From positions 1 to 64,000 of the forward strand of contig JBBFLE010000001.1 of NCBI GenBank assembly GCA_037481695.1: a DNA stretch of 64,000 nucleotides, read 5' to 3'. A program made the translations under genes and the position numbers. How positions within the stretch are numbered: the first letter of the stretch is position 1; each line of letters opens with the position of its first letter. Below the pieces are notes generated by a model, which saw only the letters and a program-made list of their open reading frames with translations, was not told where the DNA came from and searched no databases. This DNA is from a bacterium (GTDB taxonomy: Bacteria; Desulfobacterota; Desulfocorpusculales; Desulfocorpusculum). Positions 1 to 64,000 of this stretch are shown here, piece by piece.

Positions 1-242
1 ATAGGAAGTACGGGATTTGATTCATGCTTTCAAGTCCCTATAAACCAATCCCACCCACAAATTCGTGTATGGAGCCAGTTTATCCGGCCTTTGGTTCGGC
101 GTGCAGATACTCTCTAGGCCAAGACTGCCTGTGAGCTGGAGCTATAGATGATGAGCCATGACTCATAAGACAAGCCACAAGTCGCGTCTACATGCCGGCC
201 CTGCAAGAATTAAAAGCTTACACTCCAGCAATTCCCGCCATC

Positions 243-2444
243 TTAAGGAGTGGGCCATTCGCCAGCAATTCTACCTTTTCTTATGTCCTCTCTATATTTT
301 TCCAGGTCTTCCTCCCACTTGGGAGTGTTTAGGGCATTATACTCATCTTGTGACAAGCGGCCACTCTTTATCAGGCTCTCCCGGTACATCACATCTATTT
401 GGCGTTGTCTGGCCTCTTTCTCCTTTCTTAATTCTTCAATACGAGGATGCTTACCCACCGAGGACCCCACAGCCTCAGAACCCTGACCCAGGTTTTGATT
501 GGCAACATCTTGAATCTTGTCCTCATATTCTTTCTCAATTTGGTCTTTTCTTTCCTGTCGCCACTTGTCCTTTTCGACCTTGGATTTTTCCGTACTCGGA
601 TCGTAGATCTTGGGCGTCACCAAGGGGGATTGAGGCCAGATGGGCTCGTACTCGTAAGGAAACATACCTTCCAATTTCTTGGGATTCCATTTGCTCAAAT
701 GATCTTTCAACCTCTTGTCCAGATCTTGTGGAGGGTTTGCACTGAGTTCCTTAAGTATGCTCTCATTTTCTAGTTTGAAGTCTTCATGCGTGAGCCTCAA
801 GTTATCTTTCGCCTCTTCCCTAAAATTCGACTCCTTTTCTAACCAGCTCTGAAGGCCAGACTGCGCTTTTGCTATCAGAGACATTTGATTTACCAAGGTC
901 CACCAATCTCTTTCAAGATCTCTGACTGCCGATTGATCTCCGCGCTCCTCTGCCTTTTTTAGGCGGTCTTCCACTCTTCGTATCTTATTGAAAATTATTT
1001 GGCCACCTTCTTCGTAAGACTCAAGGGTTCTCTCAAACTCAGCCTTGGTCTTGTCGAAAAAGCTGTCGATTGCATTTTCCAACTGAGCCACCTGGGTTGA
1101 AAAGTCCTTCTCGAGACTCTCTAGCTGACTCGTAGCCTCTTTTATTCTGTCAGGCTTTTCTCCTTTCGGATCAATGGCTCCCGAAGTCTTGGACTCCGGT
1201 TTTTGGGGCGGCGGCGTCTTCCCTGAGCGATTCCTGTCCCCTGATTCCAGGCCTGAGGAACCTCCCGGCGCTTGAGGCATTGTGGCGCTTGAAGACCGCT
1301 GGCTTTGGTCCATGCCTGAAGGAGGCTTGACCACATTGGTGTAAGGATCTTGCCTGCTGCCGCTGCCCCAAACGCTATCACCAAATGGCTTGTTCACATC
1401 TTGGTAGTCTCTGTATGGGTCAGCCTTCGTGCCGCTACCCCAGTAAGGCTTTCTGCCCACCTTGTTCCCACGATCATCATAAACGTTCACATAACCACTG
1501 GGCTTGGAGGCAGATCCACCTGGCCTAGAGCCTGAGAAATCCCTGGTTGTCTTTGGAGTGGATGAGGATCCAGAGTCTGGAGAGACAGCCTTGGCCGAGC
1601 CTGAAGAAGATGGACCGGCCGAGGTCGCTGTTGATTTGGGTGGGCTCTTAACCTGGGAGCTGGTAGCAGAGCTTTTGTCTCGGTTTTTTTCATAGGTTTC
1701 TAAAAAACCGATCTCCCGTCTGAGTTTTTCTATCTGAGCGTCTCGGTCTTTTACAAATCTGCCATTACCGCTGGTGTAATATTCCAAAGCCTCTTTGGCT
1801 GCTTTAAGACGGCTGTACGCCTCGGCCGAATTAGCAGGGGGTTTTACACCTGAACTCTGCCCCTGAGAAGACCCAGCCTGCCCGCTAGCAGTTCCACTTG
1901 AGTCAGGCTTGGGCGGCTTTGCTCCCTGGGTCTGACCAGCTCCGGATCCCATGGCAGATGTTTTTTGGTTCCCAGAGCTGGACTGGTTTGAAGAGGGCAC
2001 CTGCTGATAGTAAAGGCGAGAGGATTCCCCGGTCTTGGGACTGGCTGGCTTCTCCTTGGCACCACTTGCCAGAGATGAACCTCCTTTGGCCTGCCCCCCG
2101 GTAGATCTCCTGGATGGACTGTCTGGAGACCTCGAGATTCCCTGTCTAGAAGATTCAGCCAGATGGCTTTTTGCTGGTTTTTCCCCTTTGGGAGTCTGAG
2201 CACTCGCCTCCCGCTTTTCCTTGTGTTGCCTTTGTCCGGGCAGAAGGCTTTTATCCTGTTGAGATGGCTTCTTTTGGCCTTGTTGCAGATTCTGGGAGGA
2301 GGTCTTTTGTTTCTGGTCAGGGTGCTGTCGAGATTTGGCCCGATCTGATTGCTGCTGAAGGTCTTGTGGATAGGCTGGAAGAAAAAACATCATCGTTGCA
2401 CACATCACCAAGAAGAGCCCCACAAAAAGCCTGGTTCCAGCCAT
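243..2444 (-). CDS. Secreted low-complexity protein with helical C-terminal half, unknown function
   Basis: About 733 residues; I do not recognise the family. The chosen ATG has a good ribosome site (AGGAG, 7 nt upstream) and starts a typical signal peptide (hydrophobic residues about 6-22, then Pro-Ala-Tyr-Pro). Residues about 27-430 are extremely rich in Ser, Pro, Gly, Gln and Lys and are probably disordered. Inside this are a short helical patch (about 207-255) and two copies of a WGSG-x3-DPY motif at about 335-344 and 359-368. Residues about 431-733 are highly charged and Glu/Lys/Gln-rich, with predicted long helices or coiled coil. It is monocistronic behind a strong promoter. An envelope or periplasmic role is inference from the signal peptide only. 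The coding call rests on signal peptide, ribosome site, promoter and length. Confidence 0.75.
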   Translation of the reverse strand: MAGTRLFVGLFLVMCATMMFFLPAYPQDLQQQSDRAKSRQHPDQKQKTSSQNLQQGQKKPSQQDKSLLPGQRQHKEKREASAQTPKGEKPAKSHLAESSRQGISRSPDSPSRRSTGGQAKGGSSLASGAKEKPASPKTGESSRLYYQQVPSSNQSSSGNQKTSAMGSGAGQTQGAKPPKPDSSGTASGQAGSSQGQSSGVKPPANSAEAYSRLKAAKEALEYYTSGNGRFVKDRDAQIEKLRREIGFLETYEKNRDKSSATSSQVKSPPKSTATSAGPSSSGSAKAVSPDSGSSSTPKTTRDFSGSRPGGSASKPSGYVNVYDDRGNKVGRKPYWGSGTKADPYRDYQDVNKPFGDSVWGSGSRQDPYTNVVKPPSGMDQSQRSSSATMPQAPGGSSGLESGDRNRSGKTPPPQKPESKTSGAIDPKGEKPDRIKEATSQLESLEKDFSTQVAQLENAIDSFFDKTKAEFERTLESYEEGGQIIFNKIRRVEDRLKKAEERGDQSAVRDLERDWWTLVNQMSLIAKAQSGLQSWLEKESNFREEAKDNLRLTHEDFKLENESILKELSANPPQDLDKRLKDHLSKWNPKKLEGMFPYEYEPIWPQSPLVTPKIYDPSTEKSKVEKDKWRQERKDQIEKEYEDKIQDVANQNLGQGSEAVGSSVGKHPRIEELRKEKEARQRQIDVMYRESLIKSGRLSQDEYNALNTPKWEEDLEKYREDIRKGRIAGEWPTP

Positions 2445-2504
2445 GAGCAAACTCCTATTCCTTTTTTGAAAGAGGCCCTTTCCGCCCCCAATCTTACAAA
2501 ATGG

Positions 2505-2533
2505 AGCCTAGACACTTGCATCTTTTTTGTCAA
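2505..2533 (-). promoter_or_regulatory. Sigma70-type promoter for the secreted low-complexity protein
   Basis: On the minus strand there is a perfect -35 TTGACA, a 17-nt spacer and a -10 TAGGCT, ending about 60 nt before the ATG at 2444. The surrounding AT-rich stretch separates this gene from rsmA upstream, so the gene is probably transcribed on its own. Confidence 0.6.
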
Positions 2534-2627
2534 CAAAAAACCATTCTTTTGGGGACGCTATTTTCTTTTCCGGCAAAGAATCTTTTCTTGGGAACTAAAA
2601 GATGGCCTGACCTGCGCGTCTAGCCTT

Positions 2628-3530
2628 TCAGCATTGGGTATTTGCTTTTTGGCCGTCTAACCCAAGGTTTTTTTCCGGCTCCTTTGCAATTAGGTTGGCA
2701 GCCTTTCTGCTTAGATGTGCAAATTCCTCCAGGCTAAGAGTCTCGGCCCGCCTTCTGGGTTCAATGTCTGAAGAATCCAGAAGTTTTTTCACCTGCTTCT
2801 TGTCCCAGCCCAGCCCGCTTTCCAAAGCATTGAGTAGGGTCTTTCTTCTTTGAGCAAAAGCCATCCTCACCAGCCTTTCAAAAAGTGCTTGGTCTCCAAC
2901 ATCTGCCCTGTGCCTCCCCAGCGGAGTGAGAACCACCACAGCAGATTCCACCTTGGGTGAAGGCCGGAAAGCCCCTGGGGCTACCTTGAAAACCATTTTG
3001 GAATCCCATTGCAGAGCCAAAAGCACGCTGAGGCTCCCATAAGCCTTGCTCCCCACCGGGGCCGTGATCCTTTGGGCTACCTCTTTTTGGAACATGAAGG
3101 CCATGAGATCTATCTCAGATGGGAATCGGGCGAATCTAAGCAGGATTCGAGTGCCAACATTGTAAGGAAGGTTGCCCACCACCTTGCGGGGCCTTGGCAG
3201 CTCCATGAGCCCTTCGGGCAAGGGGAAACGAAGGGCGTCTTCTTGAATTATCCTGGTGTTGGAGGCCTCATGAAACCTTTGGATAAGGATCTGGTGGAGT
3301 CTTCTGTCCACCTCTAGAGCCAAGACTTCCCCGGCCTTTGCTGCCAGGCGAATTGTCAGGTCACCCAGACCTGCCCCTATCTCCAGGACTCCATCCTTTT
3401 CACAAACTTGAGCAGCTTCTGCTATGCGATCCAGCACCTCCTGGGAGCAAAGGAAATGCTGTCCAAACCTCTTGCTGGGATGAAAAGCATGCCTGAGCGG
3501 CTTCAATTCCCTTGAACCCCCAAGGGCCAT
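2628..3530 (-). CDS. rsmA: 16S rRNA (adenine-1518/1519-N6) dimethyltransferase RsmA/KsgA
   Basis: Dimethylates two adjacent adenines in helix 45 of 16S rRNA using S-adenosylmethionine during small-subunit maturation. The 300-residue product has the N-terminal FGQHFL element, the SAM-binding VLEIGAGLGDLT motif, and the catalytic NLPYNVGT motif (N-L-P-Y) of the rRNA adenine dimethylases. The C-terminal helical domain (AFAQRRKTLLNAL) matches KsgA. Length is slightly above the usual 265-290. It overlaps the end of tsaD by 28 bp, so the two are probably translated from one message. Confidence 0.95.
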   Translation of the reverse strand: MALGGSRELKPLRHAFHPSKRFGQHFLCSQEVLDRIAEAAQVCEKDGVLEIGAGLGDLTIRLAAKAGEVLALEVDRRLHQILIQRFHEASNTRIIQEDALRFPLPEGLMELPRPRKVVGNLPYNVGTRILLRFARFPSEIDLMAFMFQKEVAQRITAPVGSKAYGSLSVLLALQWDSKMVFKVAPGAFRPSPKVESAVVVLTPLGRHRADVGDQALFERLVRMAFAQRRKTLLNALESGLGWDKKQVKKLLDSSDIEPRRRAETLSLEEFAHLSRKAANLIAKEPEKNLGLDGQKANTQC

Positions 3531-4525
3531 CTGGAACGCGCATTCATGCCCAGATCCAGAGCCCCCTCTCCTCTTTGCAAAGCTGCCCAGGCTGCCCTAG
3601 CCACCATGGCTCCATTGTCCGTACAGAGAGATGGCCTGGGAAACAAGACTTCCAGCCCCTGTTGTTCTGCCTTCAGAGTCAGCTGTTCCCTAAGCCTGCT
3701 GTTGCAGGCCACCCCACCCGCCACAACCAGTTTTTCCACCTTGCATATCCTTGCAGCCCCAATGGTCTTTTCCACCAAGACTTCCACCACCGCCTCCTGA
3801 AAGCTGGCCGCCAGGTCAGCAAGGGCCTTTTGGCTCAAAGGCGGCAATGTGGACTCCCTTAGGTAGTTGAGAACCGCGCTCTTGAGGCCAGAGAAGCTGA
3901 AGTCCAGCCCCTGGGTCTTGCTCATGGCCCTGGGAAAGTGCAAGGCCCTGGGATCTCCGTGGCGCGCGACTTGGTCAATCACAGGTCCACCCGGATATCC
4001 CAGTCCCAGCAGCCTGGCCACCTTGTCAAAGGCTTCCCCGGCCGCGTCGTCCCTGGTCTTTCCAAGAAGGGAAAAACTCTCCTCACCTGTGACATGATAG
4101 AGGGCCGTATGACCCCCTGAGACCACCAGGGCAACAAAAGGAGGCCTGAACTCGGGGTCTTCCAGGTAAGCCGCCGCAATGTGGGCTGCCAGATGATGAA
4201 CCCCCACCAATGGGATTTTCCTGGCATAGGCCAGGGCCTTGGCCACACCCAAGCCTATCAGCAGGGAGCCCACCAGGCCGGGCCCTTGTGTCACGGCTAT
4301 ACCATCCACCTGATCCAATCTCTGGCCCGACTTCTCCAAAGCCTCCCTAAGAACAGGCAGGATCCATTCCATGTGCTTGCGTGATGCGATCTCCGGCACT
4401 ACCCCCCCAAAAGGCCGGTGTACCTCTACCTGTGAGGAAACTACGTTGGAAAGCACATCCCGATCCCCCCACAACAGGGCGCAGGAAGTCTCATCACATG
4501 ATGTCTCGATTCCCAGAATCAGCAT
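3503..4525 (-). CDS. tsaD: tRNA N6-adenosine threonylcarbamoyltransferase TsaD
   Basis: Catalytic subunit of the TsaD-TsaB-TsaE complex that transfers threonylcarbamoyl to A37 of ANN-decoding tRNAs. I chose the internal ATG that opens MLILGIETSCDETS, the family's conserved N-terminus (340 residues). A start 14 codons further upstream is possible but adds non-conserved residues. Visible motifs are the metal-binding HHLAAH (HxxxH), GPGLVGSLLIG, the VSGGHT nucleotide loop, and GGVACNSRLRE near the C-terminus. tsaB and tsaE are not in the window. It lies directly upstream of rsmA and overlaps it. Confidence 0.96.
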   Translation of the reverse strand: MLILGIETSCDETSCALLWGDRDVLSNVVSSQVEVHRPFGGVVPEIASRKHMEWILPVLREALEKSGQRLDQVDGIAVTQGPGLVGSLLIGLGVAKALAYARKIPLVGVHHLAAHIAAAYLEDPEFRPPFVALVVSGGHTALYHVTGEESFSLLGKTRDDAAGEAFDKVARLLGLGYPGGPVIDQVARHGDPRALHFPRAMSKTQGLDFSFSGLKSAVLNYLRESTLPPLSQKALADLAASFQEAVVEVLVEKTIGAARICKVEKLVVAGGVACNSRLREQLTLKAEQQGLEVLFPRPSLCTDNGAMVARAAWAALQRGEGALDLGMNARSRWPLGVQGN

Positions 4526-4647
4526 GTTTCCCCTGAAAACTCGATCCCGGCCGTTGGATCCTGGCATGGAGCAAAGTCTTATTCCCAGGATGGATAAAAA
4601 CTTGGATTTGGGTCTCTTTCCCCTTTGCTATTGGCCGTCAAGCCCCA

Positions 4648-6429
4648 TCACAACCTCTGGATCAGCACACGGCCCATGGGTAAGCCGTCCCTTGTTACAA
4701 GGATTTCCCCGGCGCTTTCCAAACCCTGACCCACCTTTAGTATCCATTCATGGGAGTTCTTCTCCAGCGAGCCCACCGAACCCTTCAGCTCCAGAGTCAC
4801 TCCCAGGTTGTCTTGCACATTGGTTCGCACATCCAGAATTCTAAGCTCCTCCGAGGCTCTCACCAGAATGCGTGCCCCCTCAGCGTAAGCCGAAGGAGTG
4901 GTCTCACCGCTTCCCACAACCAGATAGGACAACTTGGGTTCCTCCAGCTCCAGGAGCATTTGCCCCAAGAGCTGCGATCCTTCCAAGGCTACTATCCTGT
5001 AAGTGCTCTTATTCTCGTCCAAGGCATAACGGGGTATGAGATCTCTGGCCGTCCTGATGGGCACCCCCCGATCCTCTCCCTTGTTCTCCCCGCTGCCCTC
5101 GTGCACGAAGCCTATGAAATTCACCTGTAATGCATCCGAGGAGATCCCCTGGGTAAGGACGTCCACCAGCCGCACCAGGTCACCCCTTATCACTCTCAGC
5201 CTCCCATGGTTTTCCACCAGTCTTTTTTCGCCATTGACATCCAATACAAAAAAATCCACCCTGGGCTTCTCCTCTTCCTGAAGCGCCCTGGGAGTTGAGA
5301 CCTGTTTGGAAACCTTGATCTTTATTTGTCCGAATACCTGGCTCTCCTTTCGAACCAGGACCCTGGTATCCTTTCGCACCTTCAAAGGCTTGTGAATATC
5401 ATTTTCGCTCCCGAGGCCTTCCAGGTCCGCTGTGATACCCCTTTGGTAATTGGCCACCACCCCAACTATCTCCACCAGCTCCCCTGGCGCCACCACCAAG
5501 GTTTCCTTGTCCGGCACGGCAAAAGGTATTTCCCCGTTGACCGAGATGAGGACATACTGCAGCTGAGGTGGGTCCAAAGCCAAGGGGGGTTGGTCCGCTA
5601 CGATCCCCATCTCATCCAAAAAGGCATTTATGACCATTGTCTGATATTGCACCCTGATACGTGAATCCGGTATGTCTTTGGAGGTCTCCACCCCAAAAGC
5701 CGGTATTCCATGCTGGGTCAAGGCGTAGAAAGTGGCCGAGGCTCTCTGCTCCTTATGAGGGGTATCCTTTTCCAGGGTACGATGGTTATTGAAATGGAAA
5801 TGATGCCGCTCCTCATGAATCTGGCTGTTGACCTTCTGAATGACCCTCTGGGCCATGGCCTCCAAATCCAATATCCGATCGCTTGCCGGATGTCTGTAAA
5901 CAGCGGCGTCGGCTATTATGGATTGACCAAAGCGCATAGGGTTTCTCTGAGGGCTCTCCCATCTGGGATAGTAGAATCCGGATCCATCATGGAGGTTCAA
6001 CAGGATGTCCGCCTCGGCCATGAGGCCCTTCAATATCTCCACCACCTTGTCCATGGAAGAACGCACCGCCCCCTCCCTAAACCTGCGGTTCATATCTCCC
6101 TCGGGACCCCTTTGGTTCTTGATGATGGAGTAAAAATTGGCCCTCGGCACCAAAAGAAGCGTTCCGCGCCGTAGGGTAAGGTCTACATAGCGGTCTGCAG
6201 CCAGGAAGCCTCCAGGCTCGTCCCCCTGGATCCCCCCTATTATGAGCATTGTGGGGGACTTGGCCTCCCTTCCCTCCAGCCTGTACACATGAAGCTCGTA
6301 AGGAGTTCCTGCCAGGTGGACCTCATGCTTACGGCCTTGGGCCCAGCTCCAAGAGCTGCTCCAAAGAAGGGCCAGTAACCCTCCAAGCCCCACCCAAAAA
6401 ACCCTTCTACTCCCACCCCCTTTTCTCAT
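4648..6429 (-). CDS. M99-family (Csd4-like) zinc carboxypeptidase, exported
   Basis: Predicted periplasmic metallo-carboxypeptidase of the M14 clan. The chosen ATG overlaps the pyrE stop (ATGA) and opens a signal peptide (basic start, hydrophobic about 10-30); a longer open frame upstream lies inside pyrE and is discarded. The motif GGIQGDEPGG supplies Gln68 and Glu71, and NLHDG supplies His147. This Gln/Glu/His zinc set, rather than the usual His/Glu/His, is characteristic of Csd4/M99 enzymes, which trim peptidoglycan tripeptides and affect cell shape in Helicobacter. About 593 residues, longer than Csd4 (about 440), with additional beta-rich segments after residue 350. Peptidoglycan as substrate is inferred from family. 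Confidence 0.8.
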   Translation of the reverse strand: MRKGGGSRRVFWVGLGGLLALLWSSSWSWAQGRKHEVHLAGTPYELHVYRLEGREAKSPTMLIIGGIQGDEPGGFLAADRYVDLTLRRGTLLLVPRANFYSIIKNQRGPEGDMNRRFREGAVRSSMDKVVEILKGLMAEADILLNLHDGSGFYYPRWESPQRNPMRFGQSIIADAAVYRHPASDRILDLEAMAQRVIQKVNSQIHEERHHFHFNNHRTLEKDTPHKEQRASATFYALTQHGIPAFGVETSKDIPDSRIRVQYQTMVINAFLDEMGIVADQPPLALDPPQLQYVLISVNGEIPFAVPDKETLVVAPGELVEIVGVVANYQRGITADLEGLGSENDIHKPLKVRKDTRVLVRKESQVFGQIKIKVSKQVSTPRALQEEEKPRVDFFVLDVNGEKRLVENHGRLRVIRGDLVRLVDVLTQGISSDALQVNFIGFVHEGSGENKGEDRGVPIRTARDLIPRYALDENKSTYRIVALEGSQLLGQMLLELEEPKLSYLVVGSGETTPSAYAEGARILVRASEELRILDVRTNVQDNLGVTLELKGSVGSLEKNSHEWILKVGQGLESAGEILVTRDGLPMGRVLIQRL

Positions 6430-6989
6430 CTGCACTCCAAATCCGACCTGAGGAACAGAGCTTCCAGAGTGAAGCCACTTCTGGAAATGGTCTCGGCGCC
6501 CCCTTCCTGCCTGTCTACCAGGGCTAGAATCCTCACCACCTTCAAGCCCTCCTGCTCTGCCCTCTCCACTGCTTTCAAGGTGGTCCCTCCGGTGGTCACC
6601 ACGTCCTCGAGTATGGCCACGGGGGCCCTGGGAGACAGGTTCTTCTTGCCCTCTATCCATTGGCCGGTGCCATGCCCCTTGGGCTCCTTTCGGATTATGA
6701 AGGCTGGAAGAGGTGCCCCCTCCAGGTGGCTCACCAAGGCCACTGCACTCACTATGGGGTCTGCTCCCAGGGTCATGCCCCCAACAGCCTCTACCCGCGG
6801 TCCCTGTGAGGTGAGCTGTCTAAAAAAGAGCTTGCCTATCAGATAGGCCCCCTCGGGATGAAGGCTTGTCTGTTTACCATCCACGTAAAAATCGCTCTCC
6901 CTTCCCGAAGTGAGAACCACCTTTCGCCTCTCGTAGGATTTCTCAAGGAGAATACGCCTCAACCGCTCCCAGTTTTCGTCCCTGATCAT
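6426..6989 (-). CDS. pyrE: Orotate phosphoribosyltransferase PyrE
   Basis: Converts orotate and PRPP to orotidine monophosphate in pyrimidine synthesis. The PRPP-binding loop VAILEDVVTTGGTT and the ASGR-like TSGRESDFYVD element are clear. I chose the ATG at 6989: it gives 187 residues, the normal length, and has an upstream GAGGG at suitable spacing. A GTG at 7106 that touches the purF stop would add 39 non-conserved residues and has its Shine-Dalgarno too close. The gene runs from purF into the M99 peptidase gene, which it overlaps by 4 bp. Confidence 0.93.
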   Translation of the reverse strand: MIRDENWERLRRILLEKSYERRKVVLTSGRESDFYVDGKQTSLHPEGAYLIGKLFFRQLTSQGPRVEAVGGMTLGADPIVSAVALVSHLEGAPLPAFIIRKEPKGHGTGQWIEGKKNLSPRAPVAILEDVVTTGGTTLKAVERAEQEGLKVVRILALVDRQEGGAETISRSGFTLEALFLRSDLECR

Positions 6990-7102
6990 CTTTGCCCTCT
7001 TGGAATCCCCTTCCGTGTTGATTGGAACCTCTTTAACACCTTCAGGGCTATCCTTGCCATGGCTGAGCCTGGCTTGCTTCTTGCGACCGCCCGCCTCAGT
7101 TT

Positions 7103-8539
7103 TCACATCTCCTGAAAGAGAGAAAGCTGATGCACAGGCCTTTCACAGGGCACATCCACCGGATAATCGTCCGTGAAACAGGCCATGCAAAACTCCCCAG
7201 GCCTTGCCTCCACTGCCTCTGCAATCCCCTCCAGGCTCAGGTAACCCAAGGAATCCGCCCCTATGAACTCCCTCACTTCCTCCAGAGGCCTGCATGCAGC
7301 AATGAGCTCCTGTCTGGTGGGGGTGTCTATGCCATAGTAGCAAGGCCCTATGGTAGGGGGGGAGCTTATCCTTACGTGCACTTGGGCGGCCCCAGCCTGT
7401 CTCACAAGGTTAACAAGCTTCCTGCTGGTGGTACCCCTGACTATGGAGTCGTCCACCAGGACCACCCTCTTGCCCTCCATGAAGCCCCGCACGGGATTCA
7501 ACTTAACCTTCACCCCAAAGTGCCTGATCTGCTCCCTCGGCTCTATGAAGGTCCGACCCACGTAGTGGTTTCTCACAAGACCCAACTCAAAGGGAATCCT
7601 GGACTCTTGTGAGTACCCTATGGCCGCAGGAACCCCTGAATCAGGTATGGGCACCACCATGTCGGCCTCCACAGGATGTTCCCTGGCCAAGACACGGCCC
7701 ATGGCCTTCCTCACCTGGTAAACATTTCTGGAGAAAACCTGGCTGTCAGGCCGGGCAAAGTAGATCAGTTCGAATACACACTGGTGTTTCTCGGCCCTGA
7801 AAGCTTTATGTCCCCTGAGCCCTTGGGCATCAATCTCCAGGATCTCCCCGGGCTCTACCTCCCTTATCAACTTGGCTTCGATAAGGTCCAGGGCGCAGGT
7901 TTCAGAGGCTACCACCACCGCATCCTGCTTGATCCCCATTACCAGGGGTCTGAACCCATGGGGATCCCTGGCTGCCAGGAGCCCCTTTTCAGTAAGAAGC
8001 ACCAGGCTGTAAGAGCCCTTGACCTGGGAAAGGGCTTCTACAAGCCTTTCCCTGAGGCTGGGCCTCGAAGAGGAGGCCAACAGGTGCACTATCACCTCTG
8101 TATCCATGGTGGACTGGAACAGGGAACCCCTCTTCTCCAGTTCTGCTCGCAGAAGGTGAGCGTTGACCAAGTTTCCATTGTGGGCTATGGCAAGCCCTCC
8201 CCCCCGGTGCCCCACCACAAAGGGCTGGGCGTTTCTAAAATGGCTTGCTCCTGAGGTGGAATAACGAACGTGACCTATGGCCCCAGAGCCCTTCAGCCTG
8301 GCTAGAACTTCCTGATCGAAAACATCCGACACAAGTCCCATGCCCTTGTGAACCCAGAGGCTGAAACCGTCACTGGAGACCACGCCGGCACTTTCCTGTC
8401 CCCTGTGTTGCAGGGCATACAAGGCCAGATAGGCCAAATTAGCAGCCTCAGGGTGTCCCCAGACCCCCACAATGCCACATTCCTCGTGAAAACCTGCTGT
8501 GGGATCCACTTTCAATCCCTCTGCCGTACCCGAGAGCAT
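7103..8539 (-). CDS. purF: Amidophosphoribosyltransferase PurF
   Basis: Catalyses the first committed step of purine synthesis, PRPP plus glutamine to phosphoribosylamine. The N-terminal nucleophile Cys21 (in HEECGIVGV) follows a 20-residue propeptide, as in the Bacillus-type enzymes that are cleaved to expose Cys. The PRPP motif VVLVDDSIVRGTTS is present. Cysteines at HQCVFE, GPCYYG and the CMAC pair match the 4Fe-4S ligands of the iron-sulfur type. 478 residues, normal length. It sits 24 bp downstream of purB. Confidence 0.96.
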   Translation of the reverse strand: MLSGTAEGLKVDPTAGFHEECGIVGVWGHPEAANLAYLALYALQHRGQESAGVVSSDGFSLWVHKGMGLVSDVFDQEVLARLKGSGAIGHVRYSTSGASHFRNAQPFVVGHRGGGLAIAHNGNLVNAHLLRAELEKRGSLFQSTMDTEVIVHLLASSSRPSLRERLVEALSQVKGSYSLVLLTEKGLLAARDPHGFRPLVMGIKQDAVVVASETCALDLIEAKLIREVEPGEILEIDAQGLRGHKAFRAEKHQCVFELIYFARPDSQVFSRNVYQVRKAMGRVLAREHPVEADMVVPIPDSGVPAAIGYSQESRIPFELGLVRNHYVGRTFIEPREQIRHFGVKVKLNPVRGFMEGKRVVLVDDSIVRGTTSRKLVNLVRQAGAAQVHVRISSPPTIGPCYYGIDTPTRQELIAACRPLEEVREFIGADSLGYLSLEGIAEAVEARPGEFCMACFTDDYPVDVPCERPVHQLSLFQEM

Positions 8540-8563
8540 TCAGCCCCAACAGGCACCGGCCTA

Positions 8564-9865
8564 TTATTCTGCCTGAGATAGCACCCTGTGGAAGATCAAA
8601 TCCACATGTTTCAGCGCCTTGTGCAGGTCAAAACAGGCCCTTAGCTCCTCTTTGTCCACGTGAGCCATGAGCTCCTGGTCTTGCTCCAAGGCATCCAGAA
8701 AAGCAATGCCCTGGTTCCAGACTCTCATGGCGTTTCTTTGCACCAGCTCGTAAGCTTTCTCTCTGCTTAATCCCTTGCGTACAAGCAGAAGGAGCACCCC
8801 TTCGGAATAGACCAGCCCCCTTGTGCGCTCAAGATTCTCCATCATTATTTGAGAATTCACCCTAAGGCCTTCCAACATCCGGGTCATACGGTAGACCATT
8901 GTGTCCACTAGAATTGTACTGTCCGGGCCAATGACCCTCTCCACCGATGAATGACTTATGTCCCTTTCATGCCATAGGGCAACATTTTCTAGGGCAGCCT
9001 GGGCATTGGCTCTCACCAGCCTGGCCAAGCCACAGAGATTCTCAGCCGTTATGGGGTTTATTTTGTGGGGCATGGCAGAGGAGCCCTTCTGACCCGTGGA
9101 GAAACCCTCTTGTGCCTCTTGCACCTCGGTGCGTTGGAGGTGGCGGATCTCCAAGGCGAATTTCTCCAAGCTGGATGCTATCACAGCCAGGGTAGTGAAG
9201 TACTCTGCATAACGGTCCCTCTGAATTATCTGACTGGAGACAGTGGCGGGCTTCAAGCCGAGTTTTTGGCAAACGTACTGCTCCACCCTTGGATCCACGT
9301 GGGCGTAGGTACCTACGGCCCCTGATATCTTCCCATAGCTGATAATCTCCCTGGCCCTCTTGAGCCTCTCCAAATTTCTCCTGGTTTCTTCATACCAGAT
9401 GAGAAGCTTAAGGCCAAAGGTTATGGGCTCAGCATGCACCCCGTGGGTGCGTCCCACCATGATCGTGTGCTTGTGCTCCAGTGCCATCCTCTTTAGGACT
9501 CCCAGCAGCTGGCCCATGCCTTGGATTATCAGATCTGCTGCATCCCGAAGGGAAAGGGCCATGGAAGTGTCCAGTATATCCGAGGATGTGACCCCTAGGT
9601 GGAGGTACCTGCCTTCAGGACCTATGGACTCCGCCACGCATGTCACAAAGGCTATTACATCGTGTTTGGTTACCTTCTCTATTTCTTCTACCCGCTGCAC
9701 GGAAAAAGAGGCCTTGCTGCGGATCTTCTCAAGGGCTTCCATGGGGATCTCTCCCAGACTGGCCCACGCCTCACAAATGGCTATTTCGATCTCCAGCCAA
9801 GTCTTGAGCCTGGTTTCTTGTTCCCATATTCTTCCCATTTCCCTACGGGTATATCTGGGTATCAA
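8564..9865 (-). CDS. purB: Adenylosuccinate lyase PurB
   Basis: Cleaves SAICAR to AICAR and adenylosuccinate to AMP in purine synthesis. The fumarase/aspartase superfamily signature GSSAMPHKINP is intact, and the N-terminal MIPRYTRREMGRIW is typical of the 430-residue bacterial form. It is the first gene of a purB-purF-pyrE run on the minus strand that mixes purine and pyrimidine steps. Confidence 0.96.
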   Translation of the reverse strand: MIPRYTRREMGRIWEQETRLKTWLEIEIAICEAWASLGEIPMEALEKIRSKASFSVQRVEEIEKVTKHDVIAFVTCVAESIGPEGRYLHLGVTSSDILDTSMALSLRDAADLIIQGMGQLLGVLKRMALEHKHTIMVGRTHGVHAEPITFGLKLLIWYEETRRNLERLKRAREIISYGKISGAVGTYAHVDPRVEQYVCQKLGLKPATVSSQIIQRDRYAEYFTTLAVIASSLEKFALEIRHLQRTEVQEAQEGFSTGQKGSSAMPHKINPITAENLCGLARLVRANAQAALENVALWHERDISHSSVERVIGPDSTILVDTMVYRMTRMLEGLRVNSQIMMENLERTRGLVYSEGVLLLLVRKGLSREKAYELVQRNAMRVWNQGIAFLDALEQDQELMAHVDKEELRACFDLHKALKHVDLIFHRVLSQAE

Positions 9866-10095
9866 AAGCCTCCTCCAGCGCCAAAATTTTAAGAAGAAAC
9901 GTTATTATGTTCCCTTTTGGGGCTGTGCAAGTCAACCCCGAGGCTAAAGAGGCCTGAACTGCCCATGGCATTGAGCAAGTTAGGGCCTGGGCCATTTCGC
10001 CTCAGGCCTGTAAACTCCTGTGATTTTAATGGGTTATAGGAACTTCTTTGGCTTTGGACTTCACAGAAAAAGGATTTGGGGCAGCAGAGCAGATC

Positions 10096-10125
10096 TTGAC
10101 GAAGCGGGAAGAAATGAAATACTAT
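10096..10125 (+). promoter_or_regulatory. Sigma70-type promoter of the speD-speE fusion gene
   Basis: TTGACG, an 18-nt spacer and TACTAT on the plus strand. This predicts a transcript start near 10132 and an untranslated leader of about 105 nt before the ATG at 10237. Confidence 0.5.
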
Positions 10126-10141
10126 AGTAAATCTTCACCAA

Positions 10142-10194
10142 GGCGGTTCCCGCACAAGGTTAGCCGGGCGGGTCCGGGAAGGGGTGTGATCGCC
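10142..10194 (+). promoter_or_regulatory. Structured mRNA leader upstream of the speD-speE fusion
   Basis: Two nested helices are visible: GGCG (10142-10145) with CGCC (10191-10194), and TTCCCG (10147-10152) with CGGGAA (10175-10180). They enclose a GC-rich 22-nt loop and leave a 10-nt bulge (10181-10190) on the 3' side. It lies between the predicted transcript start and the start codon of a gene whose enzyme consumes S-adenosylmethionine. I do not recognise a known riboswitch class. A chance GC-rich stem is possible. Confidence 0.35.
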
Positions 10195-10236
10195 AAGGGC
10201 CGATCAAGAAAAATATAGCCGTGGGGGGGCAGGGAG

Positions 10237-11511
10237 ATGACCGGACTGGGAACCCACATTCTGCTCGATCTCTATGGCTGCGAGCCCGATCGTCTCAACG
10301 ATCTGGAGTTCCTCCGCCAGATGTCCCTAGAGGGCGTGAGGCGGTCGGGGGCGACCATCATGGGGGACCACTTCAAACAGTTTGAACCCCAAGGCGTCAG
10401 CGGCATCATAATCATAGCCGAAAGCCATTTATCTTTGCACTCTTGGCCGGAATTCGGCTACATCGCCATGGATTATTTCACCTGCGGCAGTCGCATAGAT
10501 ATAGACGCGGCCATCGCTCATTTCGAGGAGGCCCTCTGTCCCCAGAAAGTGGTCAAGAGCAGGCATACCAGAGGCAGCGAGCTAGCAGGAAGGGAGTGGG
10601 CTGTGCCCAGTCACGGCCGGGCCAAGGGACCTGCCACCTGGTTTACCGAGTATTACGGCGAGGGAGAGCAACCTAAGAGGGCTGTTCTAGGATACCAGTA
10701 TGCCGTGGAGAGGGAGCTGGTTAGAACCAGGAGTCCTTTTCAGGAGATCCTGGTCATGGAAAACCCTGTGTACGGAAGGATGCTCTTTTTGGACGGTCTG
10801 GTGATGACCACCGAGCGTGACGAGTTTGTTTATCACGAAATGCTGGCCCACGTGCCTCTGGTGGTTCATGGGGATCCCAAGCGGGTGCTCATAGTTGGAG
10901 GGGGGGACGGCGGTCTTCTCAGGGAGGTTTTGCGCCATAAGCAGGTTGAGAGTGTGGACATGGTGGAGATAGATCCAAAGGTAGTGGAGATCGCCAGGGA
11001 GCACCTGCCAGGTATAGCATGTGCTTTTGACGAATCCAGGGCACATCTGCACTTTGAGGATGGAGCTGAATTTGTGCGCAGGGCACGGGGGGTTTACGAT
11101 CTTATCTTGGTGGATTCCACCGAGCCCATGGGGGCCGGGGAAGTGCTTTATGAAAATGCTTTTTTTGAGGACTGCAAGAAGGCCCTCAAGTCAGATACGG
11201 GTTTGTTTGCGGCTCAAGCACTTTCGGCCTGGGTTCATGAAAATGAGCAAAAGGCCATGTTTGCCAACCTAAGAAGAGTGTGGAGTGATGTTGTCCCTTA
11301 TGTGGCCAGTATTCCCACGTATCCAGGTGGGCTTTGGACCTTTGTGCTTTGCGGAGAAAGGAAAATAGAGCCTGTACCTCTTGACATTGGAAGAGCCAAG
11401 GAAATAGCCCGACATTGCCGGTATTATAACCCGGAAATCCACAAGAGCTGTTTTTCCCTGCCCAATTTCCTGGCTGAGAAGCTGGGCAGGAGCGCCACGG
11501 CCAGGCATTGA
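10237..11511 (+). CDS. Fused S-adenosylmethionine decarboxylase - spermidine synthase
   Basis: One 424-residue chain carries both last steps of spermidine synthesis. Residues about 1-125 are a prokaryotic AdoMet decarboxylase: AESHLSLHSWPE contains the Glu62-Ser63 self-cleavage site where Ser63 becomes the pyruvoyl group, with His68 and Cys83 conserved. Residues about 133-424 are an aminopropyltransferase: the SAM-type VGGGDGG loop (about 220-226), the TTERDEFVYHEML motif, and VDSTEPMGAGE. Family members usually have DSxDP; here the last Asp is Glu. After cleavage the pyruvoyl group would sit at the N-terminus of the chain that carries spermidine synthase. It is the only plus-strand gene in the first 35 kb, and no arginine or ornithine decarboxylase is nearby. 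Confidence 0.93.
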   Translation: MTGLGTHILLDLYGCEPDRLNDLEFLRQMSLEGVRRSGATIMGDHFKQFEPQGVSGIIIIAESHLSLHSWPEFGYIAMDYFTCGSRIDIDAAIAHFEEALCPQKVVKSRHTRGSELAGREWAVPSHGRAKGPATWFTEYYGEGEQPKRAVLGYQYAVERELVRTRSPFQEILVMENPVYGRMLFLDGLVMTTERDEFVYHEMLAHVPLVVHGDPKRVLIVGGGDGGLLREVLRHKQVESVDMVEIDPKVVEIAREHLPGIACAFDESRAHLHFEDGAEFVRRARGVYDLILVDSTEPMGAGEVLYENAFFEDCKKALKSDTGLFAAQALSAWVHENEQKAMFANLRRVWSDVVPYVASIPTYPGGLWTFVLCGERKIEPVPLDIGRAKEIARHCRYYNPEIHKSCFSLPNFLAEKLGRSATARH

Positions 11512-11546
11512 CTGTCCATTACAAATCGGCCGGGCCGATTCCACCA

Positions 11547-11579
11547 GACCCCGGAGCTACCCTCCGGGGTCTTTTCTTT
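11547..11579 (+). terminator. Rho-independent terminator after the speD-speE fusion
   Basis: A perfect 10-bp stem (GACCCCGGAG / CTCCGGGGTC) with a 5-nt loop, followed by TTTTCTTT. A second inverted repeat, AATCGGCC-G-GGCCGATT (11524-11540), sits just before it. It lies between convergent genes and ends 4 bp before the glnE stop. Confidence 0.9.
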
Positions 11580-11582
11580 CCG

Positions 11583-14513
11583 TCAACTGGCTCCTGCTGC
11601 TAGGTGTCGGAGGTATATCTTTCTGACCTCCTCCGTGGTACGAATCAACAAAGTGCTCAGATCCTCTTGTGCCTTTTCCATAGGAAGCCAGGCTGCCTCC
11701 TCCAAATTACCCAGGGCCCCCAGTTCCTGAGCAGTGACCGGTTGATCCGTGGCCTTGTAGTCCAGAACAAGACCCAGTCTGTTCTCCAGTCCTTTCAGGA
11801 AGGCGTGGGCCTTGCGAAGTACTGAAACTTCTTCGGCCTTAAGGGCTCCTATCCTCTCCAGTTGTTCCAGTGCCTTGACGGTGTTGGGCGTGCGAAGAAG
11901 AGGACTCTGGGACCACCTGCGCCACTGGTGGTATTGGACCAGGAACTCTATGTCGGCCATACCCCCTGGCCCCAACTTAAGGTGGATTCCCCTTTGGCCC
12001 CAAGAACTCACGCCGCGCTCCTTTTGCATTCTCATTCGCATCTGGTGCATGGAATTGGGATCACCTGGGGGACTTTCTAGCAGTATGGCATCAATCATTC
12101 CCATGGCCCTCTGGCCGCACTCGGGATCCCCACCACATGGACGGGCCTTTAGGAGCATCTGCCTTTCCCAGCTCCTACCCATCTTTTCGTGGTAAGCCTT
12201 AAAGGCATCCAGAGATATTATGAGGGGGCCTCTGGTGCCAGAGGGACGTAGTCTGGCATCCACTTCCCAGCCAGGGCCTTCTTTCATGGGCATGCTCATC
12301 CAGGATATGAGCCTTTGAGCTATCTTGGTCAGAAACTCACCGGGCCGGCTGCCATCGGGCGGGCACCAGGTGGTCTTTTCATCGTAAAGAAACATTAGGT
12401 CCAAATCGGATCTGTAGGTCAGCTCTTCACCTCCCAAACTTCCCAAACCGATTATGCACATGGGAAGCCACTGAAGCCCTGTTCTGGATGCTGTGTTTCT
12501 CATCACCTCCAGGAGTGTTGACTCCAGGTACACAGTGGCCACCTTGGTTAGCTCTTCTCCAACTTCCCAAGGATTCAAGATTCCCCAGATGTCCCCGACC
12601 CCTATCCTCAGGTACTCCTGTGCTCTAAAGAGCCGAAGCCTGCCCAAACGTTCCTCTGTGTCCTCCATCCCCTCCAGAAGCCGCCCGGCCTCTTCACGAA
12701 GCTCTCCCAGACTTCTACGAGGCTCATCAAAATGGCCTGAAACCAGGGCGTCCAGGGAATCCACATGCTCGCTCAACCAACGGGACAACAAGGCACTGTG
12801 TGCCAGAACTTCCATGAGCCTCTCCAGGGTCTTGGGACGCTCCTCCAGAAGTGAGTAGTACCCCGCCCTCGTTCCCATGGCCTCCAGAAAACGCTCCAAT
12901 CTGAAGAGGGTTTGATCCGGCAGGGGCGCCTTGAGGACCATGGAGAGCATTCGGGGAAGAATCCTGTGGAGCGTCCGTCTGGCCCTGGGAGAGCGGGCTG
13001 CTGCAAAACGCGGGCTCAAGATCCTTTTGAGGCACTCCCTCACGGTTTTGGGCTCTCTAAATCCAGCCTCCTGGATGCACTCCAGTACGTCCTCCTGTTC
13101 CACTCCTCCCAGAATCTGCTCCACCTTTGGATTTACGGCCTGCTGCGCCTGGGGTTGAGCTAATAAATTCTGAAAGGCTCTTGCCACTACAAGCTGATAC
13201 TCTCGAAGATCGTCCAGCAGGCCTGTCACTCCCTTACCATCCCCGTAGCCCATGAGAATGGCCAGTCTCCTAAGCTCCATTTCATTGGAGGGCATTCGGT
13301 GGGTCTGTCTGAGTTGCACCATCTGAATCCTGTGTTCCAGCTGTCTGAGGAATCTATAGGCTTCCCCCAGGGAGACCGCCTCTTCCTGGCTTAGAATCCC
13401 GCATTTGGCAAGCGCTTCCAGGGCACCAGGGGTATCCTTCACCCGTAGCTCTGGTCTCTTGCCCCCATGTATGATCTGAAGGGTCTGCACCAGAAACTCA
13501 AGTTCGCGGATACCACCCTGACCCATCTTCACATCCAGGCTCTGTTGCGTTCTCCACTTGGCCTCCCGCTCTATGCGGGTCTTCATCTGCCTGATGTCTT
13601 CCAGGCCTGTGTAATCCAAAGAGGTCCTGTACACAAAGGACTCGATGCTCTTCAAGAGCTCCATGCCCAGGCCCAGCTCTCCGGCCACTGGATGAGCCTT
13701 GACCAGTGCCCACCTCTCCCATGGTGAAGCCAGACTGTGGTAATAAAACTCCGCTCCCTCTAGGGTGATGGCCAAAGCCCCGTCCTTGCCCCCTGGCCGC
13801 AGCCCCAGGTCCACCCTGAAAGGCGGTCCCTCCTCCGTAGGTTGCTCCAGAACCGTGGTAACGCCCCTGGCCCATTTGTCGGCAACTGTTTTTGCGGCAT
13901 CTTCAGGCACCCCGGGTTCTTTCTCATAGAGAAAAACCAGATCCACATCCGAGGAGAAGTTGAGTTCTTCTCCCCCCAGCTTGCCCATTCCCATCACCAC
14001 CAGCCTTATCCCCACGCAGCTTTCACCCAGCAAAGATCGGACTCCCTCCAAGGCTCCTTGTATACAGCAAGAGGCCACCTGGGACCACTCTCTCCAAATG
14101 TCGAGGCAGTCTCGAAGGCCCAGGATCTCCTGAGCGTAGAGACGAACGAGGTTTATGTTCCTGAAGCGGGCAATCTCTCTGGCCAGCTGATCCTGACTTG
14201 TACTGCCTGCACATGCCTCCAGAAATCCCCGTACCAGCTGGCTTTCTGGCCCCGTGATTTCTTCCATGTGCAGTCCACCCCCGGCGAAAAGCTCCAGGAG
14301 GGTCTCTTGGGGATGACGCAGGAGAAAGGGTGTGAGGCCGGGAGAGGCTCCAGTGAACCAAAGAATATTCACAAGGGCCTCTTCCGAGAGCATCTCGCGC
14401 TGATCCGGGCTCAGGGTTTCCCAAATCCGCTGCACAAGAGAAACAGCCCTCAGTGGATCAGGGGACCTGGCAGCTGCCCTTTTCCAGGAATACTTGGGGA
14501 AGATGGGTTCCAT
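11583..14513 (-). CDS. glnE: Bifunctional glutamine synthetase adenylyltransferase / adenylyl-removase GlnE
   Basis: Adds AMP to, and removes it from, a tyrosine of glutamine synthetase according to PII and glutamine status. The 976-residue chain has two nucleotidyltransferase domains: GMGKLGGEELNFSSDVDLVFL in the N-terminal half (the removase domain in the E. coli enzyme) and GLGSLGGEELTYRSDLDLMFL in the C-terminal half (the transferase). Both keep the G-G and D-x-D residues. Length is normal. It is the last gene of the glnD-amt-glnB-glnA-glnE block, 126 bp after glnA, with a terminator-like hairpin between them. Confidence 0.95.
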   Translation of the reverse strand: MEPIFPKYSWKRAAARSPDPLRAVSLVQRIWETLSPDQREMLSEEALVNILWFTGASPGLTPFLLRHPQETLLELFAGGGLHMEEITGPESQLVRGFLEACAGSTSQDQLAREIARFRNINLVRLYAQEILGLRDCLDIWREWSQVASCCIQGALEGVRSLLGESCVGIRLVVMGMGKLGGEELNFSSDVDLVFLYEKEPGVPEDAAKTVADKWARGVTTVLEQPTEEGPPFRVDLGLRPGGKDGALAITLEGAEFYYHSLASPWERWALVKAHPVAGELGLGMELLKSIESFVYRTSLDYTGLEDIRQMKTRIEREAKWRTQQSLDVKMGQGGIRELEFLVQTLQIIHGGKRPELRVKDTPGALEALAKCGILSQEEAVSLGEAYRFLRQLEHRIQMVQLRQTHRMPSNEMELRRLAILMGYGDGKGVTGLLDDLREYQLVVARAFQNLLAQPQAQQAVNPKVEQILGGVEQEDVLECIQEAGFREPKTVRECLKRILSPRFAAARSPRARRTLHRILPRMLSMVLKAPLPDQTLFRLERFLEAMGTRAGYYSLLEERPKTLERLMEVLAHSALLSRWLSEHVDSLDALVSGHFDEPRRSLGELREEAGRLLEGMEDTEERLGRLRLFRAQEYLRIGVGDIWGILNPWEVGEELTKVATVYLESTLLEVMRNTASRTGLQWLPMCIIGLGSLGGEELTYRSDLDLMFLYDEKTTWCPPDGSRPGEFLTKIAQRLISWMSMPMKEGPGWEVDARLRPSGTRGPLIISLDAFKAYHEKMGRSWERQMLLKARPCGGDPECGQRAMGMIDAILLESPPGDPNSMHQMRMRMQKERGVSSWGQRGIHLKLGPGGMADIEFLVQYHQWRRWSQSPLLRTPNTVKALEQLERIGALKAEEVSVLRKAHAFLKGLENRLGLVLDYKATDQPVTAQELGALGNLEEAAWLPMEKAQEDLSTLLIRTTEEVRKIYLRHLAAGAS

Positions 14514-14596
14514 GGCCGCATTTTAACCCGAATTACTTGGCTTGAGCCATTGCAACCTGCGGGTCATGGGCAGCCTCAGCATTGCTGGAGTGTAAC

Positions 14597-14626
14597 GGGA
14601 GGCCCCGGCCCAAGCTGGGGCCTCCC
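14597..14626 (-). terminator. Hairpin between glnA and glnE
   Basis: A perfect 10-bp stem (GGGAGGCCCC / GGGGCCTCCC) with a 10-nt loop, starting 14 nt after the glnA stop codon. There is no U-tract on the minus strand, so it may be a weak terminator or an mRNA-stabilising 3' hairpin that sets a high glnA to glnE ratio. Confidence 0.5.
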
Positions 14627-14639
14627 CCTCTGATTTCAG

Positions 14640-16052
14640 TTAGATGTCGAAATACAGGAAGAACTCGTAAGGGTGAGGTCTCATTCGAACAGGATCCACC
14701 TCATTCTTTCTCTTATAGTTAAGCCACATCTCTATGACATCGGGTGTGAAGACATCACCTTTGAGTAGAAAGTCGTGGTCTTTCTCCAAAGCATTGAGGG
14801 CCTCTTCCAGGGATCCTGGGGCCGAAGGCACCTGGGCCAGCTCCTCCGGGCTCAGACCGTAGATATCCTTATCCAGAGGCTCCCCTGGATCTATCCGGTT
14901 CTCTATGCCGTCAAGCATGGCCATGAGCATGGCTGAGAAGGCAAGGTAACCGTTGCAGGACGGGTCCGGTGTGCGGAATTCCACCCTTTTGGATTTGGGA
15001 GAGGGGGAATACATGGGTATTCTGACTGCGGCCGAGCGGTTGCGGCTGGAATAGGCCAGGTTCACCGGGGCTTCGTAGCCTGGCACAAGCCTCTTGTAAG
15101 AGTTGGTGGTGGGATTACACATGGCGCAAAGGGCCGGACAATGCTTTAGTATCCCGCCGATGGCATGTAGAGCTATTTCGCTGAGGCCTGCATAGCGGTC
15201 CCCAGCAAATATGTTCTCTCCACCCTTCCATATGCTCATGTGAGTATGCATACCAGAGCCGTTGTCTCCGAAAAGGGGTTTGGGCATGAAGGTGACTGTC
15301 TTACCGTAGCGTCTGGCCACGTTCTTAAGTATGTACTTGAACCACATGAGCTGGTCGGCTGCCTTGACCAGGGAGGCAAATCTTATGTCTATCTCTCCCT
15401 GCCCTGCTGTGGCCACCTCATGATGCTGGCATTCCACCACAATGCCCATTTTTTCCATTTCCAGAACCACCTCTGTGCGCAGATCCTGCAGGCTGTCTGT
15501 AGGTGGAACAGGGAAGTAGCCTTCCTTGTGTCTGGGCCTGTAACCCAGATTGGGGCATTCTTCCCTCCCTGAATTCCAGATCCCTTCCTGAGAATCCAGG
15601 AAATAGTAACCGCTATAGGCATTTTGGTCGAAACGCACGTCGTCGAAGATAAAAAACTCGGCTTCCGGACCAAAATAGGCCACCTCTCCAACCCCGCTGT
15701 AGCGAAGATACGTTTCAGCCTTCTGGGCTATGTTCCTGGGATCCCTGCTATATCTCTCCTTGGTAATGGGATCAACTATGTTACATATGAGGCTCAGGGT
15801 GGGAACCTGCATGAAAGGATCCAGCACCGCGGTTTGCGGGTCAGGGATAACCAACATATCGCTGGCATGGATGGGCTGCCATCCCCGAATGCTGGAAGCA
15901 TCGAAGCCAAAGCCTTCCTCAAAACTGGCCTCCTCCAACTCGTGCAATGGCACACTGAAGTGCTGCCAGAGCCCTGGGAAATCCATGAACTTCAGGTCCA
16001 CCATCTGGACCCCGTTTTCCTGCGCAAATTTCAAGACCTCCTTTGGTGTCAT
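14640..16052 (-). CDS. glnA: Glutamine synthetase, type I
   Basis: ATP-dependent synthesis of glutamine from glutamate and ammonia in the cytoplasm. At 470 residues it has the GSI length, with the [15 protein letters not shown] segment and the [10 protein letters not shown] active-site region. Tyr398 in [12 protein letters not shown] corresponds to the E. coli adenylylation tyrosine, which fits the glnE gene downstream. A strong GGAGG ribosome site precedes the ATG. A hairpin lies in the 129-bp gap from glnB. Confidence 0.97.
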
Positions 16053-16120
16053 CTGTAACCTCCTTTTTTCATTCTGTTTGATACTTCAGATTTCATCTCT
16101 CAGGTCCCTCTCTAGCCCTA

Positions 16121-16146
16121 GATGCAAGAGAGAGGCTCTTTGCATC
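16121..16146 (-). repeat. Inverted repeat in the glnB-glnA gap
   Basis: GATGCAA (16121-16127) and TTGCATC (16140-16146) are perfect 7-nt arms around a 12-nt loop, about 70 nt upstream of the glnA start. It may be an mRNA processing hairpin or an operator. I found no sigma54 -24/-12 element here, which is usual in front of glnA in many proteobacteria. Confidence 0.4.
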
Positions 16147-16181
16147 AAAGACTCACTCCACAAACAAAACACAAGATCACT

Positions 16182-17946
<1,765 letters not shown>

Positions 17947-18084
17947 TTCAAATCCTCCTGTTTCTCTTGTTGGAAAACCGCCCCTTTCCCCTCTCTCCAC
18001 CCATCTTCTCAAAGGCTGTCCGGTGGGCCCCCCAGCTGCCTTTTTATGAAGAGGGGAGATGCCAGGTTGAGAGGCTCCTGCTTC

Positions 18085-20715
18085 TCAGTGGATCAAAGCC
18101 AGGCTGGAGCTCTCCATCTTTTCCATGGCCTGGTGCAGGCTCCTTTCCACCTGAGCCAGCCTGGCCTTATCCCACACTTTTTGACCGCTGGCGTCTTGCA
18201 CATAGAAAACATCCACCACCTGTCCCCTGCGAGTGTCGATGATGGCTACATGTACCCCAAGTTCCAGCTCGGCCAGAACACTGGTGATGAGAAAAAGCAA
18301 ACCAAAACGATCCCCAGCGCGAACCTCCACCACCGTGTAAAAGTCAGAAGATCTGTTATCTATTCTTATCCTCGGTTTCACTGCCGGGTATCTGCTGGAA
18401 GGCCCTGCCGGTGCTCTGGCCCTCTTGGCCATGAGCTCCTCCATGGCCAACCCTCCCTGGAGCACTGCCTGCAGATCTTTCTCCATCTCTTTTATCTTGA
18501 GGGAATCCACTGACTCATCGCTCTTGCCACCGAGGGGCTCCACCCGGAAAGTGTCCATGGCGATACCATTTGCCCAGGTGTGAATTCGAGCCGCCAATAT
18601 ATTCAAACCATGGGCTACCATTACCCCACAGATACGGCTGAAGAGCCTGGGGGCGTCTCTTGTACAGACTATGATCTCCTGATGCTCCTGGAGATTTCTG
18701 TGAGCCAAAAGAACCGTACTTCTTCTTTCCACCATCTCAAGGGCCAGGAGCACCTGCTCCACCAACAGCTCTTGCTCTGTAGTGAGAAGATATCTCGGAG
18801 GCAGCACCTCCAGCCATTTTTCCAGCTCTGGCTGAGACATCCGATCTTTGAGGGCGCATCTGACCTTCTCCCTGGCCTCCCTGACCCGCAGGGTTGACTC
18901 AGGGGAGACCAAATCGCCTGTTTCCAGAATCCTCCTGGATTTCAAATAGAGCTCTTTGAGAAGCTGATCCTTCCAGTCTGTCAGAAGGTCAGGGCCCGTT
19001 GCCCTGAGATCCGCCAGGGTAAGCAAGTAAAGGTCATTGAGTCTGGCAATACAGCCCACGGTACGGCAGAGGTCCACCACCACCTTTTCCTCTGTCAGGT
19101 CACGCCCCAAAGCAGTGTCCATCAGGGTTATGTGCTCTTTGACCAGGAAAATGGTCCTTTCAGCCTGGGAACGTGGAACCCACCATCTGTCCAGTATTGC
19201 CCGCACCAGGCTTGCCCCCTTGAGGGCGTGCCCAGAGCCGTTTCCCTTGCCTATGTCGTGCAGCAGGGCAGCCAGCGCCAAAGCTCCCCAACTCTCCACC
19301 TCCGAAGCCACTTGGCTGCTGAGGGGCTCTCCACTCCCTTTGTTCTTGGTTTTACGGATCAGGGCCAGTTCCCTGACTGTCTCAAGACAGTGAACGTCCA
19401 CCGTGTATGCATGATATGCATCATGTTGCACCTGGAAACAGATCCTTCCAAACTCCGGGATGTAAGCCTGAAGCAACCCCAGCCTATGCATTAGCTCCAG
19501 GGCAGCATAACCGCAGTCATCTGTATCCAGAATTGAAAGAAAAACCTCCCTGACTCTTCTGGACCTGCAGAATCCGGCATCCACCATGTGCAAGGAGGCC
19601 TTTATCTCGTCTCTTGTGAACAAGTCCAGCTCAATACCATGCTTGTGGGCAAATGCAATAGCCTCTATCATCTTGGCTGGATCTCGGGAGAAGACCCCTT
19701 CATCCACCAAGGTGAGTCTGCCCCTTATCACCTGAAAGCCTGGGCCCAGGCCTTGGGGGGCATAACTCGGGCCTTCAGGACCAGCCCCAAGGGAAGGATC
19801 CGTCACCTTCTGTATGCACTCCTCGACAAAGTAGCGCACGCGGGTGGTATGCCGATAATACTCCCTCATGAAACTCTCGGTCGGTACGGAACCTGAGACC
19901 CTTGCAGGAAAATCCTTTGCCAGAAGCTCTTGCAGCCCGAAGGTTAGCTGGTCCTCCTTCCTGGAAGCGCTTCTGTGCAGTTGCAGACGCACCTGCCATA
20001 GAAAGCTGTGGGCTTGCTGGAGTTCTCTGATCTCATCCTGACTCAAAAGAGCGTGCTGTACCATGTCTTGTAAATTCTTCACTGGAAACACGGCACGTGC
20101 CAGCCACATGGCCGCCTGGTAATCCCTTAGGCCCCCAGGGCCGTTTTTGAGATGGGGTTCCAGGAGAAAAGGGGCACGAGAATAAGTTCTATGCCTCTCC
20201 CTGATGGAACCCAGGAGTCCCTTGACGAATTTATCTTTTTCATTCACGGTCAGCTCGGTGCTCAGAGTTCTATGAAACTCCAGGAATAAGCCTTGGTTCC
20301 CTGCAAGGAACCTTCCGTCCAAGAGAGCTGTCCACGTGGGGATGTCCCTCAAGGCCACTTCCACACAATCTTGTATTGTTCTGACACTGTGGCCCACTTC
20401 CAGATGGAGATCCCACAGGGTGTGAAGGATGCTGTATATGGTTTCCAGAGTTTCTTGGGCAGAAGTCTCATGACACAAGAACATGAGATCCACGTCGCTC
20501 CACGGAGTAAGCTCTTTTCTCCCATATCCCCCAACTGCGACCAGGGCCATATCCTTGGAGGCCGATCTTGCCGACATCTCCTGGAACAGATCCCCCATGA
20601 TCCTGTCCAATAGATTGGCATAATCTTGCAAGATTGGCCCAGGATCTCCCCAGGATTGGCCTTGTTCCTTGATGCGAGACAAGGCCTCTTTTGCTCTTGT
20701 TAGAATCCGGCGCAC
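18085..20715 (-). CDS. glnD: PII uridylyltransferase / uridylyl-removing enzyme GlnD
   Basis: Glutamine sensor that uridylylates PII when glutamine is low and deuridylylates it when high. Its 876 residues show the expected order: nucleotidyltransferase domain with VGGYGRKELTPWSDVDLMFL (about 60-85), the PII-UTase helical domain, an HD hydrolase domain with LLHDIGKG (about 490-500), and two C-terminal ACT domains (from about 690) that bind glutamine. It heads the nitrogen block; amt starts 138 bp downstream. Confidence 0.95.
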   Translation of the reverse strand: MRRILTRAKEALSRIKEQGQSWGDPGPILQDYANLLDRIMGDLFQEMSARSASKDMALVAVGGYGRKELTPWSDVDLMFLCHETSAQETLETIYSILHTLWDLHLEVGHSVRTIQDCVEVALRDIPTWTALLDGRFLAGNQGLFLEFHRTLSTELTVNEKDKFVKGLLGSIRERHRTYSRAPFLLEPHLKNGPGGLRDYQAAMWLARAVFPVKNLQDMVQHALLSQDEIRELQQAHSFLWQVRLQLHRSASRKEDQLTFGLQELLAKDFPARVSGSVPTESFMREYYRHTTRVRYFVEECIQKVTDPSLGAGPEGPSYAPQGLGPGFQVIRGRLTLVDEGVFSRDPAKMIEAIAFAHKHGIELDLFTRDEIKASLHMVDAGFCRSRRVREVFLSILDTDDCGYAALELMHRLGLLQAYIPEFGRICFQVQHDAYHAYTVDVHCLETVRELALIRKTKNKGSGEPLSSQVASEVESWGALALAALLHDIGKGNGSGHALKGASLVRAILDRWWVPRSQAERTIFLVKEHITLMDTALGRDLTEEKVVVDLCRTVGCIARLNDLYLLTLADLRATGPDLLTDWKDQLLKELYLKSRRILETGDLVSPESTLRVREAREKVRCALKDRMSQPELEKWLEVLPPRYLLTTEQELLVEQVLLALEMVERRSTVLLAHRNLQEHQEIIVCTRDAPRLFSRICGVMVAHGLNILAARIHTWANGIAMDTFRVEPLGGKSDESVDSLKIKEMEKDLQAVLQGGLAMEELMAKRARAPAGPSSRYPAVKPRIRIDNRSSDFYTVVEVRAGDRFGLLFLITSVLAELELGVHVAIIDTRRGQVVDVFYVQDASGQKVWDKARLAQVERSLHQAMEKMESSSLALIH

Positions 20716-20896
20716 CTATACCCCCCGATTTAGTTCGCTTAAAAGAAAATATGGTGCCAACAGAGGATTGTTTGAAAAAAAACAGGCTAAGTTATTTAAA
20801 ATCAAGGGGTTTCAAGACCACGGACCGAGGCTACCTGGCCATGCTCTCGTGAAGAATTAAGACAAAATTGTAGTAGTACTAGCCAATAACATACAA

Positions 20897-21634
20897 TTAT
20901 GTATGATCCTCAGGGTTGGGTCTGTTTTCTTCAAGGGGTTGTTTTCCTATCCCCAGGTGCCTTATCACCATGCCCTCCACCAAAAACACCACCTCCTCGG
21001 CAATGTTGGTGGCTTCATCCCCTATGCGCTCCAGGTGTCTTCCGGCTATTATGAGCTCAACCCCGCGCAACACCAGCCTATGTTCCCTCATCATCCATTG
21101 GATCATCTCTTCCAGAAGATGCCTGTTCAGGCTGTCCAGTTCATCGTCTCTAGCACAGACCTGGTAAGCAAGGGACACATCTTTTCGAACAAAGGCATCC
21201 AAACATTGTCTCGTCATGTCTTGAGCTATCACAGCCATCATTTGCAAGGTGGAAGGTATGTCGAAGGATTCCATCTCCGAGAGCTCCAGAGCTCTCTCGG
21301 CCACGTTTACCGCCTGATCCCCCATGCGCTCAAGAAAAGTGTTGATCTTCATGGCAGAGGTGATGAATCTCAGATCCACAGCCACTGGTTGCTGAGTTGC
21401 CAGAAGCCTTATGCAGTTCGATTCGATCTTATTTTCCAGGGCATTGACCCTTCTATCCCGCTGGATGACGGCCTTGGCCAAGCCCAGATCTCTACGCACC
21501 AGAGCCTGAGTTGCCTCTGAGATAGCCTGCTCCACAAAGGAGGCCATCTTCAAGAGATCATCTTTTACTGCTTCCAGTTGCCTGTGAAAAGAAGCATAGC
21601 CCAAGGCGATCTCCTTTCCCCGGGACTCAGCCAA
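20897..21634 (-). CDS. phoU: Phosphate-signalling protein PhoU
   Basis: Negative regulator linking the Pst transporter to PhoR. The 245-residue protein has two PhoU three-helix repeats, each with an E-R-x-G-D type motif ([12 protein letters not shown] and [12 protein letters not shown]). It overlaps pstB by 8 bp at the end of the pst operon. Its stop codon lies within a small inverted repeat (CATACA-ATTA-TGTATG, 20890-20905). Confidence 0.95.
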
Positions 21635-22439
21635 AGCGTCCCGTCACATAATCCATGGTTTGTTGCACCTTTGGAGTGGTAAAAATGCGAGCTGTGTCTC
21701 CGTACTCTATGAGCCTCCCCAAGTACATGAAGGCCGTGTTGTCGCTAACTCTGGCTGCCTGCTGCATGTTGTGAGTCACGATTATTATCGTGTATCTTCC
21801 CCGCAGGGCATCTATTAGCTCTTCTATCTTACCTGTGGCCACGGGATCCAAGGCCGAGCACGGTTCGTCCATTAGCAGTACATCTGGGTCTGCAGCCACG
21901 GCCCTAGCAATGCAAAGCCGCTGCTGTTGCCCTCCGGACAAACCCAAAGCATTTTCCTTGAGACGATCTTTGACCTCCTCCCAAAGAGCAGCAGCTCTTA
22001 GAGAACGCTCCAGGGTCTCCTCCAGGAGAGCTTTATCACGAACTCCATCGACTTTCAACGGATATAGAACATTTTCGGCTATGGACATGGGAAAAGGGTT
22101 CGGCTTTTGGAAAACCATTCCCATGCGCTTTCTCAGGCCAATCACATCCACCTTGGGGCCATAAATCTCCTGCCCATCCAGGAGGATCTCCCCCGAAGTG
22201 CGGACTCCGGCTATCAAGTCGTTCATGCGGTTCAGGCAGCGAAGAAGAGTGGACTTACCACACCCAGAAGGGCCTATGAGGGCCGTCACAAGTCCTCTTT
22301 CCACATCCATTTTTACCTGGAAAAGAGCCTGGGTGCTCCCGTACCAAAGGGAGAAGTCCTGGATGCTGATTATGGATCCAGCAGCCCCTGGCCTCACGTG
22401 ATAAACCGTCTGCTCTTGTTGCCAAGCCAGTCCCTGCAT
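21627..22439 (-). CDS. pstB: Phosphate ABC transporter ATP-binding protein PstB
   Basis: ATPase subunit that drives phosphate import. In the 270-residue product the Walker A is GPSGCGKST (about 56-64), the signature is [14 protein letters not shown], and the Walker B is [13 protein letters not shown], followed by the VTHNMQQA switch. The N-terminus carries about 20 extra residues before the conserved start of the fold, so translation might begin slightly later. It sits between pstA and phoU. Confidence 0.97.
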
Positions 22440-22457
22440 TTGCCCTGACTGCCTCCT

Positions 22458-24173
22458 TTAGAAATGGGCCTCCTGGAACCTTCGCCGCAGCCTAGAACGC
22501 ACGAAAATTGCACCCAGGTTCATCAGGGCCACCAGTCCTACCAAGAGTAACGTACTTACAAAAACCATGGGCTTCGCAGCCTCGGAATTGCGGGATTGAA
22601 ATCCCAGGTCATATATGTGGAAGGCCAGGTGCATGAAACTCCTCTCAAGGTGCACATAGGGAAATATGTCGTCCACCGGAAGCTCTGGGGCGATCTTCAC
22701 CACTCCCACCAGCATCAAGGGGGCCACCTCCCCCGCGCCCCTGGCCATGGCCAAAATGAGGCCTGTGAGGATCCCGGGCATGGCCCTGGGAAGAACTATG
22801 TAGCGGATGGTCTGCCACCTAGATGCACCACAGGCCAGAGAACCTTCCCTCATGGAACCCGGCACCGCTGCCACGGCCTCCTCTGTGGCCACTATGACTA
22901 CAGGCAGTGTGAGAAGTGCCAGGGTCAGAGAAGACCACAGCAACCCACCTGTGCCAAAGGTGGGGCTGGGAAGTCTTTCCGGGAAAAACAAGGCGTCTAT
23001 TCTTCCCCCCACAAGGTATGCAAAGAAACCCAGGCCGAAGACGCCATAGACTATGGAGGGGACCCCGGCCAGGTTGTTTACCCCTATCCTTATGGCAGAC
23101 ACTAGCATTCCCTGTCTCGCATACTCCCTCAAATAGAGTGCAGCCACCACACCCAAGGGGGCAACCGCCAGGGACATGATCACGGTCATGACAAAAGTTC
23201 CAAAGATGGCTGGCATCACCCCACCTTCGCTATTGGCTTCCCTGGGTTCTTGGGTCAGTAACTCCCACCACCTGGAGAAATAGACTCCCAAGCGATCCAG
23301 GACTCCCAGGGCGTTGGGCCTGAACATTCTGACTATCTCTGAGAGGCGAAGTCTCTTCTGTTGTCCTTCCACAGTTGATAGGGACACCCAGAACTTGGCA
23401 TCTTCCTCCCTGAGCTTCTGGATTTCCCGCTCCAGCTCTCTGTAATGAGCCTGAAGTCTTTCCATGGTCCAATCGTGATTCCTTTTGGCCCGCAAATAAC
23501 TCTCGCTCTTTTCCCCGTACTTCATGGAGGCCTTCCTGAGAGAAAGCCTCTCCCGCTCCATGCTGTGATTCACTTTAGAGATCTGGCCTTTTTCCAGATC
23601 CCTTATCCTCTGCCTTCTTCTTTGGGCTTCTTTATGTACATTTCTCATCAATTCTGCTGTAATATCAACCTGTTGATAAGTTCTTCCATCAAGCTCCAAG
23701 AATTCGATCCTTCCTATGAAGGGACCCCATTCTGTGCGCTCTATGAACCAGAAATCTTGCGGGCTACTCTGCTCTTGAATCTGGGACTCTAGGACCCACC
23801 TGAAATCCTCGTTGTAAAGGTCGAAGTTACCCGTTCGTAACAGTATCCTTCTTTCTGTGCCCCCTTGCCTGATTATCCTTTCCCTTGTCTTCTCATCCAT
23901 CTTCTCCAACTGGTGAGGCTCGGGTCTGAATTCCTGGCGGCGGAAAACCTCCCCGGCCAATCTGGTTCCATCATTCAGAACCAGCACCCTGATGGGCTTG
24001 GGGTAAAACGCCCCCAAACCGTTCCAAACCACAAGAAGAAGAAAACCGGCAATCATGGCCAGGCCCAGGGCCAGAGCCCCCCCAAAACACCACTGAAAAG
24101 GCTCCCCCCTTGCTGCCAGATCCGGCCCAGCCGAGGCTTTCCACTTCCCCCTGGCTCCCACATTCTGGTTCAT
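22458..24173 (-). CDS. pstA: Phosphate ABC transporter permease PstA, extended form
   Basis: Inner-membrane permease subunit for phosphate import. At 571 residues it is about twice the length of E. coli PstA. One membrane span (about 30-52) is followed by roughly 270 residues without further spans, including a charged Arg/Glu/Gln-rich coiled-coil stretch (about 180-280). The standard permease domain then starts near residue 325 and holds the EAA-type loop CGASRWQTIRYIVLPRAMPG. Large PstA proteins of this type are known in other proteobacteria; the role of the extra-membrane part is not established to my knowledge. It pairs with an equally enlarged PstC. Confidence 0.92.
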   Translation of the reverse strand: MNQNVGARGKWKASAGPDLAARGEPFQWCFGGALALGLAMIAGFLLLVVWNGLGAFYPKPIRVLVLNDGTRLAGEVFRRQEFRPEPHQLEKMDEKTRERIIRQGGTERRILLRTGNFDLYNEDFRWVLESQIQEQSSPQDFWFIERTEWGPFIGRIEFLELDGRTYQQVDITAELMRNVHKEAQRRRQRIRDLEKGQISKVNHSMERERLSLRKASMKYGEKSESYLRAKRNHDWTMERLQAHYRELEREIQKLREEDAKFWVSLSTVEGQQKRLRLSEIVRMFRPNALGVLDRLGVYFSRWWELLTQEPREANSEGGVMPAIFGTFVMTVIMSLAVAPLGVVAALYLREYARQGMLVSAIRIGVNNLAGVPSIVYGVFGLGFFAYLVGGRIDALFFPERLPSPTFGTGGLLWSSLTLALLTLPVVIVATEEAVAAVPGSMREGSLACGASRWQTIRYIVLPRAMPGILTGLILAMARGAGEVAPLMLVGVVKIAPELPVDDIFPYVHLERSFMHLAFHIYDLGFQSRNSEAAKPMVFVSTLLLVGLVALMNLGAIFVRSRLRRRFQEAHF

Positions 24174-24198
24174 GGCTGTCTCTTGCGTACCAAAGGTC

Positions 24199-26808
24199 TT
24201 AGAGCTGCTGGGTTCTCTTTCGAAAACGCTGTCTTACCAGCTCTGCCAGCGTGTTGATGACAAAGGTCATGGAAAATAAAACCAAAGCGGTCAAAAAGAG
24301 TACCCTGTACAGAGTCCCTCCTTTGACAGCCTCGGGCAGCTCCACAGCAATGTTGGCTGAAAGCGCCCTGAATCCGTTGAAAAGATTCAAGTCTATGATG
24401 GGCGTATTGCCTGCTGCCATGACCACGATCATGGTCTCACCCACTGCTCGGCCCATACCGATCATGATGGCCGAGAACACCCCACTGGCTGCTGTGGGAA
24501 GCACCACCCAAAGGGCTGTTTGCCAGGGGGTAGCACCGCAACTCAGGCTGGCTGCCCTGAGATGATCGGGGACCCCACTCAGGGCTTCCTCTGCCAGGGT
24601 ATAGATGAGAGGTACCACCGCAAAGCCCATGGCAAAGGCCACCACCAGGGTGTTTCTTTGCACGTAGGTTCCCACCAAGCCACTTCTGGGATCAAAACCG
24701 ATCCATTCCAGAAGCCATGCCCCCAAAAGGCTGATGGTGAATGCCGTGAAAAACACGGCTGCTGCCCGTGCGGTCTCGCCCCAACGGCTCTTGTTCCGGG
24801 GCCATAAACGTTTGCCCAGGCAAAAGGCACAAAGGCAAATAGTTGTAGGCAAAAGCACCAGAAAAAGGGGTGGAAGAGCTCCACGGGCCCCTCCGCTTAA
24901 CCAGGCCTTTAGGTCTCCGGCAAAAAAAATCTGCTCCACCGTGGAGCCGATTTTCAAGGAAAGAAAAAGCCCAAAGGCCATCACACAGGCTATTAGAAAG
25001 AGCTTCTTGAGCCCATGAATCCCTCTGGTGGCCTGATCTGGAAACAATTGCAAAACATAGCCCCCCAACAGCAGGCCCAAAGGTATGAGCAGGAAGGAGA
25101 TCAGCACAGATGAGATCCAGGATTCCACAACCGGAGCTAGCACCAGTGCTGCCACAAAACCGAGAATGACCGAAGGCAGAGAGGCCATGACCTCCATCAC
25201 CGGTTTGACCTTCGAGCGCACCTGAGGCGACAGGAATTCCGAGGTGTAAATTGCACCCAGTATCGCCAAGGGAACTGCAAACATGAGAGCATAGAATGTT
25301 CCCTTGAGGGTTCCAAAGATCAACGGTACTAAAGAAAGTTTGGGTTCAAAATCCTCTGTGGCACCTGAGGACTGCCAGACAAACTCTGGCTCTGTCCTCC
25401 CCTCGTACCAAACCTTTCCGAACAGGGTTTCCCAAGAGGTTTCAGGATGGGGTCCCACAAGATGCCAAAGGCCTGCAACCCCATTGGATCCCAAAGCCAC
25501 CAGAGCATCCAGCCTGGGTGCCAAGGCTGCCCGAAGGCCAGAGTGGCCAGGCCAGGAGATTACAGCCAAATTCTTCTTGCTTGTGGCATGCCTTACCCTT
25601 AGTTCCCCTCCAGCATCCCAGGTTACAAAGGTCTTGCCTCTTGTTCCTCCCTCAATGCCCACTATTGGGGCCTTTTGTTTGGATAATTGCCTTGCCAGAA
25701 CCAACGAGCGGCCGTCCTCTGTTGGGGCCTGCTCTTTATGCACCAGAAACCAGATCCCCACGGAGCCGTCTGAACCGCCCACCACCAAAGACCTTTCTCC
25801 TGACAAGAAAGCCGCACGGGTCACCTTTACGCCTTGAGGGGTCAATCGGGCCCTTTCAACCAGCTCCTGTCCCTGGGGTCGCCCCACGTCGAATCTAAAA
25901 AGCTCTCCCTCTGCGCTTATGAGAAAAACCATGCTTCCCTGGCCCCCCAAGAGAAGGTGAAACTCCTGGGGGTTGGACAAAGACACCTTGATTCTCTTGC
26001 TCTGTACAGACTCCCTGGTTTGCCCGGTCAAAAGGTTTCTCTTGAGTTCCACCCTGTTGACCCAGAGATTCATATGCTCATCCAGGGCTGCCAGGGAACG
26101 GGTGGGGCGTTCCTCGGTACCCCCGATTCGGTAATCCAACTTCAGGATGGCTCCCCCATTGTCCGAAACCCTGATGGGCTCCCCTAAAGAGGCCTCCAGA
26201 ACAAGAAGTCTTGCTTCGCCGGAGGGGGAAAGCTTATAAATGCTCTTGCCGTCTGTACGATCTTGGTCAGAGAGGACCATCAGATCCAGCGGTACATCCT
26301 CGGTCTTTCTGGGATGAGAAACAACTCTTAAGGTCCCCAATCTCACACTTCCATCCTCAAACCCGATGGCAAGATTCTCCTTATCTTGGGAGAAGGCCCA
26401 CGCCGTAGGCCTCTCATCTCCCAACTCCCAGGAAGGGGTCCTGAGCAAGGTCCCAGTGCCTGTGTGAAAGGCGAAAAGCCTCCCCCCGGATGTGACACCA
26501 AAGGCCATGGCTGCTTGCTCGTCCAGATTAAAAAGCGCCACCGTCTGGGAAAAGTTATCCAAAACCATCTGGCGGGAAGCTTTTATTCGAGCCCCTTGGA
26601 ACAAGGGGATCACCTCCGCTATCAAAAAGACCATGATACCCATCACAGCCAATAGGACTGATATGCCTCCCAGCGTGATGAACCTATCGGCCAAGAAGTC
26701 GGCAATCAACACCGACTTCTTGGCTTTTCTAACCCCAGACGGTGGCCTGGAAAAAGAGTTCCCATCCCGAGGCCATGGAGTTGAAATCTGTTCTGGCAAT
26801 CTTTTCAC
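24199..26808 (-). CDS. pstC: Phosphate ABC transporter permease PstC with beta-propeller-like insert
   Basis: 869 residues against about 320 in E. coli. After a membrane span (about 45-68), residues about 80-480 form an extracytoplasmic region of repeated beta segments resembling WD40/propeller blades (for example AWAFSQDKENLAIGFEDGSVRLGTL and SLVVGGSDGSVGIW). The conserved permease part follows from about residue 510, with the loop CGATPWQTALWVVLPTAASG. The start codon appears to be GTG. Enlarged PstC proteins occur in other proteobacteria. The gene is separated from pstS by an attenuator-like terminator. Confidence 0.92.
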   Translation of the reverse strand: MKRLPEQISTPWPRDGNSFSRPPSGVRKAKKSVLIADFLADRFITLGGISVLLAVMGIMVFLIAEVIPLFQGARIKASRQMVLDNFSQTVALFNLDEQAAMAFGVTSGGRLFAFHTGTGTLLRTPSWELGDERPTAWAFSQDKENLAIGFEDGSVRLGTLRVVSHPRKTEDVPLDLMVLSDQDRTDGKSIYKLSPSGEARLLVLEASLGEPIRVSDNGGAILKLDYRIGGTEERPTRSLAALDEHMNLWVNRVELKRNLLTGQTRESVQSKRIKVSLSNPQEFHLLLGGQGSMVFLISAEGELFRFDVGRPQGQELVERARLTPQGVKVTRAAFLSGERSLVVGGSDGSVGIWFLVHKEQAPTEDGRSLVLARQLSKQKAPIVGIEGGTRGKTFVTWDAGGELRVRHATSKKNLAVISWPGHSGLRAALAPRLDALVALGSNGVAGLWHLVGPHPETSWETLFGKVWYEGRTEPEFVWQSSGATEDFEPKLSLVPLIFGTLKGTFYALMFAVPLAILGAIYTSEFLSPQVRSKVKPVMEVMASLPSVILGFVAALVLAPVVESWISSVLISFLLIPLGLLLGGYVLQLFPDQATRGIHGLKKLFLIACVMAFGLFLSLKIGSTVEQIFFAGDLKAWLSGGARGALPPLFLVLLPTTICLCAFCLGKRLWPRNKSRWGETARAAAVFFTAFTISLLGAWLLEWIGFDPRSGLVGTYVQRNTLVVAFAMGFAVVPLIYTLAEEALSGVPDHLRAASLSCGATPWQTALWVVLPTAASGVFSAIMIGMGRAVGETMIVVMAAGNTPIIDLNLFNGFRALSANIAVELPEAVKGGTLYRVLFLTALVLFSMTFVINTLAELVRQRFRKRTQQL

Positions 26809-26843
26809 CTGAGTCCCACTCGAAACCTATGGCCTAAACTCTC

Positions 26844-26905
26844 AAAAAACTCCTGCCCGAATCCCCCGACCGATTCCAGAGCCGGGCAGATCGGGCTCAG
26901 GAGTT
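26844..26905 (-). terminator. Terminator/attenuator between pstS and pstC
   Basis: On the minus strand, AACTCCTGAGCCCGA pairs with TCGGGCAGGAGTT (one bulge) around a GC-rich loop and runs directly into a T-tract. It begins 30 nt after the pstS stop and about 35 nt before pstC. Partial read-through here would give much more of the binding protein than of the permeases. Confidence 0.85.
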
Positions 26906-26934
26906 CATATTGCTTCAGGTAGAAATGTTACACT

Positions 26935-27912
26935 CTATGGGGAGATCCCCAATGACTTCAGATCCTCCATGGCCAAGGCAAAGGAAACAGGGTAGAAGCC
27001 ATCTTTTATGACCGCCTGCTGACCAGCTTTGGACAGGACGTACTTGATGAATTCTGCCCGCAAGGGATCCAGTTTTTCTCCGGGTTTGTGATTCAGATAG
27101 ATGTAAAGGAACCTGGCCAGTGGATAATCGCCAGCATAGGCATTTTCCGCTTGGGCCTGGAAGCATTGAGCCCCTTGCTTGGCCGCAAGGGCGATCGCCT
27201 TCACATCCGCGGTCTTATAACCAATGCCCGAGTAACCCATGGCGAAGCGGTCAGATCCCACTGCCTGAACAACTGCCGAAGAGCCTGGCTGTTCTTTTAC
27301 CGTGTCCTTGTAATCGCCTCCAAACAGAGCCACCTCCTTGAAATACCCATATGTGCCCGAAGCTGAATTGCGACCATAAAGGGATATGGGCTTGGAGGCC
27401 CACTCACCCTTAAGCCCCAAATCGCCCCAGGTGGTCATGTCCTTGGGGGCCCCACCCTTGCGCGTCTTGGAAAATATGGCATCAAGCTGCTCAAGGCTCA
27501 AGCAGTCTATGGGGTTATCTTTATGTACAAAGACGGCCAAGGAGTCAACCGCAACCCTAATCCTGGCCGGTTTATATCCGAATTTCTTTTCAAATTCATC
27601 TATTTCCTTTGCTTTCATCTCCCTGGACATGGGGCCAAAATGGGCAGTGCCTGCAATCAGGGCTGGGGGAGCCGTGGAGGAGCCTTTCCCTTCCACTTCT
27701 ATTTTTACCCCAGGATAAAATGATCTGAATCCCTCTGTCCAAAGGGCCATGAGGTTGTTCAAGGTGTCAGATCCGATGGATTTTATGGTTCCAGAGATCC
27801 CCTGAGCAACCTTGTAATCTGGGAGTTTGGGATCAAGATCCACTGTAATTCCTTTGGCTGGAAGGCCAAGTAGCCCACCTGCTACCATAACTGCCACCAT
27901 CTTCATTTTCAT
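26935..27912 (-). CDS. pstS: Periplasmic phosphate-binding protein PstS
   Basis: Captures phosphate for the PstCAB transporter. I chose the internal ATG at 27912 (GGAGG 8 nt upstream), which opens a clean signal peptide of about 21 residues; a longer frame adds 20 unlikely residues. The SGTIKSIGSDTLNNLM, GKGSSTAPPALIAGTAHFGPMSR and GRNSASGTYGYFKE segments are the phosphate-binding loops of this PstS subfamily. About 325 residues. It is the first gene of the operon, behind a Pho box. Confidence 0.95.
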   Translation of the reverse strand: MKMKMVAVMVAGGLLGLPAKGITVDLDPKLPDYKVAQGISGTIKSIGSDTLNNLMALWTEGFRSFYPGVKIEVEGKGSSTAPPALIAGTAHFGPMSREMKAKEIDEFEKKFGYKPARIRVAVDSLAVFVHKDNPIDCLSLEQLDAIFSKTRKGGAPKDMTTWGDLGLKGEWASKPISLYGRNSASGTYGYFKEVALFGGDYKDTVKEQPGSSAVVQAVGSDRFAMGYSGIGYKTADVKAIALAAKQGAQCFQAQAENAYAGDYPLARFLYIYLNHKPGEKLDPLRAEFIKYVLSKAGQQAVIKDGFYPVSFALAMEDLKSLGISP

Positions 27913-28011
27913 GTTGCCACCTCCATATGGGATTTGGAATTTTTTCACACCTGCCCGGTCAGATGGGATCATTCACACCTCTTGGCCGATGATCCAACTC
28001 ATGTTGCTTCC

Positions 28012-28045
28012 ATGATAATGGGCCATTGTTACAGCCATGTTACAG
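28012..28045 (-). promoter_or_regulatory. Pho box and -10 element of the pst operon
   Basis: On the minus strand two perfect 7-nt direct repeats CTGTAAC (plus-strand 28039-28045 and 28028-28034) are separated by exactly 4 nt, the Pho-box geometry recognised by PhoB. A -10 candidate TATCAT (28012-28017) follows 10 nt later, as in E. coli Pho promoters. This predicts phosphate-starvation control by the PhoB encoded at 38999-39682. Confidence 0.85.
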
Positions 28046-28436
28046 TGGGACGACACTTTATTTGGGAGCACTTCCACGGGACATGCTTGCCCCAAAATGC
28101 GGTCATTATCTGATGGCTTCCTTGATTGAGGAGCAATCCCTGGCCCTGATCCCAAAAAGCAGGGCAAGTAATCTGTACCAAAGATCAGATCCCAGGAGGG
28201 GAGAAAGGGGTGCCATTACCCCCAAGACCGATGGTGTGAATCATGGGAGTTTTTGAGGATTGATGGGTCATGGCTTCATGCCAGAGGAGCTTGGGGCCCG
28301 CCTTTTCCAAGACCGCCCATTTCTGCTCTTAAGAAAAATCTTTTGCCTGGTTTGCATCTTAGGATCTCTGAATGGGGGATTGGTCTGATGGCTTCGGATT
28401 TTTTCCTCCATAGCCGGTCTTGGCCAATGCTTGGGA
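28046..28436. other. Intergenic region between the pst promoter and the iron-sulfur protein gene
   Basis: 391 bp with no gene I can support and no clear RNA or repeat. Short frames here have no ribosome site and no protein-like composition. It forms the downstream boundary of the catabolic island. Confidence 0.5.
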
Positions 28437-28880
28437 TTAGGCCCTCTTTCTCTTTGGAATTTGCTTTGGATCGCCCCAAAGGATGCATCCTGTGGGGCAA
28501 ATCAATGCGCAGGCCGGTGCTTGGCCTTTTTGCAATCTTGGCTTACAAAGGTCGCACTTGACGGCGATTCCCTTTTGTTCGCTGAAGCCCATGGCTCCAA
28601 AAGGACAGGCACTGAGGCACTCCCTGCATCCTATGCATTCTCTTTCTTCAATGAGCACCACCCCTTGCTCATCCTTGTAAATGGCCTTAACAGGGCAGGA
28701 TGCAATGCATGGGGCCTTGGTGCAGTGATGGCAGTAAACCGGCAGGAAAAAGGGGCTCTTCTCGATGACTTTAACAAATCCATTGTCGGAGGATTCAGCA
28801 TGTTCTTGTTTGCAGGCCACTTCACACGCATGGCAACCACAGCAGTCTTCTTTGAATATGGACAGTGATATTCTTTTCAT
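28437..28880 (-). CDS. Four-cluster 4Fe-4S ferredoxin-type subunit (DmsB/CooF family)
   Basis: Electron-transfer partner of the molybdopterin enzyme encoded just upstream. The two genes overlap by 4 bp (ATGA). The 147-residue protein has 16 cluster cysteines in four groups: CxxCxxCxxxC at residues 13-23, CHHC...CIASCP, CIGCRECLSACP, and CDLC...CALICPTG. This is the pattern of the small subunits of DMSO-reductase-family enzymes. There is no signal peptide, so it is cytoplasmic. No membrane-anchor subunit follows, so its electron donor or acceptor is not evident. Confidence 0.93.
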   Translation of the reverse strand: MKRISLSIFKEDCCGCHACEVACKQEHAESSDNGFVKVIEKSPFFLPVYCHHCTKAPCIASCPVKAIYKDEQGVVLIEERECIGCRECLSACPFGAMGFSEQKGIAVKCDLCKPRLQKGQAPACALICPTGCILWGDPKQIPKRKRA

Positions 28881-30979
28881 GGCCTATCCTCTTGTTTTTG
28901 CTCGCATCGGGAAATGTTGCAAAGCAACACGCGCAGGTTTGTTGCCCCCATCACAGGGTCCAAGGACTCGTAAGAATCATCGGTCAACAGGTTTATGTTG
29001 GAAATGTCCCAGCCGTGGCCTTCTTCTTTGATCTCTGGATACCACCAGCCATGTTCGGCCACCACCACCATGGGATGGATCCCGTCATTGAGCCTGGCCC
29101 GTTGCTTTACACGCCCTCTGGGGGACTCTATCCACACCCAATCCATCTCCTGGATCCCGTGTTTCTTGGCAGTGTCGGGATGAAGTTCCACAATGGGGTA
29201 AGGTCTGATCTCTCTGAGCCACGGGATCTGTCGGTTGGCGGAATGGAAAAAAACTGGGATTCTGAGGCCCGCGTTTAGGATATAAGGATATTTTTCCGAA
29301 AGGTCGGGCCTGGATACCGGGCTTTCGGGGATCTCGGTGTACTTGGGAAGGGGATCTCTACCCCACTGCTCCAAAATAGTAGAGTAGATCTCCACCTTGC
29401 GCGTGGGCGTGGAGAAGCCTGCGTTTCGATACTTGTAGTAAGACATTTCCCCCTGGAGATAGCCTTTCTCTTTGAATTGCTCCCAAGTGAGCCCTGTGGG
29501 TTCCAAAATGTAATCCAGGGCTTGCTCTACTGTGTCCCACCATTTCTGCCCCATCCTCTTTCCCAATTCCAGGAAAATCTTGTGATCTTGCCAGGCTTCC
29601 CCTATCTCCACCACCTTTTGCCTGGCCAACACATAACCATGAAACTTCCAGTTTTCCGATACATGGTTCTGCTCAAGCCAAGTGCCTGCAGGAAGGAAAA
29701 TCTGGGCCAGTTCCGCCGTAGGAGTCAGGAAAAGATCGGCCACTGCCAGGAAGTCCAATTTCTTGAGGGCCTGATAGATTCCCTTGGCATTGGCTCCTGT
29801 AACCACAGGATTGGTTCCTACCAGGATACCCGCCTTGAGGGGATAATTTTTCCCTTCCAATATGGCATCCCAAGCCACCTTGGGGGTGATGATGGTCATC
29901 CTAGCGGCCAGCTTGTACTGTTCTCCCCCCAGCCTGGCCTTTCTCTGCTCTGGAGTCAGGGCATCATGGGCCGAGAACTGCGAGACTGTTCTCACGGGGG
30001 GAGGGACCCTAAACACATTCCCGCCTGGGGCATCAAGGTTGCCTGTAACTGCCATGAGCCCAATGGCTGTTCTGGTAAAATCCGTGCAGTTGATAGTCTG
30101 TTCCGTGGGAACTCCCCAGTGGATGGCTGCAGGCTTGGTAAGGGCATAAAACCTGGCTGCTTCCCTTATCAGCTCAGAAGGTATCCAGGTTATTTTCTCC
30201 ACTTTTTCTGGGGGATACAGCTTTACCCTTTCCACCAGAGCCTCCCAGCCGTGGATGTAGTTGGCCACGAATTCTTTGTCATAAAGGCCTTCCTCAATAA
30301 TGACATTGAGAAAAGCCAAAGCCAGGGCCGCATCGGTGCCCGGCCTTATTTGAAGCCAAAGATCTGCTTTTTGGGTGTAGAAGTTTCTCCTCGGATCAAT
30401 CACCAGTAGCCTGGCCCCTTTTTTGTAGGCCTTCCAGAAATCAACTCCTTTGTATTCATCGGGATTGGTCCAGAGGGGATTCACACCCCAAAGCACTATG
30501 CACTTGGGTCCCCCGGCATAGTCACAAATGGGAAAACGTCCACATGTGATCAAAGAGGCTCCTATGCGCGAAAGGTAGCACATGTGGCCTGCTGTGAGCA
30601 CGTTGGGGGTGCCCAACATGTTACCGAATCTAGAGAAATGGCTCTCGTAGTCCCTTCCCGTTCCCTGGCCAATGAAAAGTGATTGAGGGCCGTACTGCCG
30701 GATGACCTTCTTGAACTCATGTGCGATGGTGTCCAGAGCCTCATCCCAACTGATGCGGCTCCAGCCTCCTTTTGTCTTCTTCATGGGGTGAAGGATTCTA
30801 TCAGGATGGTAGGCCAGCTGAGTTATGGCCAGGCCTTTGCTGCAAAGTGTTCCACCACTTATGGGTGATTCTGAATCCCCTTCTATCTTGACCACCCTGC
30901 CATCCTGTACATGAGCTATGACTCCGCATCCACCGTGGCAGCTTCTGCAGACTGTCCTTATTTTCTTTACTTCCTGCAT
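28877..30979 (-). CDS. Cytoplasmic Mo/W-bis-MGD enzyme, acetylene-hydratase-like branch of the DMSO reductase family
   Basis: 700 residues with no Tat signal. Cys11, Cys14, Cys18 and Cys46 (CxxCxxxC-x27-C) bind a 4Fe-4S cluster. Cys134, in GHMCYLSRIG, occupies the place of the cysteine ligand of Mo/W and aligns with the MC-x-G region that holds Cys141 in Pelobacter acetylene hydratase. That enzyme has its catalytic Asp next to the second cluster cysteine; here the residue is His15. The C-terminal molybdopterin dinucleotide-binding domain is present (about 580-690). Substrate unknown. The neighbouring TRAP transporter and CoA ligase suggest conversion of an imported carboxylic or aromatic acid; hydration, hydroxylation or reduction are all possible. 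Confidence 0.85.
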   Translation of the reverse strand: MQEVKKIRTVCRSCHGGCGVIAHVQDGRVVKIEGDSESPISGGTLCSKGLAITQLAYHPDRILHPMKKTKGGWSRISWDEALDTIAHEFKKVIRQYGPQSLFIGQGTGRDYESHFSRFGNMLGTPNVLTAGHMCYLSRIGASLITCGRFPICDYAGGPKCIVLWGVNPLWTNPDEYKGVDFWKAYKKGARLLVIDPRRNFYTQKADLWLQIRPGTDAALALAFLNVIIEEGLYDKEFVANYIHGWEALVERVKLYPPEKVEKITWIPSELIREAARFYALTKPAAIHWGVPTEQTINCTDFTRTAIGLMAVTGNLDAPGGNVFRVPPPVRTVSQFSAHDALTPEQRKARLGGEQYKLAARMTIITPKVAWDAILEGKNYPLKAGILVGTNPVVTGANAKGIYQALKKLDFLAVADLFLTPTAELAQIFLPAGTWLEQNHVSENWKFHGYVLARQKVVEIGEAWQDHKIFLELGKRMGQKWWDTVEQALDYILEPTGLTWEQFKEKGYLQGEMSYYKYRNAGFSTPTRKVEIYSTILEQWGRDPLPKYTEIPESPVSRPDLSEKYPYILNAGLRIPVFFHSANRQIPWLREIRPYPIVELHPDTAKKHGIQEMDWVWIESPRGRVKQRARLNDGIHPMVVVAEHGWWYPEIKEEGHGWDISNINLLTDDSYESLDPVMGATNLRVLLCNISRCEQKQEDRP

Positions 30980-31120
30980 CCAGGCCTCCCCGTCTGACCT
31001 ACATTTCTACTTCTTTGCTCCTCTCAAGAGCTTTTCTGAATGGAATCTTCACATTTTTCCTGAGGGACAGCCACTTGCAGTGCAACCCGGCTGCCACCCC
31101 GGTGCCTCCTCTTTCCAGGG

Positions 31121-32425
31121 TTAATTGCCCATGAAAAAGTTGGGCAGGAAAAGTGTTATGTCGGGAAACATGAAAAGAAGCACTGCACAGGCTATGAGTC
31201 CCAGCAGAAAGGGGAGCACCCCTTTGTAAATCACATTAAAAGGCACCCCGGTTATATGTTTTACCACGAATACGCAGATGGCCACTGGCGGGATGATCAC
31301 ACCTATCATTATGGTGATACCGATCATGATCCCGAACCATATGGGATCATAGCCCAATTTCAAAACAGCTGGATAAAAAATGGGAGTGGCAAGGATCATG
31401 AAAGCCAGATCGTCTATGAATGAACCCCCCACCAGATAGATCAGAATGATAAGCACCATGACCAAGGAGCGATGCAGAGGAAGGGACGTGATCCAGTCCG
31501 CAGCCATAAATGGAATCTCGGTGACAGCCAGAAAATGGCCCAGCACATTGGAGCCGAAGATCAATAGCAACACCATGCAGGCTGTTCTTAAGGACTCATC
31601 GAAGGATTTTACCAGCTTCTTGAAATCCAGCTCCCTTCTTCCAGCTGCCAAACCCAGCACACCTACGGTACCTATGGTCCCGGCCTCTGTGGGGCTGAAC
31701 ACCCCATGCATCATGCCACCGATTACCACAAAGAAAATAGCCCCTACCCAAAAGAATTCTGGGATTGCCTTCAGCCGTTCCGACCATGGAGCTCTCTGTC
31801 CCCTCGGAGCCAGCTCGGGGGTCATCCTTGCCCAAAAGTAGATGATCAGGATGAAGAAAAAAGAGATGAGAAGCCCGGGGATAATTCCGGCCAGAAAAAG
31901 CCGGCCTATGGACTGCTCCACGACTATACCGTAGATGATGAGCACCAGGCTGGGCGGTATCAGCATGCCCAAGGTGCCCACAGAGGCCACAACTCCAGTG
32001 GAGAGCCTCTTGTCATATCCGTAGCGATCCATTTCTGGGATGGCCACCCCTGCAAAGGTCGCGGCAGTAGCCAGAGTGGAACCGCACATGGCTTTAAACA
32101 AGGTGGCACCCACCACAGTAGTCATGGCCAGCCCACCTGGGATCTGTCCCACAAATTTATGGGAGGCCACGTAAAGCCGCTTGGCTATGTTGGAGTTTGA
32201 TGCCACCTGCCCCATCAGCACAAAGAGGGGGATGACCGTGAAACCATATGTGGTGAAGGTATCAAAGAAGTCCTTGACCAACAAATTGGCTGCTGCATGA
32301 AAACTCACCAGGTACGCGAATCCGGCGAAACCGATGAGGGCCATGGCCAAGGCCAACTCCAGACCGGAGAGAAACAGGACCATCAGAGCCACAAGCCCCG
32401 CTATCCCTGTTGAGACCTCACTCAT
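31121..32425 (-). CDS. dctM: TRAP transporter large permease DctM
   Basis: Ion-coupled membrane subunit (about 12 spans) of a tripartite ATP-independent periplasmic transporter for a carboxylate-type substrate. The 434-residue chain has the family segments LVVMCGSTLATAATF-like (KAMCGSTLATAATFAG), GTLGMLIPPS and GVIIPPVAICVFV. It overlaps dctQ by 8 bp. The gap to the Mo/W enzyme gene downstream is 141 bp. Confidence 0.95.
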   Translation of the reverse strand: MSEVSTGIAGLVALMVLFLSGLELALAMALIGFAGFAYLVSFHAAANLLVKDFFDTFTTYGFTVIPLFVLMGQVASNSNIAKRLYVASHKFVGQIPGGLAMTTVVGATLFKAMCGSTLATAATFAGVAIPEMDRYGYDKRLSTGVVASVGTLGMLIPPSLVLIIYGIVVEQSIGRLFLAGIIPGLLISFFFILIIYFWARMTPELAPRGQRAPWSERLKAIPEFFWVGAIFFVVIGGMMHGVFSPTEAGTIGTVGVLGLAAGRRELDFKKLVKSFDESLRTACMVLLLIFGSNVLGHFLAVTEIPFMAADWITSLPLHRSLVMVLIILIYLVGGSFIDDLAFMILATPIFYPAVLKLGYDPIWFGIMIGITIMIGVIIPPVAICVFVVKHITGVPFNVIYKGVLPFLLGLIACAVLLFMFPDITLFLPNFFMGN

Positions 32426-32903
32426 ACTTTTCTCTCCTGAGGAGTCTTATAAGCTGAGAAAACAGCGTTGCTGACTCCAGCATGCAGCTCAGTGCAAAAC
32501 CAAAGGTTATGGGGTAGTAAGGAATCTTCAGGCCAGCACTTACCTCTCCGGTCTTGATGAGGTCCAACCCATAAAGGACAAAGTTGTATCCCATGAGCAA
32601 AAAAAGCAGAGCTCCCATCAAGGTTGTCAAGGCCTTAAGGGAAGAGCTCCATCTTGGGGGAAGCCTCTTGACAAGGAAATCCACGAATATATGCACCTGG
32701 GCCAGGGAGGAGTATGGTATGGCAAAGCCCACAACTATGGCCCCCGAGAAGCACACTAACTCGATGGAGCCCACGATGGGCTTTCCCAAAGTTCTCATGA
32801 GTATGTCTGTGAGGGTCAGGATTATCATGAAGGCCAGACCAAATCCGGCAACCACATGCAGGGAAAGGTCCATCCTGTAAATTATCCACGTCAAACGCCT
32901 CAA
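32418..32903 (-). CDS. dctQ: TRAP transporter small permease DctQ
   Basis: 161 residues with four predicted membrane spans and the family's V-x-F-A-x-x-x-S pattern around GFAIPYSSLAQVHIFVDFL. It is the partner of DctM, which it overlaps. An 11-bp hairpin separates it from dctP upstream. Confidence 0.93.
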   Translation of the reverse strand: MRRLTWIIYRMDLSLHVVAGFGLAFMIILTLTDILMRTLGKPIVGSIELVCFSGAIVVGFAIPYSSLAQVHIFVDFLVKRLPPRWSSSLKALTTLMGALLFLLMGYNFVLYGLDLIKTGEVSAGLKIPYYPITFGFALSCMLESATLFSQLIRLLRREKYE

Positions 32904-32930
32904 GATGTCATCCTCCTGGCCAGGCGCCCG

Positions 32931-32962
32931 GATGCTGCCGGCGTGAAGCTACCGGCAGCATC
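32931..32962 (-). terminator. Intercistronic hairpin between dctP and dctQ
   Basis: A perfect 11-bp stem (GATGCTGCCGG / CCGGCAGCATC) with a 10-nt loop. It has no U-tract in the direction of transcription, so it is more likely a 3' stabiliser of dctP mRNA or a partial terminator than a full stop. The arrangement parallels the pstS-pstC attenuator. Confidence 0.6.
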
Positions 32963-32986
32963 TCTTTTCAAAACAATCAGGCTTTC

Positions 32987-34003
32987 TCAAGGATTCTTCC
33001 TCAGGTATTCCTGACAGAACTCCAGGGCTTCTTTGGCCGGAAGACCCTTGGCACTCATGTTCTTGACCCAGTTGTCCAATATGGGCTTCATCTTCTCAGC
33101 GGTTTTTGCCTGCTCCTCTTTGGAAGCCCCAACCACCTTCACCCCCTTCTGGATGGCAAATTCCTTTGCCTCCTTGTCAAGCTCGTCCCAGAGCTGAGCC
33201 TGCTTCTCGTTCCACTGCTCGTTAATCCTTTCTATGGCCTTTCGGTCGGCCTCGGATATGCTATTCCACTTCTCCTTATTCATGATCACGTAGATGGGAC
33301 TGGTGTACGAAACACCGTAATTCTCCACGCTGCATTTCACCACTTCGGCGAACTTCCAACCCTTGAGGGCCTCGAAAGGAAGCAGGACCCCATCCAAAAG
33401 TCCCTTCTGGAGGGCATCATACGTCTCTGTTATGGGCAAAGTAACGGGGGCTCCGCCGAAAGCCGAGACAATTTCGGCATTTTCTGCATTGGCCTTGATC
33501 CGGAGCCCTTTTACCTCCTCCACCGTGGATATGAGCTTCTTGGTATGGAAAAAACCTGGACCGTGGCCATGCAGATACATGACTTGTACATCATCGAATT
33601 CCTTGGGCTTGAACTGCTTGTAATAGGCTTGGCTTAGCCTGGTTGCCTGGGATCCGCTCTTGTACCCCAGGGGAAGGGTGAGCACTCCACTGAGGGGAAG
33701 CCGGCCAGGGGCGTAAGCCAGGAGACTCTGTCCCACATCCACGATACCCTTGACCACACTGTCATAGGTTTGCATAGGGGGAGTCAGAGTGCTTCCTGGA
33801 AAGTATGAAAAGGTCACTCTACCCTCGGTGGCCTTTTCTATGGCCTTGCACCACTCTTCTGAGAGCTTGCTTATGGGATGCACAGGCGGGAAGAAGTTGG
33901 AGTACTTGAGTTTGAGGGTCTTGTCCTGGGCAAGCACCGAGCTAGAAAAACACAAGGATGCTGCACAAACCAGAAGCGAGCAGATCAGTTTGCGGCCAGT
34001 CAT
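32987..34003 (-). CDS. dctP: TRAP transporter solute-binding protein DctP
   Basis: Periplasmic binding protein of the TRAP system, 338 residues. A signal peptide ends in SSSVLAQD. The DctP-family segments FSYFPGSTLTPPMQTYDSVVKGIVDVG and LRIKANAENAEIVSAFGGAPVTLPITETYDALQKG are present; in the second, the first arginine of LRIKA is the usual carboxylate-binding residue. The substrate cannot be told from sequence. A strong AGGAGG precedes the ATG. It follows the CoA-ligase gene by 61 bp. Confidence 0.94.
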   Translation of the reverse strand: MTGRKLICSLLVCAASLCFSSSVLAQDKTLKLKYSNFFPPVHPISKLSEEWCKAIEKATEGRVTFSYFPGSTLTPPMQTYDSVVKGIVDVGQSLLAYAPGRLPLSGVLTLPLGYKSGSQATRLSQAYYKQFKPKEFDDVQVMYLHGHGPGFFHTKKLISTVEEVKGLRIKANAENAEIVSAFGGAPVTLPITETYDALQKGLLDGVLLPFEALKGWKFAEVVKCSVENYGVSYTSPIYVIMNKEKWNSISEADRKAIERINEQWNEKQAQLWDELDKEAKEFAIQKGVKVVGASKEEQAKTAEKMKPILDNWVKNMSAKGLPAKEALEFCQEYLRKNP

Positions 34004-34064
34004 TTTGGTTCCTCCTTTTCTTGAAGGTTTGCACTTCAGAAGACTCCTTTATGGCATAGCAAAA

Positions 34065-35597
34065 TCACCCTTTGTCGAATCCGTCCCAATGGCTGTTTCC
34101 CGAGGAGCTTTCCAAGAATCTCCTCTTGATCTCCCTTTTCAGGATCTTGCCCGCCGGACTCTTGGGCAGATCTTTCACAACAAAATATTCCTTGGGCACC
34201 TTGAAAGGAGAAAGGTGGGCTTTTAGGAACTTCTTCACCTCATCTGGCACTATTGTGTAGCCTGGCCTTGGGACTATGAAGGCTGTGACCCGCTCACCCC
34301 ATTCCCGGTCCGGCAGCCCAACCACAGCACAAGACTCCACCCCGGACAAGGTGTAAATAAGCTCTTCCACCTCGCGAGGGTACACGTTCTCCCCCCCCGT
34401 GATTATCAGATCCTTGATGCGGTCCACTATGTACAGATAGTTGTTCTCGTCAAAGCGGCCCACATCCCCTGAGCGAAGCCAACCGTCAGGGTGAAACGCC
34501 GAGCGAGTGCCTTCGGGGTTTTTCAGATAACCTTTCATTACCACGGGGCCGCGTATGCAGATTTCTCCCGTGGCACCTCGGTCCAGAATGTTTCCGGCTT
34601 CGTCCCTTATTTGCACCTCTACCCCTTGGACCGTTTGCCCCACAGATCCCACAACGTGCCTGTAATAGTGGTTGTAAGTGACTGGCATGGCCTCAGTCAT
34701 GCCGTAGGATTCGGCTATGGTGATATTGGTTCGCTCCTTCCATTTTCTTACTGTGTCCATAGCCATGCTGGCAGCAGCCGAGAAACAATAGCGCAAATTT
34801 CCTAGCTTACTTTCTAGGTCAGGCAGGCCCAGCAAGCGCACATAGACCGTGGGAACGGCGTAGAACTTCGTGACTCTACCTCCTTGCATGGCATCCACGA
34901 TACGATCCATGTCAAATCCCTGTAAGATCTCTAGGCACCCTGCGCTCACTACGGTGGCATTCATTATGTGGATCTGCCCGAAGACATGATTGAAGGGCAT
35001 GAAGCATAAGGCACTGTCGTTTTCCGTGGAACGCTCGAAGTGGGCTATGCTGTGGCTAGAGAAATCTATGCCCTCATGGGTAAGCATTACGCCTTTGGGA
35101 ACTCCGGTTGTGCCCCCTGTGTATAGGACTGCGGCAGTGTCTTTCCTGTGCCTGTCCATGGCTTCGAAGGATGGGGTCCCCATGTCCATGAGAGCTTGGA
35201 GATCCAGGTCTCCGTCCTGGCAGATAACATTTTGCAAGCCATCTGGTCCCCTGAATTTCTCCAGAGTCCCCAGTTTGCTACCTTCAGTGAAGATTGCTTT
35301 GGGTTCGCAATGCTCCAGGAGACGAGCCAGTTCCTCTTGAGTGAGCAGGTGCGAGAGGGTGACTGCCACGCATCCTGCCTTGAGCACAGCATAGTAAAAG
35401 ACGACCCAGTCTATGGAGTTAGGGGCGTAAAGGGCCACATGCTCCCCTGGTCTCAAGCCTATTCGCAGCAAGGCGGTAGCCACACGGTTTGCTCTTTGGT
35501 TGAATTCACTATAGGTGAGCTCCACTGCCTCCTGACGCAAGGCTGGCCTGTGCGGGAAAAAACTGGCTGAGATTTCCAAGCTCTTGGCAAAATTCAT
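34065..35597 (-). CDS. AMP-forming acyl/aryl-CoA ligase
   Basis: ANL-superfamily enzyme that activates a carboxylic acid with ATP and CoA. The P-loop is YTGGTTGVPKGVMLTHEG. A5 is AESYGMTEA-like, the hinge and A8 region is DRIKDLIITGGENVYPREVEE, and the catalytic Lys lies in KSPAGKILKRE. I chose the ATG at 35597 (510 residues, GAAGG upstream); a GTG 14 codons earlier is also open. It is the first gene of the island operon acs-dctPQM-Mo/W enzyme-FeS, which implies that the imported acid is thioesterified. Fatty, dicarboxylic or aromatic acid cannot be separated from this reading. Confidence 0.9.
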   Translation of the reverse strand: MNFAKSLEISASFFPHRPALRQEAVELTYSEFNQRANRVATALLRIGLRPGEHVALYAPNSIDWVVFYYAVLKAGCVAVTLSHLLTQEELARLLEHCEPKAIFTEGSKLGTLEKFRGPDGLQNVICQDGDLDLQALMDMGTPSFEAMDRHRKDTAAVLYTGGTTGVPKGVMLTHEGIDFSSHSIAHFERSTENDSALCFMPFNHVFGQIHIMNATVVSAGCLEILQGFDMDRIVDAMQGGRVTKFYAVPTVYVRLLGLPDLESKLGNLRYCFSAAASMAMDTVRKWKERTNITIAESYGMTEAMPVTYNHYYRHVVGSVGQTVQGVEVQIRDEAGNILDRGATGEICIRGPVVMKGYLKNPEGTRSAFHPDGWLRSGDVGRFDENNYLYIVDRIKDLIITGGENVYPREVEELIYTLSGVESCAVVGLPDREWGERVTAFIVPRPGYTIVPDEVKKFLKAHLSPFKVPKEYFVVKDLPKSPAGKILKREIKRRFLESSSGNSHWDGFDKG

Positions 35598-35829
35598 GGG
35601 GTGCGCCTTCTGATATCCGGTTTGATCCCAAGCAACCACCCTGTGGCTTGACTAGGTGCAGTTGCTTTTTTCCATCTCAGAGACACATTTCTTGACTGCC
35701 TACTGAGCCCCACAGCCCTGGGTTCATCCATCACTATCTGGGCTTGGATCCTCCATGGGGAACCTCCTGGTTGCCCAAAGCAGCAGATCCATCCTTCCAT
35801 GGAACAGGGTTCTGTGACCTGGCCTGGAA

Positions 35830-35857
35830 ATTATGGGTTGGTATAATATTAGTCCAA
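35830..35857 (-). promoter_or_regulatory. Promoter of the island operon and overlapping palindromic operator
   Basis: The minus strand reads TTGGAC, a 16-nt spacer, CATAAT. Its -35 lies inside a 20-bp palindrome at 35838-35857 (TTGG-TA-TAATATTA-GT-CCAA), which is symmetric except for the TA/GT positions. The site is in the gap between the divergent ligase and regulator genes and is a likely binding site for the FadR-type protein encoded at 35938. Confidence 0.6.
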
Positions 35858-35937
35858 GTATTACATGTCAAGAAAAAAAAAGCCTGCTATAATTCATTAG
35901 CTCTTTCCAGGCAACAAAACCTCATGGGGTCATAAAG

Positions 35938-36687
35938 ATGGTTGTTTTCAAACCTGTTAGACAAGGCAGGATCTCGGAGGAGGTAGCCCAGCAACTCAAG
36001 GAATCCATTCTTCTGGGTAGCTTCAAACCGGGTGACAGGCTCCCTTCGGAGAGGGACCTGGCTTACCAGTTTAGGGTCAGCAGGGTTGTCATCAGGGAGG
36101 CTCTTAGGGCATTGGAGAACCTGGGATTCATCCTGACCCGACAGGGTTCCTCAGGGGGTGCGTTTGTAACAGAATTGACCTTTGAACGCCTCTCCCGTGC
36201 ATTCCTGGACCTTTTCCTGGCAGGAAAGATATCCATTCCAGAGATGTACGAGGTTAGGCGTTTGGTGGAGCCCGAGGTGGCCAGGCTGGCTGCCAGGCGA
36301 ATAACACCGGATTATTCGGAGCGTTTGAAAAAAGCCTTGGAAGAAGAAGAACTGCCACCGGTTTCATTTCCCGAGGATTTTGACCGCAAGACAAAGGTTC
36401 ACCTGCTATTGGCCGAAATGTGCGGCAACCGATTCTTTGAAGCCCTGGTCAGGTCGGCCATGGAACTCACCATGAAGGTCATCGAGGCAGTGAGGCCTGA
36501 TCCCATGTTCATCCATCCCGCAGGATTGCACCGGCCCATAGTTGAAGCCGTGGTGGCCCGCAATCCTGATGCAGCGGCTGAAGCCATGAGAAAGCATACG
36601 GCCGAGTTTGGCGAGACGCTCATAAAGATGGAGGCCACCTATCGAGGAAAGAATTCTACCTTCCCATTGCGCCCGCCAGGGGTTTGA
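35938..36687 (+). CDS. FadR-type GntR-family transcriptional regulator with FCD domain
   Basis: 249 residues. The N-terminal winged helix (about 10-75) shows the GntR pattern LGSFKPGDRLPSERDLAYQFRVSRVVIREALRALENLGF. The C-terminal FCD domain (about 95-230) binds an acid or metal ligand in this family; its metal-type residues include the Asp and His positions around DFDRKTKVHLLLAEMCGN and HRPIVEAV. It is divergent from the ligase operon. By position it should be the local regulator, responding to the transported acid or its CoA ester. That is inference. Confidence 0.9.
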   Translation: MVVFKPVRQGRISEEVAQQLKESILLGSFKPGDRLPSERDLAYQFRVSRVVIREALRALENLGFILTRQGSSGGAFVTELTFERLSRAFLDLFLAGKISIPEMYEVRRLVEPEVARLAARRITPDYSERLKKALEEEELPPVSFPEDFDRKTKVHLLLAEMCGNRFFEALVRSAMELTMKVIEAVRPDPMFIHPAGLHRPIVEAVVARNPDAAAEAMRKHTAEFGETLIKMEATYRGKNSTFPLRPPGV

Positions 36688-37021
36688 GTTTTCAGAATCA
36701 CCGGGCTAGCTTGCAGGTTGCAAACCAAAACACACTATCACAGGCTGGGATTACCGGCGAAATCCCAAGATGAGGCTGATGGCAAGGGAATCCTGCTGGG
36801 CTGTTTTGCACCCCAAAAGCCTGCCTGCTCTTGGCAGATGTGGCCAGGGGTTGTAGAGACTCCTTCTTCCATGCCAACCCAGACCCCGTTGAGAAGGGTG
36901 GTGGCCCCAAAGGGGCACGCTTGCCCGTGCCAGGTGGCCTTGCCTCTACATGCCCAAGACCAGCCCTCAATGTTTAAGGAAGCTCCTGCCTTTCATTTCC
37001 CTGCCCCATGGCTTGCACGGA
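36688..37021. other. Intergenic region downstream of the FadR-type regulator
   Basis: 334 bp between convergent genes. I see only a small GCCCC-AAA-GGGGC hairpin near 36903-36915 and a TTGCA-GGT-TGCAA repeat near 36712. Neither has a T-tract. No convincing gene, though decayed sequence at the island edge cannot be excluded. Confidence 0.45.
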
Positions 37022-38845
37022 TCAACAAGCTGTGGGTGGTCGATCAACTCCTGGCTTCTCAATGGCAGGCAGTATGATCCTAAAGATGCTTCCCTTGCCC
37101 ACGGTGCTTTCCACTTCCACCCTTCCACCATGGCTTTGTGCCACATGTTTCACAATGGATAGGCCCAGACCTGTTCCGCCCAAGCCCCTGGATCTGTTCT
37201 TGTCTACACGGTAAAACCTCTCGAAGATGCGAGGAAGATGCTCTTGGGGAATCCCCACACCCGTGTCCTCCACTGTGATGCATGCCTCTTTTCCCTCCAA
37301 ACCGACCCTCAGTGACACTCTACCTCCTGCTTCGGTATAATTCACGGCATTTTCCAGGAGGTTTACCAAAGCCTGTTCCAGCTGGCGTTGATTTCCCTGT
37401 ACCAAAACCTCGGTTTGGGGCAGTTGCTTTAACAGTTGCAAGCCCTTGGCGTGAGCCAGCTCTGTGACGGCTTCGAGGGCAGTCTCGGCCAAATCTCCCA
37501 ACCTGACAAGCTCCCTTTTGGGCCCTCCGGTGCCTGATTCCAGCCTGGAGAGCTCCAGCAGATCCCCCAGGATCTTCTCAAGGCGAAGCACATGGCGTTG
37601 TATGATCTCAAGAAAACGCCTGGCCTGGGGTGGATCCTCCAGGGCTCCCTCTACAAGAGTCTCCACCGATGCCCTCACCGCTGCCAATGGGGTTTTGAGC
37701 TCATGGGAGGCGCTTGCCACCAGATCTCTTCTTATCTGCTCTATTCGTCTTTGTTCCGTCACATCGTGGAATACCGCCACAGCCCCTTTCCCCCCAACAG
37801 GAGCTACTTGCACCTCCAGGTTCCTTGTGGGAGTTCCAGATGTTCTGATTTCCAGGGATTGACTCTGTCCTTGGGAAATGCAGCTTTCCAAAGCTTCCTG
37901 TAGATCAGCCTGTCTGAAGACCTCTGCCGCAGTCTTTCCTATGGGATCCACACGAGGCTCCATCAACTTGGACAAAGCTTTGTTGACAAGAAGAATCCTG
38001 CCTCCAGCATCGGTTAGCAAAACCCCTTCCACCATTCCCTGGATAAGAGTTTCCATGCTGTCGCGAGCCTCTTTGAGCTCCCTTATCTTTGCTGCCACAT
38101 GAAACCCCAATGTCTCAAGGGCCCTGTCAATGCTGCTCACTTCCGAGGCCCCGTAACCTAACCCCTCAGGTTTCTCCAGGCCCTCTTTGGCCATCTGCCT
38201 GATTTTCTTGGCAAGATTCCCCAGCTCTTTCCCGCTTGCCTTGGCCACCAAGTGGGCAGCCAGTAAACTCAAAGCCAGTCCCAGGATTGCACCTGCCAGA
38301 ATCATCATCCGAGGTTTTTGAGACGCTGAATACACCTCTTCCAAAGGCATTGCCACGCGCACAACCATCTGAGGATCTTCAGGTGACCCAATCAAGGAGG
38401 CCACATAGAGAAGATCCACTCCCAGGGTGTTGCTGTACCTTATTGAACTACCCGATCCACTCCTCAGGGCCTCTCTCACCTCCATGCGGTCTCCATGATT
38501 CTCCAGCAATGGAATCTGCTCTATGGGCACCTGGGAGTCCCCTACCACCTTTCCATCAGGAAGCACTAGAGTCACTCTCAGCTGAAAACCAGATCCCAAC
38601 CAGTCTGCCAATGGATCCATGGAGTGCAAAGAGGACCATTGGGGGTGATTTGACTTCAAGAGCTCCTTCATAACAGATGACTGCCTTCCCAGGTACCTGG
38701 AGGCCTCTCTCACCATTTCTTCCTGGATTTCACCAAGCCAGTACAAGCCCCCTGCGGCAAAAATAAGAACTAAGCCCCCGCAAACCAGAAATACTCTTTT
38801 TTTCAAAGAGAATCGTTGAAGCACTCGATCCCCCATCTTATCCAT
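37022..38845 (-). CDS. phoR: PhoR-type sensor histidine kinase
   Basis: Membrane sensor kinase partner of PhoB. Two membrane spans (about 15-35 and 180-202 of the 607-residue form) flank a periplasmic domain of about 140 residues, larger than in E. coli PhoR. A HAMP-like linker, a PAS domain (about 260-340), a HisKA domain with the phospho-acceptor in SASHELKTPLAAVRAS, and an HATPase domain follow (NLLENAVNY, DTGVGIP, GGTGLGLSIVKHV). I chose the ATG at 38845; a TTG at 38890 is also open. It follows phoB on the same strand after a 153-bp gap. Confidence 0.9.
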   Translation of the reverse strand: MDKMGDRVLQRFSLKKRVFLVCGGLVLIFAAGGLYWLGEIQEEMVREASRYLGRQSSVMKELLKSNHPQWSSLHSMDPLADWLGSGFQLRVTLVLPDGKVVGDSQVPIEQIPLLENHGDRMEVREALRSGSGSSIRYSNTLGVDLLYVASLIGSPEDPQMVVRVAMPLEEVYSASQKPRMMILAGAILGLALSLLAAHLVAKASGKELGNLAKKIRQMAKEGLEKPEGLGYGASEVSSIDRALETLGFHVAAKIRELKEARDSMETLIQGMVEGVLLTDAGGRILLVNKALSKLMEPRVDPIGKTAAEVFRQADLQEALESCISQGQSQSLEIRTSGTPTRNLEVQVAPVGGKGAVAVFHDVTEQRRIEQIRRDLVASASHELKTPLAAVRASVETLVEGALEDPPQARRFLEIIQRHVLRLEKILGDLLELSRLESGTGGPKRELVRLGDLAETALEAVTELAHAKGLQLLKQLPQTEVLVQGNQRQLEQALVNLLENAVNYTEAGGRVSLRVGLEGKEACITVEDTGVGIPQEHLPRIFERFYRVDKNRSRGLGGTGLGLSIVKHVAQSHGGRVEVESTVGKGSIFRIILPAIEKPGVDRPPTAC

Positions 38846-38998
38846 GTACCTGGCTTCACCATTCAAGTGTCTTGCACAAGCCCTGAGCAAATACGGGCCT
38901 CAGGTCCTTGTGTAAAGATCCCTGAACCAAGGGGAAGCTTGTTCCATCTGATTCTTTATTGCTCCAAACAAGCGGTTACATCAAAGCAACCAGAGACT

Positions 38999-39682
38999 TC
39001 AAATCCTGAAGCGATAGCCGACCCCCCGCAAGGTCTCAATACAACCCTTGGCTGGTCCCAGCTTCTGTCTAAGCCTTCTTATGTGGGTGTCAACTGTCCT
39101 GGCGTAACCTTCGTATGAATAGCCCCACACCCGGTCCAACAAGACATCCCTGCTTTGTATTTTCCCTGCATGGGCGGCCAGATGGTGTAGGAGTTTGAAC
39201 TCCGTTACGGTGAGAGCTATTTCCTTGCCTTGCACCTCTACCCTGTAGCCCTCAGGATCAATGAGCATGCCTGGGAAACGAAGTATCTCCAGGCCCCTGG
39301 TTGCCTCCTCTTTGCGCCTCAAGATGGCACGCACCCGTAGCACAAGTTCTTTAGGGCTGAAAGGCTTTGGCAGGTAATCGTCAGCCCCCAGCTCAAAGCC
39401 AACGATTCGGTCCACCTCTTCTGCCAAGGCAGTGAGCATTATGATTGGAATATTCCTGGTGTTCTCATTTTGCCTTATTCTACGGCATAGCTCTTTGCCG
39501 TCCATTTTGGGAAGCATTATATCCAGAACCACCAGATCCGGCTTCTCCCTAAAAACCAAACCCATGGCCACTTCCCCGTCCCTGGCCTTCAACACACGAA
39601 AACCTGCCCGCTCCATGTTATAGGCCACAAGTTCCAAGATGTCTTCTTCATCCTCTACAACCAAAACCGTTTGTTGCCTCAC
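38999..39682 (-). CDS. phoB: PhoB-type response regulator
   Basis: OmpR/PhoB-family activator, 227 residues from a GTG start. The GTG has a strong GGAGG 7 nt upstream and gives the normal PhoB length; a longer frame adds 25 non-conserved residues. The receiver domain has Glu10/Asp11 and phospho-acceptor Asp54 (VVLDIMLPKMDG). The winged-helix effector has RDVLLDRVWGYSYEGYARTVDTHIRRLRQK-type elements. It is the likely protein that binds the Pho box upstream of pstS. Confidence 0.92.
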   Translation of the reverse strand: MRQQTVLVVEDEEDILELVAYNMERAGFRVLKARDGEVAMGLVFREKPDLVVLDIMLPKMDGKELCRRIRQNENTRNIPIIMLTALAEEVDRIVGFELGADDYLPKPFSPKELVLRVRAILRRKEEATRGLEILRFPGMLIDPEGYRVEVQGKEIALTVTEFKLLHHLAAHAGKIQSRDVLLDRVWGYSYEGYARTVDTHIRRLRQKLGPAKGCIETLRGVGYRFRI

Positions 39683-40152
39683 CCCAATGCCTCCATCCAA
39701 ACATGACCTCAACTGGCTTTCTTTGGTAAAGGATAACCCATCACTCAACTGCGTCACTCAAACGATATCAAAGAGTACAACTAGCTATCCCCAAAGCCAC
39801 GGCCATCTATCCCTTGCCCATGGAAGTATCCCTAAAGCACGCTGCCCCGGGCAAGATACGGCTAGAGTTATTTGTCATTCTACACCATGGCCGTGACACC
39901 AACATATCGGAAATGAGACAAAAAGGTTACAAAGCCTTGAGGCATTTATGCCCGAGATTTGTCCATGCCCCCCAAGAAAGTCGTGCATGAACCTCCTGCG
40001 GAGATTTTTCCATTGTCTGGTCAGGGCTCCCTTGCTCTGGAAGCCACAGGAGAAAACTCAGGGGCTTGTCGCAAATAAAACAGGTCTTTTCTAGCAACGG
40101 GAAGAGAAAGGCTGTGCTACAATGAAATTCATTATAAAGGGAGGTCCTTGAA
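39683..40152. other. Divergent intergenic region between phoB and ridA
   Basis: 470 bp. A -10-like TACAAT at 40118-40123, with no good -35, may serve ridA. I found no second Pho box for phoB in it and no gene. Confidence 0.45.
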
Positions 40153-40545
40153 ATGGAAAAGAAGGTTGTCAAAAGCTCAGGGGCTCCATCACCCATAGGG
40201 CCTTATGAACAGGCAATAGTGGCCGGATCACTTCTTTTTACCTCGGGGCAGATTGGGATAGATCCCCACACAGGGGCCCTCGTGCAAGGAGGGGTGGAGG
40301 CACAGGCAGAGCGGGTTTTCAAGTCCCTTCTGGCCATACTAGAGGCAGCCGGCTCTTCTCCTCAAGATGTATTGAAGGTGAATCTTTATCTGACTGATCT
40401 CAAAGATTTCTCATCGGTAAACAAGATTTATGAACGCTTTTTCGGATCCAATCCCCCGGCTCGCACCACTGTGCAGGTCTCTGGACTCCCTATGGGGGCG
40501 GCTTTGGAAGCCGATCTCATAGCCAGGGTAGGGGCAGGGGTGTAA
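40153..40545 (+). CDS. ridA: RidA-family 2-iminobutanoate/2-iminopropanoate deaminase
   Basis: 130-residue trimeric enzyme family that hydrolyses reactive enamine/imine intermediates produced by PLP enzymes such as threonine dehydratase. The catalytic arginine is Arg104 in PPARTTVQVSGLPMGA, and the N-terminal SPIGPYEQAIVAG and LLFTSGQIGIDP segments are typical. GGGAGG precedes the ATG. The next gene begins 8 bp downstream. Confidence 0.95.
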   Translation: MEKKVVKSSGAPSPIGPYEQAIVAGSLLFTSGQIGIDPHTGALVQGGVEAQAERVFKSLLAILEAAGSSPQDVLKVNLYLTDLKDFSSVNKIYERFFGSNPPARTTVQVSGLPMGAALEADLIARVGAGV

Positions 40546-40553
40546 GAGGTGAC

Positions 40554-41093
40554 GTGGTGGCTGAGATCATCCATTTCCCCAGGAGAATCCCAGAGGCCAG
40601 CACAGAACGGATGCTCGTCCAATGGGCCACGGAAATTGGTTACAAAATATCTCCCAAGGCCACGGTGGCATCCCTCCCGGACAAGCTGCTTCTCTCTCTA
40701 GCCGAGTCAGACCCCAGGGGCTCAAGCCTGTTGGAGGCCATGGTATGCATGGTGGTCCTGGGTAAGAGGCAGCCCCTAACAGTTCTGCCTCCCCAGACAC
40801 GTATGAGACTCCTGGAGCTTTCTCTTTTCTTGATGGATGTGGTTCGTTTTGAGTGCATGGCCCGCCTGGATTGGATCGAGCCTCAAAGGGTCAGAGAATT
40901 GCCTTTAGTGGAGATTCTCTCGAAGGAGCCCTCTGAGCTTAAGCAACTGACAGGCCCTCACAGGCTTCGGCAGGATCATCCTCACTTCCACAAGTTCGAA
41001 GCACTACCCTCCATGGAAAAAGAGACCTTTGTGAGAAGAATGATTCCTCAGGCTCTGGAGCTTTTCAGGCGCAAGCTGAAGCAGATCCCTTAA
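40554..41093 (+). CDS. Hypothetical protein, unknown family
   Basis: 179 residues, starting at one of two adjacent GTG codons 8 bp after ridA with an AGAGG upstream. I do not recognise it. It has no signal peptide and no membrane span; composition is Leu/Glu/Arg-rich and mostly helical. There is a hydrophobic helix around residues 60-75 and another around 85-100, and a His-rich patch (RQDHPHFHKFEAL) near 142-154. Coding is supported by the tight spacing to ridA and the normal composition. Confidence 0.7.
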   Translation: MVAEIIHFPRRIPEASTERMLVQWATEIGYKISPKATVASLPDKLLLSLAESDPRGSSLLEAMVCMVVLGKRQPLTVLPPQTRMRLLELSLFLMDVVRFECMARLDWIEPQRVRELPLVEILSKEPSELKQLTGPHRLRQDHPHFHKFEALPSMEKETFVRRMIPQALELFRRKLKQIP

Positions 41094-41122
41094 GAATTAA
41101 AGGCCTCAAAGGGCCAGACACC

Positions 41123-41151
41123 TTGACAGGCAGCAGGGAAGTAATTAGAAA
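41123..41151 (+). promoter_or_regulatory. Sigma70-type promoter before the FmdB-type microprotein
   Basis: Perfect TTGACA, a 17-nt spacer and TAGAAA, ending about 58 nt before the ATG at 41210. Confidence 0.5.
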
Positions 41152-41209
41152 TTTTTTGTATAAAACCCCCTGGAAGGGCCTGAGACTTGAAAAGGGGAGG
41201 ATCTGAAAG

Positions 41210-41374
41210 ATGCCTGTTTACGAGTACCGCTGCAAGAAGTGCAAAAAAGAGTTCACGGTGACCATGTCCATCTCAGAGAAAGAGAACAAGAAGGTGACCT
41301 GTCCATCCTGCAAGAAGGGGAGTGTAGAACAGCTCATAACCCCTTTCATGACCAAGACCTCCCGAAAAAGCTGA
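41210..41374 (+). CDS. FmdB-type zinc-ribbon microprotein
   Basis: 54-residue protein beginning MPVYEYRCKKCKKEF, the signature of the FmdB/CxxC_CxxC_SSSS regulatory zinc-ribbon family. Two CxxC pairs (CKKC and CPSC, residues 8-11 and 31-34) would bind zinc. A GGAGG lies about 9 nt before the ATG. Function in this family is largely unknown; a regulatory role is the usual label. It sits between the ridA pair and the TPR lipoprotein gene, behind its own promoter. Confidence 0.88.
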   Translation: MPVYEYRCKKCKKEFTVTMSISEKENKKVTCPSCKKGSVEQLITPFMTKTSRKS

Positions 41375-41633
41375 CCCTTCCGAAGACGCCATCCCAGAGA
41401 AGCCGGGGCGTCAAGGCGCGTTGTTAGCGTTGGCGCCCTGTGCTATATTCCTCATGTGGGCTGATGCTTTCTTGAGCTGGGGGATACCGGAGAAGCTCTC
41501 CCAGGTTGAGGTCTGTTTTGTCTCCTGGCTGAAAAGATCTTTTTGTGTTTGAGGACTCCCTCCGGAATTACACCAGGGGTCTTGGAGAATTCAGCAGGTT
41601 CTTTCCTTAGGCTTGTGCAAACATGGAGAAGGG

Positions 41634-43367
41634 ATGACTTTGGTAACGAGATTGATCCCAATGCTATTGGGCATGCTGCTTGTATGGAGTGGCTGCACTT
41701 CCTCTTTCAGGGGGGGACAGGCAGCCAGCGTGCTTTCTCTGGATCCAGACCTGCAGCTCAGTTCCAGGGCCGCATACCACACGCTCATGAGCTTCTTGAT
41801 GTCCAGAGATGGCAAGAAAGGCGATGCCTTGGAGCATTTGCGAAAGGCCATAGAGGCGGATCCTGATTCTGCTTACCTGAGGTTTCTGTTGGCACACCAA
41901 CTGGCCCAGAATGGTTCTGTGGAAGAGGCCCTCAGTGAGGCTCATAAGGCTGTGTCTTTGGCCCCCGAAGATGTGAGGGGCCTTATGCTCTTATCCGAGC
42001 TGCAGTTGAGCAGGGCCATGACCGAGGAAGCCATGGGCAACTACAGGCGAATTCTGCAGATCGACCCTGGGAATCTGGAAGCGGCCATCAGATTGGTGAA
42101 CCTTCTGCGGGAAAAGAAGCTCTACGGTGAAGCCGTGGAAGTACTGGAAAAAACAGCCACTGCTAGACCTAAAGACCCCTTGGGGGCTTATTATATGGCC
42201 AAGCTGCAAGAGGAGATGAGGGACGTGGAAGCAGCGGCTCATTGGTTCAGGAAAGCTTTGGCCATAAACCCAGGTTTTACAACCGCTTACCTGGAACTAG
42301 CTGCTCTTTATGAAGCGGCCAAGCGCTGGGAAGAGGCCTGCGCAGTATACAAAGAATTGCTGGATCTGGAGCCAGGAAATCAGAGGGCCATGGCCAGGCT
42401 TGGCCAGCTCTTGATCATGCAGGATAGGTTCCAGGAAGCCACCGGGCTTTTCGAAAGACTCAAGCAGATGCATCCGGCAAGCGGAGAGATCCGCCTGAAG
42501 GTGGGTCTGCTCTATCTGGAACTCAAACGTTACGAGGAGGCTGTCAAGGAATTCCAGGAGAACCTAGCCCAGGGGATAAAGGTAGAGCATAGCCGCTTTT
42601 ACCTGGGGGTGGCCTTGGAGGAGGCAGGCCAGACATCGAGGGCAATGGAAGAGTTCAGACGCATACCCCACACATCTGAGCTTTATGCTGAGGCCGTGGT
42701 ACACATGGCAGGCATATTGGAGAAGAAGGGTAATATGGAGGAAGCCATAGAGGAAGTCCAGAAGGCCAGGCAGGCCGCCCCTGCAGAGGAACTCCTGGTA
42801 AGGTACCTGGCCAGGCTCTACACCAAGGCCAGGCGGTTTCAGGAGGCCGTGGAGTTGGTGAAAAAGGCCCTTGAGGAAGATCCCAACAATGCCAGGCTTC
42901 ACTTTGCCCTGGGAGTGGCATACGACAAGGCAGGTGACAGTGCCTCCACTATCCGGCAAATGGAAGAGGTGATTAGAATCGAACCCGACAATGCCGATGC
43001 CCTCAATTACCTGGGTTATACTCTGGCGGTGCAGGGGATTCGCCTGGAAGAAGCAGAGCAGTACATAAGAAGGGCTCTGCAAAAAAGGCCCAATGACGGT
43101 TACATCATAGACAGTCTCGGCTGGGTGTTCTTCCAGCAGGGCAAGCTGGAACAAGCCATCAAGGAATTGGAGCGGGCCGTGGAGTTAGTCCCCGCAGATC
43201 CCATTATCCTGGAACACCTGGGTGACGCTTTGCTTAAGAAGGGAGAGTTTCACAGGACCATAGAGCTTTACAAGAGATCCCTGCAGCTGGATTCAGAAGA
43301 GCGCACAGAGGCCCAGAAGGAAATGCTCAAGAGAAAATTGCAGGAACTGCTGGAGAGACAGAAATGA
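41634..43367 (+). CDS. TPR-repeat outer-envelope lipoprotein
   Basis: 577 residues. The ATG at 41634 opens a lipoprotein signal peptide (hydrophobic stretch, then WSGC); an upstream TTG adds seven residues and is less likely. The rest is a continuous array of about 14 tetratricopeptide repeats, with recurring W/Y-x-x-G/A-x-x-Y-x-x-A patterns and the P-x-N-A-x-x-L-N-Y-L-G-Y-T motif near residue 465. Such proteins are protein-protein scaffolds in the cell envelope; no partner can be named. It overlaps the next lipoprotein gene by 4 bp. Confidence 0.9.
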   Translation: MTLVTRLIPMLLGMLLVWSGCTSSFRGGQAASVLSLDPDLQLSSRAAYHTLMSFLMSRDGKKGDALEHLRKAIEADPDSAYLRFLLAHQLAQNGSVEEALSEAHKAVSLAPEDVRGLMLLSELQLSRAMTEEAMGNYRRILQIDPGNLEAAIRLVNLLREKKLYGEAVEVLEKTATARPKDPLGAYYMAKLQEEMRDVEAAAHWFRKALAINPGFTTAYLELAALYEAAKRWEEACAVYKELLDLEPGNQRAMARLGQLLIMQDRFQEATGLFERLKQMHPASGEIRLKVGLLYLELKRYEEAVKEFQENLAQGIKVEHSRFYLGVALEEAGQTSRAMEEFRRIPHTSELYAEAVVHMAGILEKKGNMEEAIEEVQKARQAAPAEELLVRYLARLYTKARRFQEAVELVKKALEEDPNNARLHFALGVAYDKAGDSASTIRQMEEVIRIEPDNADALNYLGYTLAVQGIRLEEAEQYIRRALQKRPNDGYIIDSLGWVFFQQGKLEQAIKELERAVELVPADPIILEHLGDALLKKGEFHRTIELYKRSLQLDSEERTEAQKEMLKRKLQELLERQK

Positions 43368-44173
43368 ACCCGGGGGTCTTTTCTTTGCTCAACACAGGCT
43401 TGAGGTGGCTAATGCTGGCGCTACTGGTCCTGGCAGCCCCGGCATGCGCTCCCAAGGCTTTGGTGCGGCCGGGTTCTGTGCCCTCTGCACAGGAGTTGCT
43501 TGAGAGGCTACAGGCCCAGGACTCCGGGATAAGGACCCTCCAAGCCACGGGGAGTCTCAAGTGGACGCGAGAGGGAGAAAGACAGTCCGTGGATCAAGCG
43601 CTAATACTCAGCAGGCCGGGAAGCCTTCGCTTGGAAGCCCTGTCTCCCATGGGCCCTTCGGTCTTGAGCATGTCCATAAGCAGGGGAGTTGCCCAAGTAT
43701 ACGTGCCAGGGGAAAAAAGAGCTCTCTCAGGAGCTGCCTCAGATAAGATCATGGAAAGGCTTTTCGCCCTGCCCATGAAGGTGGATGAAGTATTGGCAGT
43801 ACTGTGCGGCAGACCTCCTCTTTGTGCAAGGGTCTCTTCGGTTGAGGCCAGGGCCGAGGCCGGAGTGTGGATTCTGGAGCTGGACTGCCAGGATTCAGGC
43901 CTTCATCAACAGCTTCGTTTGGACCCAGCTCATGGGGACCCCATGGGAATGGTTGTCCTTTCTCCTTCAGGGCAGTTGCTTGTGAGCATCTCCTGGTCGG
44001 GTTTCAGAAAAGTAGATGACTTGAGACTTCCAACTGAAATAAGGGTCGAACTGCCTGCCAAGGCCAGCCGCGTAGAGTTAAGGCTCAGGGAACTGGACCC
44101 GAATCTGCCCATCCCGGAAGAAAGGTTTCGTCTGGAAATACCCAAAGAGATCCAGGTGGAACCCCTCTCCTGA
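43364..44173 (+). CDS. LolB/DUF4292-like lipoprotein
   Basis: 269 residues, translationally coupled to the TPR lipoprotein (ATGA). The signal peptide ends in a lipobox (APAC). The body has the pattern of the LolA/LolB-like fold: an early helix then GIRTLQATGSLKWTREGERQSVDQALILSRPGSLRLEAL..., with alternating beta strands to the C-terminus. Similar pairs of a TPR lipoprotein and a DUF4292 or LolB-like protein occur in Desulfobacterota. A role in outer-membrane lipoprotein handling is only suggested by the fold. Confidence 0.75.
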   Translation: MNPGVFSLLNTGLRWLMLALLVLAAPACAPKALVRPGSVPSAQELLERLQAQDSGIRTLQATGSLKWTREGERQSVDQALILSRPGSLRLEALSPMGPSVLSMSISRGVAQVYVPGEKRALSGAASDKIMERLFALPMKVDEVLAVLCGRPPLCARVSSVEARAEAGVWILELDCQDSGLHQQLRLDPAHGDPMGMVVLSPSGQLLVSISWSGFRKVDDLRLPTEIRVELPAKASRVELRLRELDPNLPIPEERFRLEIPKEIQVEPLS

Positions 44174-44480
44174 ATCAGCCTCTTTCATCCCCCAAGAACT
44201 CGGCAAGAGGATTCTGTCTAAGCCCATCACTGCCCAAGACCTATGAAGTTTAAGGGCTACACCCTCTAAAGCCCAAGGTACATTGAGCTACTCTTACGTG
44301 TGAGACAGAGGTGGGCCCCCAAGTGGAACAGCAAAGGGGGTTTAAGCCTGTAGCAGTTAATATCAGGATATCATGAGTGCTGCGAGCTCACCCTCAGCCC
44401 ACAAAAGATCAGATCCTCAAGCTTGCCTCAGGGAGGTAATCCAGAACAGCCCTAGAGCTTCTTTGCCAGGAACTTGAGCA
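44174..44480. other. Intergenic region upstream of the iron operon
   Basis: 307 bp without a supportable gene or recognisable RNA. The promoter and operator of the iron operon follow immediately. Confidence 0.5.
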
Positions 44481-44509
44481 TTGACAGGGCGTATGGGATG
44501 TCATAAAGT
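44481..44509 (+). promoter_or_regulatory. Sigma70-type promoter of the dtxR-feoB operon
   Basis: Perfect -35 TTGACA, a 17-nt spacer and -10 TAAAGT. The -10 overlaps the palindrome at 44505-44526. The expected transcript start is near 44516. Confidence 0.7.
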
Positions 44510-44526
44510 TAGTCATGTTTAACTTT
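44505..44526 (+). promoter_or_regulatory. Palindromic operator over the iron-operon promoter
   Basis: AAAGTTA (44505-44511) and TAACTTT (44520-44526) are perfect 7-nt arms around 8 nt. The 22-bp site covers the -10 and transcript start. Its TTA/TAA arms and length resemble DtxR/MntR-type operators, and both downstream DtxR-type proteins are candidates to bind it with Fe(II) or Mn(II). Confidence 0.65.
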
Positions 44527-44546
44527 CTTTGATGAGTCAAACTACC

Positions 44547-44987
44547 ATGGCACGGCCGAGACTTACTCCAAGCATGGAAGATTACCTGGAGGCCCTCCTC
44601 AGATTGGAGCAGGAAAGAGGAGTGGTCAGAGTCAAGGAATTGGCTGATTCCCTGGGGCTGACCAATGCCAGCATCTCCACAGCCGTACCCAAACTGGGTA
44701 AGCTCGGCCTTGTTACCTACGAACGCTACGGTCCCATCCGGCTCACTGCTTTGGGCCGCCTCATGGCCAAAAAGGTCATTCGACGTGAAGAGGTGCTGGT
44801 TGCTTTCTTTTTTGAAGTCTTGGGAATTCCGGAACAGAAGGCACGTCAGGAAGCATGTCGGATGGAGCATTCCTTGAGTCCCAAAGCCCTTCAGGCATTG
44901 GAGGCCTTCTTGGACTACCTTAAGAAGAAATCCGAATTGTTGGACGGATGGCGGGAAATTTATAAGTCCGGGAAAAGCACCGATTGA
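44547..44987 (+). CDS. DtxR/MntR-family metal-dependent repressor (short form)
   Basis: 147 residues from the ATG of MARPRLTPSMEDYLEALL; an ATG five codons upstream has no ribosome site and lies against the operator. The N-terminal winged helix (about 8-70) includes the MEDYLEALLRL element with the first metal-site residues. The dimerisation domain has EACRMEHSLS (Cys, Glu, His). The usual His in the KRH-x-x-x-x-x-F helix is replaced by Glu (RREEVLVAFF), which may alter metal preference. There is no C-terminal SH3/FeoA domain. It is the first gene of the feo operon. Confidence 0.9.
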   Translation: MARPRLTPSMEDYLEALLRLEQERGVVRVKELADSLGLTNASISTAVPKLGKLGLVTYERYGPIRLTALGRLMAKKVIRREEVLVAFFFEVLGIPEQKARQEACRMEHSLSPKALQALEAFLDYLKKKSELLDGWREIYKSGKSTD

Positions 44988-45009
44988 CCCAAGTCATAGG
45001 AGGATTTAT

Positions 45010-46983
45010 TTGCATCGCGTGGACCATTCCATATTGGGTGAGCAGGGCTCCATGAAAAAGCTTTTGCTTGTGGGCAACCCCAACGTGGGCAAAAGCGTTC
45101 TTTTCTCTTCCCTTACCGGGAGGTACGTTACGGTCTCCAACTACCCCGGCACTACTGTGGAGGTCAGCCGCGGCAATGCCAGACTCTTGGGCAGGCTCTG
45201 GCAGGTCATAGACACCCCTGGGGTGAACAATCTTTTGCCCCATTCAGAGGATGAGAGGGTAACAAGAGATTTGCTCATGGAGGAAGGCGGGCACAAGGTT
45301 ATTCAAGTGGCAGACGCCAAGAACCTTCGCCGGGCCCTGCTCATAACCCTAGAGCTGGCAGAGATGGGGCTGAATCAGATTTTGGTCTTGAACATGGAGG
45401 ATGAGGCCCGTGACCTGGGTATACAGATAGATGTTCACAAGCTCTCGGAAGTCTTGGGCATCCCCGTGGTCACCACCGTGGCCACCAGAAAAAAGGGTCT
45501 AGACCGGGTGATCCAATCCTTGGAAAAGATGAGGGTAGGCTCCTGCACCACAAGCTTTGCCCCTGAAATAGAGCAGGCCGTGGCAGATTTGGAGCCCCTT
45601 CTACCCGAGGCTCCCATCAGCCGCAGATCTCTTGCCCTAATGCTGCTATGTGGAGATGAGACCCTTTCTGCTTGGCTGAATGCCCGAGTCACAGAAAGAG
45701 ATGTGGCACGCATAGAGCAGATATGCAGGGCTCTACAGACCAAGTACGAGGAACCCGTAGCCTATGTTGTCAACAGGCAGAGGCTCCTGAAGGCCGACCA
45801 GATAGTTGATCAGGTCATGCGCAAGGGCATCCAGGAATTTCCCAGGCGTTTTCAACGCATTGGGGACTTCTCCATGCACCCCATATGGGGCCTCCCGATT
45901 CTCTTGACAGTTCTCTTTCTAATTTACCTGGTGGTGGGACGTTTTGGGGCAGGCTTCCTGGTGGATCTCATAGAGAATGAATTCTTCGGCCAAGTTCTGG
46001 TTCCTTGGACACAGAAGGCAGCTCAACTAATACCCATTGCTTTCTTGAGGGATCTGTTGGTGGGCCAATATGGCCTTGTAACCATGGCCTTGACTTACGC
46101 CTTGGCCATAGTTCTTCCCATAGTAGGCACCTTCTTCTTTGCCTTCGGCGTACTGGAGGACTCGGGCTACATGCCTCGTCTGGCAGTCCTTGTTAACAAG
46201 GCATTCAAGTTGGTGGGACTGAGTGGAAAAGCGGTGCTTCCTTTGTTATTGGGCTTGGGCTGCGACACCATGGCAACCCTCACGGCCAGGATCTTGGACA
46301 CCAAGAGGGAACGTATCCTGGTGACTCTGCTCCTGGCCCTGGGGGTGCCCTGCTCGGCACAGCTTGGGGTAATTCTGGGCATGTTAGGAGGGCTCTCCAT
46401 GGGGGCAGTTCTCATCTGGGCAGGAGTGGTAATGGCCACCATGCTTCTGGTGGGATTCCTGGCGGCAAGGGTGCTCCCTGGTGAGGAAGGAGCCTTTGTC
46501 CTGGAGATCCCTCCCATGAGGGTTCCTCAGCTGAGAAACGTCCTGGTGAAAACCACGGCCAGGGTAGAGTGGTATTTGAAAGAAGCAGTACCTCTATTCA
46601 TCTTGGCGACCCTCATATTGTTCATCCTGGATCGAATCGGTGTGCTGGAAACTCTTCAGAGTACCTTCCAGCCCCTGGTGAGTTCCTGGTTAGGCCTTCC
46701 ACAACGCACAACAGAGGCCTTTCTCATTGGTTTTCTCAGAAGAGACTATGGAGCAGCGGGCCTTTACTCCCTTTCCAGGCAGGGGGAGCTGGATCCCATA
46801 CAGGTACTGGTGAGCCTGGTGACCATAACATTGTTTGTGCCCTGTGTGGCGAATCTCATGATGATCTTCAAAGAAAGGGGTTGGCGAACGGCCGTTTCCA
46901 TAGTGCTGGTAGTGTTTCCTGTGGCTTTTGGAGTCGGCGGATTGCTCAACCATGTGCTGAGGTGGACTGGATGGACACCCTGA
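45010..46983 (+). CDS. feoB: Ferrous iron transport GTPase FeoB
   Basis: Inner-membrane Fe(II) importer, 657 residues. The G domain has G1 GNPNVGKS (22-29), a G2 threonine in YPGTTVEV, G3 DTPG, and G4 NMED. The membrane domain has two Gate motifs with the conserved cysteines (LGLGCDTMATL and VPCSAQLG). The start is probably TTG at 45010, because AGGAGG lies 6 nt upstream; an ATG at 45052 is the alternative. No separate FeoA gene is present; a FeoA domain is fused to the regulator two genes downstream. The stop overlaps the next gene by 13 bp. Confidence 0.95.
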   Translation: MHRVDHSILGEQGSMKKLLLVGNPNVGKSVLFSSLTGRYVTVSNYPGTTVEVSRGNARLLGRLWQVIDTPGVNNLLPHSEDERVTRDLLMEEGGHKVIQVADAKNLRRALLITLELAEMGLNQILVLNMEDEARDLGIQIDVHKLSEVLGIPVVTTVATRKKGLDRVIQSLEKMRVGSCTTSFAPEIEQAVADLEPLLPEAPISRRSLALMLLCGDETLSAWLNARVTERDVARIEQICRALQTKYEEPVAYVVNRQRLLKADQIVDQVMRKGIQEFPRRFQRIGDFSMHPIWGLPILLTVLFLIYLVVGRFGAGFLVDLIENEFFGQVLVPWTQKAAQLIPIAFLRDLLVGQYGLVTMALTYALAIVLPIVGTFFFAFGVLEDSGYMPRLAVLVNKAFKLVGLSGKAVLPLLLGLGCDTMATLTARILDTKRERILVTLLLALGVPCSAQLGVILGMLGGLSMGAVLIWAGVVMATMLLVGFLAARVLPGEEGAFVLEIPPMRVPQLRNVLVKTTARVEWYLKEAVPLFILATLILFILDRIGVLETLQSTFQPLVSSWLGLPQRTTEAFLIGFLRRDYGAAGLYSLSRQGELDPIQVLVSLVTITLFVPCVANLMMIFKERGWRTAVSIVLVVFPVAFGVGGLLNHVLRWTGWTP

Positions 46984-47192
46984 ACAAAGAAGCTCAGACC
47001 ATCAGGTGCCCTCTTTGTGGGTATCGCTTTGACAGGCAATCGGCCAAGGCCTGCTCCGGCTGCCCTCTGGGCAAGAGCCGCTGCAAGAACTTGGTCTGTT
47101 GTCCACACTGTGGATACAGCTTCGTTGAAACATCTGCCACATTGAATTGGATTCGCCGGCTCTTGAGAAGGAGGAAAACAGATGAGACATAG
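46971..47192 (+). CDS. Small Cys-rich zinc-ribbon protein of the Feo operon
   Basis: 73 residues, overlapping both the end of feoB (13 bp) and the start of the DtxR-FeoA gene (11 bp). It has CPLCGYRF, then CSGCPLG, a single Cys, and CCPHCGYSF: nine cysteines able to form two metal sites, with a basic C-terminal tail (RRLLRRRK). No membrane segment is visible. Small Cys-rich proteins often accompany FeoB (FeoC-like or FeoB-associated); whether this binds Fe, Zn or a cluster is unknown. The tight overlaps argue for co-translation and a role in FeoB assembly or sensing. Confidence 0.82.
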   Translation: MDTLNKEAQTIRCPLCGYRFDRQSAKACSGCPLGKSRCKNLVCCPHCGYSFVETSATLNWIRRLLRRRKTDET

Positions 47193-47883
47193 ACATAGGA
47201 GAGGCCACGGTTCCTCCCAGGGCCGTTCCATGGAAGACGAGCAAAGGCTGGAGGAGTATCTTGAGACACTTTGGTATTTGCAGGAAGAGGGACGTCAGGA
47301 ACTGAGCCACATCAAGGATGCTGTCGGGGAAGCAGAAGCCTCACACCTGCTCTTGGCCTTGATGGAGAACCGATGGGTTAGAGTGGATGGGGATCGCTTT
47401 TGTTTCGAGCCCGAAGGGGCGCAAAAGGCCTCTCAAATAGTGCGCCGCCACAGGCTGGCAGAACGCCTGCTCCACGACGTGCTGGACATGGGGCCTGACC
47501 AAGTGGAAGAGGATGCCTGCCGCTTCGAGCACATCCTGAGCGCGGACGCCACCGAGAGTATCTGTACTTTCTTGGGGCATCCCCAGACATGTCCCCATGG
47601 CAGGCCCATACCTCCAGGTCCCTGTTGCCAGAGATTCGTAAAGGAGGTGACCCCACTGGTGCGGCCTTTGGCGGATCTGAACCCGGGCCAACAAGGCACC
47701 ATCACCTTCATAACTCCCAAGTTCAGGTCCCGTCTTCATCAGCTGAGTTCCTTAGGGGTGATACCTGGAACCTCGGTGCGACTCAGGCAACGTCACCCCA
47801 CCTTTGTTATCCAGGTGGGTGAAAGCACCATAGCCATGGATGCTGATCTAGCCAGAAACATCTTCGTGCGTTCCCAGGGCTGA
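47182..47883 (+). CDS. DtxR-family regulator fused to a FeoA/SH3 domain
   Basis: 233 residues. The first ~15 are basic and may be absent if translation starts at the internal ATG (47230). The winged helix (about 20-70) is followed by the metal-site helices HRLAERLLHDVLD (His, Glu) and EDACRFEHILS (Cys, Glu, His), all intact. A Cys-rich loop, HPQTCPHGRPIPPGPCC, could add a metal site. Residues about 160-233 match FeoA (LNPGQQGTITFI...LSSLGVIPGTSVRL). It may repress the operon and also serve FeoB through its FeoA domain; the second role is inference. Confidence 0.9.
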   Translation: MRHRHRRGHGSSQGRSMEDEQRLEEYLETLWYLQEEGRQELSHIKDAVGEAEASHLLLALMENRWVRVDGDRFCFEPEGAQKASQIVRRHRLAERLLHDVLDMGPDQVEEDACRFEHILSADATESICTFLGHPQTCPHGRPIPPGPCCQRFVKEVTPLVRPLADLNPGQQGTITFITPKFRSRLHQLSSLGVIPGTSVRLRQRHPTFVIQVGESTIAMDADLARNIFVRSQG

Positions 47884-47986
47884 GGCCTCTGCGCAGAACT
47901 TCTTTTTCCTGGCCCAGATTCTTGGCCTGGGCAGGTGGCCAGAGAAATGTTTGGATTCGATCCGACCCAAGATTTTTCGGGCCTGG

Positions 47987-48050
47987 AAGGGGCAACCACA
48001 AGATTGAGACCACATGCTATCCTCTAAAACGTTTCTTGTGGTTTCCCCTT
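47987..48050. repeat. Long inverted repeat between the feo operon and cpoB
   Basis: Arms of 16 nt (47987-48002 and 48035-48050) are complementary with one mismatch and are separated by 32 nt. They lie between convergent operons. There is no clear T-tract, so a two-way transcription barrier or an mRNA 3' end is likely, but other uses are possible. Confidence 0.6.
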
Positions 48051-48078
48051 GGGCAAGGTATTTCCCTTGGTGGAAAAG

Positions 48079-48900
48079 CTAAGGGATATTCTTCAGGCGC
48101 ACCTCCGCCATGCGAGCCTGCTCACTTTCCGGGTAATCTTTGCCCACCTTGGTGTACAGATATCTGGCACTTTCCAGATCACCCAGTTTCTCAAATGCCA
48201 TGCCCTGTTTGAACAGAGCTGCAGGCACCTTGGCAGACTTGGGATACTGAGAGATTACCTTTTCATATTCCAGGATGGCTTGCTTGAAGTTCCCTTCCCG
48301 AAAATAACACTCCCCTATCCAGAACTGAGCGTTATCCGCCAGATTGGAGTCCGGGAACCTGGAGACTACTGCCTGGAATCCCTCCCGAGCCTTTGCATTG
48401 TCCCCTTCCTCGAAGCGCACCATGGCATTCTTGTAAAGATCCTCAGCCTTCTCCACCACCGCTGGGGTACCAGGAGGCAAAGAATGGGGGGTCATTGGAG
48501 TTGTTCCAGGGGTGGGTGCAGCAGGGATATTCCCGCCCAGTTGTTCAACAGCCCTTTTCAAAGCATCCAGCTCCTGCCTGATCTGGGCCTGACTCCTTCT
48601 GATCTCATCACCCCCCACTCCCCTCTGTGACATACTTTCCACCTGTCCCCGAAGGGAAGCCACCTCCCTTTGCAGGGCTCCCATCTCGGCCATCTGGTCA
48701 GCCAACTGCTTGCTTCCTCTGGTACGTTCTGCCTGAAGCTCCTCAACCCTGCGCCTGAGATCCCTTATTTGCTGATCTTGCTGGGCCAACTCTCGGCGAA
48801 CCTCAACCTGAAAAGAACGAAAATCCCCTTCGGTGGCGCATCCAGCCACCCCCAAAACCAATATGATCCCAAGACATCTAACAGCGGTTAAGGTTCTCAT
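48079..48900 (-). CDS. cpoB: Tol-Pal coordination protein CpoB/YbgF, lipoprotein form
   Basis: 273 residues. The signal peptide ends in a lipobox (VAGC at about 18-21), so this form is probably membrane-anchored, unlike the soluble E. coli protein. A coiled-coil segment (about 27-110) is followed by a Pro/Thr-rich linker and three TPRs (about 150-270), including the AILEYEKVISQYPKSAKVPAAL type repeat. In E. coli CpoB coordinates Tol with peptidoglycan synthesis at division. Last gene of the tol-pal cluster. Confidence 0.92.
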   Translation of the reverse strand: MRTLTAVRCLGIILVLGVAGCATEGDFRSFQVEVRRELAQQDQQIRDLRRRVEELQAERTRGSKQLADQMAEMGALQREVASLRGQVESMSQRGVGGDEIRRSQAQIRQELDALKRAVEQLGGNIPAAPTPGTTPMTPHSLPPGTPAVVEKAEDLYKNAMVRFEEGDNAKAREGFQAVVSRFPDSNLADNAQFWIGECYFREGNFKQAILEYEKVISQYPKSAKVPAALFKQGMAFEKLGDLESARYLYTKVGKDYPESEQARMAEVRLKNIP

Positions 48901-48959
48901 GGCTCAGCACTCCTTCTTTGGAGCCTCCAAAGCCCTAAGCTTCCAGGCACGTGCAGTTC

Positions 48960-49517
48960 TTATCTGGAAACGATCACGAAGTGAGCCCTTCTGTTCTTGG
49001 CCCATGCCGCCTCATTATGGCCTGGGTCAATGGGTCTCTCTTTGCCGTAAGACACTGTGGAAATCCGACTCTCTGAAATCCCTAGCTGCACCAGGTATTG
49101 CTTGGCTGAGTTGGCCCTTCTTTCGCCCAAGGCAAGGTTATATTCGGCCGTGCCCCTCTCATCGCAATGACCTTCTATGAGAATCTTCACATTGGGATAC
49201 TGTTTCAGGAAGTAGGCCTTGTTTGCCAGAACCTCTCTGGCCCGGGCATTGAGGTCATACTTATCAAAATCAAAATAAATGTCCTCATTGGTGAAAGCAG
49301 CCTCAGCTTCTCTCCTTCGCCTCTCCTCAGCCGAGAGGCTTTCCTCCGTAGGCCTCCCGCCTATCACACCGGTGCCAGCTCTGTCGCCTGGCCTAGTCTC
49401 TGTGGGACTCACTACCCCTTCTTCTCCCTGTACAGCCTTCTTTGCACAGGATGTTCCCAGCCAAGGAAGCGCCGCAAGCATCAAAACAGCAAGAAACCAT
49501 AGAATACTCCTACGCAT
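48960..49517 (-). CDS. pal: Peptidoglycan-associated lipoprotein Pal
   Basis: Outer-membrane lipoprotein that binds peptidoglycan and TolB. I chose the ATG at 49517, which has AGGAGG upstream and opens a signal peptide with lipobox GTSC; a frame 24 codons longer is discarded. The C-terminal OmpA-like domain has DFDKYDLN and [24 protein letters not shown], with the Asp and Arg that bind diaminopimelate. About 185 residues. Confidence 0.95.
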
Positions 49518-49626
49518 TACCAACCTCCTTTCATTGCATCCCAAACGGGAAATCCTTAACATTCTCGAACCACCCCCATCGGGTGTCAAGATGGACCTTT
49601 ATGCCTCTTCTCATCGGCAGCCTTTC

Positions 49627-50979
49627 TCAATGCTCGTGAAGCCAGGGGGACCAGGCAGGCAGACTCTGTTCCCCGGCCATACGGGTTATCTGCACAGGAT
49701 TTTGACCGTTGAACAACATGATGTAGATCTGAGATCCCCCTGCCCTGGTGGAGCTAAAGGCAAGGTACCGACCGTCAGGGGACCAAGAGGGCGAATTGTC
49801 ACTGCCCGCTCCTTGGCTGAGCTGCAGCAGTTCCCTGCCGTCAGGCCGGATGGTGCAAATCCTGTAAGCCCCATTGAGCAGTGAGGAAAAGGCAATCCGA
49901 TCTCCCCTGGGGGACCAGGCAGGCTCTGAATTGTATTTCCCCTCGAAGGTTAGCCTTCTGGCCTGTCCCGAGGCCACATCCAAGATAAAAATCTGGGGCC
50001 CCCCTGCTCTGTCGGACACAAACGCCAAGGAACGCCCGTCAGGAGCCCAGCTGGGCGATACATCAATCCCGGGATGCTGGGTCAGCCTCTGGAGGATGTT
50101 GCCCGAGCGGTCTAGGAGATATAGCTCAGGGTTCCCGTGAACACTTAGGGTGGTTGCAATCTTGCTCCCATCGGGAGACCAGGCCGCAGGGCCGTTCATG
50201 TTCTCCCTGGCCGAGATGACCCTGCGTCTCAACCCATCAGGTTGTATTGAAAACAGGTGTGCGTTCGCCCCGGAATAAGAGATGAAGCCCAACTCCCTTC
50301 CATCTGGAGACCACCTGGGTGAAAGCACCAGATTCTTGTCCTGAGTCAGTTGGCGAAGGTCTTCGCCGTCTGCGTCCATGAGCATGAGTTCCTTGGCCCC
50401 GGAACGGTTGGAGATAAAGGCTATCTGGGTTTGAAAGATGCCTTGACTACCGGTGTAGTACTTCACTATCTCATCCACGAACCTATGGACCATTATCCTC
50501 ACATCTTGAACAGTCCCCCTGTACACCTTGCCAAAGAGCATTCTTCTTTGAGGTTGGTCATAAAGACGGGCCTCCCACCTTAGACTCCCTCCCTCCATGC
50601 TCATGCGACCGCCCACGACTATGTCGGCCCCAAGAAGCTTCACCACCTCGAAATCCACCTCTTTGGGCTCCAAGCCTTGCTTGAATGGATCAGCGAGGGC
50701 TTTGGAGGGATCCAGCACTTCGAAAAAACCCGAGATCCTCAGATCCTGGTTCAGGATGCGCTGAGCCTCCACAGAGGCATGGGAAGTCTCTGATCCCTCT
50801 GTCTTGAAAGGAAAAACACAAATGGGAAATCTCGGAATAGCGGGTCCGAATATGTCTATGACCACCTGTGCCTGAGCCTGGACCAGCCAAGTCAGGATCA
50901 GAAGGCCTCCCAGGAAAAAAGTAAGCAGCGCTCTCCTCACCTCTATCCTTTCTCCCATATCCCTTTTTTGAGAAACCAT
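49627..50979 (-). CDS. tolB: Tol-Pal system beta-propeller protein TolB
   Basis: Periplasmic protein that joins Pal and the Tol motor. A signal peptide ends in VQAQA. An N-terminal anticodon-binding-like domain (PAIPRFPICVFPF...) precedes six propeller blades with repeated SPDGR and FSSxRxG motifs. The start is uncertain between 50979 (used here) and 50958, both of which open the signal peptide. About 450 residues. Confidence 0.95.
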   Translation of the reverse strand: MVSQKRDMGERIEVRRALLTFFLGGLLILTWLVQAQAQVVIDIFGPAIPRFPICVFPFKTEGSETSHASVEAQRILNQDLRISGFFEVLDPSKALADPFKQGLEPKEVDFEVVKLLGADIVVGGRMSMEGGSLRWEARLYDQPQRRMLFGKVYRGTVQDVRIMVHRFVDEIVKYYTGSQGIFQTQIAFISNRSGAKELMLMDADGEDLRQLTQDKNLVLSPRWSPDGRELGFISYSGANAHLFSIQPDGLRRRVISARENMNGPAAWSPDGSKIATTLSVHGNPELYLLDRSGNILQRLTQHPGIDVSPSWAPDGRSLAFVSDRAGGPQIFILDVASGQARRLTFEGKYNSEPAWSPRGDRIAFSSLLNGAYRICTIRPDGRELLQLSQGAGSDNSPSWSPDGRYLAFSSTRAGGSQIYIMLFNGQNPVQITRMAGEQSLPAWSPWLHEH

Positions 50980-50995
50980 CTCTTCACTCAAGTCC

Positions 50996-51775
50996 TCATT
51001 GGGCCTTGGGCCCAAAAGGCCAGAAACGAAGCACCAGGGGCTTGTCCGCAATGGAGGCTGGTGGAGGGGGAAGGGTCACCTTGGTCAGGGCGCTCACAAT
51101 GGAGGAATCCACGTGGGATTTCCCAGAGCCTTTCAAGAAAACAAACTCCTTGATCCGCCCGTCCCCTGAGATCTGAATTCTTACCTCTCCCAGGACTCCG
51201 CTTTCCTCGGCCGGAACGTAGGCCCTCCAGCTCTCCTCTATCCGATCCTGAAGCATCTGAAGGTACCTGGCTTCCTCGGGTGTGAGTTTTCCTCCCCCAC
51301 CTCCCCCTGGTTGGCCAGCAGCCACCTTAGGACCAACCTCAGCGCCGCTAGGAGCATTGCCCTTGGCACCTGGCTGGCTCTTGGCAGCGGGTTCCTTGGG
51401 AAGCTCTATCTTTTGTGCTGGCTGAGTGCGCTCCGGCACCTTCACCTCTGTGGGTTGAATACTGACCGCTTTTCGCTCTGCCTGCGGCACAGGAATAGGA
51501 ATCCTGCTGGGAGTTGCCTTCTCTTGTGGAGCCGGCTGGCTCTGGCTTGGAGGGCTCTGCCCGCTGGTAGAAGGGCTCTGGACCATGGATGGTCCTGGCA
51601 GGGCCCCCACAAGTCTCACTGAAATGACCGAGGGATCCATGCTCCTACGGGGCACGTGTTTTTCGATGGCCACCACAGCCACAACCCCAGCAGCATGGAG
51701 CACCATGGAAAGGAATATCATCCAATGCCAGGCTGGATGTCCCTGCGAAGACCACCCATCTCCCCCTCGAATCAC
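50996..51775 (-). CDS. tolA: TolA/TonB-type energy-coupling protein
   Basis: 259 residues. One N-terminal membrane span (about 18-38), a Pro/Gln/Lys-rich periplasmic stretch (about 60-165), and a C-terminal TonB/TolA_C-like domain (DRIEESWRAYVPAEESGVLGEVRIQISGDG... SIVSAL). Its position between tolR and tolB identifies it as TolA. It is shorter than E. coli TolA (421) because the central helical domain is replaced by a Pro-rich one. It overlaps tolR by 4 bp. Confidence 0.9.
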   Translation of the reverse strand: MIRGGDGWSSQGHPAWHWMIFLSMVLHAAGVVAVVAIEKHVPRRSMDPSVISVRLVGALPGPSMVQSPSTSGQSPPSQSQPAPQEKATPSRIPIPVPQAERKAVSIQPTEVKVPERTQPAQKIELPKEPAAKSQPGAKGNAPSGAEVGPKVAAGQPGGGGGGKLTPEEARYLQMLQDRIEESWRAYVPAEESGVLGEVRIQISGDGRIKEFVFLKGSGKSHVDSSIVSALTKVTLPPPPASIADKPLVLRFWPFGPKAQ

Positions 51776-52191
51776 GGCCGCTTCCCCTCCAGAGGCTCTG
51801 TTACCATCCCTAGCTTTTCCACCCCGGACTCCCTCAATATGCCCATGAGAGCCATGACTTCCCCATAGGGAAGCGACTGATCGGCCCTAAGGAACACCTC
51901 TCGGTTCACCTTCCTGTCCAAGACCGCCTTGATCCTTTCCCGCAACTGCTCCTGAGCCACTTCGTACTTGTCAATGAAGAACTTGCGTTCTTTGGTGAGG
52001 GTCACCACAACCCTTTCCTCCTCAGAAGGCATGGGCTTGGTGGTAATCTTGGGCAGGTCCACGTCCACCCCCATCTGAAGCATGGGCGCGGTGATCATGA
52101 ATATGATGAGCAATACCAGGACCACATCCACAAGGGGCACCACATTTATCTCTGACATCATGGTACCAAACCGTTGCTGTGGGGCCGGCAT
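51772..52191 (-). CDS. tolR: Tol-Pal motor protein TolR (ExbD/TolR family)
   Basis: 139 residues. One membrane span carries the essential Asp22 (NVVPLVDVVLVLLIIFM) of the proton pathway, and a periplasmic domain follows. It is the partner of TolQ, whose stop is 23 bp upstream, and overlaps tolA by 4 bp. Confidence 0.95.
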   Translation of the reverse strand: MPAPQQRFGTMMSEINVVPLVDVVLVLLIIFMITAPMLQMGVDVDLPKITTKPMPSEEERVVVTLTKERKFFIDKYEVAQEQLRERIKAVLDRKVNREVFLRADQSLPYGEVMALMGILRESGVEKLGMVTEPLEGKRP

Positions 52192-52214
52192 CTGGGTTCC
52201 CCCTATTCATTTTT

Positions 52215-53051
52215 TCAGACGTGCAAGGATTGGCGCCGAGCACTCTCGTTTGTAGAGGCTCCCTCGGCACGTACCCGCCTGGGTCTTAGCTGTCTCTGGA
52301 CCAGATTCAAGAATTCCGTGGTGAACTGGTCCATCTCCGAGGCCACACCCCTTATGCGCTGTACAAAATAATTGTACGCCACCACAGCTGGGATGGCCGC
52401 TGCCAGTCCAGCAGCAGTGGCCACCAAGGCTTCTGAAATCCCAGGAGCCACTGTGGCCAGGGAGGCCGATCCCCTCATTCCTATCTCGTGGAAGGAGCGG
52501 ATTATACCTAGCACCGTGCCAAAGAGTCCCACAAAGGGAGCGGTGCTTCCTGTGGTGGCCAAGAACCCCAAGGCCCTTTCATACCTGTGTACCTGAAAGG
52601 CCCCCTCCTGCCTGACGGCCCGTTCAACGCTTTCCAGGCCTGTCCACTCCACCGCCAGGCGCGCGGGCTCCCTCACCACGCCCCCTTCCTGGGTCTTGGT
52701 TCCCGGCGGCGAGGCCGATATTCTAAGCAGCTCCCTGTAACCTTTCAGGAAGATGGCCGCAAAGGGGTTGTTCTGAAGCCCGTAGGCTTCCACATCTTTG
52801 TAGATAGCCGAAAAAGTGGGTTGCTGCTCGTAAGAACGGAAAAAAAGCTCGGTCTGCTTTCTGGTCCTGCGCAGGAGCATTATCTTGGCTGCTATGATGG
52901 CCCAAGAAATTATGGAGAAGCCGAGCAGGATGATCAAGACCATCCAGACCTCGGTTCCAGAGCCCCGGATGAGATCCAGCAGGCTCCATCGGGATTGAAC
53001 ACCCGGGGACCCCACCATCCCTAGACTCCACAAGGGCCACAAACCACCCAT
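52215..53051 (-). CDS. tolQ: Tol-Pal motor protein TolQ (ExbB/TolQ family)
   Basis: 278 residues with three membrane spans: about 35-58, about 170-195 in the FLATTGSTAPFVGLFGTVLGIIRSF region, and about 210-235 in ISEALVATAAGLAAAIPAVVAYN. The last two hold the conserved Thr and Ala residues that line the TolR helix. A GAGGGG site lies 8 nt before the ATG. It begins the classical tol block and follows the BamD-LptA fusion gene by 164 bp on the same strand. Confidence 0.95.
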   Translation of the reverse strand: MGGLWPLWSLGMVGSPGVQSRWSLLDLIRGSGTEVWMVLIILLGFSIISWAIIAAKIMLLRRTRKQTELFFRSYEQQPTFSAIYKDVEAYGLQNNPFAAIFLKGYRELLRISASPPGTKTQEGGVVREPARLAVEWTGLESVERAVRQEGAFQVHRYERALGFLATTGSTAPFVGLFGTVLGIIRSFHEIGMRGSASLATVAPGISEALVATAAGLAAAIPAVVAYNYFVQRIRGVASEMDQFTTEFLNLVQRQLRPRRVRAEGASTNESARRQSLHV

Positions 53052-53215
53052 GTCTCATCCCCCTCTCTTTTTGGAAAGGCTCTTCAGACCGCGATAATCC
53101 GTGCTCTCTAAGCTCCAGGGTCCAAGCCACCTGATACGCCCTGAGATCTTGTTCCTTGAGACCCCCAAAACCATTTCCTCAGCCTCAGATCCATTGCTTC
53201 ACACCCCCGAAAAAC

Positions 53216-55837
53216 TCAACTCTGAGTTGGCTTCCAGGTCTCTGCAACTATCTTCCATTGCCCGTTCTCATTTATTAGCTCCAGCTCCTTCCTTCCTTTG
53301 TCCTGGTGATGGTCTGCCCGGTAGTGCTGAAGAAAGGAAATCCTGAGCTTGTCACCCAGTTTTTTGGACTCCAGGCCCTCGGTGCTTACCTGGATGGACT
53401 GGGCCTTCTTGAAGGTAGCGGCCTTGTATGCCCGCCACCCCTTCCAGTCCATTGTTCCTGACTTGAATTTCTTGGAGTAAAACTCCATATACGCGTCTAT
53501 GTCCCTGGACTGCCAGGCCTTGCGCCACCTCTCCACAAAAGATGCCGCGGACTCGGTGGGAATGCCACTGCCAGAGGTACCTGGAGATGAACCCTTGGGA
53601 GCGGAGACTTCTTTGATGGCCTTTTGGGAAGGAGCTGTGCTGCTTGCTGCTATCCTGGCTGCTTCCTCCTCGGCGCGAAGGGAAGGAGCCGAGACAGCGG
53701 CTGCCTGGGGTGGAGCCGCATCTTGGGCTGGCTGAGTTTCCTTGCTTTCCAAATCCTTGCCTGGTTTCTGCGGCGCAGAAGAGGCAGCGGGCTTGCCTGA
53801 GAGTGTTGGGCTGGAAGCAGAAGCCAACTCCTGGGAAGGCTCCTTGGGTGCTTTAGGCTCCTGGGATGCCACTTGGGCAAAAGGCGCAGACAATCCAGGC
53901 CTGCTTTTGGGTTCCTTGGAGCCCTGAGCCTCTTCCTTGTCACCTTTTTGGGATTTGGGATGAAGTACGGCCGAAACCCTCTTTTCCTCACTTCCCACAA
54001 CCGTCATTTTCTCCTGATCCAGCTGGACCAAGACCTTCTCACCGTCAATCCAGTCTTTTCCCTGCCAGATCTTGGGGTTTCCGTGAAGCTCTATGGTTCG
54101 GCGCAGATGGTCGAACTCGGCCCTGTCGCACGTGGCCACCCGATCGTTCTGAGTGATCTTGACGTTGTCTTGAGCCACTACCTTTCTGATTCCACCTCCT
54201 TGCTCCTGAGGAGCCATATCAGCCACTATTTTTCGAGCATATAGGTAAGTCTCCTCTTGCTGGGCCACCACATTTCCTTCAAAAATCACCCGGTTCTCCC
54301 TTTGGAAAGCATCCATGCGGTCTGCTGTTATGTTTATGGGCTTATCGCTTCTAAGTTCACCGAAACCTACACCCTCTTCCTTGGCTTGAGATGATTTGCC
54401 TTTGCCCCCAGGACCCGAATTCCCACCGGCAGATTCGTGGGCCAGGGCCTTGTCCTGCCCTTCAGTTCTGGCTGCTGCTGCTTTGGGAGAACTCACCTGA
54501 GGTCCGGTCTCAACAACTGCCTGCCTGGAGGCAACTCTAATCTCTTGAGAAGAAGCTTTGGTGCGTTCTGGGGATAATGGTCTTGTCTCCTCTGCTTTTT
54601 CTGCCTTGGGATGATCCTCCAGAGGCTTCATATCAGACTTGGATTCCTTCTGCCCCCCTTCTTCTGGGGAGCCAGCGTCGGCGAGAGCCTCACTTTGCTT
54701 TGCAACTCTGGCCTGTTCATAAGTGGGGGGCTCAGACATGGCCCCTTGGGATGCCTGCTCCACCTTGGGAGGAGATGTTTGTTTGGCAGTATCAGGGGTG
54801 GTCTGGATGGCCTGGGAACTCAGATCCTGTGGCCCGGCCGTCTCCCTCGGGCTCTTGGGCCCGGTATCCTGAGTGGCCATACTCTTGGCAAGCTGTTCTT
54901 TTTCCTGGGCCATGGCAGGTTCTTGGCCAGAAATGGATTCTGCCGGGGCCACGGTAACATCCAATTCTTTGGAAGAGCTGGCTACAGCCTGTACAGGCTT
55001 CTCTGAGCCCTTAGGTTGCGAAGGGGCCGGGGGAGAGGAGGCCTGTTGAGGGGAAAGGGCCACATGTGCCAGATCCCCCTGCAAGAGCTTTTGGGCTTTT
55101 TGAGCATACTTGCCCTTGGGATACTGTTGGGAAAGCACCTGGAGGGTTCGAGCCGCTTTCTCCGGCTCCTTCACAGCCTGATAAGCCTCGGCCAGTTGAA
55201 AAAGCACCTCCTCATCCAAAGCAATGTTGGGGTACTTGGACAAGGCCGCCTCATACCTCTGTATGGCTGCCTGATATTTGTTCATCCGGAAGTAAAAATT
55301 CCCCACATATACCTCATGATCCGAGAGCTTCTTCATACACTCTTGGGCCTTTTGATAGGCATCATAAGCATAAGGAGTATCGGGGAAATGGGTCAGCAGG
55401 TAATGGAACTCGGCCAGGGCCTTTTCGGTCTCGCTTTGATCACGATCCACAGAGAGACTTCTGTGATAATGGCACATCCCCAACATGTAAACCACGTAAG
55501 GAATATAAGGACTGGCTGGGTGCATCTTACGAACTTCTTCATAACCCTCTGCAGCTTCGGCATATTCTTTGTTGGAGTAATGCGCGTCTGCGATTTTCAG
55601 GTCTGCCATGACTGCCGCAGCCTCTGAGGGGAAATCATATTTGAGCTTGTAGAAGGTCTCTATGGCCTGACGGTAGTTCTTCTGTTCCAATTGTGAGGTG
55701 CCCTGCTTGTAAAGCTCATCAGCGTTTTTTCCCTTGGGACTCTGGATGGGCTTGTCCAAGGAACAAGAAGATGATCCCACGGCAGCCACCAGGCAAACCC
55801 AAATTAGAAACCAGCTGCGCAAATTCATGATTCTCAC
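53216..55837 (-). CDS. Fusion of BamD-type TPR domain, LptA/OstA-type domain and NTF2-like domain
   Basis: 873 residues in one open frame. The N-terminal signal ends in SSSC25, an atypical lipobox with Ser at -3. Residues about 35-256 are BamD/YfiO-like TPRs (ADELYKQGTSQLEQKNYRQAIETFYKLKYDFP...). Residues 257-490 are a disordered Ser/Pro/Lys/Glu/Gln linker. Residues about 495-618 match LptA/OstA (SDKPINITADRMDAF...NRVIFEGNVVAQQEETYLYARKI). A second linker (619-755) leads to residues about 763-870, an NTF2/SnoaL-like domain of the type found as Cds6 at the end of some L,D-transpeptidases (VERWRKAWQSRDIDAYMEFYS... WKIVAETW). BamD assembles outer-membrane beta-barrels; LptA carries lipopolysaccharide across the periplasm. 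It has its own promoter and leads into tolQ. Confidence 0.88.
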   Translation of the reverse strand: MRIMNLRSWFLIWVCLVAAVGSSSCSLDKPIQSPKGKNADELYKQGTSQLEQKNYRQAIETFYKLKYDFPSEAAAVMADLKIADAHYSNKEYAEAAEGYEEVRKMHPASPYIPYVVYMLGMCHYHRSLSVDRDQSETEKALAEFHYLLTHFPDTPYAYDAYQKAQECMKKLSDHEVYVGNFYFRMNKYQAAIQRYEAALSKYPNIALDEEVLFQLAEAYQAVKEPEKAARTLQVLSQQYPKGKYAQKAQKLLQGDLAHVALSPQQASSPPAPSQPKGSEKPVQAVASSSKELDVTVAPAESISGQEPAMAQEKEQLAKSMATQDTGPKSPRETAGPQDLSSQAIQTTPDTAKQTSPPKVEQASQGAMSEPPTYEQARVAKQSEALADAGSPEEGGQKESKSDMKPLEDHPKAEKAEETRPLSPERTKASSQEIRVASRQAVVETGPQVSSPKAAAARTEGQDKALAHESAGGNSGPGGKGKSSQAKEEGVGFGELRSDKPINITADRMDAFQRENRVIFEGNVVAQQEETYLYARKIVADMAPQEQGGGIRKVVAQDNVKITQNDRVATCDRAEFDHLRRTIELHGNPKIWQGKDWIDGEKVLVQLDQEKMTVVGSEEKRVSAVLHPKSQKGDKEEAQGSKEPKSRPGLSAPFAQVASQEPKAPKEPSQELASASSPTLSGKPAASSAPQKPGKDLESKETQPAQDAAPPQAAAVSAPSLRAEEEAARIAASSTAPSQKAIKEVSAPKGSSPGTSGSGIPTESAASFVERWRKAWQSRDIDAYMEFYSKKFKSGTMDWKGWRAYKAATFKKAQSIQVSTEGLESKKLGDKLRISFLQHYRADHHQDKGRKELELINENGQWKIVAETWKPTQS

Positions 55838-55889
55838 CTAAAAAGAGCTTGTGGAGGTGCTCTCAGAAGCCTCCTGTGGTTGAGAGTTT

Positions 55890-55918
55890 ACCATATCGGA
55901 AATCCAGAATTTTGTCAA
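55890..55918 (-). promoter_or_regulatory. Strong sigma70-type promoter before the BamD-LptA-NTF2 gene
   Basis: On the minus strand: TTGACA, a 17-nt spacer, TATGGT, ending about 53 nt before the ATG. No other strong promoter was seen between it and tolQ, so it may drive the fusion gene and the tol-pal genes together. The remaining part of the 387-bp gap (55838-56224) holds nothing else I can name. Confidence 0.7.
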
Positions 55919-56224
55919 ATTTCGGCCCCGAATCTAAAGTAATTGATGAGAGTTACCCTCTTGTCCAGGACTCCTTTTCCAAGCCCCATGGAATCAACTA
56001 TGGGGGCCATGCCCATCGAGATCTTTGACACCCTTGAGTGTATGGCGGATTACATCGCCCCCTCAAAGAACCCTCCTGCCTGCTTTGGGCAACCCATGGC
56101 ATTTCGTCAAAGGTTTCATATGGTTTAAATTGATTTCCCATGCTTCAGGGTCTATACTCTTTATCCCAACTCTGTGAGTGATCTTAAAGCCCCAGCCATG
56201 GGGCTTGGGGCCCGGTGGAATGAG

Positions 56225-58513
56225 ATGGCCAATCCTGTAGTCAGTCAACCTGCGACACCCGAGGAGTTGGTGCGCCTCCTTACAGTGGCCACCCGAAATC
56301 TGTCCATGTATTCCCAGGAACATCCGGCCTTTCAAAGATCCCTGGAGAAGGTGGCAGAGGTGCTGGGAAAAATCCTTGAAAGCCGTGACACAATACACCT
56401 GCAGGCCACCAGGGAACATCTCATGGTAGACGGGCGACTGCTCCCCCCAACTCCCCTGTTGAAGTCTTTTGCTTCGGATCTTCTCAAGAGAGGCATCCAG
56501 GCAATGGCGATTTCCAAAGGGGTGGAGCCTGCAGAACTGGCGCTGCTGGTGGAGTTCTTGGGAAGACGTCTTGTTGAGGGAGCTGAACTGCCTTCCTACG
56601 AGCAGCAACTGCGTCTCAAGGGAGTCAGCCACATCAGAATTCATCCCATTCGGCCCAGTCCCCTTGAAACATTCCCCATCGGCGAGGCCCTTCTGGCAAA
56701 GGTCCTTTCGGGTGAGGGAGCCGAAAAGGGAGACCGAGATGCTCTTGCCGAGTACCTGCTGAGGGATCCTCAGGGTGTGGGAAGGGCCCTTTCCCAAGGC
56801 ATTTCCAAGGCCAGCAATGAGCCTGGGGAGCGTGCCAGGTGGGCGGCAGAAAGACTCCTGTTGCTCCTGGAAGATCTTCTGGAGGGTCGCCCCGAGCAGT
56901 GGGAGGTCTTCAGGGACAGACTGGCCCAAGTGGTACTTGGAGTTGAGCTGGATGCCCAGGTGGATTTTTTCCATTTGGCTTGTGCACAAGGCGGAAACCT
57001 GGCCGTCTGGGCAAGGGATCTGGCCCAAAAAATGCCTTCCCAAGCACTGGCAGAGGTCTTGGCCAGAAATCTGACCCAAGACAAAGAGACTCCAAAGAAA
57101 AAAGAGCTCGTCAAATATCTGCTCGGTGACCAGCCCTCCATAACCAAGCTCCTTCCAGAACTGGAGCGCAAGCTGGCCGATTACGGGGTTTCCAAGGAGG
57201 ATTTCCTCAAGCTCCTGGAAGAGGAACCCCTGGGCGCACTGGATAGAGCCATGCTCTTTCTGCAGGGCTCTCCTCTCACCACCCAACTGGCCCTGGAGGT
57301 ACCAGCCCTTGCGAGGGAACTCTTGGAGGGCGGCCGCAAAGAAGAGGCTCTCAGGGTCATAAAGCGTTTTCTCAACGGCCTCAATCATACCCAATGGGAG
57401 ATTCGCAAGGCCGTGGCAGAAGGAATAGCAGAGCTGCAGGCTCTTCTGGAACAATTGCCTGGATCTGGCCGGATACAGGAGCAGGTAAGCCAGTTTCTCA
57501 TGAAGAAGGCCCTTCATGAGCCAGACAAGGAGGTTTTCAGGTTCCTGTTTGAAGCCTTGGAGGAGAGGGCCCTGGGTCTCATATCCAAAGACCAGTTTCA
57601 GGAGGCCTTGAGCCTTCTGCAGGATCTGTACAGCGCCCCAGGCGTGGAGACCTTGGAGCCCTCTTATCTGGCAGGCAGAAAAGACCAGCTCAGGCGAAGA
57701 CTTGTTCCCACCCCTTTTCTGGATGAGGCCTGTGCAAAAATCATAAGTGATGTGGAAAATGATTTCCTGCAAGGCATCATGGCCGTGCGCCTCTTGGGGG
57801 AGGAAGGAGCTCGTAAGATCATAGAACTCCTCGGGGAAGAAAAACAGCTGAGCAAGAGGTTCCGCCTCATGAAGGCTCTTAGGGAAATGGGAGAGCATGC
57901 TTTGGAGCCCATCAAGAAAGGGCTCCTGGACCCCAGATGGTATCTGGTGAGAAACCTGGCCATGGTATTGGGAGAGCTCAAGGATCCCAGAGCCGTCAAC
58001 CCCCTGCTGGGCCTCATGGGACACACGGATCCCAGGGTGCGAAGGGAAGCAATCTACGCTCTGGGCAGCATAGGCCACCCCAAGGCTGCCGAGGCAGCCA
58101 CAAAGGCTTTGGAGGACGAGGACGAGGGGGTCCGGTTGAAGGCAGTGGAGGTCCTCAAGAGCCTGGGAAGCAGGGAAGCAATTGAAAGAATTCGCTCCCT
58201 GATTTCTCGAGGAAGCACAAGGGGCAGCGCAGATGCGCAAATGCGTCTCAAGGCTTTGAGAGCCTTGGCGGAACTTGGGCAGGAAGAAGATGTTCCATTG
58301 ATACAGGAACTCATCTCCAGAAAAAGGTTTTTCCTCAGGGCCGAGAGTGAAGAGGTCAGAAAGGAGGCTGTCTTGGCCCTGGCCGGAATCTTCCGTAGGA
58401 CAAGTTCCGCCCTTGCCCTCAAGAGCTTGGAAGATGCTGCTGGGTCTGACCCCAGCCCTGTGGTAAGGGACACTGCCCAAAAGGCTATGAATCGCAAGGG
58501 TGGCCCCGCCTGA
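56225..58513 (+). CDS. HEAT-repeat protein, unknown function
   Basis: About 762 residues from the ATG at 56225 (GGTGG 6 nt upstream); GTG and ATG codons further upstream are less likely. It has no signal peptide or membrane span. The C-terminal third (about 520-755) has regular HEAT/PBS-lyase repeats (for example PRAVNPLLGLMGHTDPRVRREAIYALGSIGHPKAAEA). The N-terminal two thirds are helical and less regular. HEAT arrays are protein-binding scaffolds. It lies alone on the plus strand, convergent with the radical SAM gene. Similar large HEAT proteins of unknown role are common in Desulfobacterota. Confidence 0.88.
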   Translation: MANPVVSQPATPEELVRLLTVATRNLSMYSQEHPAFQRSLEKVAEVLGKILESRDTIHLQATREHLMVDGRLLPPTPLLKSFASDLLKRGIQAMAISKGVEPAELALLVEFLGRRLVEGAELPSYEQQLRLKGVSHIRIHPIRPSPLETFPIGEALLAKVLSGEGAEKGDRDALAEYLLRDPQGVGRALSQGISKASNEPGERARWAAERLLLLLEDLLEGRPEQWEVFRDRLAQVVLGVELDAQVDFFHLACAQGGNLAVWARDLAQKMPSQALAEVLARNLTQDKETPKKKELVKYLLGDQPSITKLLPELERKLADYGVSKEDFLKLLEEEPLGALDRAMLFLQGSPLTTQLALEVPALARELLEGGRKEEALRVIKRFLNGLNHTQWEIRKAVAEGIAELQALLEQLPGSGRIQEQVSQFLMKKALHEPDKEVFRFLFEALEERALGLISKDQFQEALSLLQDLYSAPGVETLEPSYLAGRKDQLRRRLVPTPFLDEACAKIISDVENDFLQGIMAVRLLGEEGARKIIELLGEEKQLSKRFRLMKALREMGEHALEPIKKGLLDPRWYLVRNLAMVLGELKDPRAVNPLLGLMGHTDPRVRREAIYALGSIGHPKAAEAATKALEDEDEGVRLKAVEVLKSLGSREAIERIRSLISRGSTRGSADAQMRLKALRALAELGQEEDVPLIQELISRKRFFLRAESEEVRKEAVLALAGIFRRTSSALALKSLEDAAGSDPSPVVRDTAQKAMNRKGGPA

Positions 58514-58587
58514 GCGTCCCTTGGGGAAGTTCCTGGGAAGACCCAGGGCCGGTCTTTTGCCTTGTTCCATGCAGACATCCAGGCCCT

Positions 58588-60327
58588 TCATTGGGAGATT
58601 GCCCTTGCCATGGCTTTTTGATAAGCCCGCCAAAGAAGCTCCTTGGAATAACCCTGATCTATGAAGTCCCAAGGGAAAATCTCTTCTGAATCCCGCAGGC
58701 GGTAAAGGTAGAAGTCCGGGTTGAGGTTTACTTCCTTGAGAGCCTTTTCCCAGGTTGCTCCACCTGCCACAAGCCGCAAGACCAGAGCCAGCTTCCTGTC
58801 CCCCCGAGCCAGAAGACATTGGATTCTGGACCACTTGGGAGGCTCGTAAAGAATCTGGACTCGCCTCTCGCTTCTCAATTGCCTCTGGATGAGCTGTATG
58901 CGGGACTTGAGTTCCGAGGTGTCCTCCAAGGGGTGCCACTGAAAAGCGGTCCAGGGTTTTGGAACAAAAGGATTCACGCTCAAGGTTATCTTCTCCAGGC
59001 CTTTACCCTGAGTGGCCTTTCTGCCTATGTGGAGCAGTTTCTTTGTCAGTTCAGCTATTTGTTCCACGTCCTGGCGAGTCTCCGTGGGAAGCCCCACCAT
59101 GAAATAAAGCTTGAGGCGCCCGATGCCCACCGAAAGAATCCTTTTCACAGCATCCAGGATTTGATGCTCCTTTATTGCCTTGCCTATCAAATCCCTTAGC
59201 CTCTGGGAGCCTGCCTCTGGAGCCAAAGAGATGGTCTTGTGCCCGCTCTTGGCCAAGCCTTCCAGGAGGTAGTCCTCCAGGCGATCCAACCTCAAGGAGG
59301 AGACCGAGATCTTCCCTCCTCTGGATAAGACCTCTGCACATATCCTTTGCAGGTCAGGGTGATCGCAAACCGATGAGCTCACAAGACCGATCTTGTCCCT
59401 GAGCCTTAGACCTTCTTCTATGACCCTCCTTAGGCTCTCCATGGAGCGGTGCCTGGTGGGGGAAAACACGTGCCCTGCTGCGCAAAAAAGGCACCTTCTG
59501 GGGCAACCTCTGCCTATTTCCACAAGAACCATGGATTCAAACTCACTGGCAGGCCCCAGTACAAAGCTCCTTGGCACCTCTGCTTCCAGATTTGAGGTGA
59601 CTCGCCTGAGAACCTTTTCAGGGGCGCCCTTTACGGGTCGAAAGGCTCGGATTAGCCCCCTTTTGTCATACTTGACCCGGTACAGGCATGGCACGTACAC
59701 CCCTTGAATTCTGCTCATTTCCTCCAGGCATTCCTTCTTGGTGAGCCGCAACTGCCTGCAAGAGCGATACTTTCTCAAGAGTTCCGGCAAAAGGGGCTCG
59801 GCTTCACCTATGGCGAAAAGATCTACAAAAAGGGCTATGGGCTCCGGGTTCAAAGAAGCCGTAGCCCCACCAACCCAGACCATGGGATGAGGAGGCAGCC
59901 TTCTGGCAGAATCCAGAGGTATCCCGGCCGATCTAAGCATTTGGGGCAGGTGCGCATAATCGTTTTCAAAAGGTATGGAAAAGGCCAGGATCTCAAAGCG
60001 TCCCAAAGGCTGTTGGGTCTCCAGGGAAAGGGGAGGGTATCCTTCCTGGGGATCCCAAAAAATCCTCTCGCAAACCACGTCCTCCTCCCGGTTCAACATG
60101 TAGTACACCAGCTGGAAGCCTAGATTTGCCATGCCTACGGAGTAGGCATTGGGAAACACCAAGCCAACGGGTATCTTCCCTCCCCAAGGCTTCACCACCG
60201 GGTTTTCTTCGCTTGCCAGGAGGCGGCGAAGGTTCTCTATCCGGACTCTGGGATCCAAGGAACCTCTGGCCCGATCATGGCAAAAGCATGATCTCAGACA
60301 AGGCCGATTTTGAGTTGAATTCCTCAA
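58588..60327 (-). CDS. B12-binding-domain / radical SAM protein
   Basis: 579 residues. An N-terminal Rossmann-like B12-binding-type domain (about 45-185, KIPVGLVFPNAYSVGMANLGFQ) precedes a radical SAM core with Cys275, Cys279 and Cys282 (GCPRRCLFCAAG), followed by a C-terminal helical region. No specific reaction can be assigned. The start is problematic: the open frame begins at a TTG without a Shine-Dalgarno, and the conserved part (RIENLRRLL) begins only near residue 28, while no ATG or GTG is in frame near it. It follows ftsZ by 44 bp. Confidence 0.85.
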   Translation of the reverse strand: MRNSTQNRPCLRSCFCHDRARGSLDPRVRIENLRRLLASEENPVVKPWGGKIPVGLVFPNAYSVGMANLGFQLVYYMLNREEDVVCERIFWDPQEGYPPLSLETQQPLGRFEILAFSIPFENDYAHLPQMLRSAGIPLDSARRLPPHPMVWVGGATASLNPEPIALFVDLFAIGEAEPLLPELLRKYRSCRQLRLTKKECLEEMSRIQGVYVPCLYRVKYDKRGLIRAFRPVKGAPEKVLRRVTSNLEAEVPRSFVLGPASEFESMVLVEIGRGCPRRCLFCAAGHVFSPTRHRSMESLRRVIEEGLRLRDKIGLVSSSVCDHPDLQRICAEVLSRGGKISVSSLRLDRLEDYLLEGLAKSGHKTISLAPEAGSQRLRDLIGKAIKEHQILDAVKRILSVGIGRLKLYFMVGLPTETRQDVEQIAELTKKLLHIGRKATQGKGLEKITLSVNPFVPKPWTAFQWHPLEDTSELKSRIQLIQRQLRSERRVQILYEPPKWSRIQCLLARGDRKLALVLRLVAGGATWEKALKEVNLNPDFYLYRLRDSEEIFPWDFIDQGYSKELLWRAYQKAMARAISQ

Positions 60328-60371
60328 GCCGGCTCTGGGGAAAAACCATATTGCCTTGTAGACCCCGTGTT

Positions 60372-61517
60372 TCAGTCCGCCTGCTTGCGCAGAAATGTTG
60401 GTATCTCCAGATCCTCAGGGTCCACCTTTTCCCTTCGCTTGGGAGGAGCCAGGTTTTGCAACTGGGCCCTTCTGAAGGTCGGCACATCCAGGTCTCGTCT
60501 AGGATCCCTAGATCCGCCCACTACCGCTTTCAAGGGCCTGACCTCCTCTTTTCTAGCAGCCTTGCTGAACCCTGTTGCTATGACCGTGGCCCTAAGCTCT
60601 TCTCCCAGCTCATCGTCTATGACAGCCCCAAAGATTATGTTGGCATCGTCATGAGCTTCTTTTTGGACCAGGGCCACTGCATCTTTCACCTGGTCCAGGG
60701 TTAGGCTCTTGGAAGAGCCGGTCACATTTATGAGAATCCCTGTGGCGCCCTCTATGGATACGTCTTCCAGCAGAGGACTGCACACTGCTGCCTGGGCCGC
60801 CTGGGTCCCTCGGTTCTCCCCGGTGGCAGAGCCGGTTCCCATGAGAGCCTTTCCCATACAGGACATGACAGTCATCACGTCGGCAAAGTCCACGTTGATT
60901 ATTCCATGCACCGTTATTATGTCGGTGATCCCCTTTACTGCTTGGAGCAGCACATCGTCGGCCACCCTGAAGGCTTCCTGGAGCTTGGTGTCCTTGCCCG
61001 AAACACTCAGCAGCCTGTCATTGGGGATCGTGATGAGGGTGTCCACAGCCTCCTCCAATTCCTGGATGCCTTGTTCTGCCTGGCTGCTGCGCTTTCTTCC
61101 CTCGAAGAAGAAAGGTTTGGTCACCACCGCCACCGTGAGTATACCCAGCTCCCGGGCCAGCTTGGCCACCACAGGAGCGCCTCCTGTGCCTGTTCCTCCC
61201 CCCATGCCTGCTGCAATAAACAGCATGTCAGTGTCCAGAAGACCTTCCTTGAGACGCTGGATGTCCTCCAGGGCTGCGCTCTTGCCCACCTCTGGGTTTG
61301 CTCCAGCTCCCAGTCCCTTGGTGAGCCTGGCCCCCAGCTGTATCTTGATGGGGGAAAGGCTGGCCTTGAGGGCCTGCACGTCTGTGTTGGCTGCGATGAA
61401 CTCGACCCCTCGGAGTTCAGAGCGGATCATGTTGTCCACCGCATTGCACCCCCCTCCGCCGATGCCCAAAACCTTGATGCGGGCCGGCTGCACCCTGTTT
61501 TCCTCGAACTCCAGCAT
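60372..61517 (-). CDS. ftsZ: Cell-division GTPase FtsZ
   Basis: Tubulin homologue that forms the division ring. I chose the ATG at 61517 (GGAGG 7 nt upstream), seven codons inside the longest frame. The N-terminal GGGGCNAVDNM and tubulin signature GMGGGTGTGGAPV are intact, and the C-terminal peptide DLEIPTFLRKQAD is the docking tail for FtsA and ZipA. 381 residues. Confidence 0.97.
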   Translation of the reverse strand: MLEFEENRVQPARIKVLGIGGGGCNAVDNMIRSELRGVEFIAANTDVQALKASLSPIKIQLGARLTKGLGAGANPEVGKSAALEDIQRLKEGLLDTDMLFIAAGMGGGTGTGGAPVVAKLARELGILTVAVVTKPFFFEGRKRSSQAEQGIQELEEAVDTLITIPNDRLLSVSGKDTKLQEAFRVADDVLLQAVKGITDIITVHGIINVDFADVMTVMSCMGKALMGTGSATGENRGTQAAQAAVCSPLLEDVSIEGATGILINVTGSSKSLTLDQVKDAVALVQKEAHDDANIIFGAVIDDELGEELRATVIATGFSKAARKEEVRPLKAVVGGSRDPRRDLDVPTFRRAQLQNLAPPKRREKVDPEDLEIPTFLRKQAD

Positions 61518-61596
61518 GGCGTCACCTCCCTCTTTCATGGCTCCCCTTGCCTCCCCTATGCTTTCTTTGGACTCGCGGTTTGCTTTGTTGCCCTTT

Positions 61597-62826
61597 TCAA
61601 AACAGTTCCTCCACCCATTTCTTGAAGGCTTTTACAACCTTGGCAAATATGTTGCGATCCCCCACCCTGAAGCGCCCTTCGGTGGCTGGATGCCGGCTGC
61701 CGTAAATCACCAGCCCCACACCCGTGGCGTACATGGGGCTGCTGACCACATCCACCAGCCCGCCTATGCCCCGAGGAATGCCCCTCCTCACCGGCACATC
61801 GAAGACCTGTTCGGCCAGTTCTGTCATGCCATCCATTATTACCGCCCCACCGGTAAGCACTACCCCGGAGGTGATCAGACTGTCATAGCCCTCTTCCATC
61901 AATTCACCGTGTACCAATTCGAAGATCTCCTGGACCCTGGGCTCTATGATTTCCCCAAGAATCTGCCTGGACAAAACCCTGGGTTTTCTACCCCCTACGC
62001 TGGGCACCTCTATTGTTTCGTCTTTTTCTATGCGGCTGGTCAAAGCGCAACCATAACGCCTCTTTATTCTCTCTGCCTCCACCATGGGAGTTCGCAATCC
62101 CACCGCTATGTCGCTGGTGATGTGATTGCCACCCACGGCCAGCACAGCAGTATGTTTCAGGCTGCCTCCGTGAAACACGGCTATGTCTGTGGTGCCTCCT
62201 CCGATGTCCACCAGAGCCACACCGAGCTCTTTTTCGTCCGGCGCCAGTGTGGCCTCGCTGGAGGCCAGTTGCTGCAAAGCTATGTCCACCACGTCCAAAC
62301 CAGCCCTATGGGCGCTGCGTATGATGTTTTGGGCCGAGGTGACAGCTCCGGTGACGATGTGCACCTTGGCCTCCAGCCTTACCCCGGACATGCCAAGGGG
62401 GTCCATTATGCCGTCTTGATCATCCACGATGAATTCCTGGGGTATCACGTGGATGACCTCCCGATCCATGGGTATGGAGACCGCCTTGGCTGCATCTATT
62501 ACCCGCCGCACATCCTGCTGGGTAACCTCTCCATCTTTTATGGCAATGACCCCGTGACTGTTGAAGCCCTTTATGTGCCCCCCCGCAATTCCGGCGAAGA
62601 CTCTGGTAATCTCGCATCCAGCCATCAGTTCAGCTTCTTCCAGAGCCTTCTGGATGGAGTTGACGGTGCTGTCGATGTTCACCACAACGCCTTTTCGAAG
62701 CCCCTTGGAAGGGTGAGATCCTATGCCCACTATGTCTATCCCCCCCTCGGTGACCTCTCCCACTATGACGCATATCTTGGTGGTGCCAATGTCCAGTCCC
62801 ACCACTAGGTTGCTGTGCTTGGCCAT
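61597..62826 (-). CDS. ftsA: Cell-division protein FtsA
   Basis: Actin-like protein that tethers FtsZ to the membrane. I chose the ATG of MAKHSNLVVGLDIGTTKICVIVGE (409 residues). The phosphate motifs DIGTTK and DIGGGTTD are present, and the C-terminus ends in an amphipathic helix (FAKVVKAFKKWVEELF) for membrane binding. It lies between ftsQ and ftsZ. Confidence 0.97.
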   Translation of the reverse strand: MAKHSNLVVGLDIGTTKICVIVGEVTEGGIDIVGIGSHPSKGLRKGVVVNIDSTVNSIQKALEEAELMAGCEITRVFAGIAGGHIKGFNSHGVIAIKDGEVTQQDVRRVIDAAKAVSIPMDREVIHVIPQEFIVDDQDGIMDPLGMSGVRLEAKVHIVTGAVTSAQNIIRSAHRAGLDVVDIALQQLASSEATLAPDEKELGVALVDIGGGTTDIAVFHGGSLKHTAVLAVGGNHITSDIAVGLRTPMVEAERIKRRYGCALTSRIEKDETIEVPSVGGRKPRVLSRQILGEIIEPRVQEIFELVHGELMEEGYDSLITSGVVLTGGAVIMDGMTELAEQVFDVPVRRGIPRGIGGLVDVVSSPMYATGVGLVIYGSRHPATEGRFRVGDRNIFAKVVKAFKKWVEELF

Positions 62827-62895
62827 GGTCTCCCGCCCTTTCCCTGGAACAAGACCACTTCTTGAAATTCGCTCCAAAACACCTCTGCCCCCCCC

Positions 62896-63672
62896 TCAAC
62901 CGCTGAACTTCACGGTGGCCCGGCCAGGGTGTCTCAAGTCTATCCTGACCACATTTTGCAGCCGCCCTTCTTTGGAGAGATGCTCCAGGATCTTCTCCAG
63001 CCTCTTTACCCTCTGGGAAAGCTCCCCGAACCCCAACAAGACCTCTGGCGGACCTCCCTGAAGTGCCAGACGAAGACCCGTGTCCGGGTCCACCCCTATT
63101 TCCTGGGCCGCCCATTTGGCCTGCTGCGCCAACAAGGCGGCCAAGGCCATTCCCTCCAGCACCACCCTTCTGCAGGCATCGGCTCTGGTTTCCAGGTCCT
63201 CCAGCCTCAATCCCACCAAGGTGACCCATTCCCCAGGAGGAGGCCGATCATATGCTGGAAAGATGTTCCCCGAAGCATCCACCAGGAATAACTTCCCTTG
63301 TACCAGAACTCTGGCCACCGGTTTTCGTTCCTGGATGCGGATGCGCAAGGTACTGGGAAAACTGCGCTCCACCCATGCTCTTTCCACCCAGGGATGTGCT
63401 TCCAACCTCTGGCGGATTGCCGAAGGGCTGGTCTGCAGCAATGACTCCCCTGGCTTGACTCCACCCAACTGGAGCACCTCCCTCCTTTCCAGGCGTCCGT
63501 CTGTAGTTACTTCCACCCTCTTGAGGGAAAGCATGGGACTCCAGGCCAAAAGTTGGCACCCGCCAGTCAAGAGCACCAGAAAACCAGCTATCATTGCCAG
63601 CCGAACGCTCCATCGCCTCAGGCGAGCTTCCCAAGGCACTCTCAGGGTTGGAGGCTGGCTTGGATCCTTCAA
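62896..63672 (-). CDS. ftsQ: Cell-division protein FtsQ
   Basis: Bitopic division protein, 258 residues. One membrane span (about 25-46), then a POTRA domain (LKRVEVTTDGRLERREVLQLGGVKPGESLLQ...) and the FtsQ beta domain with the HPWVERAWVERSFPSTLRIRIQERKPVA segment. It overlaps murB by 4 bp. Confidence 0.95.
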   Translation of the reverse strand: MKDPSQPPTLRVPWEARLRRWSVRLAMIAGFLVLLTGGCQLLAWSPMLSLKRVEVTTDGRLERREVLQLGGVKPGESLLQTSPSAIRQRLEAHPWVERAWVERSFPSTLRIRIQERKPVARVLVQGKLFLVDASGNIFPAYDRPPPGEWVTLVGLRLEDLETRADACRRVVLEGMALAALLAQQAKWAAQEIGVDPDTGLRLALQGGPPEVLLGFGELSQRVKRLEKILEHLSKEGRLQNVVRIDLRHPGRATVKFSG

Positions 63673-64000
63673 TCATCCTCCCCCACAATCCTTACTTCTG
63701 GTTCCAGATAAACGCCGCTTTGTTCCAAGACTTTCTCTTGGATTTCCTTTATCAGTCCCACTATGTCCACGGCCCTGGCTCCTCCCTTGTTGAGAATGAA
63801 GTTGGCATGCTTTTGGGAGACAACTGCCCCTCCCCTGGTAAGTCCCTTGAGCCCGGCCTGTTCGATGAGCCTACCTGCAAAATCCCCAGGGGGATTCTTG
63901 AAAATGGAGCCGGCGCTGGGTTTTCCGAGTGGCTGTGAGGCCTGACGGCGTCTCATGTGTGCTCTGATCTCCTCGCGCACCTCTGTGGTCTTTCCCAAGC
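63669..64000 (-). CDS. murB: UDP-N-acetylenolpyruvoylglucosamine reductase MurB, C-terminal part
   Basis: Only the last ~110 codons are inside the window; the gene continues past the right edge. The type-I MurB C-terminal elements are clear: QPLGKPSAGSIFKNPPGDFAGRLIEQAGLKG, with the Ser that protonates the enol intermediate, and VVSQKHANFILNKGGA. It reduces the enolpyruvyl group in UDP-MurNAc synthesis. It overlaps ftsQ by 4 bp. Confidence 0.95.
   Translation of the reverse strand, partial: LGKTTEVREEIRAHMRRRQASQPLGKPSAGSIFKNPPGDFAGRLIEQAGLKGLTRGGAVVSQKHANFILNKGGARAVDIVGLIKEIQEKVLEQSGVYLEPEVRIVGEDD

Follow-up and report, generated by a model that had tools for sequence, protein, structure and literature searches.

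The locus described here raises the question of whether one polypeptide can join two machines of the outer membrane, and of whether such a polypeptide replaces the separate proteins that it resembles or is added to them. BamD is a core component of the machine that builds outer-membrane proteins (BAM), which is usually seen as separate from the Lpt machine and linked to it only through the folding of LptD by BAM. The jellyroll domains of Lpt proteins dock edge to edge, and LptD, the protein folded by BAM, has an N-terminal jellyroll of its own. How cells keep the insertion of proteins and of lipopolysaccharide (LPS) in step is to our knowledge an open question. In the window (the whole stretch of 64,000 nucleotides analyzed) a single gene encodes a BamD-type, an LptA-type, and an NTF2-type domain in one chain, which according to the original prediction might be either a physical link between protein insertion and lipid transport or a protein with a new task near the cell wall.

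Searches were performed in the genome of the window (4.10 Mb, 52 contigs, completeness 100), in 59 relatives, and, using an LptA-domain profile, in 395 genomes of one phylum, after which domains were assigned in the fetched loci. The genomes were mostly draft assemblies, and families are given as codes.

The fusion gene is one intact minus-strand frame (53216-55837 of the window), 873 codons long when counted from the GTG at 55837, in the order BamD-linker-LptA-linker-NTF2, which bears out the single uninterrupted 873-codon frame predicted originally. An ATG three codons past the GTG (55826-55828; 870 aa) appears to be the more likely start because of an AGGTGA-like ribosome site upstream of it. 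A promoter-like TTGACA-17-TATGGT lies upstream of the gene on the same strand (55890..55918) and is named as such from a consensus match only (10 of 12 positions). The gene is divergent from one for a 779-residue HEAT-repeat-like protein (56174-58513). The complete cluster that begins 164 bp downstream of it on the minus strand (48079..53051), which from our reading of the sequences we take to be tolQ-tolR-tolA/TonB-like-tolB-pal-cpoB, is mentioned as context.

Each of the three domains (all coordinates on the minus strand) was recognized by profile searches. The BamD (YfiO) region, a TPR block (residues 11-244; 55106..55807), matches TIGR03302 over the whole length of the model (1.5e-62; 211.2 bits against a curated cut-off of 81.4) and Pfam YfiO (PF13525; 7.6e-37), and among solved structures it groups with known BamDs (1.6e-25 to the Neisseria chain 9cmw_D). 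The LptA-type domain (residues 494-628; 53954..54358) scores 76.7 bits with TIGR03002 (residues 497-628), against an LptA equivalog cut-off of 71.7, and 1.2e-15 with PF03968 (residues 502-609); in a family-profile search its nearest solved relative is E. coli LptA (1.7e-16), followed by LptD (1e-3). The NTF2-like domain (residues 764-872; 53222..53548) matches the Cds6_C model PF24125 (6.2e-20; residues 766-866). With these E-values chance matches are excluded for all three domains, the profile calls agree with the domain boundaries proposed earlier, and the concern that the middle region might have no OstA profile match was dispelled by the matches to both PF03968 and TIGR03002.

Between the domains lie two poorly conserved linkers, linker 1 of about 241 residues (54359..55081, minus strand; 83% P/E/K/Q/S/A/T/G/D/N), modeled at low confidence, and linker 2 of about 135 residues (53549..53953, minus strand), unstructured in the model, so that the disordered stretches of about 235 and 140 residues anticipated from the sequence were found much as described. 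An assembly join within linker repeats, the other doubt attached to the original prediction, was rejected: the linkers have no repeats beyond two trivial short ones, and the identical three-domain order recurs on independent contigs in two other genera of the window's family f1 (L039 and L040/L037; L037 is contig JAPWUY010000098.1 of Thermodesulfobacteriota bacterium RSWS15). The fusion is neither an assembly artefact nor a one-off.

The AlphaFold model of the full-length protein has good confidence only for the C-terminal half of the TPR block and for the NTF2 domain, the latter despite a shallow alignment. The LptA domain modeled separately was poor (pLDDT 41, from a two-sequence alignment), and its LptA-type fold is therefore assigned from the profiles. 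At the N-terminus, Cys25 (55763..55765, minus strand) is the predicted lipidation site and is invariant in the alignment of fused proteins (13/13). The lipobox in the window itself, SSSC, is a weak one, and that of the relatives is canonical, LASC or LSSC. By these features, read from sequence, the fused BamD is a predicted lipoprotein with a signal peptide and a lipidated cysteine.

Whether the fusion is a replacement or an addition was to be decided, according to the original prediction, by stand-alone bamD and lptA genes in the same genome. TIGR03302 and PF13525 found no second full BamD in the window's genome, the remaining matches being CpoB-like or other TPR proteins (the tol-pal cluster supplies the next-best one, its CpoB-like protein). 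LptA is also encoded separately (173 residues), in the canonical lptC-lptA-lptB order, its neighbors being an LptC-like protein and LptB and a KdsD-like gene lying upstream. The fusion thus replaces BamD and adds to LptA. The genome also encodes an LptD of 742 residues and a BamA with five POTRAs; BamE was not found in it.

The same holds far beyond this genome. Single frames joining BamD to the LptA-type domain occur in 51 of the genomes sampled, which belong to at least nine families (f1, f8, f9, f11, f13, f23, f24, f42, f54), the three-domain form occurring in f1 and the two-domain form in at least eight further families, as the search for the architecture in relatives that was suggested earlier brought out. 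It is the BamD-LptA pair that is widespread, the NTF2 domain having been added locally. In every one of the fusion genomes (51/51) the fused frame, at 166-234 bits, stands alone as a full-length match to BamD, and a separate LptA frame is present in 48/51, together with LptD-type frames; a general replacement of stand-alone LptA was rejected on this count. The stand-alone LptA-type frames of f24 and f54 are longer than usual (about 303-332 residues), and genomes of f8 (e.g., G209:C219, G230:C25) encode, alongside BamD, TPR proteins of about 1000 residues in which several stretches resemble BamD.

In phylogenetic trees (102 LptA domains; 77 BamDs) the fused sequences cluster strongly, with four changes needed on each tree, and the AU test did not reject a single clade of all fused sequences for either domain (p 0.505 for LptA; p 0.256 for BamD). 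For the LptA domains the single-clade constraint came at no cost. One old fusion followed by losses, or a few fusions, would be possible histories. The neighbors of the fusion gene are tolQ-R-A-B-pal-cpoB in the window, dapL and ffh in f8, rimO and fabF in f11, mtnA in f9 and f42, and a hotdog-fold thioesterase with an RsmG-like gene in f24 and f54; no link to lpt genes was seen in these neighborhoods. Because they differ among families, an operon explanation was rejected, and it is the physical link that is conserved. No description of a BamD-LptA fusion was found in the open-access literature searched.

In a comparison with E. coli LptA, each of the 49 distinct fused domains retains hydrophobic residues at the core and groove positions, the equivalents of I36, I38, and Y114 among them (49/49); I36 and Y114 are reported LPS-crosslinking sites in E. 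coli LptA (PMC5575297; PMC10794137). The fused domain is 26-44% identical to stand-alone LptA. Its N-terminal edge is kept, whereas its C-terminal edge is consistently changed relative to the stand-alone LptA of the phylum: in the last strands, the site equivalent to E. coli M150 is hydrophobic in 49/49 fused domains and Ser/Thr in 35/41 stand-alone proteins. The docking partner may therefore differ from that of LptA. In family f8 the dN/dS of the LptA domain (0.03-0.16) compares with 0.035-0.13 for BamD and 0.11-0.26 for the linker; purifying selection acts on the fused domain as strongly as on BamD. Within f1 the amino acid identity is 75-86% for the fused LptA domain, 66-82% for BamD, and 40-58% for the separate LptA encoded in those genomes. 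In this family stand-alone LptA (L003:1363-1884 compared with L134 and L135) evolves much faster than the domain fused to BamD.

The NTF2-like domain was found on the fusion in f1, the window's own family, only, and the copy on the fusion is the only Cds6_C domain found in the window's genome. Among solved structures it resembles Bdellovibrio Bd1075 (1.2e-15), onto which the modeled domain was superposed by Foldseek (7o21; rmsd 1.3 A). Y839 and W868, which align to Y274 and W303 of Bd1075, are also present in both other f1 sequences. No YkuD or other catalytic domain was matched by Pfam across the 873 residues. This likeness and the two residues make a wall-targeting role plausible, and the earlier suggestion of a task near the cell wall had support for this f1-specific third domain, which matches the NTF2 targeting domain of Bd1075, and for no other part of the chain. 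In genome G032 a BamD gene is followed after 8 bp by a gene for a 133-residue NTF2-like (DUF4440) protein (L058:6034-7232), an arrangement that may be the unfused equivalent of BamD joined to NTF2. Two Cds6_C-like NTF2 stretches in one frame were seen in relatives, in proteins of about 484-503 residues (G051:C196, G040:C93, G034:C108).

Another domain was found on both BAM and Lpt proteins. In f34, f69, f75, and f98 the canonical LptA of the lpt locus carries an extra FlgO/CsgG-like N-terminal domain (e.g., L102:4938-6242, L101:4132-5274, L100:5667-6965), and in the BamA of the window's genome (L174:3176-5827) a FlgO/CsgG-like domain precedes the POTRAs (26 bits for the profile match; the highest-scoring of 200 shuffles reached 4.3). 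A genome search with a FlgO/CsgG-like profile returned LptA-sized and BamA-sized frames plus a third class of about 440-670 residues. This sharing would agree with some mixing of the two machines in the phylum, and we give it little weight because the domain type is common and the search profile contained the window's own BamA.

From this material we infer a docking partner, lipid binding, coupling, and wall targeting as follows. The lipid anchor and the TPR block would keep the chain at the outer membrane, on BamA. The linker, disordered judging by its make-up, would let the LptA-type domain explore the nearby periplasm; across the fusions linker 1 keeps a low-complexity composition and ranges from 27 residues (f11) to 302 residues (f13), which implies no fixed geometry and makes a rigid bridge unlikely. 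The tethered domain would dock edge to edge with another Lpt jellyroll (the one at the N-terminus of LptD, or free LptA at its C-terminal edge), or would hold LPS in its own groove, or both, and Lpt parts or LPS would thereby gather where barrels fold. In f1 the NTF2 domain of the Bd1075 kind would probably position the complex along the cell wall. We consider the chances about evenly balanced that the protein is such a BamD, with a jellyroll tethered to BAM on which Lpt parts (LptD or LptA) and/or LPS dock by the barrel-folding site and with wall positioning in f1. Of the link between protein insertion and lipid transport proposed originally, the joining of a BAM component to an Lpt-type domain stands by sequence, and coupling to LPS transport would be its putative consequence. 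More tentatively, a branch of the phylum might have hard-wired BAM to LPS export, the LptA-type domain of BamD gathering LptD, LptA, or LPS at a shared entry site that the NTF2 domain ties to the wall in one family.

The main rival holds that the LptA-type domain was recruited in this lineage as an accessory of BAM and plays no part in LPS transport, serving as a beta-rich platform for unfolded barrel strands or a prop for BamA/BamD and taking the place of BamB, BamC, or BamE, which the lineage seems to lack. It would fit the missing BamE in the search of the window's genome, the divergence of the fused domain from stand-alone LptA in overall identity and at position 150, and the idea of replacement subunits put forward by Anwari et al. 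(2012; PMC3359395), who reported no evidence of BamB, BamC, and BamE in delta-proteobacteria. We regard it as rather unlikely, however: the groove hydrophobics, LPS-contact positions included, are kept as in LptA, and a tether of such variable length suits recruitment better than a fixed structural prop. The hydrophobic groove is one without a known ligand, and it could instead bind another envelope lipid or glycan (a phospholipid, or a lipid of a Tol-Pal or AsmA-type route) for lipid balance near BAM, which the Tol-Pal neighborhood would reflect. In the window tolQ follows on the same strand at the distance given above, and our scan of that strand showed no terminator-like site in the gap; such adjacency was not seen in the annotated neighborhoods of other families, and we consider this explanation improbable.

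A further explanation, somewhat more doubtful still, is that in some genomes the LPS bridge ends at the outer membrane with the fused domain in the place of stand-alone LptA. Three genomes (G080, G251, G081) do combine the fusion and an LptD-type frame with no match to a separate LptA, but all three are fragmented assemblies in which the gene may have been lost in assembly, and separate LptA is otherwise the rule. Finally, the fusion might be near-neutral, with the LptA domain a passenger that is kept since BamD cannot be lost. The large variation in linker length would agree with this, whereas an equally low dN/dS in the LptA domain and in BamD, and the retention of the LptA domain across families with very different linkers and neighborhoods, speak against it; it is already disfavored by the selection data, and we hold it to be very improbable.

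For the reading that we prefer, of a BamD with a tethered jellyroll that may dock Lpt parts or LPS, the significance of the locus lies in a covalent BamD-LptA chain that is conserved and subject to strong purifying selection, by which a direct coupling of BAM and Lpt becomes testable. The fusion is also a candidate for the additions to BAM that lineages without BamB, BamC, and BamE are expected to have. Compared with known BamD/YfiO proteins (TIGR03302; solved in E. coli, Neisseria, and Rhodothermus) it shares the lipoprotein anchor, the TPR block, and the position as the only BamD of its genome, but known BamDs stop after the TPRs, whereas this one goes on into a long linker and an LptA-type domain and, here, an NTF2 domain. 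With the LptA/LptH/OstA jellyroll (TIGR03002, PF03968) it has in common the full domain length, the groove hydrophobics, and a score over the LptA equivalog cut-off; LptA, however, is a free periplasmic protein encoded beside lptC/lptB, while the fused domain sits on BamD, outside the lpt locus, in genomes where canonical LptA coexists, and bears a hydrophobic residue where the stand-alone LptA of the phylum mostly has Ser/Thr. The LD-carboxypeptidases Csd6, Pgp2, and Bd1075 share with the fusion the NTF2-like Cds6_C domain, in which the fusion has equivalents of Y274 and W303 of Bd1075, but combine it with a YkuD catalytic domain, in the place of which the fusion has BamD and LptA. BamF and other lineage-specific BAM lipoproteins (Anwari et al., 2012; PMC3359395) resemble it in the idea that lineages without BamB, BamC, and BamE evolve their own additions to BAM; BamF is a separate lipoprotein, whereas the addition in the window is an Lpt-type domain joined covalently to BamD.
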